64,000 bases of DNA. Origin: Acidimicrobiales bacterium (GTDB lineage: Bacteria; Actinomycetota; Acidimicrobiia; Acidimicrobiales; Aldehydirespiratoraceae). Both the position numbers and the translations under genes were made by a program. Below are positions 1-64,000 of this stretch, piece by piece (position 1 is the first letter of the stretch; each line of letters starts with the position of its first letter). The notes beneath the pieces were generated by a model. That model was not told the DNA's origin, made no database searches, and was given only the letters and a program-made list of their open reading frames with translations. The stretch lies in NCBI GenBank assembly GCA_040219515.1, contig JAVJSI010000013.1:124001-188000 (forward strand), written 5' to 3'.

Positions 1-2
1 CA

Positions 3-911
3 GTCGAGGCGCAGCGCGCCCGCATGGCGCACGTGTCGAGCTGGTTCCTCGACGAGGTCATCGAGTCGGGCGAGGCGGACCTGATCCACGACTACGCCAC
101 CCCCGTGCCCGGCGTGATGACGCTCGAGATGATGGGCATGCCGTCGACTAACTGGCGCCACTATGCCGACTTCTTCCATGCCACGTCGTCGTTCGCACCG
201 TCGGCACCCGAGTTCCGCGCCGCCGTCGGTCGCGTCGGCGACATGTGGGGCGAGCTGGCCGACGTCGCCCGTCACCGGCGGGCGAATCCCGGCGACGACC
301 TCACGTCGGCGATCGTCGTGACCGAGATCGACGGGCGGTTGCTCACCGACGACGAGGTCGCCGGCATCCTGTGGAACCTGGTCGCCGGCGGACTCGACAC
401 GACCACATCGCTGGTCGGCTGGGGCCTCCACCACCTGGGGACACATCCCGACGACCGTCGCCGTCTGATCGACGATCCGTCGAGTATCCCAACGGCGGTC
501 GAGGAGTTCCTGCGCTATTACAGCCCGAGTGAGTCGCTCACCCGCACGGCGACGCGTGACGTCGAGCTCGGCGGCCGACGTATCAATCGCGGTGACGTCG
601 TGTTCATCTCCTGGGTGAGTGCCAACCACGATCCCGCGGTGTTCGAGGATGCCGATGAGGTCAAGCTCGACCGGACCGAGAACAAACATCTGGCCTTCGG
701 TCTCGGCGGCCATCGATGCATCGGGTCGAGCATCGCCCGTATCGAGTCCGAGCTGATGATCGCCGATGTGCTGGCACGGATGCCCGACTACGAGATCGAC
801 GAGGAACGGTTTCGGGCCTATCCCGGCAATCTGTTGATGACGGGCGTCGTGACGATGCCGGTTAGGTTCTCGCACGGATCCCGGTCCGGTGTGGCCGACC
901 CGTTTCGCTAG
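3..911 (+). CDS. Cytochrome P450, 5'-truncated by window edge
   Basis: Haem-thiolate monooxygenase; the reading frame is open from base 3, so the N-terminal part lies outside the window. The visible ~300 residues hold the I-helix oxygen-activation motif (AGGLDTTTS), the K-helix ExxR (EEFLRYYSP, with E and R four apart), and the haem-binding loop FGLGGHRCIG with the cysteine ligand, followed by the usual C-terminal helices and a conserved-looking MPVRF end. An internal ATG at 24 would give 295 residues but would leave an incomplete P450 fold, so it is not the real start. It is followed 20 bp later by an LLM-class oxidoreductase on the same strand, suggesting a shared oxidation pathway. The substrate cannot be read from the sequence. 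Confidence 0.93.
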   Translation, partial: VEAQRARMAHVSSWFLDEVIESGEADLIHDYATPVPGVMTLEMMGMPSTNWRHYADFFHATSSFAPSAPEFRAAVGRVGDMWGELADVARHRRANPGDDLTSAIVVTEIDGRLLTDDEVAGILWNLVAGGLDTTTSLVGWGLHHLGTHPDDRRRLIDDPSSIPTAVEEFLRYYSPSESLTRTATRDVELGGRRINRGDVVFISWVSANHDPAVFEDADEVKLDRTENKHLAFGLGGHRCIGSSIARIESELMIADVLARMPDYEIDEERFRAYPGNLLMTGVVTMPVRFSHGSRSGVADPFR

Positions 912-931
912 CCAAGACCAGGAGACCAGCC

Positions 932-1912
932 GTGGCGTTCATGATGATGCGACTCAACTTCGTCCATCCGGATCCCACTGATCCCGAGCAGATGAGCGAT
1001 CGTTATCGCGCCGGCATCGACCTCGCGGAGTACGCCGACAAGAACGGCTTCGCAATGGTGAGCACGGAGGAGCACACGGCCACCGAGATCGGTTGGAGTC
1101 CCACCCCGCTGCTGACCGCGGCGATGATCCTCAACCGCACGCAGAATGTCTCGGTCGCGATCACCGCGTTGCTGGTGCCGCTGCACGACCCGGTGCGGCT
1201 CGCCCAGCAGATGGCGGTGATCGACCTGGTGAGCAAGGGGCGTCTCTCCATCACCACCGGGCTCGGTTACCGCCCGGCCGAGTACGCGGCGCTCGGCAAG
1301 GAATGGAAGCGACGGGGAAAGATCCTCGACGAGAGCCTCGACATCATGCTCAAGGTGTGGTCGGGCGAGCCGTTCGAGATCAACGGCGAGACCATCAAGG
1401 TCGGTCCGATGCCCTACACCCGTCCTCACCCGATGGTGATGATCGGCGGCTCGGGCCCGGCGGCGGCCAAGCGTGCGGCTCGACTCGGGTTGCCGTTGCA
1501 ACTCCCGGCGCCGATCCCGGAGGTCGAGGCGCTCTACTACGAGGAGTGCGAGAAGAACGGCACGAGCGGCTTCTGCATCGCGCCCGAGGCGGTCGCGATG
1601 GTCCACGTGGTCGAGGACCCGGACAAGGCGTGGGCCGAACTGGGGCAGCACTTCTGGCTCGAGGCGTCGACCTACGACTCGTGGCAGACCCCCGACCAGA
1701 CCTCCGCGGTGCACAGTCACGCCACGACGGTGGAGGAGCTGCGGGCCGAGGGGATCTATCAGTTCCTGTCGCCGGAGCAGGCCATCGACCGCATCCGAGA
1801 GACCGGCGCCCTCGCGCTGCACCCCCTCGTCGGCGGCATGCCCATCGACTCGGCCTGGCAGTCGCTCGAACTCACCGTCGACAAGGTCCTCCCCGCCGTC
1901 GCAGGGGGCTGA
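932..1912 (+). CDS. LLM-class flavin/F420-dependent oxidoreductase
   Basis: A 326-residue luciferase-like (alpha/beta)8-barrel protein. Family hallmarks include the N-terminal substrate strand, a central DLVSKGRLSITTGLGY segment, the GEPFEINGE stretch and the phosphate-binding region PMVMIGGSGPAAAKRAARLG. The family reduces or oxygenates substrates with reduced flavin or F420; which cofactor is used is not decided here. The GTG start at 932 is preceded by an AGGAGA ribosome site at about 919-924. The stop lies one base before the next ATG, so translation with the SCO6745-like gene is probably coupled. A P450 lies directly upstream. It is one of four LLM-class genes in the window. Confidence 0.88.
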   Translation: MAFMMMRLNFVHPDPTDPEQMSDRYRAGIDLAEYADKNGFAMVSTEEHTATEIGWSPTPLLTAAMILNRTQNVSVAITALLVPLHDPVRLAQQMAVIDLVSKGRLSITTGLGYRPAEYAALGKEWKRRGKILDESLDIMLKVWSGEPFEINGETIKVGPMPYTRPHPMVMIGGSGPAAAKRAARLGLPLQLPAPIPEVEALYYEECEKNGTSGFCIAPEAVAMVHVVEDPDKAWAELGQHFWLEASTYDSWQTPDQTSAVHSHATTVEELRAEGIYQFLSPEQAIDRIRETGALALHPLVGGMPIDSAWQSLELTVDKVLPAVAGG

Positions 1913-1913
1913 G

Positions 1914-2783
1914 ATGACCGATTGGGCCAATCTCGCCCAGCGGGCATCGCGGGCATCGCATGACCTCGTCGGGTGGATCTTCTTCGACCCGACCGCGGTC
2001 GCGGCCTATGCCGAGCTCGGCGTGCCCGATGGCGCCGGCTACTACGCGGCCACTCGATTCGGTCCGCTGGCCGGCGGCGGCAACGACGCCGTCGCGGCGA
2101 CGGCCTATTCGATCAACGGCGTGTTTCTGGCGATGGCGATGGACCTCATGCGGGCGCACACCGATGCCGAGTCCGCCATGTTGGTGCGCGACGCCCGGGT
2201 GATCGCCGGCCTCGACGAGATCTCGCCGGCGATCGCCGGGGGCCTCGGCCCGTTCGCGGAGCCGGCGTGGGAGGTGGTGGACAGTCTCCACAACGGTGCG
2301 CGTGTGCTCTTCGCAGCACATCGCGATCGACCCGAACGTCACCCCACCACGCCCGCTCTGTCGGCGTGGCTCGCGATCAACTGTCTCCGGGAGTGGCGAG
2401 GTGACAGCCACTGGGCGTTGTGCGCCGCCGCAGACCTCGATGCGGCCGAGGTCGGCCTGTTGCACAACGCGATGGTCGAGTACGACGACGCCGAGTGGAT
2501 CGCCCGTAGCCGCGGTTCCGACGACGCAGCCATCGAAAAGGGGTGGACCCGCCTAGCCGAGAAGGGGCTGGTCGACGGCCACACGATCACCGCACGCGGA
2601 CGCGAGTTCCGGGCCGACATCGAGCAGCGCACCGACGAGATCTGCGGTCAGATGTGGCAGGCGTTCGGCGAAGCCCGGACGATCGAGTTCTGCGAGCTGA
2701 TGGAGCCGCATCACGACGCAGCCATCGCCCGCATCGATGCCACCGCCGGCCCCAACTGGATGCCGGCCGCCCGCCACACCTGA
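1914..2783 (+). CDS. SCO6745-like helix-turn-helix family protein
   Basis: A 289-residue soluble, helix-rich protein. The pattern of an N-terminal half with repeated small-residue helices, the motif LREWRGDSHWALC near the middle and a C-terminal winged-helix-like segment (EKGWTRLAEKGLVDGHTITARGRE) matches the actinobacterial SCO6745 family. Members are of uncertain function, probably ligand-sensing or catalytic proteins rather than classical repressors. The ATG at 1914 overlaps the preceding gene's termination region (TGA at 1910-1912), so the two are likely co-translated. A much longer frame open from 1473 is simply the antisense-free extension of this frame through the upstream gene. Family call is moderately secure, function is unknown. 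Confidence 0.75.
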   Translation: MTDWANLAQRASRASHDLVGWIFFDPTAVAAYAELGVPDGAGYYAATRFGPLAGGGNDAVAATAYSINGVFLAMAMDLMRAHTDAESAMLVRDARVIAGLDEISPAIAGGLGPFAEPAWEVVDSLHNGARVLFAAHRDRPERHPTTPALSAWLAINCLREWRGDSHWALCAAADLDAAEVGLLHNAMVEYDDAEWIARSRGSDDAAIEKGWTRLAEKGLVDGHTITARGREFRADIEQRTDEICGQMWQAFGEARTIEFCELMEPHHDAAIARIDATAGPNWMPAARHT

Positions 2784-2816
2784 GGGTCGGGAACGGTCGG
2801 CCGCCGTGGACCAGCC

Positions 2817-2865
2817 GGGACAGGTGTCTGACCCCGACGGGACAGGTGTCTGACACCGTTGGGAC
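2817..2865. repeat. Two tandem copies of a 27-bp palindromic interspersed repeat
   Basis: Two 27-nt units (2817-2843 and 2839-2865) share a GGGAC end. Each has GGGACAGGTGTCTGAC followed by a short variable segment and GGGAC. The second contains perfect arms GGTGTC/GACACC around one central T. A reverse-orientation copy occurs at 63490-63516 and a relative at 22759-22843. Confidence 0.75.
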
Positions 2866-2892
2866 GGGTGGCGGGGGGCGTGGGGGTGGGCG

Positions 2893-2898
2893 TACGGT
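2893..2898 (+). promoter_or_regulatory. Leaderless -10 box TACGGT for the nitronate monooxygenase gene
   Basis: TACGGT ends 6 nt before the ATG at 2905, matching the actinobacterial TANNNT element of leaderless transcripts. No Shine-Dalgarno sequence is needed or evident. It lies 28 bp after the repeat at 2817-2865. Confidence 0.55.
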
Positions 2899-2904
2899 CG
2901 GGGG

Positions 2905-4029
2905 ATGCAGAACGAACTGACCGAGCGTTTCGGGATTGAGTTTCCGATCTACGCATTCACCCACTGTCGCGATGTCGTCGTGGCCGTCAGCAAGGCCGGT
3001 GGTCTGGGCGTGCTCGGTGCCGTCGGTTTCTCGGTGGAGCAACTGCAGATCGAGCTCGACTGGATCGACGAACACATCGGCGACAAGCCGTACGGCGTCG
3101 ACATCGTGCTGCCCGCGAAATACGACGGTGCCGGTGAGATGGATCTCGACAAGCTGACCGGTCAACTCCAGGACATGATCCCGCAGGGTCATCGTGACTT
3201 CGTGCACCAGATCCTCGAGGAGCACGACGTGCCCGACCTGCCGGCCGACGAAGCCCGCGGGACCGGGCTGATGGGTTGGAACGCGGCGACCGCCGTGCCC
3301 CAGGTCGAGGAGATCCTGCGCCACGACAATGTCGTCATGGTGGCCAACGCCCTCGGCACGCCGCCGCCCGACCTGGTCCAGCAGATCCAGGCGTCCGGCC
3401 GAGCGGTCGGCGCGCTGTGCGGCACGCCGGCCCAGGCGAGCCGCCATGCGGCGGCCGGTCTCGACTTCGTGATCGCCCAGGGCTACGAGGGTGGCGGACA
3501 CACCGGCGACATCGGTTCGGTGGTGCTGTGGCCGCAGGTGATCGATGCGGTTTCGCCGCTACCCGTGCTCGCCGCCGGCGGCATCGGCGGTGGCCGCCAG
3601 ATGGCCGCGGCATTGTCGATGGGCGCTGCCGGTGTGTGGACGGGTTCGCTGTGGCTGGCCGTCGAAGAGGCCGCCGCGTCGCCGGCCCAGATCCAGTCGT
3701 ACATGGACGCCACCAGCAAGGACACGGTGCGCAGCCGCTCCTACACCGGCAAGCCCTGCCGGATGTTGCGAAACGACTGGACCGAGGCGTGGGAGCGGAC
3801 CGACACCCCCGACACCCTCGGGATGCCCCTCCAGATGATGGCGGTGCACGAGGCGATGACCCGAAGCGGTCGCTATCCGGACAAGGCCCAGGCGGTGGCC
3901 TTCAATCCCGTCGGTCAGATCGTGGGCACCATGAACAAGGTGAAGCGCAGCGCCGACGTCATCTTCGAGATGGTCGAGGAGTGCGTCGACTCCCTCGAGC
4001 GGACGCGCCAGATGTTGCACGTGGACTGA
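2905..4029 (+). CDS. Nitronate monooxygenase / NPD-family FMN oxidoreductase
   Basis: A 374-residue TIM-barrel flavoprotein of the 2-nitropropane dioxygenase/nitronate monooxygenase superfamily, which oxidises alkyl nitronates or related compounds with FMN. Visible signatures are the N-terminal PIYAFTHCRDVVVAVSKAGG with the glycine-rich GGLGVLG, the mid-protein AQGYEGGGHTGDIG, and the FMN-phosphate loop AAGGIGGGRQMAAALSMGA. A TACGGT box 6 nt upstream of the ATG suggests it starts its own leaderless transcript. A paralog lies at 24112-25251 with the same opening pattern and the shared WERTDTPD-LGMPLQ stretch near the C-terminus. In Actinobacteria such proteins often lie among acyl-CoA catabolism genes, so nitronate need not be the true substrate. 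Confidence 0.85.
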   Translation: MQNELTERFGIEFPIYAFTHCRDVVVAVSKAGGLGVLGAVGFSVEQLQIELDWIDEHIGDKPYGVDIVLPAKYDGAGEMDLDKLTGQLQDMIPQGHRDFVHQILEEHDVPDLPADEARGTGLMGWNAATAVPQVEEILRHDNVVMVANALGTPPPDLVQQIQASGRAVGALCGTPAQASRHAAAGLDFVIAQGYEGGGHTGDIGSVVLWPQVIDAVSPLPVLAAGGIGGGRQMAAALSMGAAGVWTGSLWLAVEEAAASPAQIQSYMDATSKDTVRSRSYTGKPCRMLRNDWTEAWERTDTPDTLGMPLQMMAVHEAMTRSGRYPDKAQAVAFNPVGQIVGTMNKVKRSADVIFEMVEECVDSLERTRQMLHVD

Positions 4030-4100
4030 CCGGGTCCCGGCCCCCGCCGCCCGACAGTCGAGTCTGGTCAATGTGGGGGCCGGGATGCCGATGGGGACCG

Positions 4101-5213
4101 ATGGCATCGGACCTCGATCCACGCGCTCGCGTGGCCACGCTGCAGGTGGCGCTCGTGGCGTTCGCGCTGGCGGTGCTCGTCAGCGGATGGATCCTGGTCC
4201 GCAACGACAACGACCCGGCGATGATGCTGGCGTTCGGGGTCGAGGCGCCACGGCTCGTGGACCACGCGGAGGACGTGCTCGGGCGCGACATCCCGCTGTT
4301 GTCGGGCTACGGCCACGACGGCCGGTTCTTCTTCCTCCAGGCCCTCGACCCCTGGGTCCTCGAGCCCGACGACGGCCCGGCGACACTCCTCGGTCGACCG
4401 CTCTACCGGTCGCAACGCATGCTGCTGCCCATGGTGTCGAGCGGTGGCGGACTCGTGCCCGACACCTGGTTGCCGTGGACGATGCTGCTGACCAATCTCG
4501 TCTCCATAGGGGTGGGGACGGCGGCGACGGCGCGAGTCGCCGCCCGCCGGGGCGCGACGCCGTGGATCGGGTTGGCCTTCGCCGCGAACATCGGCGTGGT
4601 CATCGCCATGGGCATCGGTGCCGGAGGGGTGATCGCTTTCGCCACCGCCATGCTCGGGATCGACCAGATCGAGCGACGCAGGGTCTGGCCCGCCGTGGCA
4701 TGGTTCGCGGCCGCAGCTCTTGCTCGCGAAGCGATGGTCTTCTTCGCGTTCGGTGTCGCGCTCGCCGAGTGGCGACGTGAGGGCCGGATGCCGCTCCGCT
4801 TCCTCTTCGTCCCGGGCGCGGTGATCGCCTGGGCGGGTTATCTCCGCCTTCGCCTGCCCGGCGGCTCGGGCAGCGACGAAGTGATCGAATTGGGGCCACC
4901 GTTCCGGGGCTTCCTCGACGCCGCTGATCGCTGGGCGTTCGGCGGGCTCGGCACCCTCGATGTCGTGCTGCCCGTGCTGATCGCCATCGCCATCGCCGTC
5001 GTCGTCAGGGTGGCGGCGCGCGAACTCGACCCGCTCGCGTGGGGTGCGGCCGCGTCGGCGGTGCTCGTCGTATTGCTCGCTCGGCCGGTCTGGCAGAACT
5101 ACTACGACATCTCGCGTGCCGCGGCCCCGATCCTCACTGCGGCGATCGTGGTGGCGTTCGCGCCGCGTCCGTCAGATCGCCCGGTCGTGTCCGACCCAGT
5201 AGGGGTCGCGTAG
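4101..5213 (+). CDS. Multi-pass membrane protein of unknown function
   Basis: About 370 residues with roughly eight to ten hydrophobic segments, beginning with a transmembrane helix (QVALVAFALAVLVSGWILV). The extracytoplasmic loop after it carries SGYGHDGRFFFLQALDP, which resembles the (Y)DGQFFYRLALDP-type loop of actinobacterial GT-C-like membrane proteins; that comparison is from memory and only suggestive. The ATG at 4101 was chosen because GGGGA lies about 7 nt upstream; an in-frame ATG at 4071 would add ten residues. The 3' end overlaps the convergent acyl-CoA synthetase gene by 42 bp. It might be a glycosyltransferase-like envelope enzyme, but no catalytic motif is established. Confidence 0.7.
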   Translation: MASDLDPRARVATLQVALVAFALAVLVSGWILVRNDNDPAMMLAFGVEAPRLVDHAEDVLGRDIPLLSGYGHDGRFFFLQALDPWVLEPDDGPATLLGRPLYRSQRMLLPMVSSGGGLVPDTWLPWTMLLTNLVSIGVGTAATARVAARRGATPWIGLAFAANIGVVIAMGIGAGGVIAFATAMLGIDQIERRRVWPAVAWFAAAALAREAMVFFAFGVALAEWRREGRMPLRFLFVPGAVIAWAGYLRLRLPGGSGSDEVIELGPPFRGFLDAADRWAFGGLGTLDVVLPVLIAIAIAVVVRVAARELDPLAWGAAASAVLVVLLARPVWQNYYDISRAAAPILTAAIVVAFAPRPSDRPVVSDPVGVA

Positions 5214-6671
5214 TTCGCGCACGTAGAGCTTCCCGTTGGGTTGGCGGGGGAGTGTCTCGTGGACGTCGACCGAGCGGGGCACCTTGTGGCGGCCCAACCG
5301 TTCGCGGGCGAACACCAGGATCTCCTCGATGGTCGACTCGTCACTCCCGGCGACGAGTTCGACGGCCGCCTTGACCTGCTCGCCCCATTCCTCGTCGGGG
5401 ATGCCGAACACCGCGACATCGACCACGGCGGGATGGTCGTTCAGGGTCTGTTCGACCTCGGTGGGGTAGATGTTGACGCCACCGCTGATGATCATGTTGG
5501 TGGCTCGGTCGGCGAGGTACACCCAGCCGTCGTCGTCGACCCGGCCCATGTCGCCCAACGAGAACACCCCGGGGGCGAGGTAGGCGGCCTCGGTCTTCTC
5601 GGGTGCGTTCCAGTACTCGAAGGGCCGGTCCTGGCCGGGCGTGTGGCAATAGAGGGTGCCGATCTCACCGGCGGGCAGTCGTCGGCCGTCGTCGTCGACC
5701 GCGAACACCTCGAACCCCGTGACCGAACGGCCGACGGTGCCCGGATGCCGGCGCCACTCGTGGCTGTCGACGCGGGTGAACACACCGGCTTCCGAGGTGC
5801 CCCAGTACTCGTCGATGATCGGCCCGAACCACTCGATCATCGACTCCTTGACCGCACGCGAGATCGGCGCGGCCCCGTGGAGGACCGTCACCAATCCGCT
5901 CGGGTCGAAGGCCCGACGGCGTTCCTCGGGCAGCCGGAGCATGCGGACCATCATCGTGGGGACGAGATGGGTGCGGCGCACGTCGAGTTGCTCGATCAGG
6001 TCGAGTGTCCGAGCGGCATCGAAGCGGCGCATGAGGTGGAGGTGGGCGCCGTTGCACAGGTCGAAGAAGCCGTAGCCGCCCACGGCGGCGTGGTAGGCGG
6101 GCCCGGTGACGAGTTGCGTGCCATCACCGTCGAACCCCACCTGTCTGCCGAGGCGTTGTTGCAGCGCCAGCATCTCGGCCACCGTGCCGGGCACGGCTCG
6201 CTTCACGCCCTTCGGGTGGCCGGTGGTGCCCGAGGTGTAGCTGAAGCGCGACCCCGGGACGCCGTCGAGCGGGAACGGATCGGCGGCGGCCGCGGCGACG
6301 AGGGCATCGAGCTCGGTGCCGAGCTCGACCACTCGGTGTCCGTCGGGCACGAGGTGACGGAGCTCGGATTCCGTGAGCACGACCCGCGCGTCGGCGTCGC
6401 GCACGACATAGTCCACCTCGTGGGGCGCGAGGAGCCCGTTGACGGGCACGAACCAGACACCGCTCAGCACCGCGGCCAGGTACACCTCGAACACCTCGAC
6501 ACGATTGTCGGTGAGCAGGGCGACGTGCTCGCCGGGGACGACGCCGAAATGGTCGCGGAGGACATGGCCGAGTCGGGTGGCCCGGTCGACCAGCTCGGCG
6601 CGGGTCCGGCTCCCACCGAGGTCGTCGGTGAGGGCCGGCGCGTCCGGATCGGCGGTCGCCAGGTCGAGCAC
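5172..6671 (-). CDS. Acyl-CoA synthetase (AMP-binding, FadD-like)
   Basis: A 499-residue adenylate-forming enzyme that activates a carboxylic acid to acyl-AMP and then acyl-CoA. Core motifs occur in order: the P-loop YTSGTTGHPKG, the A5 motif DEYWGTSEAG, the hinge and A7/A8 block LGDMGRVDDDGWVYLADR followed by MIISGGVNIYPTEVE, and the C-terminal catalytic-lysine motif PNGKLYVR. The GTG at 6671 is favoured because it lies only two bases after the stop of the upstream peptidase gene (TGA, two bases, GTG), a typical coupling arrangement. The frame continues open far upstream only as a shadow of that gene. Chain length and substrate type cannot be assigned. Confidence 0.92.
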   Translation of the reverse strand: MLDLATADPDAPALTDDLGGSRTRAELVDRATRLGHVLRDHFGVVPGEHVALLTDNRVEVFEVYLAAVLSGVWFVPVNGLLAPHEVDYVVRDADARVVLTESELRHLVPDGHRVVELGTELDALVAAAAADPFPLDGVPGSRFSYTSGTTGHPKGVKRAVPGTVAEMLALQQRLGRQVGFDGDGTQLVTGPAYHAAVGGYGFFDLCNGAHLHLMRRFDAARTLDLIEQLDVRRTHLVPTMMVRMLRLPEERRRAFDPSGLVTVLHGAAPISRAVKESMIEWFGPIIDEYWGTSEAGVFTRVDSHEWRRHPGTVGRSVTGFEVFAVDDDGRRLPAGEIGTLYCHTPGQDRPFEYWNAPEKTEAAYLAPGVFSLGDMGRVDDDGWVYLADRATNMIISGGVNIYPTEVEQTLNDHPAVVDVAVFGIPDEEWGEQVKAAVELVAGSDESTIEEILVFARERLGRHKVPRSVDVHETLPRQPNGKLYVRELRDPYWVGHDRAI

Positions 6672-6673
6672 GC

Positions 6674-7894
6674 TCAGCCGCCCGTCGTGGACCAGTGCCA
6701 GGGCTCGCTGGGCAGGTTGATCAGGCCGAAGCCGGGGGCGACCTCGGACATGACCTGGAACACATCGGACGATCGACTGCGGATGATCGATCCGCCGTAG
6801 GTGAAGTCGATGGCCAGGCCCCGCTCGTGGGCCGAGCGTCCGGGGCGCGCCGTCGGCGGGCTGCACTGGGAGCTCGGCATCTCCCAGATCGCGTAGTCGG
6901 ACGAGCCGCAGTGGGCGCGCCGCAGGCTCACCTGGGAGTCGGAGCTTCGATAGCCGCCGCCGCCCAGGGAATAGCCCCGGGCCTCCATCGCGGCCAGGAA
7001 CCCCTCGACGTTGCTCGCAATGGCGGAGTTGACCACGATGCCGCGGACCGTCGTGAGGTCGACCGGCGCGTTGTCGGGAACGTCGACGGTGCCTTCGCGG
7101 CTCGGCGGACGGCTCCGGGCCGCGATCTCGGCGGCGATGCGCTGTTCCTCGGCCGTGATCTCCGCTGCGAGTTCGGCGTCGAGGGACTCGAGCGCCTGCA
7201 CCTCGGCGAGGCGGCTGTCGAGGCGGTCCTCGACCTCGTCCAGAATCGTCTGTTCGCGTGCGAGCGCGGCGTCGAGTTCGCTGATGCGGGCGGCCACCTC
7301 GGCCCGCTGGCCCTCGAGTTCGGCGGTGTAGGCCGCGGCATCGTCTCGTCGTTGGTCGAGTTCGGCGCCCAGCCGGCGGAGTTCGTCGATGATCTCGGTG
7401 GTGTCGCCGGTGCCGAACTCGATGAGCGATTCGGTGCGGGCGTGCTGCCACGGATTGGCGCCGAGTACGGCGACGTCGCCGTTCGGACCCTGGTAGCCGA
7501 TGAACGCGTCGACGGCGGACCGTTCGAGCACGTCGCGGGTCGTGATGATCTCGGTCTCGAGTTCGGTGATGGCGGCGTCGGCGGCCGCTTCGGCGGTCTC
7601 GGCCGCCGCGACCCGGCGTTGGGCGGCGTCGAGCGCGGATTGCTGCGCATCGACGGCGGCTCGCAACGCGTCGAGGGCAACGGTGAGTTCGGTGACGTCG
7701 TCGGTGAGCGCATCGACCTCACCGGCGGCCTCGGCGGCGTCCTCCTGGACTTCGCGTCGCTGCTCGCGCAGCTCGTCGGGAGACTCCTGGGCCGACGCGA
7801 ACGTGGCCCCGACGGCCATGGCGACGCAGAGGACGAGCGGCGGGAAGAGGTGGTGGAGGAGTCGGCGCATGAGTCGGTGCGATTGCGTCGTCAC
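6674..7894 (-). CDS. Secreted coiled-coil protein with VanY-type D,D-carboxypeptidase domain
   Basis: A 406-residue exported protein. An N-terminal signal-like helix (LFPPLVLCVAMAVGATFASA) is followed by about 220 residues of heptad-rich Ala/Glu/Arg coiled coil, similar in style to cell-separation hydrolase scaffolds. The C-terminal ~120 residues form a peptidase M15B/VanY-type domain with the zinc motif SAHERGLAIDF (SxHxxGxAxD) and the terminal EPWHW. It probably trims D-Ala-D-Ala peptides in peptidoglycan and is held or regulated by the coiled coil. Start is GTG at 7894. It lies in a minus-strand group after galM and an SDR and is tightly followed by an acyl-CoA synthetase, a functionally odd pairing. 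Confidence 0.85.
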   Translation of the reverse strand: MTTQSHRLMRRLLHHLFPPLVLCVAMAVGATFASAQESPDELREQRREVQEDAAEAAGEVDALTDDVTELTVALDALRAAVDAQQSALDAAQRRVAAAETAEAAADAAITELETEIITTRDVLERSAVDAFIGYQGPNGDVAVLGANPWQHARTESLIEFGTGDTTEIIDELRRLGAELDQRRDDAAAYTAELEGQRAEVAARISELDAALAREQTILDEVEDRLDSRLAEVQALESLDAELAAEITAEEQRIAAEIAARSRPPSREGTVDVPDNAPVDLTTVRGIVVNSAIASNVEGFLAAMEARGYSLGGGGYRSSDSQVSLRRAHCGSSDYAIWEMPSSQCSPPTARPGRSAHERGLAIDFTYGGSIIRSRSSDVFQVMSEVAPGFGLINLPSEPWHWSTTGG

Positions 7895-7957
7895 ACAATC
7901 GCAATGCTGGACGGTACCAGCGAGTGACGGGCGTCGTCCCGTCGACCCGGCCGATTC

Positions 7958-8752
7958 TCAGTCGTTCTTCATGGTCTGGCCGCCGTCGACGGGAATCACC
8001 GCGCCGGTGACATAGCTGGAGGCCGGCAGGGCCAGGTTCAACACCATGTGGGCGACCTCTTCGGGGTCGCCGTAGCGGCGCAGCACAGTGCGGCGCCGGG
8101 CGAACTCGGCGCGGGCGTCGGGCGGGATCGGATCGGTCATGCCCGTCAGGATCGGACCGGGGCACACGGCGTTGACAGTGATGCCGTCGCCCGCCAGGGC
8201 GAGGGCCATCGCCCTCGTGAGGCCGATCACGCCGTGCTTGGCCGTCGTGTAGGGCATCGATCCGCGAGATGCCCCGAGCCCCTCGGTCGACGAGATGTTG
8301 ATGATGCGACCTTCGCCGCTGGCCCGGAGATCGTCGAGGCAGGCCCGGATGAGGCGCTGGTGGGGGACGAGGAGCACGTCGAGGGCGAACTGGAACTGCT
8401 CGTCGACTGTTCTTCCATCGACAGGGTCGACGTCGACCGGCCCGCCGACCGCGACCCCGGCGTTGTTCACGAGGATGTCGACGGGGCCGAGGTCGTCGTG
8501 CACCTGCGCCGCGATCGTGCGGATGGCCTCGGCGTCGGTCACGTCGAGCACGTAGCCGCGAGCGGTGCCGCCCACGCCGTGGATCTCGTCGACGACGGCA
8601 TCGACGCCGGCACGATCGCGGTCGGTCACCGCGACGTGGGCCCCCTCGTCGGCGAAGAGGTGGGCAACGGCTCGGCCCATGCCCGAGGCGGCCCCGGTGA
8701 TGAGGACGACCTTGCCGGCCACCGATCGACTGCGGGTGCTGAGGCGGGTCAT
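7958..8752 (-). CDS. Short-chain dehydrogenase/reductase
   Basis: A 264-residue classical SDR, NAD(P)-dependent. It shows the cofactor motif TGAASGMG, the acidic strand-2 residue in VTDRDR (favouring NAD), NNAG, the catalytic serine in INISS, the YTTAK catalytic pair, and the PGPILTGM segment; it ends with the usual VDGG. The ATG start overlaps the stop of galM by four bases (ATGA), so the two are translationally coupled on the minus strand. It is most like 3-oxoacyl-ACP reductase/glucose-dehydrogenase type SDRs. The galM neighbour could suggest a sugar substrate, but this is inference. Confidence 0.9.
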   Translation of the reverse strand: MTRLSTRSRSVAGKVVLITGAASGMGRAVAHLFADEGAHVAVTDRDRAGVDAVVDEIHGVGGTARGYVLDVTDAEAIRTIAAQVHDDLGPVDILVNNAGVAVGGPVDVDPVDGRTVDEQFQFALDVLLVPHQRLIRACLDDLRASGEGRIINISSTEGLGASRGSMPYTTAKHGVIGLTRAMALALAGDGITVNAVCPGPILTGMTDPIPPDARAEFARRRTVLRRYGDPEEVAHMVLNLALPASSYVTGAVIPVDGGQTMKND

Positions 8753-9789
8753 GACGTTGCTTCCCACTGGAGTCGGAACTCGATCTCGTGAACGTAGCGC
8801 TCGCCGGGCCGCAGCACCGCGGAGGGCGCCCAGTCGAGGTTGGGTGCGTCCGGCACGCGCTGAGGTTCGAGGCAGAGCGCCGAGAACGGATCGTGGTGCC
8901 GTCCGTCGGCCCCGGCGCCGCCGGAGAGGAAGGCACCCGTGTAGAACTGCACGGCGGGGTGGTCGCTCCAGACCTCGAGTCGCCGTCCGGTCGGGTGGGT
9001 GACGGTTGAGTGTCGTCGGAGGCCGTCGCCCTCGACCATGAAGCAGTGGTCGAACCCGTTGGGAAGGGAGAACCCCAGTCGGTCCGCGAGCCGCGTCGGT
9101 GCCCGGAGGTCGAAGGGCGTCGTGTCGACGGCGACCGGTGGCCCGGCGGGAAGAGTGTCGGCGTCGATCGGGACGACGTGGTCGCCGGCGATGTCGACGA
9201 CATGAGCGCCGATGTCCTCCTCGGTCGGCCCGCCCAGGTTCCAGTAGGCGTGGTTCGTCATCGAGACGACCGTCGGCGCATCGGTCGTGGCTTCGTAGGT
9301 GACGAGGATGGCGTGATCCGTGAGTCGGTAGGCCGCGCTGACGTCGAGGGCCCCGGGAAAGCCGTTGTCGCCGTCCGGGCTCTGGTGGCCGAAGCACACC
9401 CGGTCGTCGTCGACATCGACCGTCTCCCACACGACGTGGGAGAAGCCGGGGGAGCCGCCGTGGAGCTGATGGTCGCCCTCGTTGGCCTGGAGCGCACGGG
9501 TGATGCCGTCGAGCGGGAACTGCGCGCCTCGCAGCCGGTTCGCGTAGCGCCCCACACTCACCCCGAGGTAGGGGTTGCGAACGGGGTCCTCTCGATCGAC
9601 GAGCGAGTCGAGGTCGAGCACCACTGGCACCGGCTCGCCGTTGGAGCCGGGCAGCTCGACCCGAGCGAGGGTGGCACCGAGGTCGAGGAGCTCGATCGCG
9701 AGTCCCGACGGTGCGACCAACCGGTGCCGATGGACCTCGGTCGGCGGCTGGCGACTGTTGCCGGCGGTCATTCCATACGAGACGGACAC
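8749..9789 (-). CDS. galM: Aldose 1-epimerase (galactose mutarotase)
   Basis: A beta-sandwich mutarotase that interconverts alpha and beta anomers of aldoses. Conserved features are the NRLRGAQFPLDG start region, the first catalytic histidine in HQLHGG, the second in SMTNHAYWNLGG, and the catalytic glutamate in CLEPQ-VPDAPN. Length (about 346 residues) is typical. GTG at 9789 is chosen because a TACGGT box on the minus strand (9802-9797) ends exactly 7 nt upstream; GTG 9795 and ATG 9771 are alternatives. Its stop overlaps the SDR start. It is divergent from a large carbohydrate-active fusion gene, which supports a saccharide context. Confidence 0.9.
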   Translation of the reverse strand: MSVSYGMTAGNSRQPPTEVHRHRLVAPSGLAIELLDLGATLARVELPGSNGEPVPVVLDLDSLVDREDPVRNPYLGVSVGRYANRLRGAQFPLDGITRALQANEGDHQLHGGSPGFSHVVWETVDVDDDRVCFGHQSPDGDNGFPGALDVSAAYRLTDHAILVTYEATTDAPTVVSMTNHAYWNLGGPTEEDIGAHVVDIAGDHVVPIDADTLPAGPPVAVDTTPFDLRAPTRLADRLGFSLPNGFDHCFMVEGDGLRRHSTVTHPTGRRLEVWSDHPAVQFYTGAFLSGGAGADGRHHDPFSALCLEPQRVPDAPNLDWAPSAVLRPGERYVHEIEFRLQWEATS

Positions 9790-9795
9790 GACCAC

Positions 9796-9802
9796 TACCG
9801 TA
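9796..9802. promoter_or_regulatory. Overlapping divergent -10 boxes (galM / fusion gene)
   Basis: TACCGT on the plus strand (9796-9801) and TACGGT on the minus strand (9802-9797) overlap almost completely. The minus box sits 7 nt before GTG 9789 (leaderless galM). The plus box would give a short leader to ATG 9833, which has an AGAGG ribosome site at 9821-9825. Confidence 0.5.
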
Positions 9803-9832
9803 CGAGGTCCCGCTATCCCGAGAGGCCCTGCG

Positions 9833-12451
9833 ATGACGACGCCCGAGGAACTCGCCGACCGTCTCGTCGCGCTGGCGTCGGAGGTGCTGACCGACCTCGA
9901 GGCGAATCACGCTCCTGGTCTCGAGCTGCCGGCGGTCTTCGGCGGCTACGTGGTCGGTCCCGATGCTCGCGCCGACCTCGCGTTCACGCTCGGCCTGCTC
10001 CACGGCGAAGGCGTCGAATCGGTGGCGGGCATCGATTGTGCGTCGGTCGCCGTCGAGATCGTCCGGCGCCTCGACGGCCCGGCCACCCACAGCTTCTACT
10101 CGTACCGGGCGGCCGAGACGCTGCTGCGGCTGGGCGGCCTCGACGACAACCCTCGCCTCGCCGGGTGGAGCGACGCCGACATTGCCAACGTCGAGGCGGC
10201 CATCGACTCGTCGTCGATGTTGGCGATGCTCGACGACGGCAAGTTGCCGAGGAACTACGCGGTCGTGCTCACCCGTTGCGAGATCGCCCGCCGGGCACTC
10301 GGCCGGCTTCCCGCCGACCATCGCCTCGACGAGTTGCTCGACATGCTGCGCGACCTGTTCGACGACCAATCCCACGGCTGGTGGGACGACTTCGGGGGTG
10401 CCAACTACGACATGTACACACCCGACGTCTATCTGTTCGCGGAGCCCTTCGCCGACGAGCTCGGCGACGGGTACCGACGCGGCCTGACTGCGGTGATCGA
10501 CGACCTGGCCGATGTGGCCACCCCGGGCGCCGCGGTCGCGTGGGGGCGATCGACCGGCGCCCTCGGGCTCGTGATGAACGTCGAACTGGGCGCGACGTCG
10601 GCGGGCCGTCGGATCGGCGGCGACGTGGCCGGCTGGCTGGGCAAGGCGGACCTGGCGACGAATGCGCTCGCCGAGTGGTTCGAGGGTGGCGTCGTGACGG
10701 CCCATCAACACCGGATGACGATGGGCTACCGCGGGCCGGAACGGCGTCTCCAGATGACGCTCGACCTGTTGGGGAAGCTCGTGCAGGCGGCCCACGAGCT
10801 GCGCGGTGCGGCCGACCTCACCGCCTCGACCCCGGCCGACAGCTATCGACCGGTCGACCGGTTCGTGCGCTTCGAGGACGAGCGAGCGGCGGGGGTGTGG
10901 ACCCATCGCGGCGGCGGCCTCGAATTCGTACTCCCGTTCGTCGGGGGAATTTGGGGGGACTACACCTGTTCGCCGCGGTGGCCGGGACGCTTCGAGGTGG
11001 CCGTGGACTCGGGCCGTCACATCTCCTGGCTGCCGGTGGTCCACGCCGACGATGCCGTGCGCACCGTCCACGGGGCGCCCGACAGCGTGGTCCACGACGA
11101 CGGCACCGTCACCGTCGTGCACACGGACTTCTCGACGCTCGATTTCGGCGCGGGGGACGCGGCCAAGGTGCCGGTCGCCGGTACGCGAACGGCGACCTAC
11201 CGGATCGAGGGACGTTCACTGGTGATCGAGGACTCGATCACGCTCGCACGCGACCCCGCCACGATCGACGCGGTGGTCGTCGACATCCCCGAGGTCGCAG
11301 GTCAGCCCCTGCAGGTCGAGTTCACGACAGCGCATCCGCACACCTCGACGGTCGTCGACACGAGCGGCATGCAGGTCCATCGCTCGTTCTGGAACGAACA
11401 CGCTCGCACTCATGAGCTCGTGATCGAGCCCGCCTCCCGCATCGACTATCGATGCCGGATCACACCGCCGTTGCGCGTTGCGAGCACGGCTCTCGGTCAC
11501 TGGTACGACCGCAGCCTCTGGGGTCCGCTGGGTGATCGGGTGGTCGAGGCGGCTGCGCCACTGCGCGACCCGATGGCGCTCGCCGCGTTCGACGTCGTGC
11601 ACGTGCACTGGCCCGAGTGGACGAGCGGTCTGCGTCCCGACGACGCCCGTCGAACGATCGCGACACTGCGCGAATCCGGGGTCACGATCTTCTGGACACA
11701 GCACAATCGGGTGCCCCACTTCGCCCAGGATGCCACCGAGCTCTACGAGATCTGGGCGGCGGCCGCCGACGTCGTCGTCCATCACAGTGACCACGGCCGC
11801 GCGATCATGGAGGCGCAGTACCGCTACGGCGACCACACGGTGCACGCGGTGATTCCCCACGGCCACTGGGGTCACATGCTCGAACCGGCGCGCCCCGCCG
11901 GTGGGCGCGAGGAAGCCGAGGAGTTGTGCGGCATGTCGCCCACCGGACTGCGACTCGGCATGGTCGGCGCACCCCGGGTCCAGAAGGACACGCAGCTGGT
12001 GCTCGACGCCGTCCACGCCAGTGACCGCGACGACCTCGAACTCTGGTGCTGGTCGCTCTCCGACGAGGACGTCCCCGATGATCCCCGGATCCACGCGGTG
12101 CCCTACACGATGACCGAGCACCACGTCTACGCGCAGCGGCTCTTCACGCTCGACGCGCTCGTCCTGCCCTTCAGCGAGGGAATGCTCACCACCGGCACCA
12201 TCGGCGACGCCGTCGGCGCGGGAGTGCCCGCGATCTGTTCGTCGTGGGGCTACCTGCGCGAGGCGATGGGCGATGCCGGGATCTACTACGACGACAGCCG
12301 TGAGGCGCTCACCGCCTGCATCGACGACCTCGATGTCGAGCGACTGGCGACCGCGCGGGCAGCCATTCCCGAGCGGCAGGCCGCGCTCGCCTGGGGACCC
12401 ATCGCGGAAGCGACGTTCGCGCTCGTCGACGGCGTGGTCGCGGCCCGCTGA
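9833..12451 (+). CDS. Large fusion: lyase/glycosidase-like helical and beta domains plus C-terminal GT4-like glycosyltransferase
   Basis: An 872-residue soluble protein with no signal peptide. Residues ~1-340 look like an (alpha/alpha)-toroid, with repeated helix pairs, aromatic-rich loops (SHGWWDDFGG, NYDMYTPDVYLF) and the pattern VAWGRSTGALGLV; later HQHRMTMGYRGPERRLQM. Residues ~340-540 are beta-rich, as in polysaccharide lyase or DUF2264-like proteins. From about residue 575 a glycosyltransferase-B-like region begins (FDVVHVHWPEW, then TIFWTQHNRVPH, HHSDHGRAIM, GMVGAPRVQKDTQLVLDA and a donor-site-like PFSEGMLTTGTIGDAVGAGVPA). The combination implies synthesis or remodelling of a glycan inside the cell. 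An AGAGG ribosome site precedes ATG 9833. No frameshift is visible; each domain assignment is by pattern only. Confidence 0.7.
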   Translation: MTTPEELADRLVALASEVLTDLEANHAPGLELPAVFGGYVVGPDARADLAFTLGLLHGEGVESVAGIDCASVAVEIVRRLDGPATHSFYSYRAAETLLRLGGLDDNPRLAGWSDADIANVEAAIDSSSMLAMLDDGKLPRNYAVVLTRCEIARRALGRLPADHRLDELLDMLRDLFDDQSHGWWDDFGGANYDMYTPDVYLFAEPFADELGDGYRRGLTAVIDDLADVATPGAAVAWGRSTGALGLVMNVELGATSAGRRIGGDVAGWLGKADLATNALAEWFEGGVVTAHQHRMTMGYRGPERRLQMTLDLLGKLVQAAHELRGAADLTASTPADSYRPVDRFVRFEDERAAGVWTHRGGGLEFVLPFVGGIWGDYTCSPRWPGRFEVAVDSGRHISWLPVVHADDAVRTVHGAPDSVVHDDGTVTVVHTDFSTLDFGAGDAAKVPVAGTRTATYRIEGRSLVIEDSITLARDPATIDAVVVDIPEVAGQPLQVEFTTAHPHTSTVVDTSGMQVHRSFWNEHARTHELVIEPASRIDYRCRITPPLRVASTALGHWYDRSLWGPLGDRVVEAAAPLRDPMALAAFDVVHVHWPEWTSGLRPDDARRTIATLRESGVTIFWTQHNRVPHFAQDATELYEIWAAAADVVVHHSDHGRAIMEAQYRYGDHTVHAVIPHGHWGHMLEPARPAGGREEAEELCGMSPTGLRLGMVGAPRVQKDTQLVLDAVHASDRDDLELWCWSLSDEDVPDDPRIHAVPYTMTEHHVYAQRLFTLDALVLPFSEGMLTTGTIGDAVGAGVPAICSSWGYLREAMGDAGIYYDDSREALTACIDDLDVERLATARAAIPERQAALAWGPIAEATFALVDGVVAAR

Positions 12452-12482
12452 TCCAGGTTTCGGTTCGGTGCGGTTCAACGGT

Positions 12483-12488
12483 TAGCGT
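12483..12488 (+). promoter_or_regulatory. Leaderless -10 box TAGCGT
   Basis: TAGCGT ends 7 nt before the ATG at 12496. The same GTTAGCGTCG string precedes the acyl-CoA dehydrogenase gene at 22937. Confidence 0.55.
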
Positions 12489-12495
12489 CGCCGAC

Positions 12496-13503
12496 ATGGA
12501 ACTTGGGTACACATGGGGCTACTGGACACGGGCGATGCCCGAGAACTTTCTCGAGCTGAGCATCGCCGCCGAGGAGGCCGGGTTCGACTGCATCTGGTCG
12601 GCCGAGTCCTGGGGGTCCGACGCGTTCTCGCCCCTCGCCTACATCGCCGGCCACACCGACCGGATCAAGCTGGGCACCGGCGTCGTGCAGCTCTCGGCTC
12701 GCACGGCAGCGGCCACGGCCATGCACGCGATCACGCTCGACCACCTGTCGAACGGACGCGTCATCCTCGGGCTCGGTGTCTCCGGCCCCCAGGTGGTCGA
12801 GGGGTGGTACGGCATGCCGTCCCGCAAACCCCTGGCCCGCACCCGCGAATACGTCGAGGTGCTGCGGCAGGTGTTCCGGCGCGAAGGCCCCGTCGACTTC
12901 CAGGGCGAACACATCCAGATGCCCTATCGCGGCGAGGGGTCAGAGGGATTGGGCAAACCGCTGAAGGTGATGACCCATCCGCTGCGGGAGATCCCCATCT
13001 GGATCGGCGCCGAAGGTCCGAAGAACGTCACCCAGACGGCCGAGATCGCCGACGGCTGGATTCCGCTGTACTACTCGCCGTTCCGGCCCGAGGTCTACGC
13101 CGACCAGCTGAAGGACGCCAAGGACGGCTTCCAGATCGCCGTCAACGTGTCGGTCAACGTGACCGACGACATCGAGGCCGCGCTCTACGGCACCAAGGCC
13201 TCGCTGGGCTTCTACATCGGTGGAATGGGCGCCAAGGGTCAGAACTACCACACGAAGCTGATGGCCCGGATGGGCTACGAGGAGGAGGCCTACAAGATCC
13301 AGGACCTCTTCTTCGAGGGCAAGCGTGACGAAGCCATTGCCACGGTGCCCACCGAGTTCGCCGACGAGATCTCTCTGGTCGGCCCGATCGAGCGCATCCG
13401 CGATCGCCTCCAGGCCTGGGAGGAGAGCCCCGTGACGATGCTCAACGTCTCGGCCCGTGATCCCGAGCACATGCGTCTGCTGGCCGATGCCATCAAGGGG
13501 TAG
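12496..13503 (+). CDS. LLM-class F420-dependent oxidoreductase
   Basis: A 335-residue luciferase-like oxidoreductase. It opens with MELGYTWGYW, followed by AAEEAGFDCIWSAESWGSDA and IKLGTGVVQLSARTAAATAMHA, the pattern of F420-dependent LLM proteins of mycobacteria and relatives; later the cofactor-phosphate region reads IPIWIGAEGPKNVTQTAEIADGW. Such enzymes transfer hydride between F420 and carbonyl, enone or imine substrates. A TAGCGT box 7 nt upstream indicates a leaderless start. The next gene (transporter) begins 9 bp downstream, so they may form a small operon in which the permease supplies the substrate. Confidence 0.88.
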   Translation: MELGYTWGYWTRAMPENFLELSIAAEEAGFDCIWSAESWGSDAFSPLAYIAGHTDRIKLGTGVVQLSARTAAATAMHAITLDHLSNGRVILGLGVSGPQVVEGWYGMPSRKPLARTREYVEVLRQVFRREGPVDFQGEHIQMPYRGEGSEGLGKPLKVMTHPLREIPIWIGAEGPKNVTQTAEIADGWIPLYYSPFRPEVYADQLKDAKDGFQIAVNVSVNVTDDIEAALYGTKASLGFYIGGMGAKGQNYHTKLMARMGYEEEAYKIQDLFFEGKRDEAIATVPTEFADEISLVGPIERIRDRLQAWEESPVTMLNVSARDPEHMRLLADAIKG

Positions 13504-13512
13504 CGTCACGCG

Positions 13513-15276
13513 GTGAGCGCGGACGAGTGGATCACCATCGCGGTGCTCACCGCGACCTTCGGGTTGCTGGTCCTCGACCGTTTTGCGCCCTCGGGCACGG
13601 TGCTGGCCGCGACGGTCGTGCTGCTGCTCGCCGATGTGATCGATGCTCGCCAGGCCTTCGCCGGGTTCTCCAATCCGGCGCCGATCACCGTTGCTGCACT
13701 GTTCGTGCTCGCCGCGGGCACCCAACGGACGGGTCTGCTCTCCGCGGCGGTCTCCCGCCTGCTCGGTCGGCCGCGCCGGCGCGGTGTCGCCCACGCCCGG
13801 CTGTTGCTGCCCACCGCCGGCGCGAGTGCGTTCTTCAACAACACCCCGCTGGTGGCCATGCTGATCCCCGACGTGGTCTCGTGGTCGAAGCGCAACGGGC
13901 GTGATGCGTCGCGCTATCTGCTGCCGCTCTCGTATGCCGCGATCCTCGGCGGGACGCTCACGGTCCTCGGCACGTCGACCAACCTCGTCGTGTCCGGCCT
14001 GCTCGAGGACACCGGCGAGGATGCCCTCGGGGTCTTCGAGTTCGCGAAGGTCGGCGCCCCGGTGGCCCTCGTCGGGATCGTCGTGCTGTTCGGCGTGTCG
14101 ATACCGCTGCTCCGCACGCGGGTGACGGCCTCCGATCAGTTCGATGCCACCGCTCGCGAGTTCCTGATGGAGATGCGGGTCACCTCCGACCCGTCGATCG
14201 CCGGTCGTACGGTCGAGGACGCCGGACTCCGCGGCCTCACCGGCGTCTATCTCGTGCAGATCCGGCGGGGGAGTCGGTCGATCGCGCCGGTGCCGCCCGA
14301 CGAGCTGGTGGAGGACGGCGACGTGCTCGTGTTCGCCGGGGAGGTCAGCAACGTGCTCGACCTCCAACGGATGCGCGGCCTCGAAGGAATGGATCACGAG
14401 ACCGTGGCCACCCTCGAGGTCGCAGGCCGTCGCCTCTACGAGGTGGTGGTCGGACGCATGTCGCCGATCGCCGGTCACACCCTGCGAGAGGCGGACTTCC
14501 GGGCTCGCTACGACGCCGCCGTGCTCGCCGTGCATCGGGCCGGGCACCGGCTCGACGCGAAGCTGGGCGATGTCCGGCTCCGGCACGGCGACACGCTGGT
14601 GGTCGTCGCCGGGGTCGACTTCCGGAGTCGCTGGTCACAGGGGCCCGACTTCCTGGTCGTGGCGGCGCTCGACGCCCCGCCGCCGGCGGCCGGATCGAAG
14701 GCACCGGTCGTCGCGGCGACGGTGTTCGGCTTCGTCGCCCTGTCGGCCATCGGGGTCGTCTCGACGATGGAGGGGGCCCTGCTCGCGGCCGCGGCGATGA
14801 TCCTCACCCGGGTGTTGACCTTCGACGAGGCGAAACGCGCGGTCGACATCGACGTGGTGCTGTTGATCGGCGCGGCGTTCGGCCTCGGCGCCGCCGTCGA
14901 GCAGAGCGGCCTGGCGATGAGGATCGCCGACTCCTTCATCAGCGGACTCGAGGGATTCGGCACGTTCGGGCTCGTGCTCGGGATCGTGCTGACCACGTCG
15001 GTGCTCACCGAGATCATCACCAACAACGCCGCCGCCGTCGTCGTCCTGCCGATCGCCCTGGCCATCGCGGGGCCGGCCGGCATCGACATCCGCATCATGG
15101 CGATCGCGGTCGCCGTCGCGGCGTCCACGTCGTTCCTCTCGCCGATCGGCTACCAGACCAACACGATGGTCTATGGGCCGGGTGGCTATCGGGTGGCCGA
15201 CTATGTCCGTTCCGGTCTGCCCCTGAGCCTGGCCGTGCAGTTGACCATCGCGACGACGGTCACGGTGCTCGCCTGA
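13513..15276 (+). CDS. SLC13/DASS-family permease with paired RCK_C (TrkA-C) domains
   Basis: A 587-residue membrane transporter. Two hydrophobic halves flank a soluble insert at residues ~215-390 made of two TrkA_C-like repeats (VYLVQIRRGSRSIAPVPPDELVEDGDVLVFAG and a second copy ending in GDTLVVVAG). The substrate/sodium motifs of divalent anion:sodium symporters appear twice: SAFFNNTPLVA in the first half and TEIITNNAAAVVVLPIA in the second, each followed by a TSTNL- or SPIGYQTN-type segment. Transport of sulfate, dicarboxylate or another anion is likely. GTG at 13513 is the start, 9 bp after the LLM gene. The insert is normal for this subfamily. Confidence 0.88.
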   Translation: MSADEWITIAVLTATFGLLVLDRFAPSGTVLAATVVLLLADVIDARQAFAGFSNPAPITVAALFVLAAGTQRTGLLSAAVSRLLGRPRRRGVAHARLLLPTAGASAFFNNTPLVAMLIPDVVSWSKRNGRDASRYLLPLSYAAILGGTLTVLGTSTNLVVSGLLEDTGEDALGVFEFAKVGAPVALVGIVVLFGVSIPLLRTRVTASDQFDATAREFLMEMRVTSDPSIAGRTVEDAGLRGLTGVYLVQIRRGSRSIAPVPPDELVEDGDVLVFAGEVSNVLDLQRMRGLEGMDHETVATLEVAGRRLYEVVVGRMSPIAGHTLREADFRARYDAAVLAVHRAGHRLDAKLGDVRLRHGDTLVVVAGVDFRSRWSQGPDFLVVAALDAPPPAAGSKAPVVAATVFGFVALSAIGVVSTMEGALLAAAAMILTRVLTFDEAKRAVDIDVVLLIGAAFGLGAAVEQSGLAMRIADSFISGLEGFGTFGLVLGIVLTTSVLTEIITNNAAAVVVLPIALAIAGPAGIDIRIMAIAVAVAASTSFLSPIGYQTNTMVYGPGGYRVADYVRSGLPLSLAVQLTIATTVTVLA

Positions 15277-15328
15277 AAGGACCCGCGGCGGCCCGCAATT
15301 GGCAAGGTTTCTGTTGCGAAATATCCGC

Positions 15329-15334
15329 TACCCT
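15329..15334 (+). promoter_or_regulatory. Leaderless -10 box TACCCT for the Fe-S regulator
   Basis: TACCCT ends 7 nt before ATG 15342. Just upstream, GCAA-N7-TTGC (15302-15316) in an unusually AT-rich stretch could be an autoregulatory operator; that part is weak. Confidence 0.5.
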
Positions 15335-15341
15335 CATCGGC

Positions 15342-15995
15342 ATGAACGAGCCTTCCGGGATCGGTGACGCGCAGCGACGCATCGTTGATCATCTGAAGCG
15401 CGCCGGCGCCAGCACGACGCTCGCGATCGCCGATGCGCTGGGCGTCACCACCCAGGCAGTGCGGCCGCAGCTCGTCGAGCTCGAGGAACGCGGCCTCGTC
15501 GTCTCCGAGACGCTCTCCACCGGCACCCGCGGACGCCCGCCGGTCGGATGGGCGCTGTCGACGCTGGCCATCGAACTCTTTCCCGATCGTCACGGCGACC
15601 TCACCGTCGAGCTGCTCCGGACCATGCGGGCCGAGCTCGGGGAGGACGCGATCGACAAGGTGCTCGCGGCCCGAGATCGCGATCATCTCGCCGAGCTCGA
15701 AGGCCGGATGGCGCCGCTCGACGCAGACGACATCGGCGGGCGAGTCCAGGTCCTGGCCGAACAGCGCACCCGTCAGGGCTACATGGCCGAAGTCGCCCGC
15801 GACGGCGACGACCTCGTGCTCACCGAGCACCACTGCCCCGTGTGCGCAGCGGCGACCGAGTGTCAGTCGCTCTGCCGAAACGAGCTCGAACTCTTCCGCG
15901 CCGCGATGGGCGACCGCGCCAGCGTCGAACGCAGCGAGCACCTGCTGGGTGGCGATCAACGCTGTGTCTATCGCATCCGCACCCGTCGCCGATGA
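15342..15995 (+). CDS. SufR-like winged-helix regulator with cysteine cluster
   Basis: A 217-residue transcription regulator. The N-terminal ~80 residues form a DeoR/ArsR-type winged helix (STTLAIADALGVTTQAVRPQL, then EERGLVVSETLSTGTRGRPP). The C-terminal half carries cysteines at 165, 168, 174 and 178 (HHCPVCAAATECQSLC) and one at 208, the arrangement of SufR-like regulators that bind an Fe-S cluster and sense iron or oxidative stress. Cluster binding is inferred from the family. The stop overlaps the start of the methyltransferase gene by four bases (ATGA). No suf genes lie in this window, so its targets are elsewhere or are its own operon. Confidence 0.82.
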   Translation: MNEPSGIGDAQRRIVDHLKRAGASTTLAIADALGVTTQAVRPQLVELEERGLVVSETLSTGTRGRPPVGWALSTLAIELFPDRHGDLTVELLRTMRAELGEDAIDKVLAARDRDHLAELEGRMAPLDADDIGGRVQVLAEQRTRQGYMAEVARDGDDLVLTEHHCPVCAAATECQSLCRNELELFRAAMGDRASVERSEHLLGGDQRCVYRIRTRRR

Positions 15996-16582
15996 GTCGC
16001 TGGACCGACCGCGACGACGTCGTGCGCGGCGCCGACTACGACGCGCGGTGGAAGGCCATGGCGGCGGCCGGCCAGTCCGTTCACGGCGAGGCCGACCTGG
16101 TGATGCGGCTGCTGGGCGACGCAGTCGACGGGCCCGGCGCCCGGGTACTCGATGCCGGCTGTGGCACCGGTCGGGTGGCGATCGAACTGGCCGCTCGGGG
16201 CGTCGACACCGTCGGGGTCGATCTCGACGAGCCGATGCTCGCCGAGGCGCGGCGCAAGGCGCCGTCGGCAACATGGCTGCTCGACGACCTGTCGACGGTC
16301 GACGCCGGCGACCCCTTCGATCTCGTGGTCATGGCCGGCAACGTGATGATCTTCGTGGCGCCCGGCACCGAGGGCGCCGTCGTCGCCAACCTCGCCGATC
16401 ACCTGCGACCCGGTGGCCTGCTCGTGGCCGGTTTCCAGACCGGCCACGGGCGACTCGGCGTGGCCCGCTACGACGAACTGTGCATCGCGCAAGGCCTGGT
16501 GACTGTCGATCGGTGGTCGACCTGGGACGGCGAGCCCTACGCCGGCGGCGACTACGCCGTCTCGGTGCATCGAAAGTCCTGA
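15992..16582 (+). CDS. Class I SAM-dependent methyltransferase
   Basis: A 196-residue Rossmann-fold methyltransferase. Motif I is VLDAGCGTGRVAIELA, motif II the acidic VDLD, motif III region WLLDDL, and motif IV FDLVVMAGNVMIF, all in the standard order. The acceptor substrate is unknown. ATG 15992 sits within the stop of the Fe-S regulator gene (ATGA overlap), so expression is coupled to that regulator. The usual frame upstream of this ATG is an overlap shadow. The C-terminal region contains a short beta hairpin (WDGEPYAGGDYAVSVHR), consistent with a compact small-molecule methyltransferase. Confidence 0.88.
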   Translation: MSRWTDRDDVVRGADYDARWKAMAAAGQSVHGEADLVMRLLGDAVDGPGARVLDAGCGTGRVAIELAARGVDTVGVDLDEPMLAEARRKAPSATWLLDDLSTVDAGDPFDLVVMAGNVMIFVAPGTEGAVVANLADHLRPGGLLVAGFQTGHGRLGVARYDELCIAQGLVTVDRWSTWDGEPYAGGDYAVSVHRKS

Positions 16583-16625
16583 CCCACGTTCGTTGGCCGC
16601 CGGCCGAACGTGGGAGGATCGCTCA

Positions 16626-17465
16626 ATGGAACACTTCGAGAACCGCACTGCGGTGATCACCGGAGGAGCCGGTGGCATCGGGTTGGCGACCGCTGAGCGA
16701 CTCGGTCGCGAGGGCATGAACCTGGTCATCGGCGACATCGAGGAACGGGTTCTCGTCGCCGAAGTGGCCCGTCTGTGCGCCGATGGCTTCCGGGCGATCG
16801 GCGTCGTCACCGACACGGCCGACTACGCGTCGGTGAAGGCGCTGGCTGCCGCGGCCGCGGCGGAGTTCGGTGACGTCCACCTCCTGTTCAACAACGCCGG
16901 CGTGGGAGGCGGAGGGCCGATGCTCGACCCCGACGACATGGACGCGTGGGAGTGGGTGCTGGGGGTCAACCTCTTCGGGGTCGTCCACGGCATCAAGGCG
17001 TTCGGGCCCGCCATGCTGGCGCATGGTCACCCCTGCCACATCGTCAACACGGCGTCGATGGCCGGCCTCCTGCCGACGCCCGGCCTGGGCGCCTACAACG
17101 CCTCGAAGTCCGCCGTGGTCGCGATCAGTGAGACCCTGGCGCTCGAGAACGCGCAGACCGATCTCGGTGTGTCGGTGCTGTGCCCCGGCTTCGTCCGCAC
17201 CGGCATCGCCGACAGCGATCGCAACCTCCCCGAGCACATGGCCTCGCAGCGGGAGGAGCCGAGCGAGGAACAAGAGTTGATGAGGGCAGTGGTGCGCGAC
17301 CTCGTCAACGGTGGCATCGAGGCATCGGAGGTGGCCGACCGTGTGTTCGACGCCGTCCGAGCGGGCACCTTCTACATCCTGCCCCATCCCCGGTTCGGGC
17401 CGCAGGTGGCGGCGCGCTCGGCCCGCATCGTCGCGGGCGAGCACCCCGTGAGCTGGGCTCTCTGA
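16626..17465 (+). CDS. Short-chain dehydrogenase/reductase
   Basis: A 279-residue classical SDR with TGGAGGIG, the acidic strand-2 residue GDIEE (NAD preference), NNAG, the serine in VNTASMAG, and YNASK as the catalytic pair. The C-terminus is longer than minimal SDRs, with a charged ERLEEPSEEQE-type loop and an FYILPHPRFG segment seen in actinobacterial lipid or terpenoid SDRs. A GGGAGGA ribosome site at about 16611-16617 supports ATG 16626 rather than an upstream frame extension. The IMPase-like gene starts 8 bp after the stop, so the two are probably co-transcribed. Confidence 0.9.
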   Translation: MEHFENRTAVITGGAGGIGLATAERLGREGMNLVIGDIEERVLVAEVARLCADGFRAIGVVTDTADYASVKALAAAAAAEFGDVHLLFNNAGVGGGGPMLDPDDMDAWEWVLGVNLFGVVHGIKAFGPAMLAHGHPCHIVNTASMAGLLPTPGLGAYNASKSAVVAISETLALENAQTDLGVSVLCPGFVRTGIADSDRNLPEHMASQREEPSEEQELMRAVVRDLVNGGIEASEVADRVFDAVRAGTFYILPHPRFGPQVAARSARIVAGEHPVSWAL

Positions 17466-17473
17466 ACCACTCG

Positions 17474-18223
17474 ATGGCTGACTCCTCCGATCACGCGCTG
17501 GCCGCGCGTGTTGCGACCGACACCGGCGACCTCCTGGTCCGGCTGCTCGACGACCCCGAGGCGAATCGGGGAGGCTGGAGTTCGATCGAGTACACGGGGG
17601 ATCGCTCCGCCCACAACTTCATCATGAAGGAGCTGTCGCGGGAACGGCCCGACGACATCGTGCTGTCCGAGGAGGGGCGCGACAACCCGGCGCGGCTCAG
17701 CGCCGACCGGGTGTGGATCGTCGATCCGCTCGACGGGTCCAGCGATTTCGGTTGGAGCGACCATTGGGCTGTCCACATCGCGCTCGTGGAGAACGGCAAA
17801 CCCACGGCCGGCGCGGTCGCGGTGCCCGGTTGGGAGACCACCTGGGCGACCGAACCGACCCCGGAGCCGATCATGTCCCGCGTCGGCGAGCGGCCCCGTA
17901 TTCTCGTGTCGCGCTCGCGCCGCCACATCGACGGTCGCCGGCTGGCCGAAGGGCTCGGCGCCGAGGTGTTCGCCGTCGGCAGCGCCGGGGTCAAGGCGAT
18001 GGCCGTGGTGCGCGGCGAGGTCGATGCCTATGTCCACGGCGGTGGGCTCTACGAGTGGGACTCGTGTGCGCCGGTCGCCGTGGCCGAGGCGGCGGGGTTG
18101 GTCGCATGCCGACTCGACGGCAGCGAGCTCTGGTTCAACAAGGACGACCCGTGGTCGCCGGGCCTGGTGATCTGCCGGCCCGAGTTGGCCGAGGGCATCA
18201 CCGACGTGATGACGAGACGATGA
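17474..18223 (+). CDS. Inositol-monophosphatase/CysQ-family phosphatase
   Basis: A 249-residue Mg-dependent phosphatase of the IMPase/FBPase/3'-phosphoadenosine nucleotidase superfamily. Metal-binding motifs are the SEEG pair, WIVDPLDGSSDFG (DPxDG(S/T)), and the C-terminal YEWDSCAPVAVAEAAG (WDxxAxxxxxxxAG). The short loops and placement suggest the CysQ (PAP phosphatase) branch over inositol phosphatase, though this is uncertain. The start ATG 17474 lies 8 bp after the SDR stop. Its stop falls inside the first copy of a 14-bp tandem duplication that also carries the start of the next gene. Confidence 0.87.
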   Translation: MADSSDHALAARVATDTGDLLVRLLDDPEANRGGWSSIEYTGDRSAHNFIMKELSRERPDDIVLSEEGRDNPARLSADRVWIVDPLDGSSDFGWSDHWAVHIALVENGKPTAGAVAVPGWETTWATEPTPEPIMSRVGERPRILVSRSRRHIDGRRLAEGLGAEVFAVGSAGVKAMAVVRGEVDAYVHGGGLYEWDSCAPVAVAEAAGLVACRLDGSELWFNKDDPWSPGLVICRPELAEGITDVMTRR

Positions 18224-18240
18224 AGGCGAGACGATGAAGG
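18214..18240 (+). repeat. 14-bp tandem duplication spanning a stop/start junction
   Basis: The 14-nt unit GAGACGATGAAGGC occurs at 18214-18227 and again from 18228 (13 of 14 bases). The first copy holds the phosphatase stop TGA and a non-productive ATG; the second holds the start of the next gene at 18234. Confidence 0.8.
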
Positions 18241-18590
18241 TTCGCTACACGTCCCGCTCGCTCGAACGCCACGTTGCGGCGACGCGGGAGCAGACCTGGT
18301 TCGCCCTGCTGGCCGAGCTCGAACGGCGGACGGGCGGCGACGACGCCCTGGTCGAATCGGTACTGTCCCTCGAGCCGCCGTGGCGGCGGTGCGCCCGTGT
18401 CGTCGGGCCGATGCCGCTCGAGTTCTACGAGGGCACCTTCGTGCTGCGAGACGACGGCGACGAGTGCCACCTGTCGTGGGGGGTGGTGGTCGATCCCGAA
18501 CCCACCGACGCCGGCTGGGCCCATCTCGAGGCGGCGATGACCGCGACGGGCGCGCTCATGGATCGAGTGGTGGCGGCCGCGGCTGATTGA
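18234..18590 (+). CDS. Small SRPBCC-like hypothetical protein
   Basis: A 118-residue soluble protein with an alternating beta/helix pattern ending in a long C-terminal helix (WAHLEAAMTATGALMDRVVAAA), compatible with a START/SRPBCC ligand-binding fold. No firm family match is claimed. The start ATG lies in the second copy of a 14-bp duplication, ten bases after the phosphatase stop; the ATG in the first copy gives only five codons before a stop. The convergent oxidoreductase gene ends 32 bp downstream. Codon composition matches neighbours, so it is likely real. Confidence 0.62.
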   Translation: MKVRYTSRSLERHVAATREQTWFALLAELERRTGGDDALVESVLSLEPPWRRCARVVGPMPLEFYEGTFVLRDDGDECHLSWGVVVDPEPTDAGWAHLEAAMTATGALMDRVVAAAAD

Positions 18591-18622
18591 TGGAGCAGCT
18601 GGTCGAGGCAGCAGAGTTTGAT

Positions 18623-19627
18623 TCAGCCGCGGGCGAGTTCGGCCGCTCGCAACGACAAGCCCGTGACGGCGAGCGAATGGGCGGTGGTGACGAGGGTCTC
18701 GGTGCCGTTGCGCACGTCGTCGAGCACCGTCGACGCCCAGGTGAGGTCGTCGCCCGTACAGTCGATGCGCTCGACGCCGACCCGATCGACGACGATGAGG
18801 TGGTCGCCGCCGGCGGCGCCCCCGGGATCGATGTTGGACCGCACCTCGATCGTGCCGGTGTCGCCGGTGATCATCAGGCGGACGTCACCCCAGGTGTCGA
18901 GTCCGTCGGGTGTGAGCCAGTCGACCTTCACATAGGCCGAGCCGGTGCCGCCCTCGAGCATCAGTTCCCCGAGCATCTCGGGATGCCGGCCATCGATGGC
19001 CGGCGTGGCTCGGGCGGCCACCACGGTGAGGTCCGCCGTGCCGAGCAGACGGGCCGCATGATGGATCTGATGGCTGGCCAGATCGGCCAGCATCGACCCC
19101 GACTGCATCGGGTCGTGGAACCAGTCGGGTCGGGCCGGGCCGAGACGGTGCGGCCCGAGGCCGAGCACGTGACGGACGGTGCCGATCCGACCTTCGTCGA
19201 CGAGACGGTCGGCGCGGACGACGGCGCGACTGGTGAAGTGTTCGGTGAAGGCAACCCACCATCGTCGACCGGTCCGGGCGGCTGCGGCCTCGATGACGCG
19301 GAGCTGGTCGTGCTCGATGGCGGCCGGCTTGGCGACCAGCACGTCGGCGCCGGCCTCCATCGCGGCAACGGCGTGCCCGGGCCGTGAACTGGGAACCGAC
19401 GCAACGATCGCGACGTCGGGGGCCGCGGCGAGCGCGGCATCGAGGTCGAGCATCGCGACGTCGGGGAACAGCGCGGCGAACAGGCCATCGTGCCGGCCGG
19501 GTGTGTCGACCCAGCCGATGCACTCGGCCCCGGCCATCAGCAGATCGGCCGTGAGCTGGATCGCATGGGGATGGGCCACGCCGATCACGACGAAGTCGAC
19601 GGACGTCGCGTGGTCGGTGTCCTGCAC
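18623..19627 (-). CDS. Gfo/Idh/MocA-family oxidoreductase
   Basis: About 334 residues, NAD(P)-dependent. The N-terminal Rossmann segment begins VDFVVIGVAHPHAIQLTADLL; the family's central lysine motif appears as VLVAKPAA (equivalent to EKP), with the conserved helix DLASHQIHHAARLLG in the C-terminal domain replacing the usual GG-x-DxxxH. It probably oxidises or reduces a cyclic polyol or sugar-like substrate. GTG 19627 is favoured because TACCGT on the minus strand (19640-19635) ends 7 nt upstream; the longer frame to 19723 would run into the divergent gene. Start is moderately certain. Confidence 0.85.
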   Translation of the reverse strand: MQDTDHATSVDFVVIGVAHPHAIQLTADLLMAGAECIGWVDTPGRHDGLFAALFPDVAMLDLDAALAAAPDVAIVASVPSSRPGHAVAAMEAGADVLVAKPAAIEHDQLRVIEAAAARTGRRWWVAFTEHFTSRAVVRADRLVDEGRIGTVRHVLGLGPHRLGPARPDWFHDPMQSGSMLADLASHQIHHAARLLGTADLTVVAARATPAIDGRHPEMLGELMLEGGTGSAYVKVDWLTPDGLDTWGDVRLMITGDTGTIEVRSNIDPGGAAGGDHLIVVDRVGVERIDCTGDDLTWASTVLDDVRNGTETLVTTAHSLAVTGLSLRAAELARG

Positions 19628-19634
19628 GGTTCGA

Positions 19635-19644
19635 ACGGTAGCGT
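19635..19644. promoter_or_regulatory. Overlapping divergent -10 boxes ACGGTAGCGT
   Basis: The minus-strand box TACCGT (19640-19635) lies 7 nt before GTG 19627. The plus-strand box TAGCGT (19639-19644) would give a ~20-25 nt leader carrying the GGGAGAGGGA ribosome site used by GTG 19674. The two boxes share the central TA. Confidence 0.55.
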
Positions 19645-19673
19645 CCGTTGAACTGTGGATGGGAGAGGGAGTC

Positions 19674-20222
19674 GTGCCGAAACCGATTGATGCCGTCGAG
19701 CGGTTGATCGCGACCGAGGACATCCGGCAGCTGGCCTTCCGGTACGCCGATGCGGTCGACCGTCGCGATCTCGACCAGCTGGTCGCGCTCTACCGACCCG
19801 ACGCCCGCTTCGGCCCGCACGGCGAAGGTCCCGCCGCCGCGAAGGCCTTCTTCCGTGAGTCGCTCTCCACGATCGGCATGGCGGTGCTGCTCGTGGCCAA
19901 CCACCTGATCGACTTCGAGGACGCCGACAACGCCACCGGCACGGTGTGGGCCCACGGCTTCATCGATGATCACCGCGAAGGCTTCATCCAGCAGCTCATC
20001 AAGTACGACGACCGCTACGTCCGCGTCGACGGCAGGTGGTGTTTCACCCGGCGTCGGCATTCTCTCTGGCTCGGCTGGAAGCACGATGAGGCGGCGCCGC
20101 TGGCCCAGCCGGCGGCCGAGTGGCCCGCCCGGCAGGTCGGCCTGGGCTCGATGCCCTACGACGACCCGGCCTGGCAGGAGTTCTGGTCGGATCGGGGCGG
20201 CCCGATGACAGCTTCGGAGTGA
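19674..20222 (+). CDS. SnoaL-like / NTF2-fold protein
   Basis: A 182-residue protein with the NTF2/SnoaL pattern: an N-terminal helix with VERLIATEDIRQLAFRYADAVDRRDLDQLVALYRPDA, then a sheet with NHLIDFEDADNATGTVWAHGF and a YDDRYVRVDGRWCFTRRRH strand. Such proteins act as small lyases, isomerases or hydratases, or as ligand binders; in Actinobacteria they are common in steroid-like catabolism loci. GTG 19674 is preferred because GGGAG lies at the right distance upstream; ATG 19659 would add five residues but has no ribosome site. It is divergent from the Gfo/Idh gene. Confidence 0.78.
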   Translation: MPKPIDAVERLIATEDIRQLAFRYADAVDRRDLDQLVALYRPDARFGPHGEGPAAAKAFFRESLSTIGMAVLLVANHLIDFEDADNATGTVWAHGFIDDHREGFIQQLIKYDDRYVRVDGRWCFTRRRHSLWLGWKHDEAAPLAQPAAEWPARQVGLGSMPYDDPAWQEFWSDRGGPMTASE

Positions 20223-20229
20223 ATCGCCG

Positions 20230-20235
20230 TAGCGT
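20230..20235 (+). promoter_or_regulatory. Leaderless -10 box TAGCGT for the DUF3048 gene
   Basis: TAGCGT ends 8 nt before ATG 20244; it lies entirely in the 21-bp gap after the SnoaL-like gene. Confidence 0.5.
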
Positions 20236-20243
20236 GTCGCGCC

Positions 20244-21467
20244 ATGCGTACGCGACTTCTCGCGGCGCTCGTTCTCGCCGCCGTTCTCGCCTCGTCCTGT
20301 GGTGACGACGGCGATGCGGCCGACACGAGCGCCGACGAATCAACCACGACCGCCAGCTCGACCGACACCGGTTCGACGACCACGACGGACCTCGTCGGTC
20401 CACCGACCACACGAGGTCCCGCCCCCACCGTCACCGTGGAGCCCATCGGCGAGCTCGGCGGCATCGCCGTGCTGTCGGGCGAACCCGCCTATCGCGGCGT
20501 GCTCGGTCAGGTCGACATCGACCGCAACATCGTGGCGCCGGTCGCTCTCCCGCCCGAGGCTCCCGCGGCCGATGGCATCGCGCCGCTGACGGGTCTCCCG
20601 GTCGCCGACCAGGGGATCGCCGACCGGCCGGCGGTGCTCGTGAAGATCGACAACACCGACAAGGGCCGTCCCCAGGAAGCGCTCGGCCAGGCCGACATTG
20701 TCTACGAGGAGATGATCGAGGGCGGCTTCACCCGGCTCGCCGCGGTGTTCCACACCAACGCCCCGGCGATCGGCCCGATCCGCTCGGGCCGCACCACGGA
20801 CATCGCCTTGATCAACTCGCTCAACACGCCGGTGTTCTCGTGGTCCGGTGCCAATCTCGTTCACGCCGCGCTGCTCCGCCGTCAGGAGATGGTCGACCTC
20901 GGTGCGCAGAGTCGCAACGAGTACACGCGGGCCAGTGATCGGCCCGGCACCTACAACCTGATGAGCGATGCCCAGGCGCTGCTCGACATCGCGGCCGAAC
21001 GTGAAGAGGGCGGCGCCCCGCCCCCACACTTCGAGTATCGAGACGAGACCATCGGCCTGCCCGAGTCGGCCGAGCCGGCGTCCACCGTCACCGTCGACTT
21101 CCCGTCGGTCACCGCCACATGGGATTGGGACGCCGCCCTCGGGGGCTGGGCCCGCACCCAGGACGGCACCGAGCACGTCGATGCCCAGGGTGAGCGGGTC
21201 GTCGCCGCCAACGTCGTCGTGGCCGAGGTGCGAGAGGTTCCGACCGGATCCGTCGACACCGCGGGATCGACCGTCTACGAGCAGCAGTTCCTGGGCTCCG
21301 GACGCGGCTGGGTGTTCACCGATGGCCACGTCGTCGAGGTCACGTGGACCAAGCCGAGCCTGCGCTCGGTCACGACCTGGACCACCCCCGACGGCGTGCC
21401 GGTGGCCCTCGTCCCCGGCATCACCTGGATCGAACTCGCCCCGGAGGACGGCGTCACCGTCGGCTGA
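20244..21467 (+). CDS. DUF3048-family lipoprotein (YerB-like)
   Basis: A 407-residue exported lipoprotein. The signal sequence ends in a lipobox LASSC with the lipidated cysteine at residue 19, followed by a Thr/Ser/Asp-rich linker to about residue 60. The body has the DUF3048 pattern: PLTGLPVADQG, RPAVLVKIDNT, RPQEALGQADIVYEEMIEGGFTRLAAVF, then IGPIRSGR, and a C-terminal half with YERB-like strands ending PGITWIELAP. Function is unknown in this family; envelope location is predicted. TAGCGT 8 nt upstream suggests a leaderless transcript. Confidence 0.88.
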   Translation: MRTRLLAALVLAAVLASSCGDDGDAADTSADESTTTASSTDTGSTTTTDLVGPPTTRGPAPTVTVEPIGELGGIAVLSGEPAYRGVLGQVDIDRNIVAPVALPPEAPAADGIAPLTGLPVADQGIADRPAVLVKIDNTDKGRPQEALGQADIVYEEMIEGGFTRLAAVFHTNAPAIGPIRSGRTTDIALINSLNTPVFSWSGANLVHAALLRRQEMVDLGAQSRNEYTRASDRPGTYNLMSDAQALLDIAAEREEGGAPPPHFEYRDETIGLPESAEPASTVTVDFPSVTATWDWDAALGGWARTQDGTEHVDAQGERVVAANVVVAEVREVPTGSVDTAGSTVYEQQFLGSGRGWVFTDGHVVEVTWTKPSLRSVTTWTTPDGVPVALVPGITWIELAPEDGVTVG

Positions 21468-21499
21468 TCAGGGCACTCGCCGGTCAGGGGTTCCTCGGG

Positions 21500-22699
21500 T
21501 CACAGCTTCTGGAGCAGGGTGCCGGTGCCGAGCCCGCCACCGCAGCACATGGTGACGATGCCGTACTCGATGTCGCTGCGCTGCATCTCGTGCACCGCCT
21601 TGGTCATCAGGATCGCGCCGGTGCCGCCGAGCGGGTGACCGAGACCGATCGCGCCGCCGTTGGGGTTGACCGTGTCCATGTTGGGCGAGAATTCCTTCTC
21701 CCAGGCGAGCACGACCGAGGCGAACGCCTCGTTGATCTCGACCACACCGATGTCGTCCATGGTGAGGCCGTTGTCGGCCAGCAACTTCTGCGTGGCGCCG
21801 ATCGGCCCGGTCAGCATGAGGACCGGGTCGCTGCCGACGAGACAGGTGTCGACGATCCGGGCCAGGGGCTTCAGACCGAGTTCTTCGGCCTTCTCGCTGG
21901 TCATCATCAGCACGGCCCCGGCACCATCACTGATCTGGCTGGCCGAGCCGGCGGTGTGGACGCCGTCTTCGCGGGCCACCGGCTTGAGACCGGCGAGCAC
22001 CTCGAGGGAGGTCTCGCGGATACCGCCGTCGGCGCTGACGGTGACCGACTCGCCGGTGGGCTTGCCGTCGTCGTCGAGCACGGGTACCTGGATCGGCACG
22101 ATCTGGGTGCTGAACGCATCTTCGGCGCGGGCCTTGGCGGCGAGTTCCTGACTACGCAGACCGAATGCGTCTGCGTCCTCGCGGCTGATGCCCCACTGGT
22201 CGGCGATGCGCTCGGCCCCTTCGAACTGCGAGGTCCACTCGTAGTTCTCCCAGTAGCGGGCGTTGACGGGGACCCCGGTGGTGTCGGGATCGGGGATCGT
22301 GGCGCCCATCTTGATCTGGCTCATCAACTCGATGCCGCAGGAGAGCGCAGAATCGACCACGCCGGCCTTGACCATGGCGTAGGCGAGATTGGTGGCCTGC
22401 TGGCTGGAGCCGCACTGGGCGTCGACCGTGGTGGCCGCGACCTCGAGGGGAAGTCCGGCGGCGAGCCATGCGTTGCGGGCGACGTTCATGGTCTGCATGC
22501 CGACCTGGCCGACACAGCCGCCGACGACCTGACCGACCTGGGCCGGGTCCATGCCGGTGCGCTCGAAGATCGCCTTCTGGACATCGCCCAGCAGGTTGAT
22601 GCTGTGCATGGTGGACAGCTCGCCGTTGCGCTTGCCGATCGGGGATCGCACGGCATCGACGATGACAACATCTCGCGAGGAGGGGGCGGTTTCGTTCAT
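21500..22699 (-). CDS. Thiolase / acetyl-CoA C-acetyltransferase
   Basis: A 399-residue thiolase that cleaves 3-oxoacyl-CoA or condenses acyl-CoA units. The nucleophile is Cys96 in VDAQCGSSQQA; the other active-site blocks are EINEAFASVVLAW, GGAIGLGHPLGGTGA (catalytic His) and the C-terminal CCGGGLG (second Cys). The covering-loop repertoire resembles actinobacterial FadA-type enzymes. ATG 22699 was chosen over the longer frame to 22762, because a minus-strand TACGAT box ends 6 nt upstream and a 24-bp operator-like site lies just beyond. It is divergent from an acyl-CoA dehydrogenase operon and probably co-regulated with it. Confidence 0.94.
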   Translation of the reverse strand: MNETAPSSRDVVIVDAVRSPIGKRNGELSTMHSINLLGDVQKAIFERTGMDPAQVGQVVGGCVGQVGMQTMNVARNAWLAAGLPLEVAATTVDAQCGSSQQATNLAYAMVKAGVVDSALSCGIELMSQIKMGATIPDPDTTGVPVNARYWENYEWTSQFEGAERIADQWGISREDADAFGLRSQELAAKARAEDAFSTQIVPIQVPVLDDDGKPTGESVTVSADGGIRETSLEVLAGLKPVAREDGVHTAGSASQISDGAGAVLMMTSEKAEELGLKPLARIVDTCLVGSDPVLMLTGPIGATQKLLADNGLTMDDIGVVEINEAFASVVLAWEKEFSPNMDTVNPNGGAIGLGHPLGGTGAILMTKAVHEMQRSDIEYGIVTMCCGGGLGTGTLLQKL

Positions 22700-22705
22700 G
22701 GTTCC

Positions 22706-22711
22706 ATCGTA
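22706..22711 (-). promoter_or_regulatory. Leaderless -10 box TACGAT for the thiolase gene
   Basis: Minus-strand TACGAT (22711-22706) ends 6 nt before the ATG at 22699. The operator-like site at 22715-22738 begins 3 bp upstream of it. Confidence 0.5.
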
Positions 22712-22714
22712 CCC

Positions 22715-22738
22715 ACAAGTTAGCGATCGTTCACATTT
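22715..22738. promoter_or_regulatory. Operator-like 24-bp site, thiolase side
   Basis: ACAAGTTAGCGATCGTTCAC followed by ATTT. It matches the reverse complement of the site at 22897-22920 in 23 of 24 positions and occupies the -35 region of the thiolase promoter. The core is GA(T/A)CGTTC. A TetR-type repressor encoded elsewhere is the likeliest ligand (inference). Confidence 0.65.
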
Positions 22739-22758
22739 CCCGTTTCGACGACAGCGTT

Positions 22759-22843
22759 GCAACGGGGGTCAGACCCCCGTTGCGGTTTCTTGGGGTCGGT
22801 TCGCGACAGTTGGGACGGTGGGGTCTGACCCCAGTGTCCCAAC
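22759..22843. repeat. Two palindromic hairpins with GGGGTC-GACCCC cores
   Basis: The first hairpin (22759-22783) is a perfect 12-bp inverted repeat around one A. The second (22809-22843) has outer arms GTTGGGAC/GTCCCAAC and inner arms GGGGTC/GACCCC around one T. Both resemble the GGTGTC-GACACC repeat family at 2817 and 63490. They sit between the two operator sites, so they are not terminators of an adjacent gene end. Confidence 0.65.
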
Positions 22844-22896
22844 TTCACGGCGGTGCCGGGACCCAGGAGCGATCGGCGGCGCCGTCTGCCGCGAAG

Positions 22897-22920
22897 AAAT
22901 GTGAACGTTCGCTAACTTGT
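22897..22920. promoter_or_regulatory. Operator-like 24-bp site, acyl-CoA dehydrogenase side
   Basis: AAATGTGAACGTTCGCTAAC followed by TTGT, with an 8-bp palindromic core GAACGTTC. It ends 4 bp before the TAGCGT -10 box at 22925, mirroring the geometry on the thiolase side. Confidence 0.65.
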
Positions 22921-22924
22921 CGGT

Positions 22925-22930
22925 TAGCGT
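22925..22930 (+). promoter_or_regulatory. Leaderless -10 box TAGCGT for the acyl-CoA dehydrogenase
   Basis: TAGCGT ends 6 nt before ATG 22937, directly downstream of the operator-like site. Confidence 0.55.
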
Positions 22931-22936
22931 CGGTTC

Positions 22937-24109
22937 ATGGACTTCGACCTGCCGCCCGAGGGTGATCCCCGTCGGCAGACGCTGCGGTCCTGGCTCACGT
23001 CGAATCCGACGCCGACGGCCGACCAACTCCTCGAAGCCGGACTGATCGTGCCGCACTGGCCCGAGCCCTACGGTCTCGATGCCGACCCGCTCCATCAGCT
23101 GATCATCGACGAGGAACTGCGCCGAGCCGGTGTGCGTCGACCGGTGAATCCGATCGGTATCGGGTGGGCTGCGCCGACGATCCTGCTGGAGGGCACTGAG
23201 GAGCAGAAGTCGCGCTATCTGCCGCCGCTGCTCACCGGCAAGGAGTTCTGGTGTCAGCTGTTCAGCGAACCGGAGGCGGGGTCGGACCTCGCGAGCCTTT
23301 CCACCCGGGCCGAGCGCGACGGCGACGAGTACGTGGTGAACGGCGCCAAGATCTGGTCGAGCTTCGGTCACCGGTCGGCGTTCGGCATCCTCATCGCCCG
23401 CACTGATCCCGACCAGCCCAAGCAGCAGGGCATCTCGTACTTCATCTGCCCCATGGACCAGCCGGGTCTGACGATGCAGCCGATCATCGACATGACCGGC
23501 ATGCATGCGTTCAACCAGGTGTTCTTCGATGACATGCGTCTCCCCGCCGAGAACCTGGTCGGCCGGGAGAACGACGGCTGGCGGCTCGCGAAGGTGACGC
23601 TGGCGAACGAACGAGTGTCGTTGTCATCGGCGGGATCGCTCTGGGGCAACGGACCGAGCGCAGCGGATCTCATCCAGCTCGTGGTCGATACCGGCGGGAC
23701 CGTCGACCCGGTGATGCGCCAGCGACTGGCCGCGCTGCACGCCGACGCCGAGGTGCTTCGACTCAACCGACTGCGCACGCTGAGCAGCAAACTCCAAGGA
23801 CGAACCCCCGGTCCCGAGGCCTCGATCCAGAAGGTCATGGCCGACGAACACGGGCAGGACGTGATGGCGGTCGCGAAAGCCCTCGCCGCCACGGCGGGGA
23901 TGCTCCGGGGCTCCGGCCCCACCGGGCCGACCGGGCAGGTCGACGGGGTCTGGCACTACGGCTACGAGTTCGCTCCGGCCCTCACCCTCGGCGGTGGCAC
24001 ATTCGCCGTACAACGGAACATCATCGGCGAGTCGGTCCTCGGGTTGCCCCGCGAACCCGACGCCGAAGAAGGTCTCACCTGGGCGGAGGCCCGGAGAAAG
24101 CGAGTCTGA
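22937..24109 (+). CDS. Acyl-CoA dehydrogenase
   Basis: A 390-residue FAD-dependent acyl-CoA dehydrogenase that introduces the alpha-beta double bond in acyl-CoA. Visible blocks are the flavin/substrate motif QLFSEPEAGSDLASL, the VNGAKIWSSFGH sheet, the DNLVG-like ENLVGRENDGWRLA, and the C-terminal GGGTFAVQRNIIGESVLGLPRE, which is the usual end of actinobacterial FadE proteins. Length is normal. It starts a leaderless transcript with an adjacent 24-bp operator, and the nitronate monooxygenase-like gene follows after 2 bp. Substrate could be a fatty, branched or steroid-side-chain acyl-CoA. Confidence 0.93.
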   Translation: MDFDLPPEGDPRRQTLRSWLTSNPTPTADQLLEAGLIVPHWPEPYGLDADPLHQLIIDEELRRAGVRRPVNPIGIGWAAPTILLEGTEEQKSRYLPPLLTGKEFWCQLFSEPEAGSDLASLSTRAERDGDEYVVNGAKIWSSFGHRSAFGILIARTDPDQPKQQGISYFICPMDQPGLTMQPIIDMTGMHAFNQVFFDDMRLPAENLVGRENDGWRLAKVTLANERVSLSSAGSLWGNGPSAADLIQLVVDTGGTVDPVMRQRLAALHADAEVLRLNRLRTLSSKLQGRTPGPEASIQKVMADEHGQDVMAVAKALAATAGMLRGSGPTGPTGQVDGVWHYGYEFAPALTLGGGTFAVQRNIIGESVLGLPREPDAEEGLTWAEARRKRV

Positions 24110-24111
24110 TC

Positions 24112-25251
24112 GTGCAGAACGCCGTCACCCGAATGCTGGAGATCGAGTTTCCGATCTTCGCCTTCAGCCATTGTCGCGATGTCGTCGCCGCGGTCTCGAA
24201 GGCAGGGGGCCTCGGCGTCCTCGGCGCCGTGGCGCACTCGGCCGAGGGCCTCGACATCGACCTCCAGTGGATCGAGGACGAGATCGGCGACAAGCCGTAC
24301 GGCGTCGACCTGATCATTCCCGCCAAGTACGCGGGCGATGAGGGTGGCGGCTACACGACCGATGACCTGGTGAAGATGATCCCCGCCGAGCACCGTGAGT
24401 TCATCGACGACATCCTCGCCCGCTACGAGGTACCGCCGCTGCCGGAGGACGAACAGATGCGCCGGCGGGGTATGGATCGTGGTGGCGCCGCGCCGTTCTC
24501 GGCCAACGCAGCAGGTCCCCAGCTCGACGTGGCCTTGGCCCACCGCACCGCATTCGTCGCCAACGCGCTCGGCCCTCCGCCGCAGCACATGATCGACGCC
24601 GTGAAGGGTGCCGGGCGCATCGTCGGCGCGCTGGCCGGCCGTCCGTCGCACGCCGAGGCCCATGAGCGGGCCGGCGTCGACGTCATCATCGCCCAGGGCT
24701 CCGAGGCCGGCGGTCACACGGGCGAGATCGGCACGATGGTGCTCATCCCGGAGATCGTGGACGCCACCACGTGTCCCGTGCTCGGCGCCGGTGGCATCGG
24801 CCGCGGTCGTCAGATGGCGGCGGCCATGGCCCTCGGTGCCCAGGGTGTGTGGTGCGGATCGGTCTGGCTCACCACCGACGAGGCCGAGACCCATCCCGTC
24901 GTGAAGCAGAAGTTCCTGGACGCGACGTCGGCCGACACGATCCGGTCACGATCGCTCACGGGCAAGCACGCCCGCATGCTCAAGTCGGCGTGGACCGAGG
25001 AGTGGGAGCGAACCGACACGCCCGATCCGCTCGGGATGCCGCTGCAACCGATTCTCACCGCCCAGGCCCAGCGTCGCATCGACCGGGCCTCGCACAACGC
25101 CGGGTCCGGTGCGGAGAAGCTCGCCAACTACTTCGTGGGCCAGATCGTCGGCAACATGAACCAGCGGACGTCGGCCACCGCGGTCGTCATGGGCATGGTC
25201 GAGGAGTTCATCGACACCGTCGAGGGCCTGAAGGGCTACCTCGACTACTGA
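24112..25251 (+). CDS. Nitronate monooxygenase / NPD-family FMN oxidoreductase
   Basis: A 379-residue FMN TIM-barrel protein, paralogous to the one at 2905-4029. It has EFPIFAFSHCRDVVAAVSKA with GGLGVLG, the AQGSEAGGHTGEIG block and the phosphate loop GAGGIGRGRQMAAAMALGA. GTG 24112 starts 2 bp after the acyl-CoA dehydrogenase stop, so the two are an operon. Pairing with a FadE protein suggests the true reaction is an acyl-CoA or enone oxidoreduction rather than nitroalkane detoxification, but that is inference. A long perfect inverted repeat lies 18 bp after its stop. Confidence 0.86.
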   Translation: MQNAVTRMLEIEFPIFAFSHCRDVVAAVSKAGGLGVLGAVAHSAEGLDIDLQWIEDEIGDKPYGVDLIIPAKYAGDEGGGYTTDDLVKMIPAEHREFIDDILARYEVPPLPEDEQMRRRGMDRGGAAPFSANAAGPQLDVALAHRTAFVANALGPPPQHMIDAVKGAGRIVGALAGRPSHAEAHERAGVDVIIAQGSEAGGHTGEIGTMVLIPEIVDATTCPVLGAGGIGRGRQMAAAMALGAQGVWCGSVWLTTDEAETHPVVKQKFLDATSADTIRSRSLTGKHARMLKSAWTEEWERTDTPDPLGMPLQPILTAQAQRRIDRASHNAGSGAEKLANYFVGQIVGNMNQRTSATAVVMGMVEEFIDTVEGLKGYLDY

Positions 25252-25269
25252 GCCCGCCCAACCCATGTC

Positions 25270-25320
25270 CAACTTGAGGCGAGTTCACCACCGCTGCGGT
25301 GGTGAACTCGCCTCAAGTTG
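25270..25320. terminator. Perfect 25-bp inverted repeat (probable transcription terminator)
   Basis: Left arm 25270-25294 (CAACTTGAGGCGAGTTCACC and on) is the exact reverse complement of 25296-25320, with a single T at the centre. It lies 18 bp after the operon stop and about 100 bp before the next gene. There is no U-run, so it would act as a factor-assisted or hairpin-only terminator, or be a miniature mobile palindrome. Confidence 0.6.
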
Positions 25321-25424
25321 CTGAGGGGAGGGGGGAGAGGGGTTGACGGACGATGAGGTGTGGTGTCGCTCGCGGAGCGAGTTTCGCCCGGTCCCCGGTC
25401 GAGCGGTTGTGTCACGATGACGTC

Positions 25425-27677
25425 ATGAACGACGTCGCCGATCGCATCGCCTTCCGTACCTGCCCGCTCTGCGAGGCCACCTGCGGGTTGGAGATCGAGA
25501 TCCGCGACGGCGCGGTGAAGCGGATCCGAGGCGATCGTGACGACGTGTTCTCGCACGGATTCATCTGTCCGAAGGGATCCACCCTCAAGCAGTTGCACGA
25601 CGACCCCGACCGGCTGCGACGACCGCTGGTTCGTCGGGCGTTCGACGCAGATGGCGATCCGGTGTTCGAGGAGGTCAGCTGGTCCGAGGCTTTCGCCGAG
25701 GCCGATCGCCTTCTGCGGGAAGTCCGAGCGGCGCACGGCAACGAGGCCGTGGGTGCGTATCTCGGCAACCCCGGCGCCCACGTGCTCGCCGCCGCCACCC
25801 ACACCCGCCATCTCCTGAAGGCGCTCGGTCCCGGCGCGGTGTTCTCGGCCAGCACCGTCGACCAGATGCCCCGCCACGTGGCCTCGGGCTACCTCTACGG
25901 CAGCGGCGGCTTCATGCCGGTGCCCGACATCGATCGCACCGACCTGTTCGTCTGCATCGGGGCCAACCCGTATGCCTCCAACGGCAGCATCGCCACCGCC
26001 CCTGATTTCCCCGGACGGATCGAAGCCGTGCAGGCCCGCGGTGGTCGCGTGATCGTGATCGACCCGCGTCGCACCCGCACGGCCGAGCAGGCCGACCTGC
26101 ATCTGCCGGTGCGGCCGGGCACCGATGCCGTGGTCCTCGCCGCGGTCGTGCGCCGACTCCTCGGGCAGGGCCATGAGGCAGTCGGCCACGTCGCCGAGCT
26201 GGTCGACGGAATCGACGACCTGCGAGCAGCGGTCGAACCGTTCACGGCGGACATGGCCGCGTCGGCGTCGGGGATCACCGCCGAGCAGATCGACGCGCTC
26301 GCCGACGAGATCGCAGCCGCCGAACGGGCCGCCGTCTACGGCCGCATCGGTGTCTGCACCGTCGAGTTCGGGACGCTCACGACCTGGCTGCTCGACGTGA
26401 TCTCGATCCTCACCGGCAACCTCGACGAGGCCGGCGGCCTGATGTTCCCCGCGCCGGCCCACGATCGGGTGCGGGCGCCCAAGGAGGGCCGTGCCTACCG
26501 GGTCGGGCGCCGTCTCAGCCGTGTCAATCAGCGCCCGGAGGTGCAGGGTGAGTTTCCGGCCGCCGACCTGCCCGACGAGATACTCGAGCCGGGCGACGGA
26601 CAGCTGAGGATGATGGTGACCGTCGCCGGCAACCCGGTGCTGAGCTGCCCCGACGGCGAGCGAATGGACGCCGCCTTCGCGTCGCTCGACGCGATGATCA
26701 GCGTCGACATCTACCTCAACGAGACCACGCGCCACGCCGACGTGATCCTGCCGCCCCCCGGCGCGCTCGAGAAGAGCCACTACGACCTGAACTTCACGAA
26801 CCTCAGCGTGCGCAACGTCGCCAACTACTCGCCGGCGGTCTTCGCGGCCGACGGCCCCACCGAGGAGGACATCCTCGCCACACTCACCCTCATCGCCCTG
26901 GGGTTCGGGCCCGACGCCGATCCCGACGACATGCACGACCAGCTCGTGGCGGGACTACTGCAAGGCGAGATCGACACCCCCGAGTCGCCGATCGCCGGGC
27001 GGGACCTCGACGAGCTGTTGGCGATGGTCGACGGCGACACCGGCAGTGACCGTGTGCTCGACTGCATGCTGCGCACCGGTCCCCGGGGCGACGGTTTCGG
27101 GGCCGTCGCCGACGGCTTGTCGCTGGCCCGGCTGCGGGCGAACCCGCACGGCATCGATTTCGGCGCGCTCGAGTCGCGACTGCCCGACCTGTTGCGCACA
27201 CCGGGTCGGCGCATCGATCTCTTCGCCGGTCCGTTCGCCGACGACCTGGCGCGCCTGGCGACGCGGCTTCCCGAGTGGGCCGCCGACGATCGACTCCGCC
27301 TGATCGGACGACGCCATCTGCGCAGCAACAACTCGTGGATGCACAACCTGCCCGTGCTGGTGAAGGGAAAGCCGCGCTGCACACTCCAGATGCACCCCGA
27401 CAACGCGGCCGACCAAGGGCTGCGCGACGGTGACGCCGCCGTGGTGCGGTCACGGGTCGGCGAGGTGACCGTGCCGATCGAGGTGACCGACGCGGTCATG
27501 CCCGGTGTCGTGAGCCTGCCCCATGGCTGGGGCCACGGGAGGCCGGGGGCACGGCTGGCCGTCGCCGCCGAACACGCCGGCGTCAACACCAACGTCCTCA
27601 CCGACCCGACGATGCTCGACCCGCTGTCGGGCAATGCCGTGCTGAACGGCATCCCGGTCGACGTCGAACCCGGCTGA
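25425..27677 (+). CDS. Molybdopterin oxidoreductase (formate dehydrogenase/nitrate reductase-like)
   Basis: A 750-residue DMSO-reductase-family enzyme. The N-terminus binds a [4Fe-4S] cluster through Cys13, Cys16, Cys20 and Cys48 (CPLCEATC ... ICPKG). The catalytic region reads SASTVDQMPRHVASGYLYG and DLFVCIGANPYASNG; a molybdopterin-dinucleotide-binding domain occupies the C-terminal ~130 residues (SNNSWMHNLP, HPDNAADQGLRDGDA, SLPHGWGHGRPG). No twin-arginine signal is seen, so it is cytoplasmic, like actinobacterial FdhF-type proteins. No partner subunit or cofactor gene is adjacent. The ATG at 25425 starts the cluster domain directly; upstream frame is not needed. Its electron acceptor and substrate are unknown. 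Confidence 0.9.
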   Translation: MNDVADRIAFRTCPLCEATCGLEIEIRDGAVKRIRGDRDDVFSHGFICPKGSTLKQLHDDPDRLRRPLVRRAFDADGDPVFEEVSWSEAFAEADRLLREVRAAHGNEAVGAYLGNPGAHVLAAATHTRHLLKALGPGAVFSASTVDQMPRHVASGYLYGSGGFMPVPDIDRTDLFVCIGANPYASNGSIATAPDFPGRIEAVQARGGRVIVIDPRRTRTAEQADLHLPVRPGTDAVVLAAVVRRLLGQGHEAVGHVAELVDGIDDLRAAVEPFTADMAASASGITAEQIDALADEIAAAERAAVYGRIGVCTVEFGTLTTWLLDVISILTGNLDEAGGLMFPAPAHDRVRAPKEGRAYRVGRRLSRVNQRPEVQGEFPAADLPDEILEPGDGQLRMMVTVAGNPVLSCPDGERMDAAFASLDAMISVDIYLNETTRHADVILPPPGALEKSHYDLNFTNLSVRNVANYSPAVFAADGPTEEDILATLTLIALGFGPDADPDDMHDQLVAGLLQGEIDTPESPIAGRDLDELLAMVDGDTGSDRVLDCMLRTGPRGDGFGAVADGLSLARLRANPHGIDFGALESRLPDLLRTPGRRIDLFAGPFADDLARLATRLPEWAADDRLRLIGRRHLRSNNSWMHNLPVLVKGKPRCTLQMHPDNAADQGLRDGDAAVVRSRVGEVTVPIEVTDAVMPGVVSLPHGWGHGRPGARLAVAAEHAGVNTNVLTDPTMLDPLSGNAVLNGIPVDVEPG

Positions 27678-27684
27678 CCCGACG

Positions 27685-28245
27685 ATGACACACTCGCGAC
27701 CGCCCGAGCGGCTAGCCCACGATCTCGTCGTGCTGCAACGATCGAACCTCGCGCACCTCGACGGTCTCCAGGCTGCCCTCGCGGCCAGCCATGACGAGCT
27801 GCGGGCGTTCATGGACTGGGTGGGCGATGAGCCGCAGACGATCGAGGTGACCAGGCAGTACCTCATCGATCAGGGCACCGCGTGGGAGGCGCGCCACGAG
27901 TTCACCTTCGCGATGACCGATCCGGCGAACGACGACGTGATCGGCAACTGTTCCCTGATGGCCCGCCAGGGACCGGGACGCCTCGAGATCGGGTACTGGG
28001 TCCGCTCGGACCGGGTCGGCGCCGGGGTGGCCACCGCGGCGGCGTCGCTCCTGACCGATGCCGCCTTCGACATCGACGGCATCGAGATCGTCGAGATCCA
28101 TCACGACGCGGCCAACGTCGCGAGCAGCCGGGTGCCCGAGAAGCTCGGCTACACCGAGGTGGCTCGTCGGCCCGTGGAGATCGATTCGCCGGGTGAGGTC
28201 GGCATCGACGTGGTCTGGGAGCTCACCCGCTCAGCGCGGCCCTGA
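27685..28245 (+). CDS. GNAT-family N-acetyltransferase (RimJ/RimL-like)
   Basis: A 186-residue acetyl-CoA-dependent acetyltransferase. The sheet and helix order fits RimJ/RimL-type GNATs: the substrate helices with HDELRAFMDWVGDEPQ, the strand EFTFAMTD, LEIGYWVRSDRVGAGVATAAASLL as the acetyl-CoA pyrophosphate loop (R/Q-x-x-G-x-G/A), and the C-terminal ANVASSRVPEKLGYTEVARR. Targets may be protein N-termini or small amines. It starts 7 bp after the molybdoenzyme stop and may be co-transcribed. Its 3' end overlaps the convergent LLM gene by 23 bp. Confidence 0.88.
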   Translation: MTHSRPPERLAHDLVVLQRSNLAHLDGLQAALAASHDELRAFMDWVGDEPQTIEVTRQYLIDQGTAWEARHEFTFAMTDPANDDVIGNCSLMARQGPGRLEIGYWVRSDRVGAGVATAAASLLTDAAFDIDGIEIVEIHHDAANVASSRVPEKLGYTEVARRPVEIDSPGEVGIDVVWELTRSARP

Positions 28246-29128
28246 CCTCGCCGGCCAGCTCGAGCGTCTCGAGCGCGTCGGCTTGTTCGATGGTCATGCA
28301 CCGGATCACGATCTCGTCGACCCCGAGATCACCGAACGGTGACAGCTGCTCGACGACGTCGTCGACGCCGCCGTAGGCCACCATCTCGCGTGTCATGCCG
28401 CGGTAGCCGCGGGTGATCATGTCGTCGCCGAGCTGTCGCGCCCGATCCCCATCGCGCAGGATGATCACGTCCTTGCGGACCCGCACGGCGCTCGCTCGGC
28501 CGAGCCGCTCGGCCTCGGCCCGGTAGATCTCGATCATCGCCGGCGCGCCGGCCGGCGTGACGTGGGGCCCGCCGTACCAGCAGTCGCCTTCGCGGGCCGC
28601 GCGCCGGAGGGGTCCGTCGCCGCCGGCGCCGATCCACCACTCGACGCCGCTCGGTGGCCGAGGGTTGGCCACCGCGCCGACGACACCGAAGCGCTCACTG
28701 TCGACGCGCTCGCCGGCGAGCAACGCCTTGATCACCCTGATCGACTCGTCGAGGTCGGTCCCGCGGGTCGTGAGGTCGGCGCTCATGGCTGCGAACTGTT
28801 CGGCCCCGCCGCCGATACCGGTCTGGACCACGAACGGCCCCCGATGCAGGGCGGCGAGCGTGCCGACCATCTCGGCGACGAGCACGGGATGCCACAGGGG
28901 GAGGAGAAAGAGGCATCCGAGCGGGCGGTTCGGGTCCCACTCGGCGGTCAGGCGACCGAGCATGGGCACACCCTGGTAGTAGGGCACGGCCACCGAGTGG
29001 TGGTCGCCGAGGGTCAGCGAGTCGAGACCGGCGTCACGGGCGACCCGGGCTCGCTCGAGGATCCACTGCGCGCCCGCAGCGTGGTCGGCGGTGTCGTGGG
29101 TCGAGCTGAGGGAGACGCCGAGCCGCAT
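28223..29128 (-). CDS. LLM-class flavin/F420-dependent oxidoreductase
   Basis: A 301-residue luciferase-like protein. It opens MRLGVSLSSTH, followed by ARDAGLDSLTLGDHHSV, GCLFLLPLWHPVLVAEMVGTLAAL and FVVQTGIGGGAEQFAAM, then VEWWIGAGGDGPLRRAAREGDCWY as the phosphate-binding region. Like other LLM proteins it uses reduced F420 or flavin. It stands alone between convergent and same-strand neighbours and overlaps the GNAT gene end. It is shorter than the LLM gene at 12496 and belongs to a different branch of the family. Confidence 0.85.
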   Translation of the reverse strand: MRLGVSLSSTHDTADHAAGAQWILERARVARDAGLDSLTLGDHHSVAVPYYQGVPMLGRLTAEWDPNRPLGCLFLLPLWHPVLVAEMVGTLAALHRGPFVVQTGIGGGAEQFAAMSADLTTRGTDLDESIRVIKALLAGERVDSERFGVVGAVANPRPPSGVEWWIGAGGDGPLRRAAREGDCWYGGPHVTPAGAPAMIEIYRAEAERLGRASAVRVRKDVIILRDGDRARQLGDDMITRGYRGMTREMVAYGGVDDVVEQLSPFGDLGVDEIVIRCMTIEQADALETLELAGEVRAALSG

Positions 29129-29159
29129 GGCCGGACTGTAGTCACCGGCGACCCCTGCG

Positions 29160-30500
29160 TCAGGTGGTGGGGCTGCCTTCGGCTCGCCAGAGGAGGGTGG
29201 CGGCTTGGGCTCGGGTGAGGGGTTGGTCGGGGGAGAAGGTGGTGGGGGTGGTGCCGGTGCTGATGCCGTTGGTGGCGAGCCAGGTGACGGCGTCGGCGTA
29301 GTAGGCGTGGGGGGCGACGTCGGCGAAGCGGGGGATGGCGACGGTCGGGGAGGGCTGCGGGGTCGCGATCACACGGGACGGGGTGACGGCCGGTTCGGTG
29401 GTCACGTCGGGTTCCGGGACGTCGGGTTCGAGCGCCTCAGCGAGCTTCGTGCCGTCGAGGTTCCCGAACCGGGTCCAGGTCGTGGTGAACGTCGAGGTCT
29501 CGAGCGTGGAGGTGGTCGTCGCTGCGCTGGTGTCCACGCTGCGGAGCAGGGCCGCCGCACCGGCGACGATCGGGGAGGCGAAGCTGGTGCCGCACCGTGA
29601 CTGCCCGACCGGTGTGCTCACCCAGACGCAGCCCGGGGCGGCGAGGTCGACCCAGGTGCCGAAGTTGCTGAAGGAGTAGCGGGTACCGCTCTCGTCGTGG
29701 GCACCGACGGCGATGGCACCGGTGTAGGCGGCCGGGTAGTAGGGGTCGGTTCGTTCGTAGTTGCCGGCGGCGGCGACCACCACGACCCCCTTGTCGGTGG
29801 CATAGCCGATCGCATCCTCGAGGAGGTCGGAACCCACGAACCCGCCGAAGCTCATGTTGATGACGTCGGCGCCCTGGTCGACGGCCCAGATGATGCCTCG
29901 TGCGGCCCTGTCCCAACGCACCGTTCCGTCGGCCTGCGCGACCTGGACGGGCAGAACCGAGCACTGCGGGCAGGCGCCGACGCCGCCGATGCCGTTGTCG
30001 ATGCCGGCGGCGGCGACCAGGGCGACGGCGGTGCCGTGGCCGTTGAGGTCGGTCTGGGCGAGGCCGCTGGTGAAGCTCGTGCCCGGGAGCAGGCGGCCGG
30101 CGAGATCCGGCATCGGTGTCACGCCGGTGTCCAGTACGGCGATCACGATCGACTCGTCGCCGCGGGTGTGATCCCAGACCGCCTCGATGGCCGTCGTCGT
30201 GAACTCCCACTGGAGCGACCGCTCGATGTCGACCTCCGCGATCGTTCCCCCGGTGAGTTCCTCGATGTCCTCCACCATCGGGTGGCTGTCGAGCGCCTCC
30301 ATCTCACTGTCGGTCAGCGACGCCGCCACGAACTGCGGCCGACCGTCGGCATCGTCGTCGAACCGGATGACGACATCCTGTGTCTCGTCGACGTCGCCGG
30401 GCGTCCCGATCGCGGCGACGGGCGCTGCGGATGTGGCCACGATGGCAAGGGCCAGTGTCAGCACGAGCGATGCGCTGAGAACAACTCTCGATCCGGTCAT
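29160..30500 (-). CDS. Secreted subtilisin-like serine protease (S8) with C-terminal SLH domain
   Basis: A 446-residue exported protease. After a signal peptide (residues ~1-30) come an inhibitor-I9-like propeptide (DVVIRFDDDADGRPQFVAASL) and the S8 catalytic domain: Asp124 in AVLDTGVT, His155 in NGHGTAVALVA, the oxyanion Asn247 in AAAGNYE and Ser306 in GTSFASPIVAG. A Thr/Pro-rich linker (~330-390) is followed by one S-layer-homology module with FADVAPHAYYADAVTWLA and FSPDQPLTRAQAATLLWR. The SLH motif suggests attachment to a cell-wall polymer. A CCGGAGGT ribosome site precedes ATG 30500. It sits next to a signalling gene cluster on the same strand. Confidence 0.92.
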   Translation of the reverse strand: MTGSRVVLSASLVLTLALAIVATSAAPVAAIGTPGDVDETQDVVIRFDDDADGRPQFVAASLTDSEMEALDSHPMVEDIEELTGGTIAEVDIERSLQWEFTTTAIEAVWDHTRGDESIVIAVLDTGVTPMPDLAGRLLPGTSFTSGLAQTDLNGHGTAVALVAAAGIDNGIGGVGACPQCSVLPVQVAQADGTVRWDRAARGIIWAVDQGADVINMSFGGFVGSDLLEDAIGYATDKGVVVVAAAGNYERTDPYYPAAYTGAIAVGAHDESGTRYSFSNFGTWVDLAAPGCVWVSTPVGQSRCGTSFASPIVAGAAALLRSVDTSAATTTSTLETSTFTTTWTRFGNLDGTKLAEALEPDVPEPDVTTEPAVTPSRVIATPQPSPTVAIPRFADVAPHAYYADAVTWLATNGISTGTTPTTFSPDQPLTRAQAATLLWRAEGSPTT

Positions 30501-30634
30501 ACCTCCGGCTACGGCGCCGAGAGGAGGCCCCCTGATCGCTTCGGGCACTGCGGCGAGTCAGCCGCTGACAGGTGTCCGTCCGGTAGGACGATCGGCCCAG
30601 CCGACTCGGTGACGACTGTGATTCGGTGGTGGGG

Positions 30635-31300
30635 TCAGCGACCCGTGACGGCAGTTGCCGCGAGGTGCATCTCGATCTCGCCCTGGTGTTGGGATGCGAT
30701 CAGCGCCGCCTCGGTCCGGTTCCGGGCGTCGATCGTGCGCAGCAGTCGCGAGATCCAGTTCCGGCACGTGCCGCCGGAGACGTACATCGCGCTCGCGATC
30801 TCGGCGGTCGTGGCGCCCTTCGCGAGGTGCAGGAGAAGCTCCAGCTGTTTGCGATCGCAGCGATCGACGGGTGGCGGGAGCGTGGTGTCGTTGCGCACGG
30901 CGGAGAAGAGCTCGGTCTGCAGCACGGGGTCCACCACCACCTCGCCGGCGATGACCTGCAGCACGGACCTGACCAGGGCCGCGCTGTCGGCTCGCTTCAG
31001 CACATAGCCGCGGGCACCGTTCTCCATCGCGAGGGAGAACTGGCCCGACTGCCCGCTGGCGGACAGCATCAACACCCGCGTCATGCCGGAGATCCGGCCA
31101 CAGAGATCGAGACCGCTTCCGTCGGGAAGGTCGACGTCGAGCAGTGTGACGTGCGGACGGGTGTCGGCGATCAGCGCCTCGCCGGCGGCGACCGAACCGG
31201 CCTCGCCGACGACCTCCAGGCCCTCGGTGGATTCGAGGAGCCGGGCGATGCCGTCGCGCACGAGCGCGTGATCGTCGATGAGTGCGATGCGATGGGCCAT
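30635..31300 (-). CDS. NarL/LuxR-family response regulator
   Basis: A 221-residue two-component regulator. The receiver domain has the acidic pair in IALIDDHALVRDG, the phosphoacceptor Asp55 in TLLDVDLPDGSG, the Ser/Thr switch LMLSASGQ and the lysine in YVLKRADSAA. A LuxR-type DNA-binding domain occupies ~150-210 (LLLHLAKGATTAEIASAMYV, then SGGTCRNWISRLLRTIDARNRTEA). ATG 31300 overlaps the stop of the upstream EAL gene by four bases. It is the last gene of a run of signalling genes and is the only DNA-binding output in it, so it is the likely transcriptional effector of the cluster. Confidence 0.93.
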   Translation of the reverse strand: MAHRIALIDDHALVRDGIARLLESTEGLEVVGEAGSVAAGEALIADTRPHVTLLDVDLPDGSGLDLCGRISGMTRVLMLSASGQSGQFSLAMENGARGYVLKRADSAALVRSVLQVIAGEVVVDPVLQTELFSAVRNDTTLPPPVDRCDRKQLELLLHLAKGATTAEIASAMYVSGGTCRNWISRLLRTIDARNRTEAALIASQHQGEIEMHLAATAVTGR

Positions 31301-32520
31301 CAGGCTGCTGCTCCGTCGATTCGTGTGAACTGGGGGCTCGGTGTGGGACGGCCCAACAGGTATCCCTGGCCGAATCGACATCCCCACGCCCGGAGGGCGT
31401 CGGCCTGCGCCGGCGTTTCGATGCCTTCGCCGATCACCGCGATGCCGAGGTCGTTGGCGAGATCGATCTGCGATCGCAGCACGATGTCGGATCTCGGCTC
31501 ACCGATGGTGTGCGTCAGCGCGTGGTCGAGTTTCAACAGGGAGATCGGCCATTCGGAGAGGTACTTCAGGGACGAGTGGCCGGCGCCGTAGTCGTCGATC
31601 GCCAGACGGAAGCCGGCGGCGTGGAGCGCCTCGATCTGTCGGGAGGTCACGGCGGAGCTGTTGACCAGGACGGACTCGGTGATCTCGAGCACGATGTCCC
31701 CGGTGTGGAGATTGCACCGCCGTGCGGCGGCGGTGAGCCGATCGACGAAACGGGGATCGGGCAGCTCCACGTCGGAGACGTTGATGCTGATGCGAGTGTG
31801 TTCGGGCCAGTCGGCGGCCGCCTCGAACGCCTTGCGCGACACGAGTGCGCTCAGCGGGCCGATCAATCCCAGGCGCTCGGCCGCGGGAATGAACTCGGCC
31901 GGGGAGGGCGCGTCCGTCCCCTCGATGCGGGCGAGCGCCTCGAACCCGGCGACCGTGCCGCCGTCGAGTTCGACGATGGGCTGGAAGTGCGGGGTGACCA
32001 GTCCACCACGTACGGCATCGCGCACGGTTTCCTCGACGGTGAGCTCGCGACGCCGATGTCGCCGGTCGGCGGGGGAGAAGCTGCGAACCGGGGGCCGTCC
32101 GCGCCCGGTGGTGGCTCGTAACGCCGATGTCGCGTGACGGCTCGCCTCGCTCACGGATTCGCCCTCCTGGCAGCGGGCGCCGCCCATCCGGATGAGCTGA
32201 CCGGCGCCGGGAGCCACGGTGTCGGCGGCAAGCGCGGCGGCGCGATAGAGGCGAGAGCCGATGCGGTCGGCCATGGCGTCATCGGCGATGTCGTCGAGAG
32301 AGATGGTCAGGAGTGATCCACCGACCGTGGTGATGTCGTCCTGGTCGCGACACATGGCCTTCAGGCTCTCCACGATCGTGCGGTGGAGTTGATCGGCGAC
32401 CTCGGCACCGAGTCGTTCGACGATGTCATCGACCGCGACCGACAGCACGTAGACCGCGCGCAGGCCGCGGGAGTCGTCGTCTCGACGGTCGACCGTCACG
32501 CGTGCTGGGGCGTACGACAC
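31300..32520 (-). CDS. EAL-domain cyclic-di-GMP phosphodiesterase with degenerate GGDEF-like N-terminus
   Basis: A 406-residue cytoplasmic protein. Residues ~150-400 form an EAL domain with the key blocks all present: AGFEALARI, RISINVSDVEL, VLEITESVLV, LAIDDYGAGHSSLKYL, LLKLD, IAVIGEGIETP and GCRFGQGYLLGRP. It should therefore hydrolyse c-di-GMP. The N-terminal ~130 residues resemble a GGDEF fold that has lost its signature (TTVGGSLLTISLDD where GGDEF is expected), so it likely senses GTP or acts as a regulatory module. It overlaps the sensor-kinase gene upstream by 25 bp and the regulator downstream by 4 bp, implying translation as one unit. Confidence 0.92.
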   Translation of the reverse strand: MSYAPARVTVDRRDDDSRGLRAVYVLSVAVDDIVERLGAEVADQLHRTIVESLKAMCRDQDDITTVGGSLLTISLDDIADDAMADRIGSRLYRAAALAADTVAPGAGQLIRMGGARCQEGESVSEASRHATSALRATTGRGRPPVRSFSPADRRHRRRELTVEETVRDAVRGGLVTPHFQPIVELDGGTVAGFEALARIEGTDAPSPAEFIPAAERLGLIGPLSALVSRKAFEAAADWPEHTRISINVSDVELPDPRFVDRLTAAARRCNLHTGDIVLEITESVLVNSSAVTSRQIEALHAAGFRLAIDDYGAGHSSLKYLSEWPISLLKLDHALTHTIGEPRSDIVLRSQIDLANDLGIAVIGEGIETPAQADALRAWGCRFGQGYLLGRPTPSPQFTRIDGAAA

Positions 32521-33521
32521 GGAACCTCCCAGGTGAGCACGGACGCCCGGTCATCGACCGCGAACTCGCAACTGCCGCCGAGCTCGGCGGCTCGGTCGGC
32601 CATCCCGATCAGCCCCCGTCCGCCGCCCGGGGTCGTCGTCTGCTCGCCGACGGCGCACCGAACGACGATCCGCACCGTCTCCTCTGCGGTGATCTCGGCA
32701 TCGATCGGGCCGACACCGTGGCGAACCGCGTTCATGACGCCCTCGCGGAAGACGGAGAGCATCGCCTGCCCACCGACGGGGCCGATCTGTTCCACGTCAC
32801 CGAGCATTCGGAGATGGATCGCCCGGCCGGTGTTGTGTTGGATCTCGCGGGAAACGGCTTCGAACTCGTGGCTGAACGAATTCGGTTCCGCCGTCGGGTG
32901 CATCTGGTCGATCGCGAAGCGAAGATCGCCGACGGCCGCGTCGATGGTGCTGAGCGCGGCGCGGACCGACTGCAGGCCTGACTCGTCGACATTCGGGTCG
33001 TTGCTCACGATCGAGCGTTCGAGCTCCAGGCCCGCCGCGAACAGGCGCTGGATCACGCGGTCGTGGAGGTCGCGTCCGATCCGTCGGCGTTCGATCTCGA
33101 TGGCTCGCTGGATCCGATGCTGATGGAGGTCTCGACGGAACTCGGCCCTTTCCACGGCGGCATCGAGACTCCACTCGAGCGCGTCCGGGGTGACGTCGCG
33201 TTTCGACAGGAAGTCGGCGGCACCGGAGCGCACGAGCGCACGCCCGATGTCCGCCTGCTCGTGATTGGTCATCACGATGATCGGCACCTCGTCGACCAGT
33301 TCGCGCATTGTGGTGAACGTCTCGGGGCCGTCGCTGTCGGGAAGCCCGAGGTCGACGATCACCGCCTCGAAGGGTTGCTCGTCGAGCATCGCGGTGGCCG
33401 CGGCGAGGGAGTCGGCGGCGGTGACCTTCCAGTGGCCGGACGCGGCCAACGAACGGCTGACGTGGGCCGCGAAGATCGGGTTGTCCTCCACGAGCAGGAG
33501 GTCGCGCTGCGGTGTGTTCAT
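32496..33521 (-). CDS. Receiver-NarX-type histidine kinase fusion
   Basis: A 341-residue cytoplasmic protein with an N-terminal receiver domain (Asp57 in AVIVDLGLPDSDG; IIVMTNHEQ; FLSKRDVTP) joined to a HisKA_3-type kinase. The H-box reads RRRIGRDLHDRVIQRLFAAG with His153, and the ATPase has the N-box FREGVMNAVRHG and G-box GGGRGLIGMADRAAELGG. Such fusions are phosphorylated from other kinases and then control a NarL-type regulator, here probably the product of 30635-31300. ATG 33521 begins directly at the receiver; a longer frame to 33605 is less likely. It overlaps the EAL gene by 25 bp. Confidence 0.9.
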   Translation of the reverse strand: MNTPQRDLLLVEDNPIFAAHVSRSLAASGHWKVTAADSLAAATAMLDEQPFEAVIVDLGLPDSDGPETFTTMRELVDEVPIIVMTNHEQADIGRALVRSGAADFLSKRDVTPDALEWSLDAAVERAEFRRDLHQHRIQRAIEIERRRIGRDLHDRVIQRLFAAGLELERSIVSNDPNVDESGLQSVRAALSTIDAAVGDLRFAIDQMHPTAEPNSFSHEFEAVSREIQHNTGRAIHLRMLGDVEQIGPVGGQAMLSVFREGVMNAVRHGVGPIDAEITAEETVRIVVRCAVGEQTTTPGGGRGLIGMADRAAELGGSCEFAVDDRASVLTWEVPCRTPQHA

Positions 33522-33632
33522 CTGTCCGTCGCGGGTGAGGCGGCCACCGAAGTGGTGGTGGGCGAGGAGTCTCCTCACTCCCTCAGATCGGCCGCGCGGC
33601 CGCATTCGTGAGCGGTCGATCGCCGTCGAGTG

Positions 33633-34211
33633 TCACTCGTCGTCGGTGGAAACGATGCGACGTTCTGCTTCCCGGCGCGCGGTGATGTCGACGACGTGGA
33701 TCGCGAGGACCTCGATGGTCGAGCAGTGCGCGTCGGGAAGAGGGATCACGGTGAGTTCGAGCTCGAGTGTGCGGCCCGAATGGTGCCGGCACGAACGCTC
33801 CACCTGGACTGCACCTCCCGCCCGCATCGGTGTGGACGGAAGAAGGGACCCGCTCGACGAGATGCCCAGTGCACGATTGACACGAGTGCCTGCGACCTCG
33901 CGCCAGGCGCGTCCGGTGATGGCGAGGAAGGCCGGGTTCGCGTCGACGACACGTCCGAGCGGCGTTGCCAGCAGGATGCCGCAGGGCGACGATTCGAACA
34001 GCTCCTGGCCGGATCCCATCTCGAACCAGTGGCCCCGCTGCGGAGGCCGATCGCCGGTCGCGACCCGTGGCGCCGTCGGCGGTGCCGGCGGATCACATAC
34101 TGCGGCGACGGCCGCGCTGGCCCACGCTGTCTGGACGACATCGGAGGGCCGCGGCCCGGTCGCGGCAGCGACGTTGGGATCGAGGACCGGGGTGGATGAC
34201 GAGCTTTCCAT
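33633..34211 (-). CDS. PAS-domain signalling protein
   Basis: A 192-residue protein with a disordered N-terminal ~65 residues and one PAS domain (FESSPCGILLATPLGRVVDANPAF, then ITGRAWREVAGTRVNRAL, and a C-terminal VVDITARREAERR linker). The helical RREAERR tail is the usual connector to an output domain, but none follows. It may interact with the kinases in this island or modulate them by binding a ligand or flavin. ATG 34211 was chosen because the frame beyond is unlikely, with a Ser-rich start MESSSSTPV. Confidence 0.75.
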   Translation of the reverse strand: MESSSSTPVLDPNVAAATGPRPSDVVQTAWASAAVAAVCDPPAPPTAPRVATGDRPPQRGHWFEMGSGQELFESSPCGILLATPLGRVVDANPAFLAITGRAWREVAGTRVNRALGISSSGSLLPSTPMRAGGAVQVERSCRHHSGRTLELELTVIPLPDAHCSTIEVLAIHVVDITARREAERRIVSTDDE

Positions 34212-34374
34212 GTGATCGTTTGTCGTCGTGAGATCGGTCCCCCCCAAGAGGAGGTCGACGCTCGCTCGGTGGCGCGCTGTCACCGTGCGGCTGGGTCGGC
34301 CGACTCAGCCGCACTGGTCCGATTGGTTCCCACCCCGGCATCCGCGGCACGCTCTGGTCGTGACCAGCACCAGC

Positions 34375-35154
34375 ATGGACCTCTCGAAGGACTTCGCCGA
34401 CCGGCGAGGCGCGGCGTTCGTCGTCGGCGGGAGCGGCGGGATCGGTGCGGCGATCAGCGTCGCTCTGGCTGAGCGCGGCTGTGATGTGGCGCTGACCTAC
34501 CGAGGCAATGAGGATGCGGCGACCGAGGTGGCGGCGGCGGTGAGCGCATGTGGTCGGTCGGCGTGGACGATGCCCATGGACCTGCAGTCCCACCAGACCA
34601 TCGCCGCGACGATCGAGGCGATCGCCGAAGCCGCCGATGGCATCCACACGCTCGTCTACGCCGCGGGTCCGCACGTCCCTCAGAGCCACCTGAGCACGAT
34701 CGATCCGGGGGTGGTGCGTGCGCAGCTGGACATCGATGCCGCCGGCTTCTTCGCCATCGCCCAGCCGGCGCTCCCGCATCTCCGAGAGCGTCAGGGGTCG
34801 ATCGTGGCCGTCACGACCGCCGCGACCCGACGGTTCCCCGTGCGCGACGGTCTGTCGTCGATCCCCAAGGCGGCGATCGAGGCCGCCATCCGCGGTATCG
34901 CCGCCGAGGAGGGTCGGTTCGGTGTGCGCGCCAACACCGTGGGCCCGGGCATGTTGACCGACGGGATGGCCGAACGGCTGATGGATTCCGGCGATCTCGA
35001 CGAGCGAGCACTCGACGCCGCCCGTCGCAACATCCCGCTCCGCCGCTTCGGCGCCGCCGCAGACATCGCCGAGGCGGTGTGCTTCCTCGCATCCGATCGG
35101 GCCGGCTTCATCTCGGGCCAGCACCTCGATGTCGACGGTGGATTCACCGTCTGA
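34375..35154 (+). CDS. SDR-family protein lacking the catalytic tyrosine
   Basis: A 259-residue Rossmann-fold protein of the SDR superfamily. The cofactor motif is VGGSGGIGAAIS, followed by the basic strand-2 region TYRGN (NADP preference) and the helix-4 AAG; the C-terminal VDGGFTV is also typical. However, the YxxxK pair is replaced: Lys165 is present but position 161 is Ser (LSSIPK), and the usual serine is in a VTTAAT segment. Such proteins may bind NADP(H) without classical catalysis, or reduce with another acid. ATG 34375 is assumed; GTG 34360 is possible. It is the only plus-strand gene within the signalling island. Confidence 0.78.
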   Translation: MDLSKDFADRRGAAFVVGGSGGIGAAISVALAERGCDVALTYRGNEDAATEVAAAVSACGRSAWTMPMDLQSHQTIAATIEAIAEAADGIHTLVYAAGPHVPQSHLSTIDPGVVRAQLDIDAAGFFAIAQPALPHLRERQGSIVAVTTAATRRFPVRDGLSSIPKAAIEAAIRGIAAEEGRFGVRANTVGPGMLTDGMAERLMDSGDLDERALDAARRNIPLRRFGAAADIAEAVCFLASDRAGFISGQHLDVDGGFTV

Positions 35155-35159
35155 CCGGT

Positions 35160-35840
35160 TCAGCGGGCAAGACGGATCTCGACGCCGGGGCCCTCGGGGG
35201 AGGAGAGCAGCCGGAGACCTCCGCCGTGGAGTTCGCAGATGCGGCGACAGATCGCCAGTCCGACACCGGTCCCGCCCGTCCCGCCCGCTCGGCCGGCCCG
35301 GAACAGTTCGATGAGACTCGCGTCGTCGGCCCAGTCCTGCGCGCCGGGCTCGATGATCCGTAGTCGCTGATCGTCATCGACGAGGTCGTGCGACACGATG
35401 AGCCGGCGAGAGGGACCGTTGGCCCCGTGGCGGGCCGCGTTGTCGAAGAGTTCGGTGAACATGTCACAGATGAGGATCGGGTCGGCCGTGATGCGCACCG
35501 GCGCCGCCTCGATCTCGAGTGGCACCATCGGGAATCGCACCGCCGTTTCGGCGGATGCGGTTCGGACCACGTCGGCGAGTTCCAGCGACCTCGGCTGTGC
35601 CGTCGACAACCGGAGATACTCCGTGAGGCGGCGGGCCACTGCGTCGAGACCGCGCACCGACGATTGCATGTAGGCCGCCAGCGTGACCCGCTCGTCCGCG
35701 TCGATGTCAGGGGCGTCGAGGAGGTCGAGTCCGATGGCGATCGTGCGGATCGGCTCGAGCAGGTCGTGGCGGCAGAACCGTGCCAGTTCCTCGAGATCTC
35801 GTTCCGCGGGGGAGCCGACGTCGGTTGCGCGTGGGACCAT
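35160..35840 (-). CDS. Soluble histidine kinase core
   Basis: A 226-residue cytoplasmic kinase with no sensor or membrane segment. The dimerisation box carries His25 in RFCRHDLLEPIRTI, where the residue after His is Asp. The ATPase has the N-box FTELFDNAARHG, and a G2-type segment GTGVGLAICRRICELHGG. The residue following His and the short length fit kinases of phytochrome-like (HWE/HisKA) type fed by other proteins. A near-perfect ribosome site AGGAGGTGAT lies just upstream. It is convergent (5 bp) with the atypical SDR and precedes a single-domain receiver on the same strand. Confidence 0.88.
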   Translation of the reverse strand: MVPRATDVGSPAERDLEELARFCRHDLLEPIRTIAIGLDLLDAPDIDADERVTLAAYMQSSVRGLDAVARRLTEYLRLSTAQPRSLELADVVRTASAETAVRFPMVPLEIEAAPVRITADPILICDMFTELFDNAARHGANGPSRRLIVSHDLVDDDQRLRIIEPGAQDWADDASLIELFRAGRAGGTGGTGVGLAICRRICELHGGGLRLLSSPEGPGVEIRLAR

Positions 35841-35842
35841 GT

Positions 35843-35852
35843 ATCACCTCCT
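35843..35852 (-). promoter_or_regulatory. Exceptionally complete Shine-Dalgarno AGGAGGTGAT
   Basis: Ten consecutive bases complementary to the 16S rRNA 3' tail, with GGAGG ending about 6 nt before ATG 35840. This contrasts with the many leaderless starts in the window and fixes the kinase start. Confidence 0.75.
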
Positions 35853-35901
35853 GTACCACCGCTCCTGTCGGCGGCCGGCGTCGGGACCTGAGGCGGTGCG
35901 A

Positions 35902-36312
35902 TCAACCGGCGGCGTCGGCCGGGAGCTCGGTCTCCAGGAGGTGGAGCATCCGATGGACGTCCATGGGCTTGGCGAAGAACGACGTGAAGGGGTCATCGCT
36001 GAAGTCGGACGCGCGGACGTCGAGGTCGGCGGTGACCATGACGACCTTCGTGAGTGCCGCCGCCGTGTCGTCGCGTATCTCGGCGAGCACATCGGTTCCC
36101 GACATGTCCGGGAGATGGACATCCAGGAACACGAGATCGATCGGCGTGGACTTAAGCGTCTGCAGCCCGCTGCGACCCGTGGCACACGAGACGGCTTCGA
36201 GGTCGGACCGTTGGCGCACGATCCGCTCGAACAGCAGGACGTTGGCCGGGTTGTCGTCGATGAACAGCACGCGTCGCGTCGCCACTCCTGCGGCCGCCTT
36301 TCCGATCGTCAT
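35902..36312 (-). CDS. Single-domain receiver protein
   Basis: A 136-residue response-regulator receiver without output domain. It has the acidic pair LFIDDNPANVLL, phosphoacceptor Asp64 in DLVFLDVHLPDMSG, the threonine switch VMVTADLD and the lysine FFAKPMDV. It likely shuttles phosphate between the hybrid kinase upstream and the kinases downstream. Its ATG overlaps the stop of the hybrid-kinase gene by four bases (ATGA), so it is translated with it. A separate kinase gene follows after 61 bp. Confidence 0.93.
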   Translation of the reverse strand: MTIGKAAAGVATRRVLFIDDNPANVLLFERIVRQRSDLEAVSCATGRSGLQTLKSTPIDLVFLDVHLPDMSGTDVLAEIRDDTAAALTKVVMVTADLDVRASDFSDDPFTSFFAKPMDVHRMLHLLETELPADAAG

Positions 36313-38498
36313 CCGCCCTGCGTGACTCTAGTCCCCGACGGGGCTCCCTCCCTCGCGGGGAGATGGCGGCCGATGGCGTCGAGCAGATCAGCAACATCGA
36401 ACGGCTTGGTCAGGTATGCGTCGGCGCCGGCCGCTTCCAGTCGTCGCCGTGTGTCCACATTGGCATCGGCGCTGAGGATCACGGCGGGGAGGTCGGGCCG
36501 TTGCATCGAGCGGAGCTGACGCAGCAGGATTTCGCCGTCGGTGTCGGGCAGGTTCACGTCGAGGAGAAGCAGATCGATCGATTCCCGGCCGGCGATCGCG
36601 GCCGCATCGGCGCCGTTGCGGGTCGACAGGAGCTGGACGTGGCGAAGGTGCGCCACGGCCGCGCGAACGAGTGCGCCGTTCGTCTCGTTGTCCTCGACGG
36701 AGAGAATCGTGCCGGTCGGCTCGCGGTCGTCGGTTGCCGTCCGCGCGGTCTCGATCGTCGGCGTGCTCGGTGGCAACGACGCCTGGACCTCGAGGTCGAC
36801 CCAGAAGGTCGTGCCGACGCCGACGGTGGATTCGAGTCCGATCTCGGCGCCCATCTCCGCCACGAGCGTCTTCGTGAGTGTGAGACCGAGGCCCACGCCC
36901 TCGATGTCCGTCATCTCCGCGCCGAGGCGCTCGAACGGGAGGAAGAGCTTCGTCTGGTCCTCCGGGGCGATACCCGGGCCGGTGTCGCGCACCAGGATCC
37001 GACAGCCGTGTGCGCCGATCGGTTCGGTGGCGATCTCGACGGAGCCGCCGGGTCGGTTGTACTTGATCGCGTTGCTGCCGAGGTTGAGCAGCACCTGGGA
37101 CAGACGCTGGCGATCGGAGCGGACCGACACATCGGCGGAGTGGACGTGGGCGCTGAGCCTGACGCCGTTCGCACTGGCCTGCGTGGACAGGAGCTGGACG
37201 ACCTCCCGGATCAGCGCGTCGACCGGTACCGTCTCGAACGACATGGTCATCTCGCCGGCCTCGATGCGCGAGATCTGGAGAACCTCGTCGATCAGAGCGA
37301 GGAGATGCCTCCCCGCGTGCTCGATCTGTGATGCCTGCTCGGCCTGCTCGGTCTCGGGGTTCTCCAGCTGGAGGATCTGCGAGAAACCGATCACGGCGTT
37401 GAGCGGCGTGCGCAGTTCGTGGCTCATACGCGAGAGGAACCGGCTCTTGGCCCGATTCGCCGCGGTCGCTCGTTCTCTCGCCCTCAGCGCGATCAGTACG
37501 AGCGCGGTCACGATCAGGCCGGCGGCCGCGGTCGCCCACTTCAGGGTCCCGTTGAGCGGTGTTCCTTGGGTCCCGTCGATGGCTCGGACGCTCCACCGAC
37601 GGCCGGCGACGTCGATGACGCTGACCTGGGGCGAATCGAGGTCGACCGCCGCCTCGTCGGCGAGTCCGGGAGTGGCGAACACCACCGTCGACTCGGAGGC
37701 GGCCGCACTCGGGCCCAGATCTCGGATCTCCACATCGGTGCGGTCGTCGAGGGCGATCACGCTTCCCGTCAGGTCGCCCATGCGAAACGCGGCGTAGACG
37801 ACACCCTGAAACTGCGCCTGCCGCTCCTCGGTCGTGCCCGGCGTCAGGGCGTCGGCGTACCAGGGCACCATCACGAGAAAGGCGAACTGGGTGTCGGTCT
37901 CCTGGACCAGAGTGGTCGGCGCGGTCGCCGCCGGTGCGCCCGTGTTGCGGGCTCGGATGGCGGCGTCGGCGCGGTTCTCGATGGCGAGGAGGTCGAGGCC
38001 GAACGCGGCTTCGTTCCCGGCCACGGGGTGGATCAGCGAGATGGGGAGCAGCTCATCGGCGTCGCCGAGGGGGTGGAGTTCGAACGGGGGGAAGTCGGCC
38101 TCGGCTCGTGCCGCGCGCGCCTCGACGCCCCGGGAGTACTCGTCGAGCGCGGATCGTTCCACCAGCGGGGCCACGCCCACGACCTGCGCGCCGGGGAAGC
38201 GGACATCGAGTTCGAGCGACGTCACGTAGTCGGCGAAGAGTTGGTGGTCGTCGGCGGAGGACGCGACGACCTGACTGCGAAGACCGAAGAGGACCTCGAC
38301 ATAGGCCTCGACTCGCCGTTCGATCGCGTTCGCCGTGTCCTGGCTGAAGCGGGTGGCGAGGTCACGTTCGGTGGTGCGCTCCTCGGCTCGCAGCGCGAAG
38401 AAGGCCCCGGCGGTCACCGCGAGCAGCGCCATCACGAAGATCGCGGCACCGAGCGGAAGCCCGTGGCGCTGTGCGCTTCGATACCACGGACCGTTCAT
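36309..38498 (-). CDS. CHASE-domain hybrid sensor histidine kinase
   Basis: A 729-residue membrane kinase. TM1 is residues ~17-37; an extracytoplasmic CHASE domain follows (~75-300; FPGAQVVGVAPLVERS and LISLIHPVAGN-type blocks); TM2 is ~320-340. The cytoplasmic part has HisKA with His360 in RMSHELRTPLNAVIGFSQ, HATPase_c (N-box LNLGSNAIKYN, G-boxes RDTGPGIAPEDQ and GVGLGLTLTKTLVAEMG) and a C-terminal receiver with LLLLDVNLPDTDG and YLTKPFDVADLLDAI. CHASE domains sense small organic molecules. ATG 38498 was chosen as the start nearest TM1. The receiver protein downstream is coupled by ATGA. Confidence 0.93.
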   Translation of the reverse strand: MNGPWYRSAQRHGLPLGAAIFVMALLAVTAGAFFALRAEERTTERDLATRFSQDTANAIERRVEAYVEVLFGLRSQVVASSADDHQLFADYVTSLELDVRFPGAQVVGVAPLVERSALDEYSRGVEARAARAEADFPPFELHPLGDADELLPISLIHPVAGNEAAFGLDLLAIENRADAAIRARNTGAPAATAPTTLVQETDTQFAFLVMVPWYADALTPGTTEERQAQFQGVVYAAFRMGDLTGSVIALDDRTDVEIRDLGPSAAASESTVVFATPGLADEAAVDLDSPQVSVIDVAGRRWSVRAIDGTQGTPLNGTLKWATAAAGLIVTALVLIALRARERATAANRAKSRFLSRMSHELRTPLNAVIGFSQILQLENPETEQAEQASQIEHAGRHLLALIDEVLQISRIEAGEMTMSFETVPVDALIREVVQLLSTQASANGVRLSAHVHSADVSVRSDRQRLSQVLLNLGSNAIKYNRPGGSVEIATEPIGAHGCRILVRDTGPGIAPEDQTKLFLPFERLGAEMTDIEGVGLGLTLTKTLVAEMGAEIGLESTVGVGTTFWVDLEVQASLPPSTPTIETARTATDDREPTGTILSVEDNETNGALVRAAVAHLRHVQLLSTRNGADAAAIAGRESIDLLLLDVNLPDTDGEILLRQLRSMQRPDLPAVILSADANVDTRRRLEAAGADAYLTKPFDVADLLDAIGRHLPAREGAPSGTRVTQGG

Positions 38499-38692
38499 GT
38501 CGTCCCGTCGGCGGGCACGGCCCGCCCTTGAGGCGCTGGTTGCCGGAATGCCGCCATCCGCGGCGACGTCCGCTTCGGTCGGGTTCTGAGCGAAGAAACC
38601 CGGGCCGCAGCATCGTCCACGACAGGCCACTGGCCATCAGGCGTCGCCGTCGGCCGGACGTCGTCGCCCGTGGTGGGAATCTCCGGCTCAGG

Positions 38693-38944
38693 TCACCTGT
38701 TGGCGACGAGCGGTTCGAGCTCGCCGCCGTAGAGCATCGTTTGGGTGCCGTCGACGCATGAGCTCACGACGATGTACGAGTTCAGGTCGGAGTCGACCCC
38801 CCGCTCCACCAATCGAACGACGGTGCCGACGAGGGAGTCGATCGCCTCGATACCGGTGGGTGCGAGGTCGACGACGACGAAGCGTTCGTCAACGAGAGTT
38901 GCGTGATCCGTCGGTTGGGTGGGGCGGTGGCGTGAGGCGACCAT
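38693..38944 (-). CDS. Small hypothetical protein near the signalling island
   Basis: An 83-residue protein with balanced composition, not the Arg/Pro-rich signature of antisense shadow frames. It has an N-terminal segment VASRHRPTQPTDHATLV and a C-terminal half with DLAPTGIEAIDSLVGTVVRLVERG and SYIVVSSCVDG. No family is recognised. ATG 38944 is preceded by AGAAGG at suitable distance. An overlapping plus-strand frame (38471-38761) is less protein-like. It is upstream of the hybrid kinase gene by about 195 bp and may belong to the island, but this is uncertain. Confidence 0.45.
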   Translation of the reverse strand: MVASRHRPTQPTDHATLVDERFVVVDLAPTGIEAIDSLVGTVVRLVERGVDSDLNSYIVVSSCVDGTQTMLYGGELEPLVANR

Positions 38945-39107
38945 GAGGCCTTCTTCGGACCAGGGAGCTCGGTTCTTTCGGAATCGGATCGACGCCGTTC
39001 TCGGTGTCACCGCCGTGTGAGTCCTATGGCCCATGCGGATCAACGACCGTCGTCCATGGGTCGCCGCCCGTTGCTAGGTTTCGACGACCGAATCCCAGGA
39101 GGAACCG

Positions 39108-40658
39108 TTGTATCCCGGAGCCCACGCCGCCAGTCGCCCCGACCACCCCGCCGTCATCATGGCGTCGACCGGCGACCGCATCTCATACGCCGAACTCGAC
39201 GACGAGGCCAACCGGCTTTCCCACGTTTTCCACGACCTCGGCCTGCGACCCGGCGACCATGTCGCCTTCTGCCTCGAGAACCACCCTCGGTTCCTCTCGC
39301 TCTGCTGGGGGGCCCACTACGCGGGCCTGATCTACACCGCGATGAGCAGCCGCCTCACCACCGAGGAGATGGCCTACATCATCGACAACTGCGGGGCGAA
39401 GGTGTTCATCACGTCGCCCTACAAGGCGGATCAGGCCGCGGCGCTACTCGACCAGACGCCGGGGGTCGAACTGCGACTCATGCTCGATCGCACGATCGAC
39501 GGCTACGACAGCTACGAGGATGCGCTCGAGGCTGCGTCACCCGAACCCCTGCCCGACCGGGTGGCCGGCACCGACATGCTCTACAGCTCCGGCACCACCG
39601 GACGTCCGAAGGGCATCATCCCGTCCGTGGGGCAGGTGCCGCTGGAGGAGGCCGGGTCCGGGGTCGGTGGGCTCGGCGCCATGCTCTTCGGCTTCGACGA
39701 GGATTCCCGCTACCTGTCGCCGGCCCCGCTCTATCACGCCGCGCCGCTGCGGTTCTGCATGGGCATGCACATGGCGGGTGGCACGGTCGTGGTCATGGAA
39801 CGCTTCGATCCGGAGGACTACCTGCGCCTTGTCGGCGAGTACCAGATCACGGTGTCGCAGGTCGTGCCCACGATGTTCGTGAGGATGCTGAAGCTGCCCG
39901 AGGAGGTCCGGGCGGCCTACGACGTGTCGTCGTTGCAGGCGTGCCTCCACGCCGCGGCGCCCTGTCCGGTCGACGTGAAGCGGCAGATGATCGAATGGTG
40001 GGGTCCGGTCATCCACGAGTACTACGCCGGCACCGAGGGCAACGGGTTCGTCTACTGCAACAGCGAGCAGTGGCTCGAGCATCCCGGCACCGTCGGCTCT
40101 GCGCTCCTCGGCATCATCCACATCGTCGGTGACGACGGCGAGGAGGTGCCCGTGGGGGAGTCGGGCACCGTCTACTTCGAGGGCGGCGCCGAGTTCGAAT
40201 ATCACGGCGACCCCGAGAAGACGGCCGACTCTCGCCACCCGCGCGGATGGTCGACGCTCGGCGACGTGGGCCGGGTCGACGAGGACGGGTTCCTCTATCT
40301 GACCGATCGCAAGGCCTACATGATCATCTCGGGTGGTGTGAACATCTATCCGCAGGAAGCCGAGAACGTGCTGACGATGCACCCCGCAGTGGCCGACGTC
40401 GCCGTGATCGGGGTGCCCAACGAGGACTTCGGCGAGGAGGTGAAGGGTGTCGTGCAACCGGTCGAGATGCCCGCCGACGACGCGGCCGCCGCTGCGCTGT
40501 CCCGTGAGCTGATCGCGTACTGCCGCGAGCAGCTCGCCGACGTGAAGTGCCCGCGCTCCATCGACTTCCGCGAGGAACTCCCGCGCCACCCGACCGGGAA
40601 GCTCTACAAGCGTCTGCTCAAGGACGAGTACTGGGCCGACTCCGGCCGAACGATCTGA
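39108..40658 (+). CDS. Acyl-CoA synthetase (AMP-binding, FadD-like)
   Basis: A 516-residue adenylate-forming enzyme. Motifs in order are the P-loop YSSGTTGRPKG, HEYYAGTEGNG (A5), the TLGDVGRVDEDGFLYLTDR/GGVNIYPQE block (A7/A8) and PTGKLYKRLL with the catalytic lysine. It starts with TTG at 39108, supported by an excellent AGGAGGA ribosome site at 39097-39103. A TAGGTT box around 39074-39079 suggests a promoter with a short leader. It is followed by an SRPBCC-MFS fusion 19 bp later. Substrate may be a hydrophobic or aromatic acid. Confidence 0.93.
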   Translation: MYPGAHAASRPDHPAVIMASTGDRISYAELDDEANRLSHVFHDLGLRPGDHVAFCLENHPRFLSLCWGAHYAGLIYTAMSSRLTTEEMAYIIDNCGAKVFITSPYKADQAAALLDQTPGVELRLMLDRTIDGYDSYEDALEAASPEPLPDRVAGTDMLYSSGTTGRPKGIIPSVGQVPLEEAGSGVGGLGAMLFGFDEDSRYLSPAPLYHAAPLRFCMGMHMAGGTVVVMERFDPEDYLRLVGEYQITVSQVVPTMFVRMLKLPEEVRAAYDVSSLQACLHAAAPCPVDVKRQMIEWWGPVIHEYYAGTEGNGFVYCNSEQWLEHPGTVGSALLGIIHIVGDDGEEVPVGESGTVYFEGGAEFEYHGDPEKTADSRHPRGWSTLGDVGRVDEDGFLYLTDRKAYMIISGGVNIYPQEAENVLTMHPAVADVAVIGVPNEDFGEEVKGVVQPVEMPADDAAAAALSRELIAYCREQLADVKCPRSIDFREELPRHPTGKLYKRLLKDEYWADSGRTI

Positions 40659-40677
40659 CCGGCGGGAGGCCTCGCCG

Positions 40678-42231
40678 ATGCGCCCCGACGTCGTCGTCAC
40701 GACTCGCGTCGTCGACGCGCCCACGCGTGATCGGCTGTTGGCGGCGCGAGACGACATGGTGCTCGAGCGCGAGATCGCGCCAGGCCGTTTCGAACTGATC
40801 GAGGGACCGTTCCACGAGTACTCGAGGACGGTCGAGCTCGGGGAGGAGACCGCCACCGGAACGGCGGTCACCCAGACACTCGAGTACACGGCCGCGATGG
40901 CCGGATTCGGTGCGATGTTCGCCCGCCCGATTCGCCGGCAGATGGCCGATTTCTCGGGCAAACGGCCGTGGCCCTGGTGGAGCCCTCCCGAACGTCAGAC
41001 TGCGCGCGTGTCCGAGATGGTGGCGCTGCTGTGCGCGCTGGCGTTCGTGATCGGCTACTCGATCAGCGTCACCACCCAGACGATGACCTTCGCGGTGGAC
41101 GAGTTCGGGGTGTCGGACGCAGCCCAGGGCAACGCGCTCGCCTCGATCCGCGTCGGGGTCCTCATGTCGCTGGGCCTGCTGATGATCGCCGACCGGCGCG
41201 GCCGCCGGGGTGTGCTCATCGGCACGGTCACGGCCTCGTGCGTCGCCGCAGCCGCCGGCGCGATCGTGCCCAACATCGAGCTGTTGGCCGGCTCCCAGAC
41301 GATCACTCGCGGCCTCGCCACCACGGCGAGCATCCTTCTCGGTGTCGTCGCCGCCGAGGAGGTCGGTCCTCGGAGCCGGGCCTACGCCGTGTCCGTGCTG
41401 GTGATGATGGGAGGGGCCGGCGCGTTCCTCTCGATCATGTTGCTGCCCATCGCCGGGATCGACGACTGGACGTGGCGTCTGCTCTTCGTCGTGCCGCTGC
41501 TGTTCCTCCCTCTCTGTCGTTCGGTCGCCCGCGTCCTACCGGAGTCGAGACGGTTCACCGCCGCCGAGGCCAGCCGGAACGACGATCATCCACCGGTCCC
41601 ACCGACGCCCCGGGGCCAGTTCCGCAACCGGCTGCTCCTGCTGGCTGCGGCCGGCTTCATCCACGCGTCGTTTCAGGCCCCGACCAATCAGCTCCTCAAC
41701 GACTTTCTGAAGGACGAGCGAGGGTTCTCGGCTTCGGGCATCTCCGGATTCCGAATGGCGACATCGCTCCCCGGGATTCTCGGCATCGTGGTCGGCGGTC
41801 GGCTGGCCGAGGTGCACGGCCGTCGAATGGTCGGTGCGCTCGCCGTGCTCATCGGCGGGGCCACGACCGTGGTCACCTACAACACGACCGGCGGGGTGAT
41901 GTGGCTGGTGGCCATCGTGTCGATCGTCTTCACCGCTGCCGCGGTGCCCGCGCTGGGCGTCTACGGGCCAGAGCTCTTTCCGACCTCGATGCGGGGGCGG
42001 GCCAATGCGGTGATCACCACCATCACGGTCGCCGGTTCGGCGACGGGGCTCGTGATCGCGGGCCAACTCGACGAACGGTACGGCGGGCTCAGCCGCGGGG
42101 TCACCCTGCTCGGCGTCGGCCCGCTCATCGTGGTGCTGATGGTGGTGTTGCTCTACCCGGAAACCGCGAACCTCGACCTGGAAGACCTCAATCCGCAGGA
42201 CGCGCCGATCGTTCGCGGCCTCGACCTGTGA
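40678..42231 (+). CDS. MFS transporter with N-terminal SRPBCC-like domain
   Basis: A 517-residue protein in two parts. Residues ~1-95 are soluble and beta-rich with an SRPBCC pattern (RPDVVVTTRVVDAPTRDRLL, then FELIEGPFHEYSRTVEL). Residues ~100-500 form a 12-helix major-facilitator transporter, with the sugar-porter-like loops PESRRF and GPELFPTSMRGRANAVIT. The fusion would place a ligand-binding domain in the cytosol at the start of the transporter. It follows the acyl-CoA synthetase gene by 19 bp, so uptake and activation of the same acid is plausible. Exact substrate is not known. Confidence 0.8.
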   Translation: MRPDVVVTTRVVDAPTRDRLLAARDDMVLEREIAPGRFELIEGPFHEYSRTVELGEETATGTAVTQTLEYTAAMAGFGAMFARPIRRQMADFSGKRPWPWWSPPERQTARVSEMVALLCALAFVIGYSISVTTQTMTFAVDEFGVSDAAQGNALASIRVGVLMSLGLLMIADRRGRRGVLIGTVTASCVAAAAGAIVPNIELLAGSQTITRGLATTASILLGVVAAEEVGPRSRAYAVSVLVMMGGAGAFLSIMLLPIAGIDDWTWRLLFVVPLLFLPLCRSVARVLPESRRFTAAEASRNDDHPPVPPTPRGQFRNRLLLLAAAGFIHASFQAPTNQLLNDFLKDERGFSASGISGFRMATSLPGILGIVVGGRLAEVHGRRMVGALAVLIGGATTVVTYNTTGGVMWLVAIVSIVFTAAAVPALGVYGPELFPTSMRGRANAVITTITVAGSATGLVIAGQLDERYGGLSRGVTLLGVGPLIVVLMVVLLYPETANLDLEDLNPQDAPIVRGLDL

Positions 42232-42240
42232 CCCGGCCGG

Positions 42241-43098
42241 TCAGTCGATCTTGAGGATCCGGGCCGCATTCCCGCGAAGGAACTTGGGCCAGACGTGGTC
42301 GCGGAAGGGCACGTCCTTCATCTCGGTCATGATCCGCTCGATCGACAGACCCATCGGGAAGTAGCCGGCGTAGAGCACCTTGTCGGCGCCGCGGGTGTTC
42401 GCATAGTCGATGATGGCCTTGGGGTAGTGCTTGGGGGCGAAGGCCGACGTGGAGAAGTGCAGACCGGGCCACTTCAGCATGAGCTTGACGGCGAGGGCCT
42501 CCCACGGCTCACAGCCGTGGCGGGTGACGAAGGTGAGCTCGGGGAAGTCGTACATCACCTGGTCGATGCGCTCGACGTGTTGCGGCGAGAACGGCAGCCG
42601 CGGCCCGGGGATGCCGGCACACACGAAGATCGGCAGGTCGAGCTCACAGCACGTCGCGTAGACCGGATAGAACTTCGGATCGTCGATCGGCACCTGGGGC
42701 ACACAGCCGGCCGGGAACGCGCCGACCGATCGGGTGTTGAACTCGTCGTGCTCGCGGCGGATCTTGCGGACCGCACCGACGACGTCGTTGGGATCGACGT
42801 TGGTCTGGGCGATGAACCGATCCGGGTGGTCGGTGAGGGCCTTCTGCGACACCTCGCCCTCGCAGCCGATCAGGCCGATCTCGATGCCGTACTTGTCCAT
42901 CTCGCCGATCGTCAGCGCGATGGGATCGTCGCTGCCGTAGAGCTCCTTCGGAACGCCCTTGAACATGTACTCGACCGGGAACTCGAAGTCCGTCGACTCG
43001 GTGTCCTTGAGCTGTCCACGGATGAAGTCGTACTGGCTGAAGTCCTGGGCCGGGAACGAGATCATGCAATCGATCGCCCCGATTCCGGTGGGCATCAT
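42241..43098 (-). CDS. Amidohydrolase-2-like protein, last gene of an ABC operon
   Basis: A 285-residue TIM-barrel protein of the amidohydrolase-2 type: VDPNDVVGAVRKIRREHDEFN, AFPAGCVPQVPIDDPKFYPVYATCCELDLPIFVCAGIPG, FVTRHGCEPWEALAVKLMLKWPGL, SAFAPKHYPKAIIDYAN and RGADKVLYAGYFPMGLS. The usual N-terminal HxH metal pair is not visible (it opens IDCMISFPAQDF), so it may be a decarboxylase-like or inactive variant. Its ATG overlaps the stop of the small membrane protein by four bases. Linkage to the transporter operon suggests that it acts on the imported compound. Confidence 0.78.
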   Translation of the reverse strand: MMPTGIGAIDCMISFPAQDFSQYDFIRGQLKDTESTDFEFPVEYMFKGVPKELYGSDDPIALTIGEMDKYGIEIGLIGCEGEVSQKALTDHPDRFIAQTNVDPNDVVGAVRKIRREHDEFNTRSVGAFPAGCVPQVPIDDPKFYPVYATCCELDLPIFVCAGIPGPRLPFSPQHVERIDQVMYDFPELTFVTRHGCEPWEALAVKLMLKWPGLHFSTSAFAPKHYPKAIIDYANTRGADKVLYAGYFPMGLSIERIMTEMKDVPFRDHVWPKFLRGNAARILKID

Positions 43099-43460
43099 GA
43101 GCTCTGCTCCTTCAGGGCCTCGATGAGGCGGTCGGTGTTGGCCCGGTCCTCGTAGACGAGACGAACGAGCCAGTAGCGGAAGTAGCGGGTGAGGCTGGCT
43201 CGCACGAACAGGGCGACGGCGCCGAGGGCGACCACCACGGCGACGAGGGCCAGGATGATCGACTCGTTCTGATCGCGGACGTCGCTTGCGCTCGTCGAAC
43301 TGAAGTAGGCGATCAGGCCGAGCCCGATGGCAACGACGAACAGCACGATGGCGACACGAACCGCCATGCGTTCGGGGTTGGCCTTGCCGCCGCTCAGCCG
43401 TAGGTCGTCGACCTGGCTCTGGAACTCCTGCAGCCGGGGGCTGTTCTCATCGGTCATCAA
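43095..43460 (-). CDS. Small two-helix membrane protein of the transporter operon
   Basis: A 121-residue protein with a charged N-terminus, two transmembrane helices (AIVLFVVAIGLGLIAYFS and ILALVAVVVALGAVALFVRA) and a cationic C-terminal tail that ends EALKEQSS. No family is recognised. It overlaps livF by four bases upstream and the amidohydrolase by four bases downstream, an unusual place for a membrane subunit in a Liv-type operon. It could anchor or modulate the transporter, but no direct evidence exists. Confidence 0.8.
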   Translation of the reverse strand: MMTDENSPRLQEFQSQVDDLRLSGGKANPERMAVRVAIVLFVVAIGLGLIAYFSSTSASDVRDQNESIILALVAVVVALGAVALFVRASLTRYFRYWLVRLVYEDRANTDRLIEALKEQSS

Positions 43461-44173
43461 TGTCCTCCAGATTCGATGCCCAGGTAGGCAGCGGTCAGTT
43501 CTTCGGCGATTTCGGCGGGTGGTCCGGTCCGCGTGATGCGGCCGTGGAGCATGATGGCCGCACTGTCGGCGACACCCAAAACAGTCTGCGCGAACTGCTC
43601 GACGATCAGGATCGAGAGCCCGCCGCGGGCGAGCTCGGCGACCTGGCCGTAGAGCTCCTCGACGATGATCGGCGCGAGTCCCATCGAGAGCTCGTCGAGC
43701 ATGAGCAGCGCCGGGTCGGTCGACATCGCCCGGGCCATGGCGAGCATCTGCTGCTCGCCGCCCGACAACGTGCCGGCGAGCTGCTTGCGTCGCTCGCCGA
43801 GGCGAGGGAACAGCGCATAGGCCCGGTCGGCGATCTCACCGTAGGACTTGCCGCTGAACGTCATCATGCGGATGTTCTCGGCCACGGTGAGGTTCGGGAA
43901 GATGCCCCGACCCTCGGGCACGAGACACACGCCGGCACGCGCCAGCGCGTCGGGGCGGGCGCCGTTGACCTCGCGTCCGCCGATCAGCAGCTGGCCGCCG
44001 CTGGGTTGGATCTGTCCGCTGGCCACGGCGAGCGTCGTGCTCTTGCCGGCGCCGTTCGGGCCGAGCAGGGCGAGCACCCGGCCGGGTTCCAGCACCAGGT
44101 CGACGCCGTGGAGCACGTCGATGATGCCGTAGCCGGCGCGAACGCCGCGGAGTTCGAGGAGGGGAGGAGTCAT
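43457..44173 (-). CDS. livF: Branched-chain amino acid-type ABC transporter ATPase LivF
   Basis: A 238-residue ABC ATPase. Walker A is LLGPNGAGKSTT; the signature is TLSGGEQQMLA; Walker B is ALLMLDELSMGL; and the LivF-specific VPEGRGIFPNLTVAENI and VEQ(FAQT) switch are present. It powers import with LivG and the fused LivHM permease. Overlaps at both ends (ATGA) with livG and the small membrane-protein gene indicate coupling. The substrate is a hydrophobic amino acid, amide or other small organic molecule. Confidence 0.95.
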   Translation of the reverse strand: MTPPLLELRGVRAGYGIIDVLHGVDLVLEPGRVLALLGPNGAGKSTTLAVASGQIQPSGGQLLIGGREVNGARPDALARAGVCLVPEGRGIFPNLTVAENIRMMTFSGKSYGEIADRAYALFPRLGERRKQLAGTLSGGEQQMLAMARAMSTDPALLMLDELSMGLAPIIVEELYGQVAELARGGLSILIVEQFAQTVLGVADSAAIMLHGRITRTGPPAEIAEELTAAYLGIESGGH

Positions 44174-44925
44174 CCGTCGGTTCCCAGGTAGGCGCCGCGG
44201 ACGGCCTCGTCGTTCTGGATCTCGTGGGGGGTGCCGGCGGCGATGATCTGTCCGAAGTCGAGCACGTGGATGTACGTGCAGGTGTTCATCACGAACCCCA
44301 TGTCGTGCTCCACGAGCAGGACGGCGAGGTCGTCCTCGTTCACGAGTTGGCGCAGGAGTTCGCCGACACCGGCGGTCTCCTCCTCGGTGAGCCCCGACGA
44401 CGCCTCGTCGAGCAGCAGCACCTTGGGTTGCGTGGCGAGCGCCCGGGCCAGCTCGACGAGCCTCGCCGTGCCGGTCGGGAGGGTGCCCACCGTGATCTCG
44501 GCGACGTCGGTGAGTCCGACGCGCTCGAGGATCTCGTCGGCCATCTGTCCGGGATTCGCCACCCGATGCATCTCGGCCGCGACGAGCACGTTGTCGCGCG
44601 CACTCAGGGAGTTGAAGGCCTCGAGCTTCTGGAACGTCCGCGACAGCCCACGGCGGGCTCGGGCGTGGACCCCGATCCGGGTGACCGGCTTCCCGCCCAG
44701 CCGGACCTCGCCGGCGGTGGGCGCCTGGTGACCGGTGATCACGTTGAACAGGGTCGTCTTGCCCGCGCCGTTCGGACCGATGAGGCCGGTGATCGTGCCG
44801 GCGGTGGCGCTCACGTTCGCCTGGCTCAACGCCTGGAGTCCGCCGAAACGAACGTCGATGTCCTGTGCCTCGAGCACCGCCTCCTGCTCAGACATTGCTT
44901 GCTCAGACGTTGCTTGCTCAGACAT
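44170..44925 (-). CDS. livG: Branched-chain amino acid-type ABC transporter ATPase LivG
   Basis: A 251-residue ABC ATPase. Walker A is LIGPNGAGKTTLFNV, the LivG motif RGLSRTFQKLEAF is present, the signature reads TLPTGTARLVELARAL (a degenerate form), and Walker B is KVLLLDEASSGL. The N-terminus is an odd SEQATSEQAMSEQ stretch encoded by a 15-bp tandem repeat that provides two candidate ATG starts (44925 and 44895); the homologous core begins only around residue 15, so 44895 is possible. The upstream fused permease ends at 44918, giving a 8-bp overlap with 44925. Confidence 0.92.
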   Translation of the reverse strand: MSEQATSEQAMSEQEAVLEAQDIDVRFGGLQALSQANVSATAGTITGLIGPNGAGKTTLFNVITGHQAPTAGEVRLGGKPVTRIGVHARARRGLSRTFQKLEAFNSLSARDNVLVAAEMHRVANPGQMADEILERVGLTDVAEITVGTLPTGTARLVELARALATQPKVLLLDEASSGLTEEETAGVGELLRQLVNEDDLAVLLVEHDMGFVMNTCTYIHVLDFGQIIAAGTPHEIQNDEAVRGAYLGTDG

Positions 44926-44929
44926 TGCT
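44885..44929. repeat. Three tandem 15-bp repeats at the livG start
   Basis: TGCTCAGACATTGCT-type units begin at 44885, 44900 and 44915 with a 15-bp period. The minus strand reads ATG-AGC-like starts in copies 1 and 3, but ACG in the middle copy, so the repeat adds SEQAT/SEQAM residues in frame. Confidence 0.75.
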
Positions 44930-47185
44930 GCCGCCTGCCAGCTTGGCCGCTGCGGGACCCGCGGCGTGTCCCTCGACCCCGTGGGCGTAGCCGCCGGTGG
45001 GGGTCACGTCGTCGATGATGCCGAGGGTGTGGTCGAGCGCCACCACCGCCTCGCTCGTGAACGGTTCGGTCAGACCCAGCCCGCCGACTTCGGGCACGCG
45101 CTTCTTTTCCTTTTCGCGCGCGGCTTCCTCGCGGGCGTCGTGTCGCCACGGCAGCAGGGGCGCGAAGCCCTTGCCCATCTCGAAGATCGCCCCGCGGACG
45201 TTGACCACCATGCCGATGGCCAGCAGACCCGGTCCGAACTTGGCCAGGAAGTCCTCGAGGATCCAGACGAGGAAACTCACGTTGCCCGTCGCCTCCAGAC
45301 GTTCGGCCAACCCCTGGAAGACGAACTGGAACGAGAGGAACACGCCGGCGATGGGGAACGACATTCCCGCCGCGGCCATGAGCAGCACGATGGTGAGGCC
45401 CTGGAGGAGGTCGAAGTTGCGGATCGGGTCGACGGTCGTCTTGCTGACGGCCCAGAACACGCCGGCCATCCCGGCGATCGATGCCGACGTGGCGTAGACG
45501 ATGACCTTCGTCCACATGACGTTGACCCCGATGGTGGCGGCCGCGGCCTGGCTGTCCTGCATCGCCATCCAGCGACGTCCGTAGCGCGATCGGCGCAGAA
45601 CGATCAGTCCGAACATCCCGATCGCGAACACGGTGACCACGAGCATGAAGAAGCTGAGGCGAGAGTCGAAGTCGAGTCGGAAGAAGCCCACGTCCCAGTT
45701 GAGGTTCGTGTAGGTGTGGGCCTGCGGGAACACCTTGGGGTGAGGGAAGAACAGGTTGCTCATGATGAGCGCGAACGCGAGCGAGAGCAGCGCGAGGTAG
45801 AGACCCTCGAGCCGTGCCGCGAAGAGGGCCACCAGGGCGCCCAACGGTGCGCTGAGCAGGCCGATCACCGGCAACCACCACAGGTTCCCGGTGTCCTCGG
45901 CGAACCATCGGAACAGGAACGCGCCGAAGCCGGCAAAAGCGAGGGGTGCGAAGTTCACCTGGCCCGCCCAGCCGGTGAGCGGGACGAGCGAGATGCCGAT
46001 CAGGGCGAGCACCATGGCCGCGATGGCGTTGTTGAGGCTGACTTCGCTCCACTCGCCCGGATCCCAGATGACGAAGTGGAACAGGCCGCGAGCCATCACG
46101 AAGGCGACCACGATGAGGGCCACGGCACCGACGGCGCCTTCCCAGACCCGTGTCGTGCGTTCGATGGGTCTGAGGTTGGAGCTCACCCGTCCGACCGTCA
46201 GTCGTGATTGGGGAAGGGCGAGAACCACGAGGAAGAGAACGATGGGTGCGATCCCGCGGTTCGCGAACCGCCACTCGGCCCCGAGGCTGACCCACTGGCC
46301 GTAGTGGCTCTCGAGCAGGCCGATGAGCAGTGCCCCCACCACCGTGAGGGGCAGGCTGCGGAGCTGGCCGAACGCGGCGGCCGAGATGGCCACGATCAGC
46401 ATCAGGTTGTTGAGATTCGTGCCGTTGAACTCCGTCTCCGGGGCGATGAGGATCCCGGCCAGCGCGGCCAACGACGATCCCAGTGCCCACGCAAACCCGG
46501 AGAGAACGCCGGGTCGGGCGCCGTTGAGCGCGGTGAGTTCGCGATTGTCGACCACCGCTCGCATGGCGACACCGATGCGCGTCCGGAACAGCAGGAGGCG
46601 CAGGAGCACGGCGATCAGCGCGGCGATCACGATCATCGCGAAGCGGTGCCACAGGACGTTGTAGCTGCCGATGGAGAAACCCTCGCCGGCCCAGAAGTAC
46701 TCGATCCGGCGGATCTTGTCGGCCTGCCAGATCTGGCCGGTGAGGGTGAGCAGGAACACCATCAGGCCGACGGTGACCATCAGCTGCACGACGAGAGGAA
46801 GCGTGCGCACCTGCCGCATGAGGACGACGTCGATGGCGATCCCGAGCAGCGGGGCCACGACGAACACGACGATGAGGAGGCCGAGCCAGTTGGGCAATCC
46901 CAGGGCGTCGCGGTTCTCCACGAGTTCCCAATAGACGAACGCGCAGAAGACGCCGATACCGCCGTGGGCGAAATTGAATGTGCCGGTCGTCGTGTAGACC
47001 ACGACGAGGCCGGCCGCGGAGACCGCGTAGAGCGAACCGATGGCCAAGCCGATGATGGTCGCCTGGAGCAAACCGTCGGCCGTGACCTCGCGGCCGGCCC
47101 AGCCCGCGGTGCCCACGTAGAGCACCAGGGCCAGGCCGGCCGCGATCGCGACCAAGAGCGACGTTCGGAGGTGCGGCAACCTCAC
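44918..47185 (-). CDS. Fused LivH-LivM ABC transporter permease
   Basis: A 755-residue membrane protein joining two permease subunits normally encoded separately. The N-terminal half (~1-330) is LivH-like with AIGSLYAVSAAGLVVVYTTTGTFNFAHGG and a TRIGVAMRAVVDN loop. The C-terminal half (~350-690) is LivM-like with SLNNAIAAMVLALIGISLVPLTGWAGQVNFAPLAFAGFGA and a RRSRYGRRWMAMQDSQAAAATIG coupling loop. A charged ~65-residue cytosolic tail closes the protein. GTG 47185 is the start, 37 bp after the binding-protein stop. It overlaps livG by 8 bp. Confidence 0.93.
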   Translation of the reverse strand: MRLPHLRTSLLVAIAAGLALVLYVGTAGWAGREVTADGLLQATIIGLAIGSLYAVSAAGLVVVYTTTGTFNFAHGGIGVFCAFVYWELVENRDALGLPNWLGLLIVVFVVAPLLGIAIDVVLMRQVRTLPLVVQLMVTVGLMVFLLTLTGQIWQADKIRRIEYFWAGEGFSIGSYNVLWHRFAMIVIAALIAVLLRLLLFRTRIGVAMRAVVDNRELTALNGARPGVLSGFAWALGSSLAALAGILIAPETEFNGTNLNNLMLIVAISAAAFGQLRSLPLTVVGALLIGLLESHYGQWVSLGAEWRFANRGIAPIVLFLVVLALPQSRLTVGRVSSNLRPIERTTRVWEGAVGAVALIVVAFVMARGLFHFVIWDPGEWSEVSLNNAIAAMVLALIGISLVPLTGWAGQVNFAPLAFAGFGAFLFRWFAEDTGNLWWLPVIGLLSAPLGALVALFAARLEGLYLALLSLAFALIMSNLFFPHPKVFPQAHTYTNLNWDVGFFRLDFDSRLSFFMLVVTVFAIGMFGLIVLRRSRYGRRWMAMQDSQAAAATIGVNVMWTKVIVYATSASIAGMAGVFWAVSKTTVDPIRNFDLLQGLTIVLLMAAAGMSFPIAGVFLSFQFVFQGLAERLEATGNVSFLVWILEDFLAKFGPGLLAIGMVVNVRGAIFEMGKGFAPLLPWRHDAREEAAREKEKKRVPEVGGLGLTEPFTSEAVVALDHTLGIIDDVTPTGGYAHGVEGHAAGPAAAKLAGGSNV

Positions 47186-47222
47186 CGGGCTGCCGCGTTC
47201 TGATCGGTCATCGGCGTCGGGC

Positions 47223-48689
47223 TCAGTCGAGCTCGAACGTCTCGGGGTTCGCCGTCACCGCACGACCGGGGTACGAGCAGTCGAGCTCGCCCCGCTCGGT
47301 CGGCTGGACCCGAACGTATTCGCCGTTCTGTACCTGCAACAGCACGAAGCAGTTGCCGATGGCATTCGTGGTGCTGAAGTCGGCGGGGGAAACCCACCCG
47401 CCGGCGTCGAAGGACTCGGTGGCCGCGAGCTCGTCGAGCAGCGATTGGCGAGTGACGCCGTTGGGACCGTCGCGGTCGACGATGCGGTTCACCGACTGCT
47501 CGAAGAGCAGACCGTCCATCCAGGCGCCGGCCGCCCACGCGGGCGGGAAGTCCGTGCCGATGCCGTCGAGGAACGCACTGAGGTTCTCGTTGGTGTCGGC
47601 CTCTTCGAAGGGCAGGAAGAACATCCAGACGTAGACGCCCTCGGCATCGGCACCGCCCTCTTCGATGAAGGCGGGGGTGTAGCACGAGAGCGAGCACAGC
47701 CAGGTGATCGAGTCCACGTCGATGCCCTGCACCGCGGCTTCGCGCTTCATCTTGAGCATCGCCTGGTCGTTGGAGCCGTTGTAGACGTAGTTCGAGCCGT
47801 TCTCACGGATCGCGGCGACGTACTGCCCGTACTCGGCCTGGGTGGCCGCACCCGAGGCACCGAAGATGGCGTCCCAGGTGACACCGGCCTGGGCTTGGCC
47901 CTCGGTGATGGGAACGGCCGAAGCGACCGTCGACGGGAGGTCAGCAGGAACGATGAAGACGCCGTTGAAGTCGACACCGAGCGATTCGGCGAGGAACTCC
48001 TGGGCGCCGGTGGCGACCGTGTACTCGCGGTCGCCGCCCTCGTAGGGGCAGGTTGCGCCGGGTCGGCTCAGGTGGAAGCTGTTGGCCGAGCACTGGTGCG
48101 GCACCTCGGTGGTGATGTAGGCGATGTCGGCGACGCCGATCGGGTCGCCGTTGGCGTTGGGGCAGCTGTTGAGGTCGGCGGTGTCGAGGCCGAACAGCAC
48201 GGTCGTGCCCACGAGGGCCAGGGCCGAGTCGCAGGCCTTGAGGAAGCCGGCAACGGTCTGGGTGCCGTCGAGCTTCGAGTCGTGGAATTCGGCTTCGACC
48301 TGGCGACAGGCGAGTCCGCCGTTCGCGTTGACCGCATCGGCCCAGGCGAGCACACCGTCGCGCGATCCGGCGAAGAGGCCGGGGGCGAGCGGAGAGTCGA
48401 CGTCGGCCATCACGATCACCTTGATGGTGTCCTCGGTGACACCGGTGTCGGTGGCCTCGAGGGTCACGCCCTCGCAGGGGTCGGTTTCGGGGGCGGCTTC
48501 GGTGGTCGTCGTGTCGTCGCCACCTTCCCCTTCGTCGCCGCCGTCACCCTCGTCGGGGGCCGCAGCGGTCGTGGTGGTGTCACCGGCATCGGTGGCGGTG
48601 TCGTCGTCTCGGTCGCTGCCGCAGGCTGCAGCCAGCATGCCCAGCGCCAAGACGGCTGACAGCCATCGGATCAGAAGTTTCTTCGACAT
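47223..48689 (-). CDS. ABC transporter substrate-binding lipoprotein (type I periplasmic fold)
   Basis: A 488-residue exported lipoprotein. The signal peptide ends in the lipobox LAAAC with Cys23; a long acidic/threonine linker (D/T/E-rich, ~30-65) follows. The body is a periplasmic-binding-protein type 6 (Leu/Ile/Val-like) module with VTEDTIKVIVMADVDSPLAPG and AFLDGIGTDFPPAWAAGAWMDGL. It would deliver the ligand to the fused LivHM permease downstream. An AGGGG ribosome site precedes ATG 48689, and a TATCGT/TTGGCA promoter with an overlapping 16-bp palindrome lies in the divergent gap to mutA. Cysteine-rich loops (LCSLSC, CPYEGG) suggest extracellular disulfides. Confidence 0.93.
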   Translation of the reverse strand: MSKKLLIRWLSAVLALGMLAAACGSDRDDDTATDAGDTTTTAAAPDEGDGGDEGEGGDDTTTTEAAPETDPCEGVTLEATDTGVTEDTIKVIVMADVDSPLAPGLFAGSRDGVLAWADAVNANGGLACRQVEAEFHDSKLDGTQTVAGFLKACDSALALVGTTVLFGLDTADLNSCPNANGDPIGVADIAYITTEVPHQCSANSFHLSRPGATCPYEGGDREYTVATGAQEFLAESLGVDFNGVFIVPADLPSTVASAVPITEGQAQAGVTWDAIFGASGAATQAEYGQYVAAIRENGSNYVYNGSNDQAMLKMKREAAVQGIDVDSITWLCSLSCYTPAFIEEGGADAEGVYVWMFFLPFEEADTNENLSAFLDGIGTDFPPAWAAGAWMDGLLFEQSVNRIVDRDGPNGVTRQSLLDELAATESFDAGGWVSPADFSTTNAIGNCFVLLQVQNGEYVRVQPTERGELDCSYPGRAVTANPETFELD

Positions 48690-48738
48690 GGACCCCTCCA
48701 GAGGGACGTGCTCAAGGCCGTTGGATCGGCCGCCGCGG

Positions 48739-48777
48739 ACGATAGTCGGCCGCCCCACCAATGTGCCAAACGGCACA
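48739..48777 (-). promoter_or_regulatory. Transporter promoter and 16-bp palindromic operator candidate
   Basis: The minus-strand -10 TATCGT (48744-48739) and -35 TTGGCA (48769-48764) are 19 bp apart. The -35 lies inside a perfect palindrome TGTGCC-AAAC-GGCACA (48762-48777) facing the divergent mutA gene, so a regulator here could control both transcripts. Confidence 0.45.
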
Positions 48778-48823
48778 GCGCTACCAGGCGCGCCCGAGAT
48801 CGACGGCCGGAACCCGGCGCCGG

Positions 48824-48829
48824 TACGGT
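48824..48829 (+). promoter_or_regulatory. Leaderless -10 box TACGGT for mutA
   Basis: TACGGT ends 6 nt before ATG 48836, giving a leaderless mutA message. No cobalamin riboswitch can fit in this short gap. Confidence 0.55.
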
Positions 48830-48835
48830 CGGGCC

Positions 48836-50644
48836 ATGACTGATCTGGATCTGGGCGCGGAGTTCCCCACTCCCCATCGCGACGAGTGGCTCGATGCCGT
48901 CGAGAAGGTGCTTCGTGGCAAGTCCTTCGAGAAGGTGCTGGTGGGCGAGACCCGCGACGGACTCGACATCCAGCCGCTCTACACGGCCGATGGTGCCACC
49001 CGGGTCGGGCTCGTCGACGCCGACCCGGTGCGCCTCGATCGCGGCTGGGATGTGCGCCAGGTCCACGACGGTCGCGACCCCGCGGCCTGTGCCCGCCTCG
49101 TGTGCGATGAGCTCGAGCGGGGTGTCACCTCCGTCGAACTCGTTGCGCCACCCGAGGGCTGGACGCTCGACTCGCTGCGCGAGGCGACGACGGGTGTGCT
49201 CTTCGATCTGGCCCCCGTGGTGCTCTCGCCCCATGGCGATGTCGCGGCGGCCCGGGCCCTTCACTCGCTCGTCAGCGAGAGCGGCCATGCCGCGACCGCC
49301 GGTGCCTGGCTCGGTCTCGATCCGATCGGCGAGACCGCCCGCACCGGCGTCACGGGTGACGGCGCCGACACCGACGACGCGATGCGAGCCGCAGCCGAGC
49401 TCGCGCCCACGCTGCCCAACGGACGCGCCGTCACGGTCGACTCCACCCGCTACGCCGACGCCGGTGCCACCGAGGCCGAGGAGTTGGCGTGGAGCATCGC
49501 CACCGGCGTCGCCTACCTCCGTGCCCTCGAAGCGGCCGGACTCGACCCCGCCGGCGCCGCGCAGACCATCGGGTTCCGCCTGAGCGCGGGCGCCGATCAG
49601 TTCGTCACCATCGCCACCCTGCGTGCGGCCCGCCGTCTGTGGCGACGGGTGCTCGATGCCTGTGGCGTGTCGCCCGACGGCCCCGCCCAGGTGATCCAGG
49701 CGGTCACGAGTCGGGCGATGTACAGCCGCCGCGACCCGTGGGTGAACATGCTGCGGGCCACCACGGCCACCCTCGCGGCCGGCGTCGGGGGCGCCGACGC
49801 CGTCACCGTGTTGCCCTTCGACGACGCGATCGGCGAGTCCGACGGGTTCTCACGGCGGGTCGCCCGCAACACGCAGCTCCTGCTGATCGAGGAGTCGCAC
49901 CTCGCGCTCGTCGTCGACCCGGCGGCCGGTTCGTGGTTCGTCGAGTCGTTGACCGACCGGCTCGCCAATGCGGCCTGGGCGATCTTCCAGAAGGTCGAGG
50001 CCGACGGTGGCATCGAGGCCGCGCTGGCCGACGGCACGATCGCCGCCGCCCTCGACGCCGCGTGGAACGAACGTCTCGACGCACTCGGCACGCGGCGCAC
50101 GCCCATCACCGGTGTGTCCGAGTTCCCGAACCTCGACGAGACCGTCGTCGACCGGCCCACCCGTAAGCCCGGCGGCGGGTTCCCGATCCGCCGACTCGCC
50201 GCCCCGTTCGAGGCGCTGCGCGATGGCGCCGATCGTGTCCTGGCCGCCACCGGCCGACGACCCACCGTGCACCTCGCCGCCCTCGGTCCGCTCGCCACCC
50301 ACACCGCCCGCTCCACCTGGATCACGAACTTCCTCGCCGTCGGCGGGGTGGCCGTCGACGGCGGCGACACACCGGGCGCCGATTCGCCGCTCGAAGCCGA
50401 AGCGAAGTTCGCCGAGAGCGGCGCCACCGTCGCGGTGATCTGTTCGTCCGACGGGGTCTACGCCGAGCGGGCCGCGGCCACGGCCACCGCGCTGAAGGAA
50501 GCCGGCGCCACCAAGGTCGCGCTCGCCGGTGCGCCCGGCGACCTGCGCGACGAACTGACGGCCGCCGGCGTCGATGAGTTCTGGCACGTCGGCGTCGACG
50601 TGCTCGACGCCCTCACCCGCCTTCACGCCGATCTCGGTGTCTGA
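48836..50644 (+). CDS. mutA: Methylmalonyl-CoA mutase small subunit MutA
   Basis: A 602-residue subunit with an N-terminal TIM-barrel domain ([82 protein letters not shown]) and a C-terminal cobalamin-like domain (~460-600) that lacks the DxHxxG ligand motif, as expected for the non-catalytic small subunit. It forms a heterodimer with MutB that isomerises R-methylmalonyl-CoA to succinyl-CoA. TACGGT 6 nt upstream implies a leaderless start. A small membrane-protein gene and mutB follow on the same strand. Confidence 0.95.
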
Positions 50645-50716
50645 GGACATGCGGATTCGTCGCCCGGACGCAGACGGGACCGTTCCCGGCGTCGCCGTCG
50701 GGACCTCGCCCGTCCG

Positions 50717-50884
50717 GTGATCTCGCCCCTCGCCCGCTTCGGTTGGATCACGTTCGGCGCCGGCTCGCTCGTCTTCGCCGTACTGGGCGTGGTGGACCGC
50801 GATTGGTGGGTCGCGTTCGGTGGGCTCCTGTTCGTGCTCGGCTGCGCGGCCCTCTACGTCGACGGCGCTCGCAACGAGGCCTGA
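50717..50884 (+). CDS. Small two-helix membrane protein between mutA and mutB
   Basis: A 55-residue frame starting GTG at 50717 and ending TGA at 50884. It predicts two transmembrane helices ([17 protein letters not shown] and [19 protein letters not shown]) and a short charged C-terminus (DGARNEA). The composition is clearly membrane-like rather than shadow-like. There is no obvious ribosome site; a 23-codon ATG frame at 50649 overlaps it and could couple translation. It lies 72 bp after mutA and 29 bp before mutB. Function is unknown. Confidence 0.5.
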
Positions 50885-50899
50885 CGGCCGGACCAACTG

Positions 50900-50905
50900 T
50901 ACGGT
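50900..50905 (+). promoter_or_regulatory. Leaderless -10 box TACGGT for mutB
   Basis: TACGGT ends 8 nt before ATG 50914, suggesting mutB can be transcribed independently of mutA. Confidence 0.5.
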
Positions 50906-50913
50906 TGACCTCC

Positions 50914-53034
50914 ATGAGCGTGATTCCCGACTTCACGACCGTCGACCTGGGCGAGGCCGTGCCGGCTGCTGCGGTGAACGACGTCGTCAACGAGACGCCG
51001 GAGGGCATCGACATCCCCGCCGTGACCACGGCGGCCGACATCGCCGATCTCGACTTCCTCGAGACACTGCCCGGGCTTCCGCCCTACCTGCGCGGTCCGT
51101 ATCCCACGATGTACGTGAACCAGCCGTGGACGATCCGCCAGTACGCGGGCTTCTCCACAGCCGAGGCGTCCAACGCCTTCTACCGCCGCAACCTCGCCGC
51201 CGGTCAGAAGGGACTGTCGGTCGCCTTCGATCTCGCGACCCATCGCGGCTACGACTCCGACAACCCCCGCGTGTCGGGCGACGTCGGCATGGCCGGTGTG
51301 GCCATCGACTCCATCCTCGACATGCGCCAACTCTTCGACGGCATCCCGCTCGACGAGATGAGCGTGTCGATGACCATGAACGGCGCGGTGCTGCCGGTGC
51401 TGGCGCTCTACGTGGTGGCCGCCGAGGAACAGGGGGTGAAGCCGGCGCAGCTGGCCGGGACCATCCAGAACGACATCCTCAAGGAGTTCATGGTCCGCAA
51501 CACCTACATCTACCCGCCGACCCCGAGCATGCGGATCATCTCCGACATCTTCGCGTTCACCAGCGAGGAGATGCCGAAGTTCAACTCGATCTCGATCTCC
51601 GGCTACCACATGCAGGAGGCCGGCGCGACCGCCGACCTCGAGCTCGCCTACACGCTGGCCGACGGCGTCGAATACGTGCGGGCCGGCATCGAAGCCGGAC
51701 TCGACGTCGATGCGTTCGCGCCCCGGCTGAGCTTCTTCTGGGCCATCGGCATGAACTTCTTCATGGAGGTCGCCAAGCTCCGCGCCGCCCGCCTCCTGTG
51801 GGCGAAGCTGATGAAGCAGTTCGAGCCGCAGAACCCCAAGTCGCTCTCGCTGCGCACCCACAGCCAGACCAGCGGCTGGTCCCTCACCGCCCAGGACGTC
51901 TACAACAACGTCGTGCGCACCTGCGTCGAGGCGATGGCCGCCACCCAGGGCCACACGCAGTCGCTGCACACCAACGCGCTCGACGAGGCGCTCGCCCTGC
52001 CGACCGACTTCTCGGCCCGCATCGCCCGCAACACCCAGCTGTTCCTCCAGCAGGAGAGCGGCACCACCCGCACGGTCGACCCGTGGGGCGGCAGCCACCA
52101 CGTCGAGCGGCTCACCAACGAGCTCGCCAAGAAGGCGTGGGACCACATCACCGAGGTCGAGGAGATGGGCGGCATGGCCGCGGCCATCGAGGCCGGCATT
52201 CCCAAGCTCCGCATCGAGGAAGCCGCCGCTCGCACCCAGGCCCGCATCGATTCCGGACGCCAAGCCGTGATCGGCGTCAACAAGTACCGCCTCGACGAGA
52301 ACGAGGACATCGAGGTGCTCAAGATCGAGAACGCCGAGGTGCGCGCCGCGCAGATCGCGAAGCTCGAACAGCTCCGGGCCGAGCGCGACGACGACGCCGT
52401 CGAGTCCGCCCTCGCTGCGCTCACCGGTGCAGCCGAGGACGGCACCGGCAACCTGCTGGCCCTGGCGATCGACGCCGCTCGCGAGAAGGCCACCGTCGGA
52501 GAGATCAGCGATGCCCTCGAGAAGGTCTACGGTCGTCACGTCGCCACGATCCGAACCATCGAAGGGGTGTATCGAACCGAAGTGGGAGCCGACGCCGATT
52601 CCGTGACCGCGGTGCGAGCCAGGGTCGACGCGTTCGCCGAGGCGAACGGTCGCCGACCGCGCATCCTCATCGCCAAGATGGGCCAGGACGGCCACGATCG
52701 CGGCCAGAAGGTGATCGCCACGGCGTTCGCCGACCTCGGCTTCGACGTCGACATCGGCCCGCTCTTCCAGACCCCCGGCGAAGTCGCCCGGCAGGCCGTC
52801 GAGGCCGACGTCCACGTGGTCGGCGCCTCGTCGCTCGCGGCCGGCCATCTCACCCTGGTGCCCGAGCTCCGCGACGAGCTGGCCAAGCTCGGCCGCAGCG
52901 ACATCAGGATCACCGTCGGCGGGGTCATCCCTCCCGACGACGTGCCCACCCTGCTCGAGATGGGCGCGGTGGCCGTCTACCCGCCCGGCACCGTGATCCC
53001 CGACGCCGCGCTCGAACTGCTCGACCTTCTCTAG
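50914..53034 (+). CDS. mutB: Methylmalonyl-CoA mutase large subunit MutB
   Basis: The 706-residue catalytic subunit. The substrate channel and TIM barrel are recognisable ([96 protein letters not shown]-type). The C-terminal B12 domain has GQDGHDRG with the lower-axial ligand His594. It converts methylmalonyl-CoA to succinyl-CoA as the last step of propionyl-CoA use. It is followed by a 4-bp convergent overlap with the Dabb gene, and MeaB is encoded 1.7 kb on. Confidence 0.97.
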
Positions 53035-53327
53035 CCGTCGAGCTCGATCTGGGCTCGGGTCAACGCCGTGACGTGAGGACGGATGTGGTCGTCGAGCACC
53101 CGCACGTGCTCGGGGTGCCCGGAGTACGTCTCGTAGCCATCGACCGAATCGAAATCGGCCGCGATCACGAGGGTCGCGGTGCCGGGCCCGAGGCCGAGGT
53201 CGCGACCGACGCTGTAGGAGCGGATCTCGGGGATGAGGCCCGGCAGGCGCTCGAGTTCGTCGATGACGGTCTGCACGAGCGACTCCTCGACGCCGTCGAA
53301 CGTGAGCAACACGGTGTGGCGGATCAT
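53031..53327 (-). CDS. Dabb-family (stress-responsive A/B barrel) protein
   Basis: A 98-residue dimeric alpha/beta-barrel protein: it opens [15 protein letters not shown], and the family end block [23 protein letters not shown] (here [14 protein letters not shown]) is visible. Members act as small isomerases, cyclases or peroxidase-like proteins, or are of unknown function. Its stop overlaps the mutB stop region by 4 bp (convergent). A mechanosensitive channel gene ends just downstream on the same strand. Confidence 0.85.
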
Positions 53328-53336
53328 GCCCGAAAG

Positions 53337-54188
53337 TTAGACCCGTTTCTCCCCAGGGGGGTCCTCCCTGCTGTCGGTGATGTCCGGTCGGGTGATCGGT
53401 AGCGCCGGGCTGTCGTCGGCCACGTGGACCACCGTCTGCGGGAACGCGATGTCGATGCCGACGTCGGCGAGCGCCTCGCGAGCGGCGATCGCCACTTCGC
53501 TGACGATCCACGAGGCCTCGAGCTCCTCGGACGGATGCCAGAAGCGCAGCTCCATGAGCACGCCGGAGGCCTCGAACGACCGGACGAGGGCAGCCACCGG
53601 GAGATCGACACCCTCCACGCCGGCGACCGCACGCGTCAGCACCTGTTGGGCCTGGCGAAGATCGGTGCGGTAGTCGACCTCGACCGCGAGGCAGGTCCGT
53701 CGCGATGGGTCGCGGGTGAAGTTCTCGAGTGGTTCGTCGAGAATCTTCAAGTTCGGCACATACGCCGTCGTGCCGTCATGGGTGAGGATCACGACCGCGC
53801 GGCCATTGACGTCGAGCACGGTACCGGTCACTCCGTTGCTGTCGATCTGGTCGCCAGGCCGGATCGGCCGTCGCGCATGGATCATCGCTGCGCCGACCAG
53901 GTTCCCGAGCACCGGCTGAAGGCTGAGAGCGACGACCGCGCCGCCGATGCCGAGCGCCCCGAGCAGCGGGCCGATCTGGACGCCCAGCTGGCTGAGCGCG
54001 GTGAAGGTGGCTATCGCAAGGATCAGGATGCTGAGCACCCGGCCCGCGACCGTCATGGCGGTGCCCTGTGTCTTCGTACGACGACCCGCGGCGCGCACCG
54101 CACGGTTCACCGCGAAGGCAAACGCCACGCCGACAACGACCGTGGTCGCCGCAATCACCTGATCGCTCGTTGTCGCCGCGAGCAGCAT
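53337..54188 (-). CDS. Small-conductance mechanosensitive channel (MscS family)
   Basis: A 283-residue membrane channel. Three N-terminal helices are followed by the pore-lining TM3 with GALGIGGAVVALSLQPVLGNLVGAAMIHARRPIRPGD, and then the beta-domain with GTVLDVNGRAVVILTHDGTTAYVPN. It protects against hypo-osmotic shock. The GAGGAGG ribosome site before ATG 54188 fixes the start; the longer frame to 54566 is a shadow of the neighbour. It lies downstream of the SnoaL-like gene on the same strand. Confidence 0.93.
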   Translation of the reverse strand: MLLAATTSDQVIAATTVVVGVAFAFAVNRAVRAAGRRTKTQGTAMTVAGRVLSILILAIATFTALSQLGVQIGPLLGALGIGGAVVALSLQPVLGNLVGAAMIHARRPIRPGDQIDSNGVTGTVLDVNGRAVVILTHDGTTAYVPNLKILDEPLENFTRDPSRRTCLAVEVDYRTDLRQAQQVLTRAVAGVEGVDLPVAALVRSFEASGVLMELRFWHPSEELEASWIVSEVAIAAREALADVGIDIAFPQTVVHVADDSPALPITRPDITDSREDPPGEKRV

Positions 54189-54235
54189 CGCGGCCTCCTC
54201 CTGCTCGCGGGACCCGGCCGGGCCCCACCCGAAAG

Positions 54236-54703
54236 CTAGACCCAATCCCTCTCGGCGGGCGGGCCGACCATGTCGGCGCCGGGCTGCCAGGTGGACTGAC
54301 GCATCGCCTGCATCAGGTGGCTCTCGGAGTACATGTCCTCCTCGTAGGAGAACTTCCCGTCGCCCGCGTACTCCAAGTACGACATGCCGAAGTTGTCGAT
54401 CGGTGAGCCGTCCTCCAGTTCGCCGGGCAGTCGGTTGCTCCAGCGCAGGAACACGCGGTCGCCGTCGATGGCTTCCCAGAAATGGGGAAAGTCCCACGTG
54501 GCGAGTCCGGCCATCGAGCTGTCGAGGAACTCGACGAGGGCGTCGACCCCCTCGTGGCGTCCCCACATCGAGTCGACGAACACCGCGTCCTCGGTGAACA
54601 CCTCGCTGAGCTCACTCCACGGGATCGTGCCTGCGATCGCGGCACGCCGCAGCTCGAGGTAGCGCTGGATGGTTGCTTCGATCTCTGCTCGTTCGTGGGC
54701 CAT
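54236..54703 (-). CDS. SnoaL/NTF2-like protein
   Basis: A 155-residue NTF2-fold protein (MAHERAEIEATIQRYLELRRAAIAGTIPW, DAVFVDSMWGRHEG, DGDRVFLRWSNRLPGELEDGSPIDNFGMSYLEYAGDGKFSYEEDMY). The family includes small isomerases and ring-opening enzymes as well as binders. ATG 54703 sits 7 nt after a minus-strand TACCGT box (54716-54711), so it is probably leaderless. It is divergent from meaB, with overlapping promoters. Confidence 0.8.
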   Translation of the reverse strand: MAHERAEIEATIQRYLELRRAAIAGTIPWSELSEVFTEDAVFVDSMWGRHEGVDALVEFLDSSMAGLATWDFPHFWEAIDGDRVFLRWSNRLPGELEDGSPIDNFGMSYLEYAGDGKFSYEEDMYSESHLMQAMRQSTWQPGADMVGPPAERDWV

Positions 54704-54710
54704 GGCGGAG

Positions 54711-54720
54711 ACGGTAACGT
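54711..54720. promoter_or_regulatory. Overlapping divergent -10 boxes ACGGTAACGT (SnoaL-like / meaB)
   Basis: The minus box TACCGT (54716-54711) is 7 nt from ATG 54703, and the plus box TAACGT (54715-54720) is 8 nt from ATG 54729. Both starts are leaderless and the two boxes share the central TA, so the promoters cannot be bound independently at the same moment. Confidence 0.6.
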
Positions 54721-54728
54721 CGGCGGCG

Positions 54729-55733
54729 ATGGCAGAGGAAATGGACACCGAACTGGCCGGGGGGGTGTTGGCCGGCGACCGCACGGCCATCGGACGGGCC
54801 ATCACGCTCGTCGAGTCGACGCGGCCCGACCATCGAGAGCGGGCCGGCGCGCTGCTGACTCGATTGCTCCCACACACCGGGGCCGCGCACCGGGTCGGCA
54901 TCACCGGCGTGCCCGGGGTGGGCAAGTCCACGTTCATCGAGTCGCTCGGCACCTCGCTCACCGCGAAGGGCCACCGCGTGGCCGTGCTCGCCGTGGACCC
55001 GTCGAGCTCGCGCACCGGTGGGTCGATCCTCGGTGACAAGACCCGGATGGCCGCGCTCGCGGTCGACGACCGGGCGTTCATCCGGCCCTCGCCATCGGCC
55101 GGCACCCTCGGTGGCGTCACCCGGGCCACCCGCGAATCGATGCTGGTGCTCGAGGCCGCCGGCTACGACGTCGTGCTGGTCGAGACGGTGGGCGTCGGGC
55201 AGTCCGAGACCGTGGTGCACGGAATGGTCGACATCTTCGTCGTGTTGATGCTCGCCGGCGCGGGCGACGAACTCCAGGGCATCAAGAAGGGCGTGCTCGA
55301 GCTCGCCGACCTGCTCGCGGTGAACAAGGCCGACGGTGACAACGCGGACCGGGCCGCGTTGGCCGCCGGTGACTATCGACGGGCCCTTCATCTCCTTCAG
55401 CCGGCCAGCGAAAACTGGACGCCGCCGGTGCTCACCTGCTCGGGCCTGACCGGCGCCGGACTCGACGAGCTGTGGGAACAGATCGAGCTGCATCGCCGCA
55501 CGCTCTCCGCCTCGGGCGAGCGCGATGAGCGGCGGCGGACGCAACAGCTCGAGTGGATGAACGCGATGCTCGTCGACCGGCTCGTCGGCCGGTTCGAGAC
55601 CGACCCCGCGGTCGTCGCCCGTCGCCCGGCCATCGAGCGCGCGGTGCTGGCCGGTGACGTCACCCCGTCGATGGCCGTCGAGCAGTTGCTGGGCGCCGAC
55701 ACCGAGACCGGCACGGACACGGGCGCTCACTGA
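54729..55733 (+). CDS. meaB: Methylmalonyl-CoA mutase GTPase chaperone MeaB
   Basis: A 334-residue G3E-family GTPase (MeaB/ArgK). It has the Walker A GVPGVGKSTFIESLG, the DPSSSRTGGSILGDKTRM block, VETVGVGQSETVVHGMVD (Walker B/switch) and NKADGDN (NKxD). It protects and reloads the cobalamin of methylmalonyl-CoA mutase and gates its cofactor. Genomic linkage to mutA and mutB strongly supports this. ATG 54729 is 8 nt after a TAACGT box, hence leaderless. Confidence 0.95.
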   Translation: MAEEMDTELAGGVLAGDRTAIGRAITLVESTRPDHRERAGALLTRLLPHTGAAHRVGITGVPGVGKSTFIESLGTSLTAKGHRVAVLAVDPSSSRTGGSILGDKTRMAALAVDDRAFIRPSPSAGTLGGVTRATRESMLVLEAAGYDVVLVETVGVGQSETVVHGMVDIFVVLMLAGAGDELQGIKKGVLELADLLAVNKADGDNADRAALAAGDYRRALHLLQPASENWTPPVLTCSGLTGAGLDELWEQIELHRRTLSASGERDERRRTQQLEWMNAMLVDRLVGRFETDPAVVARRPAIERAVLAGDVTPSMAVEQLLGADTETGTDTGAH

Positions 55734-55752
55734 GCGTCGGTCCCACCGGGCC

Positions 55753-55871
55753 ACCGAGGGGTCGACAGCACGAGAAGCACCCCGTACTCTCCGCTCGCGG
55801 GGAGGCGATGATCCTTCGGCAGGCCTGGTCGCGGCGCCGAAGAGAAGCCACAGCGAAACCGGCCCCTCGGT
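55753..55871 (+). promoter_or_regulatory. Structured 5'-leader candidate before the lysyl oxidase gene
   Basis: A 9-bp closing helix pairs ACCGAGGGG (55753-55761) with CCCCTCGGT (55863-55871). Inside are a CTTCGGC/GCCGAAG hairpin and a CTCC/GGAG stem. A TACTCT box lies near 55794. It resembles a structured leader but matches no riboswitch class I can name. Confidence 0.3.
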
Positions 55872-55890
55872 CGACCACTCGGAGTGAGCA

Positions 55891-58125
55891 ATGCCCGGTT
55901 TCCCCACCCGACCCAACCGCCGTCCACTCGGCGAACGCCCCGGTCGCAAGCTGACGGTCATGGTGCTGGCGGTCATCGGCGCGGTGGTCGCAGTGGCCTC
56001 GCCGGCCGCAGCCCACCACGATCCCGACCAACTCGCCGCCGCCGAACGCGCCGCGGACGCGCTCGACTCGACCGCCGGCGGTGGGGGTCTGCCGTTGTCG
56101 TTCGTGGTGCTCGCCACTGTCGCGCTCCTGCTGGCGTTGGCTCTCGGGCGTGGCGTTCGCCTGGCCCGCCCGTCGCGCCGCCTCGTCGCGTTGGTCGCCA
56201 CCGCCGGACTGCTCTCGCTGCCGCTGGCCGCGTCGCCGGCCGGCGCCGCCACGATCCTCCTGCCCGATCTGATCTCGGACCAGCCCGACCCCAACGGATC
56301 GGTCGAGATAAACAACTACACGGGCACCCCCCGGCTCATCCTCCGCTTCGACGGCTACGTCACCAATGTCGGCCAGGGCCCGCTGCGGGTGTCGGGCAAT
56401 CCGCAGATCACCAACTCCTCGAACAGTGCCGCCGTGCATCAGCGGGCGCTCGACACCAACGGCAACTGGAACGTGGTCGGCACGCCGACCGTGCAGTACG
56501 AGACGGCCGACAGTCACAACCACTTCCACCTCATGGAGGTGGGCCGCTACTCGCTGTGGAACCAGTCGCAGACGGCCGAGGCCGCGCCCGGCCAGAAGGT
56601 CGGGTTCTGCCTGTACGACATCGAACACGCCGAGGCCGAGGACTGGAGCGGGCCGCGACCCGGCCGGACCTACACGGGCTCGGTCACCCAGTTCTGCGAC
56701 AGCAACAATCCCAACACGACCGATCTCGTGATGGGCGTGAGCAACGGGTGGCGCGACGTCTATGGCGCCTACCTCACCTTCCAGTGGGTCGACGTGAGCG
56801 ACACCGCACCCGGCATCTACTACCTGGCCAACGAGGCCGACCCGCACAATCGCATTCTCGAATCCGACGAGTCCAACAATCAGATCGGCTTCTCCGAGAC
56901 ATCGTCGGTGATCCCCGGCTACAACGCGCGACCGGTCGAGTCGGTCGAGACGCTCGAGGGTGCGCCGGTCGCCATCTCGCTGTCGAGCGAGTCGTTCGGG
57001 TCACCCGGGTCTCGTCGGTTCCGGGTGGTCACCCCGCCGGCGCACGGATCGCTCAACGTCGCGACCGGCACGAAGTTCTCGTCGGCCTCGGTCACCTACA
57101 CGCCCGACCCGGGCCATGTCGGGTCCGACAGCTTCGAGTACGTGGCCCTCGACAACTCGAGTGCCTACCCCCTCAACCCCACGAGGGCGGCCGTGTCGAT
57201 CGACGTCGGCGAGGTACCGACCCCGTCGGTGCAGATCTCCGGAGCGCCGGCCTCGCTCATCGCCGGCACGTCGGCGAGCCTGAGCGCCGCCGTCGCCAAC
57301 GCGCCCTCGGCGGTGACCTGGTCCGTCGACGGGGTCGTCGGCGGCAACGCCACCGTCGGGACCATCACCGCCGGTGGTCTGTTCATCGCGCCGAGCTCGG
57401 TGCCGGCCGGAGGTGACGTGACCGTGCGGGCCACCCTCGCCGCCGATCCGTCGTACTACGACGAGGTCACCATCACGATCGATCCGGTCCCGAACAACGC
57501 GCCGGTGCTGATGCCGGTCGACGACCAGGTCTCGACCGTCGGCGATGCCGTGAACCTGGCGATCGGGGCGACCGATCCCGACGGTGATCCGTTCACCTTC
57601 TCGGCCGTCGGCCTGCCCACCGGCACCTCGATCCACCCGTCGACGGGCGTGATCTCGGGCACGGTGACCGAATCCGGCGACTTCTCGGTGACGGTGACCA
57701 CCGACGACGGCACCGACACCGACACCGTCGAGTTCGACTGGGCCATCGACGTCCGGCCGACCATCGCGCCGGGCATCGTCGCCTTCTGGGAGGGCGACGC
57801 GGGTTCGCAGGTCGTCTCCGTGCCGCTGACCCTCAGTGACCCGGTGTCGCAGGAGGTGACCGTCGAGTGGGCCACCGGGGACACCGGCGCCCCCGGTATC
57901 GCGACGGAGGGAATCGACTTCGCGGCGGCGAGCGGCACCGCGACGTTCGCACCCGGAGAGACCTCGACCACGGTGGACATCACGGTCTACGGCGACACGG
58001 TCGACGAGCCGCCGGCTTGGCTGGGGGAGTGGGGCATCGTCGCCTTCAGCTCACCATCGGCCAACGCCGACATCGACTACTTCTTCTTCGGTCTGGGGAT
58101 CTTCGTGATCGTCGACGATGACTAG
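55891..58125 (+). CDS. Secreted prokaryotic lysyl oxidase-like protein with Ig-like and Calx-beta domains
   Basis: A 744-residue exported protein. Two hydrophobic segments (~24-50 and ~65-115) open it, then a lysyl-oxidase-type copper domain (~125-345): ILLPDLISDQPDPNG, the copper-ligand cluster His209-Asn-His211-Phe-His213, VGFCLYDIEHAEAED and SNGWRDVYGAYLTFQWVDVSD. Downstream come a cadherin/Big_9-like domain (VTYTPDPGHVGSDSFEYVAL), further Ig-like repeats, a putative-Ig (He_PIG) module with DPDGDPFTFSAVGLPTG, and a Calx-beta-like end (TEGIDFAAASGTATFAPGET). It likely deaminates lysine or amines in envelope or matrix proteins. The usual Tyr-quinone residue cannot be confirmed by eye. Start is ATG 55891. 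Confidence 0.82.
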   Translation: MPGFPTRPNRRPLGERPGRKLTVMVLAVIGAVVAVASPAAAHHDPDQLAAAERAADALDSTAGGGGLPLSFVVLATVALLLALALGRGVRLARPSRRLVALVATAGLLSLPLAASPAGAATILLPDLISDQPDPNGSVEINNYTGTPRLILRFDGYVTNVGQGPLRVSGNPQITNSSNSAAVHQRALDTNGNWNVVGTPTVQYETADSHNHFHLMEVGRYSLWNQSQTAEAAPGQKVGFCLYDIEHAEAEDWSGPRPGRTYTGSVTQFCDSNNPNTTDLVMGVSNGWRDVYGAYLTFQWVDVSDTAPGIYYLANEADPHNRILESDESNNQIGFSETSSVIPGYNARPVESVETLEGAPVAISLSSESFGSPGSRRFRVVTPPAHGSLNVATGTKFSSASVTYTPDPGHVGSDSFEYVALDNSSAYPLNPTRAAVSIDVGEVPTPSVQISGAPASLIAGTSASLSAAVANAPSAVTWSVDGVVGGNATVGTITAGGLFIAPSSVPAGGDVTVRATLAADPSYYDEVTITIDPVPNNAPVLMPVDDQVSTVGDAVNLAIGATDPDGDPFTFSAVGLPTGTSIHPSTGVISGTVTESGDFSVTVTTDDGTDTDTVEFDWAIDVRPTIAPGIVAFWEGDAGSQVVSVPLTLSDPVSQEVTVEWATGDTGAPGIATEGIDFAAASGTATFAPGETSTTVDITVYGDTVDEPPAWLGEWGIVAFSSPSANADIDYFFFGLGIFVIVDDD

Positions 58126-58137
58126 CGGCGTGAGCCG

Positions 58138-59343
58138 TCAGCGGGGCCGGGCCACGTAGCGGCCCACCGGCCGGAACCGGATCGGACTCTCGTCGTACTC
58201 CTCGAGGGCGTGGGCGAGCCATCCCGCGGTGCGGGCGATCGCGAACACGACCTCACCCGCGTCGGGCCCCATGCCGGTGATGTAGGTCATCGCCCCGAGC
58301 GCCAGGTCGACGTTGGGGGCCGCGGTGATCCGCTCGCTCGTGCGGGCGACGACCGACGCCACGACGTCCATCCGGTCCTCCCCGACCGTCGTGTCGACGG
58401 ATGCCTCGCCGAGTGCATCGAAGAGAAGATCGTGACGCGGGTCGCGCGTGCGGTGGATGAAGTGACCGATGCCGGGGACCCGGCCGTCGCGCCGCATCAC
58501 CTCGGCGATCGCCGCGTCCGGGCCGTTGGCCTCGGCGTCCTCGAACATCATGTGCACCGTCTTGCTGGCGGCGCCGTGGAGGGGCCCGGCCAGCGGACCG
58601 AGCCCGGCGAGGAGCACCGCGTGCGGCGCCGCCCGGGTGGACGCGGCGAGACGGGCGGCCAGCGTGGACGTGGCCATGCCGTGGTCGGCCAGGATCACCA
58701 GGGCGGTCTCGAGAACCGGCCATTGATCGGGGTCGGCGGTGGTGAGGCGCACCCAGAGTCGCTCGGCGATGCGATCGCTCTCGACCTCGTGGTCGGTGGG
58801 CAGCGAGTCGACGATCGCCCGGATCAGTCGTCGACCGGTGGTGACCGCACCCTCGGTCGAACGGTCGTCGCGAAAGGGGTCGGCGGCACCGGCCGCGACC
58901 ACGCCGGCCATCATCCGATCGGTGGGGGTGGCGTGGGCGGGAAGAGCGCGGGCCGCTCGCCGAACGGCCGTGGCGACGGCGCGGTCCGACGTCCACGGCT
59001 CGGCCGCGGTCAACTCGCCTCCCCACAGCAGCTCGGCCACGGACTCATAGGAGTGGCCGGCGGCGACGAGGTCGTCGAGCCCGTGATCGCGGTAGCGCAC
59101 CGACCCGTCGACCACGTCGGTGATGCCGGAGGAGATCGGGACCTCGAGCCGACCCGGGCGGTCGTCGGCCTTGCGGCGGCGGAAGCGGTCGATCTCGGCG
59201 GGGTCGAACGTCGACGACTTCCCGTCGAGGTGACGTTCGGAGTGCAGGAGACCGCGACTCACGTAGGCGTAGATCGTCTCGCGCTTCACCCCGAGTCGGG
59301 ATGCCGCCTCCGCCGCGCTGATTCGTTCGTCGGTCGCGTTCAT
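58138..59343 (-). CDS. Citrate synthase-family enzyme with N-terminal MerR-like helix-turn-helix
   Basis: A 401-residue protein. Residues ~8-55 form a MerR/excisionase-type HTH (AAEAASRLGVKRETIYAYVSRGLL and FDPAEIDRFRRRK). The rest is a citrate synthase core with catalytic residues intact: His256 in AGPLHGAASK, His294 in GIGHFIHRTRDPR and Asp346 in PNVDLALGA. The DNA-binding segment suggests dual catalysis and regulation, or a regulatory citrate-synthase-like protein; both are seen in Actinobacteria. It is divergent from a second citrate synthase gene, across an AT-rich region with three TCAATGT repeats that it might bind. Confidence 0.9.
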   Translation of the reverse strand: MNATDERISAAEAASRLGVKRETIYAYVSRGLLHSERHLDGKSSTFDPAEIDRFRRRKADDRPGRLEVPISSGITDVVDGSVRYRDHGLDDLVAAGHSYESVAELLWGGELTAAEPWTSDRAVATAVRRAARALPAHATPTDRMMAGVVAAGAADPFRDDRSTEGAVTTGRRLIRAIVDSLPTDHEVESDRIAERLWVRLTTADPDQWPVLETALVILADHGMATSTLAARLAASTRAAPHAVLLAGLGPLAGPLHGAASKTVHMMFEDAEANGPDAAIAEVMRRDGRVPGIGHFIHRTRDPRHDLLFDALGEASVDTTVGEDRMDVVASVVARTSERITAAPNVDLALGAMTYITGMGPDAGEVVFAIARTAGWLAHALEEYDESPIRFRPVGRYVARPR

Positions 59344-59361
59344 CGGGTGGGGCTCCGTAGG

Positions 59362-59401
59362 TTGATGGAATCAATGTTGACCCGATCAATGTTGTCAATG
59401 T
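59362..59401. promoter_or_regulatory. Repeated TCAATGT operator region between two citrate synthase genes
   Basis: TCAATGT occurs at 59371, 59386 and 59395, plus an inverted TTGAT-GGA-ATCAA (59362-59374). The minus strand also has a TTGACA -35 box (59398-59393). This AT-rich block in a GC-rich genome is likely the shared operator of the divergent genes. Confidence 0.55.
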
Positions 59402-59426
59402 ACTCGGAAAGGCGCAGTTTGGAGGC

Positions 59427-60584
59427 ATGACAACACCCGACACTGGTTCTCCCAACACTGCCCCACCCGGCCTCAAGGGTCTGGCCGTCGCCGACACCAT
59501 GCTCGGCGATGTCCGTGGCCAGGAAGGCTTCTTCCACTACCGCCAGTACGACGCAGCCGAACTGGCCCGCCACGCCTCGCTCGAGGACGTGTGGACACTC
59601 CAGTTGCGAGGAGCCCTCCCGACCGAGGCCGTGACGGTGGAAGCGGGTGCCCACCGCTGGCTGCCCGAGCCGGTGGCCGCGCTCGTCGATGCCACCGCCG
59701 AACGGGTCGCCGACCCCATGGTGACACTGCGCGTCGGCCTGTTGGCGCTCGGCGACGTCGAGGGCCGGGGTTCGATGCTCGATCGTTCGCTCGATCAACT
59801 GCACGACGACGCCCGGCGGCTGGTGGCCGTCGTGCCGACGATTCTCGCCCGTCACCAACGAGTGCGGCAGGGAGAGGATCCGGTCGCCCCGGATCCGACG
59901 ATGGGTCACGCGGCCGACTACCTGCGGATGGCCACCGGGCGGGTACCCGACCCGGCCGCAGCTCGCGCCGTCGAGCAGTACCTCGTCGCCACCGTCGACC
60001 ATGGCTTCAATGCGTCGACCTTCACCGGTCGTGTCGTCGCCAGCACCGGGGCCGACATGGCCGGTGCCCTGGTCGCCGCGGTCGGGGCGCTCACCGGGCC
60101 GCTCCACGGCGGTGCCCCCAGTCGGTGCATCCAGATGATCGAGGAGATCGGCGCCCCCGATCGGGCGGCCGACTGGGTTCGTGCCCGACTCGATGCCGGC
60201 GAGAAGATCATGGGCTTCGGTCACGCGGTGTACCGCGCCGAGGACCCGCGGGGTGTCGTGTTGCGCGAGGCAGCCGAGCGTCTCGGCGGTGATCTGGTCG
60301 AGCGAGCCGCCGGCATGGAGACGGAGATTCTGGCCGTGCTCGCCGAGTGGAAGCCCGAGCCGCGGATCGTGACCAACGTCGAGTACTGGGCGTCGGTGGT
60401 GCTCGAGCTGGCGGGCCTGCCCCGCGCGATGTTCACTCCGACGTTCTCCGTCAGCCGGGCGATCGGCTGGTCGGCCCATCTCATCGAACAGCACGGCGTG
60501 GGCAAGATCGTTCGACCCAGCGCCCGCTACGTCGGCCCCGAGCCGACCATCGGCGTGCCGATCCGAAATCGCGTGCCGACCTGA
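59427..60584 (+). CDS. Citrate synthase-family enzyme with Asp-to-Glu substitution
   Basis: A 385-residue citrate/methylcitrate synthase. His192 lies in VDHGFNASTFT, the catalytic His227 in TGPLHGGAPS and His266 in GFGHAVYRAEDPR. The catalytic acid block usually reading NVD is NVE here (Glu319 in VTNVEYWASVV), whereas its divergent paralog keeps Asp. The enzyme may be slower, or tuned to propionyl-CoA as a methylcitrate synthase; a nearby methylmalonyl-CoA mutase set supports propionyl-CoA chemistry. A TTGGAGG ribosome site precedes ATG 59427. Regulation probably involves the TCAATGT repeats upstream. Confidence 0.9.
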   Translation: MTTPDTGSPNTAPPGLKGLAVADTMLGDVRGQEGFFHYRQYDAAELARHASLEDVWTLQLRGALPTEAVTVEAGAHRWLPEPVAALVDATAERVADPMVTLRVGLLALGDVEGRGSMLDRSLDQLHDDARRLVAVVPTILARHQRVRQGEDPVAPDPTMGHAADYLRMATGRVPDPAAARAVEQYLVATVDHGFNASTFTGRVVASTGADMAGALVAAVGALTGPLHGGAPSRCIQMIEEIGAPDRAADWVRARLDAGEKIMGFGHAVYRAEDPRGVVLREAAERLGGDLVERAAGMETEILAVLAEWKPEPRIVTNVEYWASVVLELAGLPRAMFTPTFSVSRAIGWSAHLIEQHGVGKIVRPSARYVGPEPTIGVPIRNRVPT

Positions 60585-60644
60585 CTTCCATCGTCGCCGT
60601 TCTGCGGTTATCTTCCAGGGAAGCTTTCTGAGGAGAAGTCCGAC

Positions 60645-61982
60645 ATGTCGACGGTTGAACACCAAGGTTTCGAGGGAGTCGATCTCTGGGACATGGACGC
60701 GTTCCAGCGCCAGGAGCATCACGCGATGCTCGAGCAGCTTCGCGAGACCGAGCCGGGAATCCACTGGATCGACGAGGGCGACAAGGGGCCCGGCTTCTGG
60801 GCGATCACCCGCCTCGCGCACTTGAAGGAGATCAACCGTCAGGCCGAGATCTTCTCGTCGAACAAGGGCGGCACCCAGATGCAGGAGCGGGTGCGCGGCG
60901 ACGACATCGACAGCTTCCAGAACGACTCGCTGATGCTGTCGATGGATCCACCGAAGCACACGCGCTACCGCCGCATCGTGAGCCGTGGTTTCACGCCGCG
61001 CATGATCAACCTGCTCGAGGACTACCTCCACAACCGCACCCAGATGATCATCGATCGGGTGAGCGAGCGCGGCACGGCCGAGTTCGTCACCGAGCTCTCG
61101 GCCGAGCTCCCACTCCAGGCGATCGCCGAGATGGTCGGTATCCCGCTCGAGGACCGGTCGAAGATCTTCGACTGGACCAACTCGATGATCGGTGCCGACG
61201 ACCCCGACTTCGCGGCGAGCGAGGACGAGGTCATGGGCGCCTTCGGGGAGCTGTTCGCCTACTCGAACGCGCTGCAGAACGATCGCCGCGACAAGCCGGC
61301 CGACGACATCATCACCACGCTGCTGTCGGCCAATGTCGACGGCGAGGCGCTCGACGAGGTCGAGTTCGACATGTTCTTCCTGCTGCTGTGTGTGGCCGGC
61401 AACGAGACCACCCGCAACTCGATCACCCGCGGCATGCACGGCTTCTTCGAGTTTCCCGATCAGTGGGAGCTCTACAAGAGCGATCCCGACAAGTACGCCG
61501 ACACGATGGTCGACGAGGTCGTGCGCTGGGCCACCCCCGTGCTCAACTTCCGGCGTCAGGCCATGCAGGACTACGAGATCGGTGGGGTGCAGATCAAGGA
61601 GAACGACAAGATCGTGATGTGGCACATCGCCGCCAACCGCGATCCCCGTGCCTTCGACGACCCGTGGACCTTCGACATCACCCGCAGCCCCAACGACCAC
61701 GTGGGGTTCGGTGGCGGCGGCCCGCACTTCTGCCTCGGCTCCAACCTCGCGAAGATGGAGATCGCCTTGATGTTCAAGGGCATCGCCGAACGCTTGCCCG
61801 ACATCCACCTCGATGGTGAGGTCTCCTATCTCCGTTCGAACTTCATCGGCGGGGTCAAGTCGATGCCGGTTGCGTTCACGCCCACGCCTTCGACCAACAC
61901 CATGCCGCTGGACCGTCTCGGTTCGGCCGCCGGCGCTTCGGGCACCGACGGCTACGGCGGCTCGGTCGAGCGCGAGGGCTAG
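60645..61982 (+). CDS. Cytochrome P450 (CYP125/CYP124-like)
   Basis: A 445-residue P450. It has the I-helix CVAGNETTRNSITR, the ExxR EVVRWATPV, the NRDPRAFDDPW aromatic region, and the haem loop VGFGGGGPHFCLGSNLAK with Cys363. The GGGG-PHFCLG pattern and MLSMDPPKHTRYRRIVSRGFTP block are typical of actinobacterial CYP124/125/142 enzymes that hydroxylate steroid or branched lipid side-chain ends. An AGGAGA ribosome site precedes ATG 60645. It is not adjacent to a full steroid cluster here, so the substrate is inferred only by similarity. Confidence 0.92.
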   Translation: MSTVEHQGFEGVDLWDMDAFQRQEHHAMLEQLRETEPGIHWIDEGDKGPGFWAITRLAHLKEINRQAEIFSSNKGGTQMQERVRGDDIDSFQNDSLMLSMDPPKHTRYRRIVSRGFTPRMINLLEDYLHNRTQMIIDRVSERGTAEFVTELSAELPLQAIAEMVGIPLEDRSKIFDWTNSMIGADDPDFAASEDEVMGAFGELFAYSNALQNDRRDKPADDIITTLLSANVDGEALDEVEFDMFFLLLCVAGNETTRNSITRGMHGFFEFPDQWELYKSDPDKYADTMVDEVVRWATPVLNFRRQAMQDYEIGGVQIKENDKIVMWHIAANRDPRAFDDPWTFDITRSPNDHVGFGGGGPHFCLGSNLAKMEIALMFKGIAERLPDIHLDGEVSYLRSNFIGGVKSMPVAFTPTPSTNTMPLDRLGSAAGASGTDGYGGSVEREG

Positions 61983-62008
61983 TCTGCGCCCCATGGGGGG
62001 CGGTTGCG

Positions 62009-63451
62009 GTGACGCCTGAGGAGTTCCGGGTTGCGGCACACGAGCTGGTCGACTGGATCGCCGACCGGCGCGCCGAGGTCGAGTCGCGTCCCGTTCGCCC
62101 GGACGTGGAGCCGGGCGATATCGCGGCCCGTCTGCCGGCCACGCCGCCCACCACCCCGGTGGATGGCGCGGTCGTACTCGACGATCTCGACCGCCTGATC
62201 GCGCCGGGCATCACCGAGGTCCAGCACCCGATGCACTTCGGGTGGTTCCCGTCGAACGCCAGCCTCTCGTCGGTGCTCGGCGACGTCGCGTCGTCGGGAC
62301 TCGCATCGTTGGGCATCTCGTGGGAGTCGTCGCCCGCCCTCACCGAGGTCGAGGAGGTGATGGTCGATTGGATGCGTCAGCTGACCGGCCTCGACGACGG
62401 CTGGCACGGCGTGATCCAGGACACCGCGTCCACCGCGTGCCTCGTGGCCATGCTCGCCGCCCGAGAGCGGGCCACCGATCACTCCCAGGTCACGACCGGC
62501 CTCGCCGGCGTGTCCTCGCCGCTGTGCGTCTACACCACCGAGGAAGCCCATTCGTCGGTTCGTAAGGGCGCGTTGCTGGCCGGCTTCGGCGGCGATCACA
62601 TCCGGTCGGTGGCGGTCGATCCGGTCAGCCGCAGCATGCGGGCCGACGCGCTCGCCGCTGAGATGGCGCGCGACCGCGATGCCGGGCGGCGGCCGGCGAT
62701 CGTCGTGGCGTCGGCCGGCTCGACCGGCACCACCGCGTTCGACCCGATCGACGAGATCGTGGAAGCAGCGGCGGTCCACGGTGCGTGGGTGCACGTCGAT
62801 GCGGCCATGGCCGGTGCCGCCCTCGTGCTTCCCGAGATGCGGTCGCTGTTCGTCGGACTGGAGGGCGCCGACTCGCTGTCGTGGAATCCCCACAAGTGGT
62901 TCGGCACGATCCTCGACTGCTCACTCATGTATCTGCGCGATCCCGATCATCTGATCCGGGTGATGTCGACCAACCCGAGCTACCTCCGCTCGACCGCCGG
63001 CGGCGACGCCACCCAGTACCGCGACTGGGGAATCCCCCTCGGGCGCCGCTTTCGAGCGTTGAAGCTCTGGTACCAGCTGCGCATCGACGGCATCGAGGAG
63101 ATCCGGACCCGCCTGCGCCGCGATCTCGAGAACGCGGCGTGGCTGGCGGAGCGGTTCCGCGCGCTGCCCGACTGGGAGGTCGTCGCGCCGGTTCCCCTGC
63201 AGACCGTGTGTGTCCGACATGTGCCTCCGGGTCTCTCGGCCCCCGACCACGGAGATGAACTCGACGAGCACACGCTCCGGTGGCTGCGGGCCATCAACAC
63301 TTCGGGCGAGGCGTTCCTGTCGCCGTCGGTGCTCGACGGGCGGTGGATGGTGCGGGTGTCGGTCGGGGTCGAGTCGACCGAGCGACACCACCTCGAACGT
63401 CTGGTCGAACTGATGACCGCGACTGCGACCGCAGCCGCAGACTCAGCCTGA
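62009..63451 (+). CDS. Pyridoxal-phosphate aromatic-L-amino-acid decarboxylase family enzyme
   Basis: A 480-residue group II PLP decarboxylase. The cofactor lysine is Lys296 in SWNPHKWFG; the PLP-stacking histidine and aspartate are in AHSSVRKG and VHVDAAMAGA, and substrate-loop residues HPMHFGWFPSN near the N-terminus are typical of AADC/DDC. It would decarboxylate tryptophan, tyrosine, DOPA or a related amino acid. Start is GTG 62009. It lies upstream of kynureninase on the same strand, with a palindromic repeat between, so both could handle tryptophan-derived compounds. Confidence 0.92.
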   Translation: MTPEEFRVAAHELVDWIADRRAEVESRPVRPDVEPGDIAARLPATPPTTPVDGAVVLDDLDRLIAPGITEVQHPMHFGWFPSNASLSSVLGDVASSGLASLGISWESSPALTEVEEVMVDWMRQLTGLDDGWHGVIQDTASTACLVAMLAARERATDHSQVTTGLAGVSSPLCVYTTEEAHSSVRKGALLAGFGGDHIRSVAVDPVSRSMRADALAAEMARDRDAGRRPAIVVASAGSTGTTAFDPIDEIVEAAAVHGAWVHVDAAMAGAALVLPEMRSLFVGLEGADSLSWNPHKWFGTILDCSLMYLRDPDHLIRVMSTNPSYLRSTAGGDATQYRDWGIPLGRRFRALKLWYQLRIDGIEEIRTRLRRDLENAAWLAERFRALPDWEVVAPVPLQTVCVRHVPPGLSAPDHGDELDEHTLRWLRAINTSGEAFLSPSVLDGRWMVRVSVGVESTERHHLERLVELMTATATAAADSA

Positions 63452-63489
63452 CGAGATCCTTCAGCGCTCCGAGACCAGTTCGTCCTCCC

Positions 63490-63516
63490 GTCCCAAAGGT
63501 GTCAGACACCTGTCCC
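63490..63516. repeat. Inverted copy of the 27-bp palindromic repeat
   Basis: GTCCCAAAGGTGTCAGACAC and so on to CTGTCCC. The reverse complement matches the 2839-2865 unit at 25 of 27 positions. The core is GGTGTC-A-GACACC (63498-63510). Confidence 0.75.
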
Positions 63517-63579
63517 GCCCCTGTCTCGCCGAGCGCGACGAGGCGGTCGGGCCGCGACGCAGGGAAGTTTCCGGCCGCA

Positions 63580-63585
63580 TACTGT
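63580..63585 (+). promoter_or_regulatory. Leaderless -10 box TACTGT for kynureninase
   Basis: TACTGT ends 6 nt before GTG 63592. Confidence 0.5.
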
Positions 63586-63591
63586 CGGTCC

Positions 63592-64000
63592 GTGACGCCC
63601 CGCATCGACCTCGGCCCGTTTCCCACTCGCCCGGGCTTCGACGATGTCCGACGCCGTGACGTCGACGACCCGTTGGCCTCGTTCGCGGCTCGGTTCGAGG
63701 TCGCCGATCCGTCGCTGATCTATCTCGACGGCAACTCGCTCGGCCGACTCCCGAGCGCGGCGCCGGCGGTGATCGATCATGTCGTCCGTGCCCAGTGGGG
63801 CGATCGTCTGATCCGATCCTGGAACGAGGGGTGGTGGGATCTGGCGTCCGATGTCGGCGACCTGATCGCGCCGCTGATCGGCGCCGGGCCGGGCGAGGTG
63901 ATCGTCTCGGAATCGACTACGACCAACCTCCACAAGCTGGCCGGGGCGGCCCTCGATGCCCGGCCGGAGCGCACGACCCTGGTCACCGACGATCTGAACT
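63592..64000 (+). CDS. kynU: Kynureninase, 3'-truncated by window edge
   Basis: The first 136 residues of a kynureninase, a PLP enzyme that cleaves kynurenine to anthranilate and alanine. The start is GTG at 63592, 6 nt after TACTGT. The hallmark YLDGNSLGRLP lies at residues 44-54, then RSWNEGWW (about 81-88), and the PLP-site strand GEVIVSESTTTNLHKLAG (about 106-123). The C-terminal part with the PLP lysine is beyond the window. Its neighbour is an aromatic amino acid decarboxylase. Confidence 0.9.
   Translation, partial: MTPRIDLGPFPTRPGFDDVRRRDVDDPLASFAARFEVADPSLIYLDGNSLGRLPSAAPAVIDHVVRAQWGDRLIRSWNEGWWDLASDVGDLIAPLIGAGPGEVIVSESTTTNLHKLAGAALDARPERTTLVTDDLN

Follow-up and report, generated by a model that had tools for sequence, protein, structure and literature searches.

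Mirrored operators between thiolase and acyl-CoA dehydrogenase genes mark a small beta-oxidation regulon in Acidimicrobiales, likely repressed by a TetR related to BkaR/Fad35R

Repression of acyl-CoA catabolism by TetR-family proteins is well established. KstR2, for example, is a TetR repressor of cholesterol catabolism with the operator AnCAAGnACTTGnT. The mycobacterial regulator BkaR/Fad35R (Rv2506; MSMEG_4718) is an autoregulatory repressor of fadE19 (encoding an acyl-CoA dehydrogenase [ACAD]) and fadA4 (thiolase), among others; it binds as a dimer to a palindrome, a 16-bp operator with the core GTTA(N)T(N4)A(N)TAAC (PMC3920632). Palmitoyl-CoA lowers the binding of Fad35R to DNA (PMC4418694). 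Mce3R of Mycobacterium tuberculosis is a tandem double TetR with 25-bp non-palindromic sites, and its genes include cholesterol and lipid-transport functions (PMC11667970). The TetR-type FadR of Thermus thermophilus, which regulates fatty-acid genes, has the consensus TTRNACYNRGTNYAA (PMC5597230). The operator described here was not found in the accessible parts of the BkaR, Fad35R, Mce3R, and Thermus FadR papers, except for one unbound palindrome in the BkaR paper (PMC3920632), and a literature search on Acidimicrobiales regulons found no paper.

We analyzed a window of 64,000 nucleotides, the whole stretch of DNA under study, from an Acidimicrobiales genome. On its minus strand lies a thiolase gene of the acetyl-CoA C-acyltransferase type (21500 to 22699; Pfam Thiolase_N and Thiolase_C), which scored 383 bits against the NCBIfam model AcCoA-C-Actrans, above the cut-off of 240.55. 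Its start, proposed to be leaderless, is most likely the minus-strand ATG at 22699 rather than that of the longer TTG frame in the open reading frame list. On the plus strand, a FadE-like ACAD gene (22937 to 24109; Pfam Acyl-CoA_dh_N, _M, and _1) is followed after 2 bp by the gene of a nitronate monooxygenase-like (NMO) flavoprotein (24112 to 25251; Pfam NMO). The NMO orthologue likewise lies 3' of the ACAD gene in one relative (G003), and the two genes likely form one operon.

An earlier note on this DNA had pointed to a mirrored pair of 24-mers between these genes, and the pair lies where it was placed: 22715 to 22738 and 22897 to 22920 are reverse complements at 23 of 24 positions, differing by a single base once one copy is reverse complemented. 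The distances from the 24-mers to a TANNNT box, 3 bp on the thiolase side and 4 bp on the ACAD side, also agree with the 3 to 4 bp given there. The minus strand runs from the left site (22738 to 22715) through GGG, the proposed -10 box TACGAT of the thiolase gene (22711 to 22706), and six bases to the thiolase ATG (22699 to 22697). On the plus strand, four bases separate the right site from the proposed -10 box TAGCGT of the ACAD-NMO operon (22925 to 22930), and six bases separate that box from the ACAD ATG (22937); TAGCGT stands at the same offset in G003. None of 100 dinucleotide shuffles of the window contained two matches at up to 3 mismatches, and at the same tolerance the 20-mer core matched the whole genome only at the two window places. 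The core GAACGTTC named in the earlier note is present, but it is not conserved as such, since the left copy reads GATCGTTC and the varying base is free across 44 sites. Two hairpins lie between the operators, one with GGGGTCAGACCCC (22758 to 22784) and another with GGGGTCTGACCCC (22808 to 22844). These are dispersed repeats that do not overlap the sites, and they are probably no part of the switch.

Related sites were then sought in the source genome and its family. In the source genome, the merged pattern GTKAACGNTCRCTMAC at up to 1 mismatch matched 8 places, and the reversed control matched none. The 8 places comprise both window sites, two ACAD genes (contigs C8 and C1), the start of a TetR gene, a site before a MoxR-type ATPase gene, and two frames that look coding. 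The last two, at C7:270448 and C17:73162, fall within open frames, and we discounted them as probable chance matches; the site at C16:32254, before the ATPase gene (named by eye), was kept as doubtful. The regulon in this genome is small, with about five or six credible sites. Across 51 family genomes, a scan with TGTGAACGNTCGCTAACTT that allowed 2 mismatches at most yielded 53 matches, spread over 25 genomes; the reversed pattern, used as control, gave 0. This is the opposite of one of the outcomes that the earlier note had named as grounds for giving up its proposal, namely, a lack of further copies in relatives.

Site counts refer to 45 sites with readable surroundings, consisting of 44 of the 53 matches and one weaker site of the source genome (3 mismatches); 9 of the 53 were left out, their surroundings not having been fetched. 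All but one of the 45 lie at ACAD, thiolase, or NMO genes, the exception being a site at a contig end without assignment. Clustered by adjacent protein, 18 sites belong to one ACAD family, 11 to thiolase (5 of these with an NMO gene on the opposite side), and 10 to a second ACAD family; the remainder stand before the window's ACAD (2 sites), before NMO alone (2 sites), and before a fourth ACAD-like gene (1 site). The ACAD labels of the paralogous families are based on the compared stretches, which are 36 to 41% identical to the window ACAD (27% in the case of the fourth ACAD-like gene). Among the orthologues of the window ACAD itself (30 loci, 29 of them scanned), the motif was found in the source genome and G003 only, because other lineages have it at other ACAD families. 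Mirrored pairs recur in G002 (thiolase and NMO) and in G003 (thiolase and ACAD-NMO, 1.4 kb apart), and in G032 and G035 a single site lies between divergent NMO and thiolase genes. The arrangement in the window appears to be one version of a thiolase/NMO control region that is older. The recurrence of like sites at like genes, with mirrored pairs in two relatives, argues for the coordinated control of the thiolase gene and the ACAD-NMO operon that the earlier note had proposed. We regard as sound the conclusion that both window sites are operators of a small beta-oxidation regulon; they are part of a limited group of these switches that occurs in uncultured actinobacterial relatives.

The conserved unit is AWGTGAACGNTCGCTAACWT (consensus of 44 sites), a rather imperfect inverted repeat. 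In the window it occupies 22717 to 22736 on the minus strand (16-bp core, 22719 to 22734) and 22899 to 22918 on the plus strand (16-bp core, 22901 to 22916), both operators being defined by the sequence, the shuffles, and the family scan. About an axis in the middle of the 20-mer (9|10), 61% of cells pair across the 44 sites, compared to 56% about the center of GAACGTTC, 2 bp away. With the 9|10 axis, 5 of 10 position pairs are kept in at least 80% of the 44 sites, and the weakest are two pairs kept in 1 and 2 of the 44 sites and the W pair, kept in 5; the figure for the GAACGTTC-centered axis is four of eight position pairs. We tentatively prefer the 9|10 axis because the conserved block is centered there and because it gives the ends GTTA...TAAC, as at the TetR-start site (below) and in BkaR. 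Nearly all sites face their gene in the same orientation, which a symmetric dimer would not need; shared descent within the main gene families accounts for part of this bias.

For all 45 sites, we located the TANNNT boxes between positions -50 and +59 relative to the site start. Of 70 boxes, 19 lie 23 to 25 bp from the site start, 10 directly adjoin the upstream end, 40 fall within the site, and 1 lies elsewhere; relative to presumed transcription starts, 69 of the 70 thus place the site where it would block the promoter. The 40 inner boxes are the TAACNT-like sequence of the motif itself, which contains TAACWT. Because TAACTT within the motif is itself a TANNNT match, the assignment of the box is ambiguous in some genes. 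In sites ending in AACAT, the inner box is the sole box, and in five of these it stands six bases before an ATG.

The earlier note had expected a TetR-type regulator encoded outside the window, and a candidate was indeed found there: a TetR of 201 residues on contig C14 (P0001; G000:C14:14435-15037), with a like site, GTTAACGTCCACTAAC, at its own start and with BkaR/Fad35R as its nearest relatives. The candidates considered were those of the TetR family; the source genome has 31 TetR_N matches, and all of these loci were fetched. In a first scan upstream of 99 TetR-like frames from three genomes (G000, G004, and G016), the three orthologues of the candidate came out on top together with two unrelated TetRs. 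These two, L217 (G004) and L194 (G016), have palindromes of their own, only the former matching GTKANYN4RNTMAC, and were rejected. That pattern occurred upstream of 4 of the 96 distinct frames of the three genomes (0.35 expected from shuffles), comprising the candidate TetR in all three genomes and one unrelated frame. Among the 31 TetR loci of the source genome, it occurred at the C14 TetR only (plus-strand reading; the pattern is its own reverse complement). At P0001, the 16-bp core ends one base before the ATG. Exact GTTAACGTTSRCTAAC stands at the gene's own start in 17 of 22 family orthologues and in 18 of 23 Acidimicrobiales loci retrieved from named records with the TetR protein as query, a set that partly overlaps the family genomes. 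Variants occur in G000, G021, and G031; in G006 the site is degraded, and in G027, where the TetR frame is open, it is displaced and incomplete. The TetR-start and regulon cores differ systematically, with GTTAACG versus GTGAACG and usually TCAC versus TCGC, and some TetR starts carry the core GTTAACGTTCGCTAAC, which a single fixed base distinguishes from the regulon core GTGAACGNTCGCTAAC. The gene's neighbors, both named by eye from sequence, encode a VWA-type protein and a MaoC-like hydratase.

The protein itself points to the same group of regulators. In phmmer searches its best solved relatives were Mce3R (both halves; 9b7y top overall) and then Fad35R/BkaR (4g12), the latter being the best single-domain solved relative, outscored by the two-domain Mce3R. 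In the reverse direction, the Fad35R fragment ranked the three candidate TetRs first of 96, as did the Mce3R fragment. Foldseek with a predicted model of an orthologue (mean pLDDT, 82.0; pTM, 0.74) returned BkaR (6yj2) first and KstR2 next. The recognition helix VSGPAIYRHF is shared by the three candidate TetRs and 4g12 and was found in none of the other 93 frames. Against the NCBIfam model for the SACE_7040 family regulator, the candidate scored 113 bits, below the equivalog cut-off of 250. Protein kinship and operator framework are independent lines that lead to the same TetR. TetR repression at the sites is likely, and we consider it probable that the C14 TetR binds the regulon sites.

To relate the sites to this TetR, we tabulated their co-occurrence in 37 family genomes (G074, from outside the 61-genome set, was left out). 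Both were present in 19 genomes, the site only in 5, the TetR only in 3, and neither in 10 (Fisher P = 0.0015, uncorrected for kinship). For three site-only genomes, the missing TetR is plausibly an assembly gap, because the neighboring VWA gene is also absent (G003 and G026) or the contig ends inside it (G012). In G032 and G035, the VWA and MaoC genes are present and the TetR gene between them has been deleted, leaving a GTTARCG remnant of its promoter and a C-terminal scrap as a scar, yet the thiolase/NMO promoter retains a perfect site in both genomes. Between the two genomes, the thiolase genes share 91.9% identity, and the site is kept over 19 bp; with genes so similar, its retention is weak evidence either way. 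In G006, the TetR has an in-frame stop along with its degraded start site, yet four regulon sites lie within 2 mismatches; this state may reflect recent decay, an assembly error, or another reader of the sites. In G008, G017, and G036, the TetR and its own site are present, and no regulon site was found at 2 mismatches.

Taken together, these data favor, with a probability of roughly 0.6, a small beta-oxidation regulon repressed by a BkaR/Fad35R-related TetR, likely the C14 TetR. A dimer of this protein would bind each 20-bp site and block RNA polymerase at the thiolase promoter and at the ACAD-NMO promoter. A ligand, probably an acyl-CoA derived from the incoming substrate, would bind the C-terminal domain of the TetR; by analogy with Fad35R, we give acyl-CoA about an even chance of being that ligand. 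The ligand-bound repressor would then leave the DNA, allowing the thiolase and ACAD-NMO units to be expressed together. The likely repressor (G000:C14:14435-15037) is encoded ahead of the MaoC-like hydratase gene, and the like site at its start codon would provide autoregulation.

The most serious rival accepts the operators and the regulon as real but assigns their reading to another regulator, TetR or otherwise, with the C14 TetR controlling only itself and its neighbors by way of a similar site. The good sites that persist in the TetR-deleted G032 and G035 and in the stop-bearing G006 speak for it, as do the systematic base differences between TetR-start and regulon sites and the modest symmetry of the latter. 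However, no other TetR locus among the 31 of the source genome carries GTKANYN4RNTMAC, and the TetR-start cores that come within one fixed base of the regulon core link the two kinds of site. We consider this rival possible but rather unlikely.

The remaining explanations concern what kind of element the motif is. A promoter element, such as the extended -35 of an alternative sigma factor, would suit the near-constant orientation toward the gene, the modest symmetry, and, for 19 of the 45 sites, the interval of about 17 bp that separates GTGAAC from a TANNNT box downstream. However, 10 of the 45 sites have the box directly adjoining the motif's upstream end, and the AACAT sites have no box except the one within the motif. 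Because the box position varies, there is no constant promoter spacing, and we reject the sigma-factor element as very improbable; a repressor is the better match for a site that can precede, cover, or follow the box, and the like site recurs at a TetR's own start. That the regulator activates the beta-oxidation genes would agree with sites upstream of the -10 box, but the sites directly downstream of the box in the second ACAD family suit blocking, and the nearest relative, BkaR, is described as a repressor (PMC3920632); activation therefore seems scarcely credible. The dispersed hairpin repeats between the window sites might suggest a shared intergenic repeat or chance similarity, but the sites are clear of the hairpins, and the count across the 51 genomes, 53 for the motif and 0 for its reversed control, leaves this explanation practically negligible.

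Repression by the BkaR/Fad35R-related TetR thus remains our preferred reading. With it, fatty-acid catabolism in Acidimicrobiales gains an operator, a set of target genes, and a candidate repressor identified by name. Relatives in which the regulator is deleted or broken serve as natural experiments on the fate of operators. More speculatively, a lineage-specific single-domain TetR may repress several first- and last-step beta-oxidation enzymes across an Acidimicrobiales family, possibly with a MoxR-VWA pair, and read asymmetric sites directionally, in binding or in response, though it is no double TetR. Such a protein would represent a step toward the asymmetry of Mce3R, an idea we consider distinctly unlikely. 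Compared to the tandem double TetR Mce3R and its 25-bp non-palindromic sites (PMC11667970), the candidate is a single 201-residue TetR. The sequence match of KstR2 to the candidate is weaker than that of its fold neighbor BkaR, and the consensus given for Thermus FadR (PMC5597230) is unlike the operator here. BkaR/Fad35R is the closest system: it shares the recognition helix and, judging from the core given for BkaR (PMC3920632), the operator ends GTTA...TAAC, found for the candidate at the TetR-start site, and BkaR's targets likewise include an ACAD and a thiolase gene. The two proteins are 28 to 29% identical over the fold alignment. The inner bases differ from that published core: at the TetR start, C replaces the inner T, and either A or G takes the place of the inner A; in the regulon sites, one end reads GTGA, and the inner A is G or A. 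In addition, BkaR's divergent accD1-accA1-fadE19-bkd operon is absent, the candidate's neighbors being the VWA and MaoC-like genes, and its proposed targets are ACAD, thiolase, and NMO genes at scattered loci. Given these differences in context and inner operator bases, we conclude that the candidate would work like BkaR but is not BkaR.

Between the mirrored operators that separate the thiolase and acyl-CoA dehydrogenase genes, DNA folding predicted a strong pair of hairpins (22758-22784 and 22808-22844; z-score of -6.78), each with GGGGTCWGACCCC at its center. Across the window and the fetched loci from the source and related genomes, hairpins centered on GGGGTCWGACCCC occurred in 18 distinct copies with differing arms, which suggests a family of dispersed repeats. 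The 13-mer was also searched for in the literature, and no match turned up.

Four regulon sites were retained in the family genome G006 despite a TAG-broken frame for TetR, the candidate repressor (G000:C14:14435-15037 in the source genome). An in-frame TAG was seen inside the TetR frame at both L238 (G006) and L285, and the site at the TetR start was degraded at these same loci. Elsewhere this start site was doubled in tandem, with copies 26 bp apart (L252 2117-2158; L296 4910-4951). Two other family genomes, G032 and G035, shared a deletion of the TetR gene between the VWA and MaoC genes (L308, L310), where a TetR promoter remnant and a C-terminal scrap were left.

VWA-type proteins are the usual partners of MoxR ATPases. 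The VWA-type gene is divergent from the TetR gene, and GTTAACGCCCGCTAAC (L260 1501-1516, corresponding to G000:C16:32254) was found immediately upstream of a gene that we named by eye as a MoxR-type ATPase.

Across the 45 sites with readable surroundings, the asymmetric motif pointed toward the gene near-constantly, including where it lay behind the -10 box. The operator framework of the present sites is matched by GTTAGCGCTCACTAAC, the palindrome between Rv0575c and Rv0576, which is given as unbound by BkaR in Table 1 of the BkaR paper (PMC3920632).
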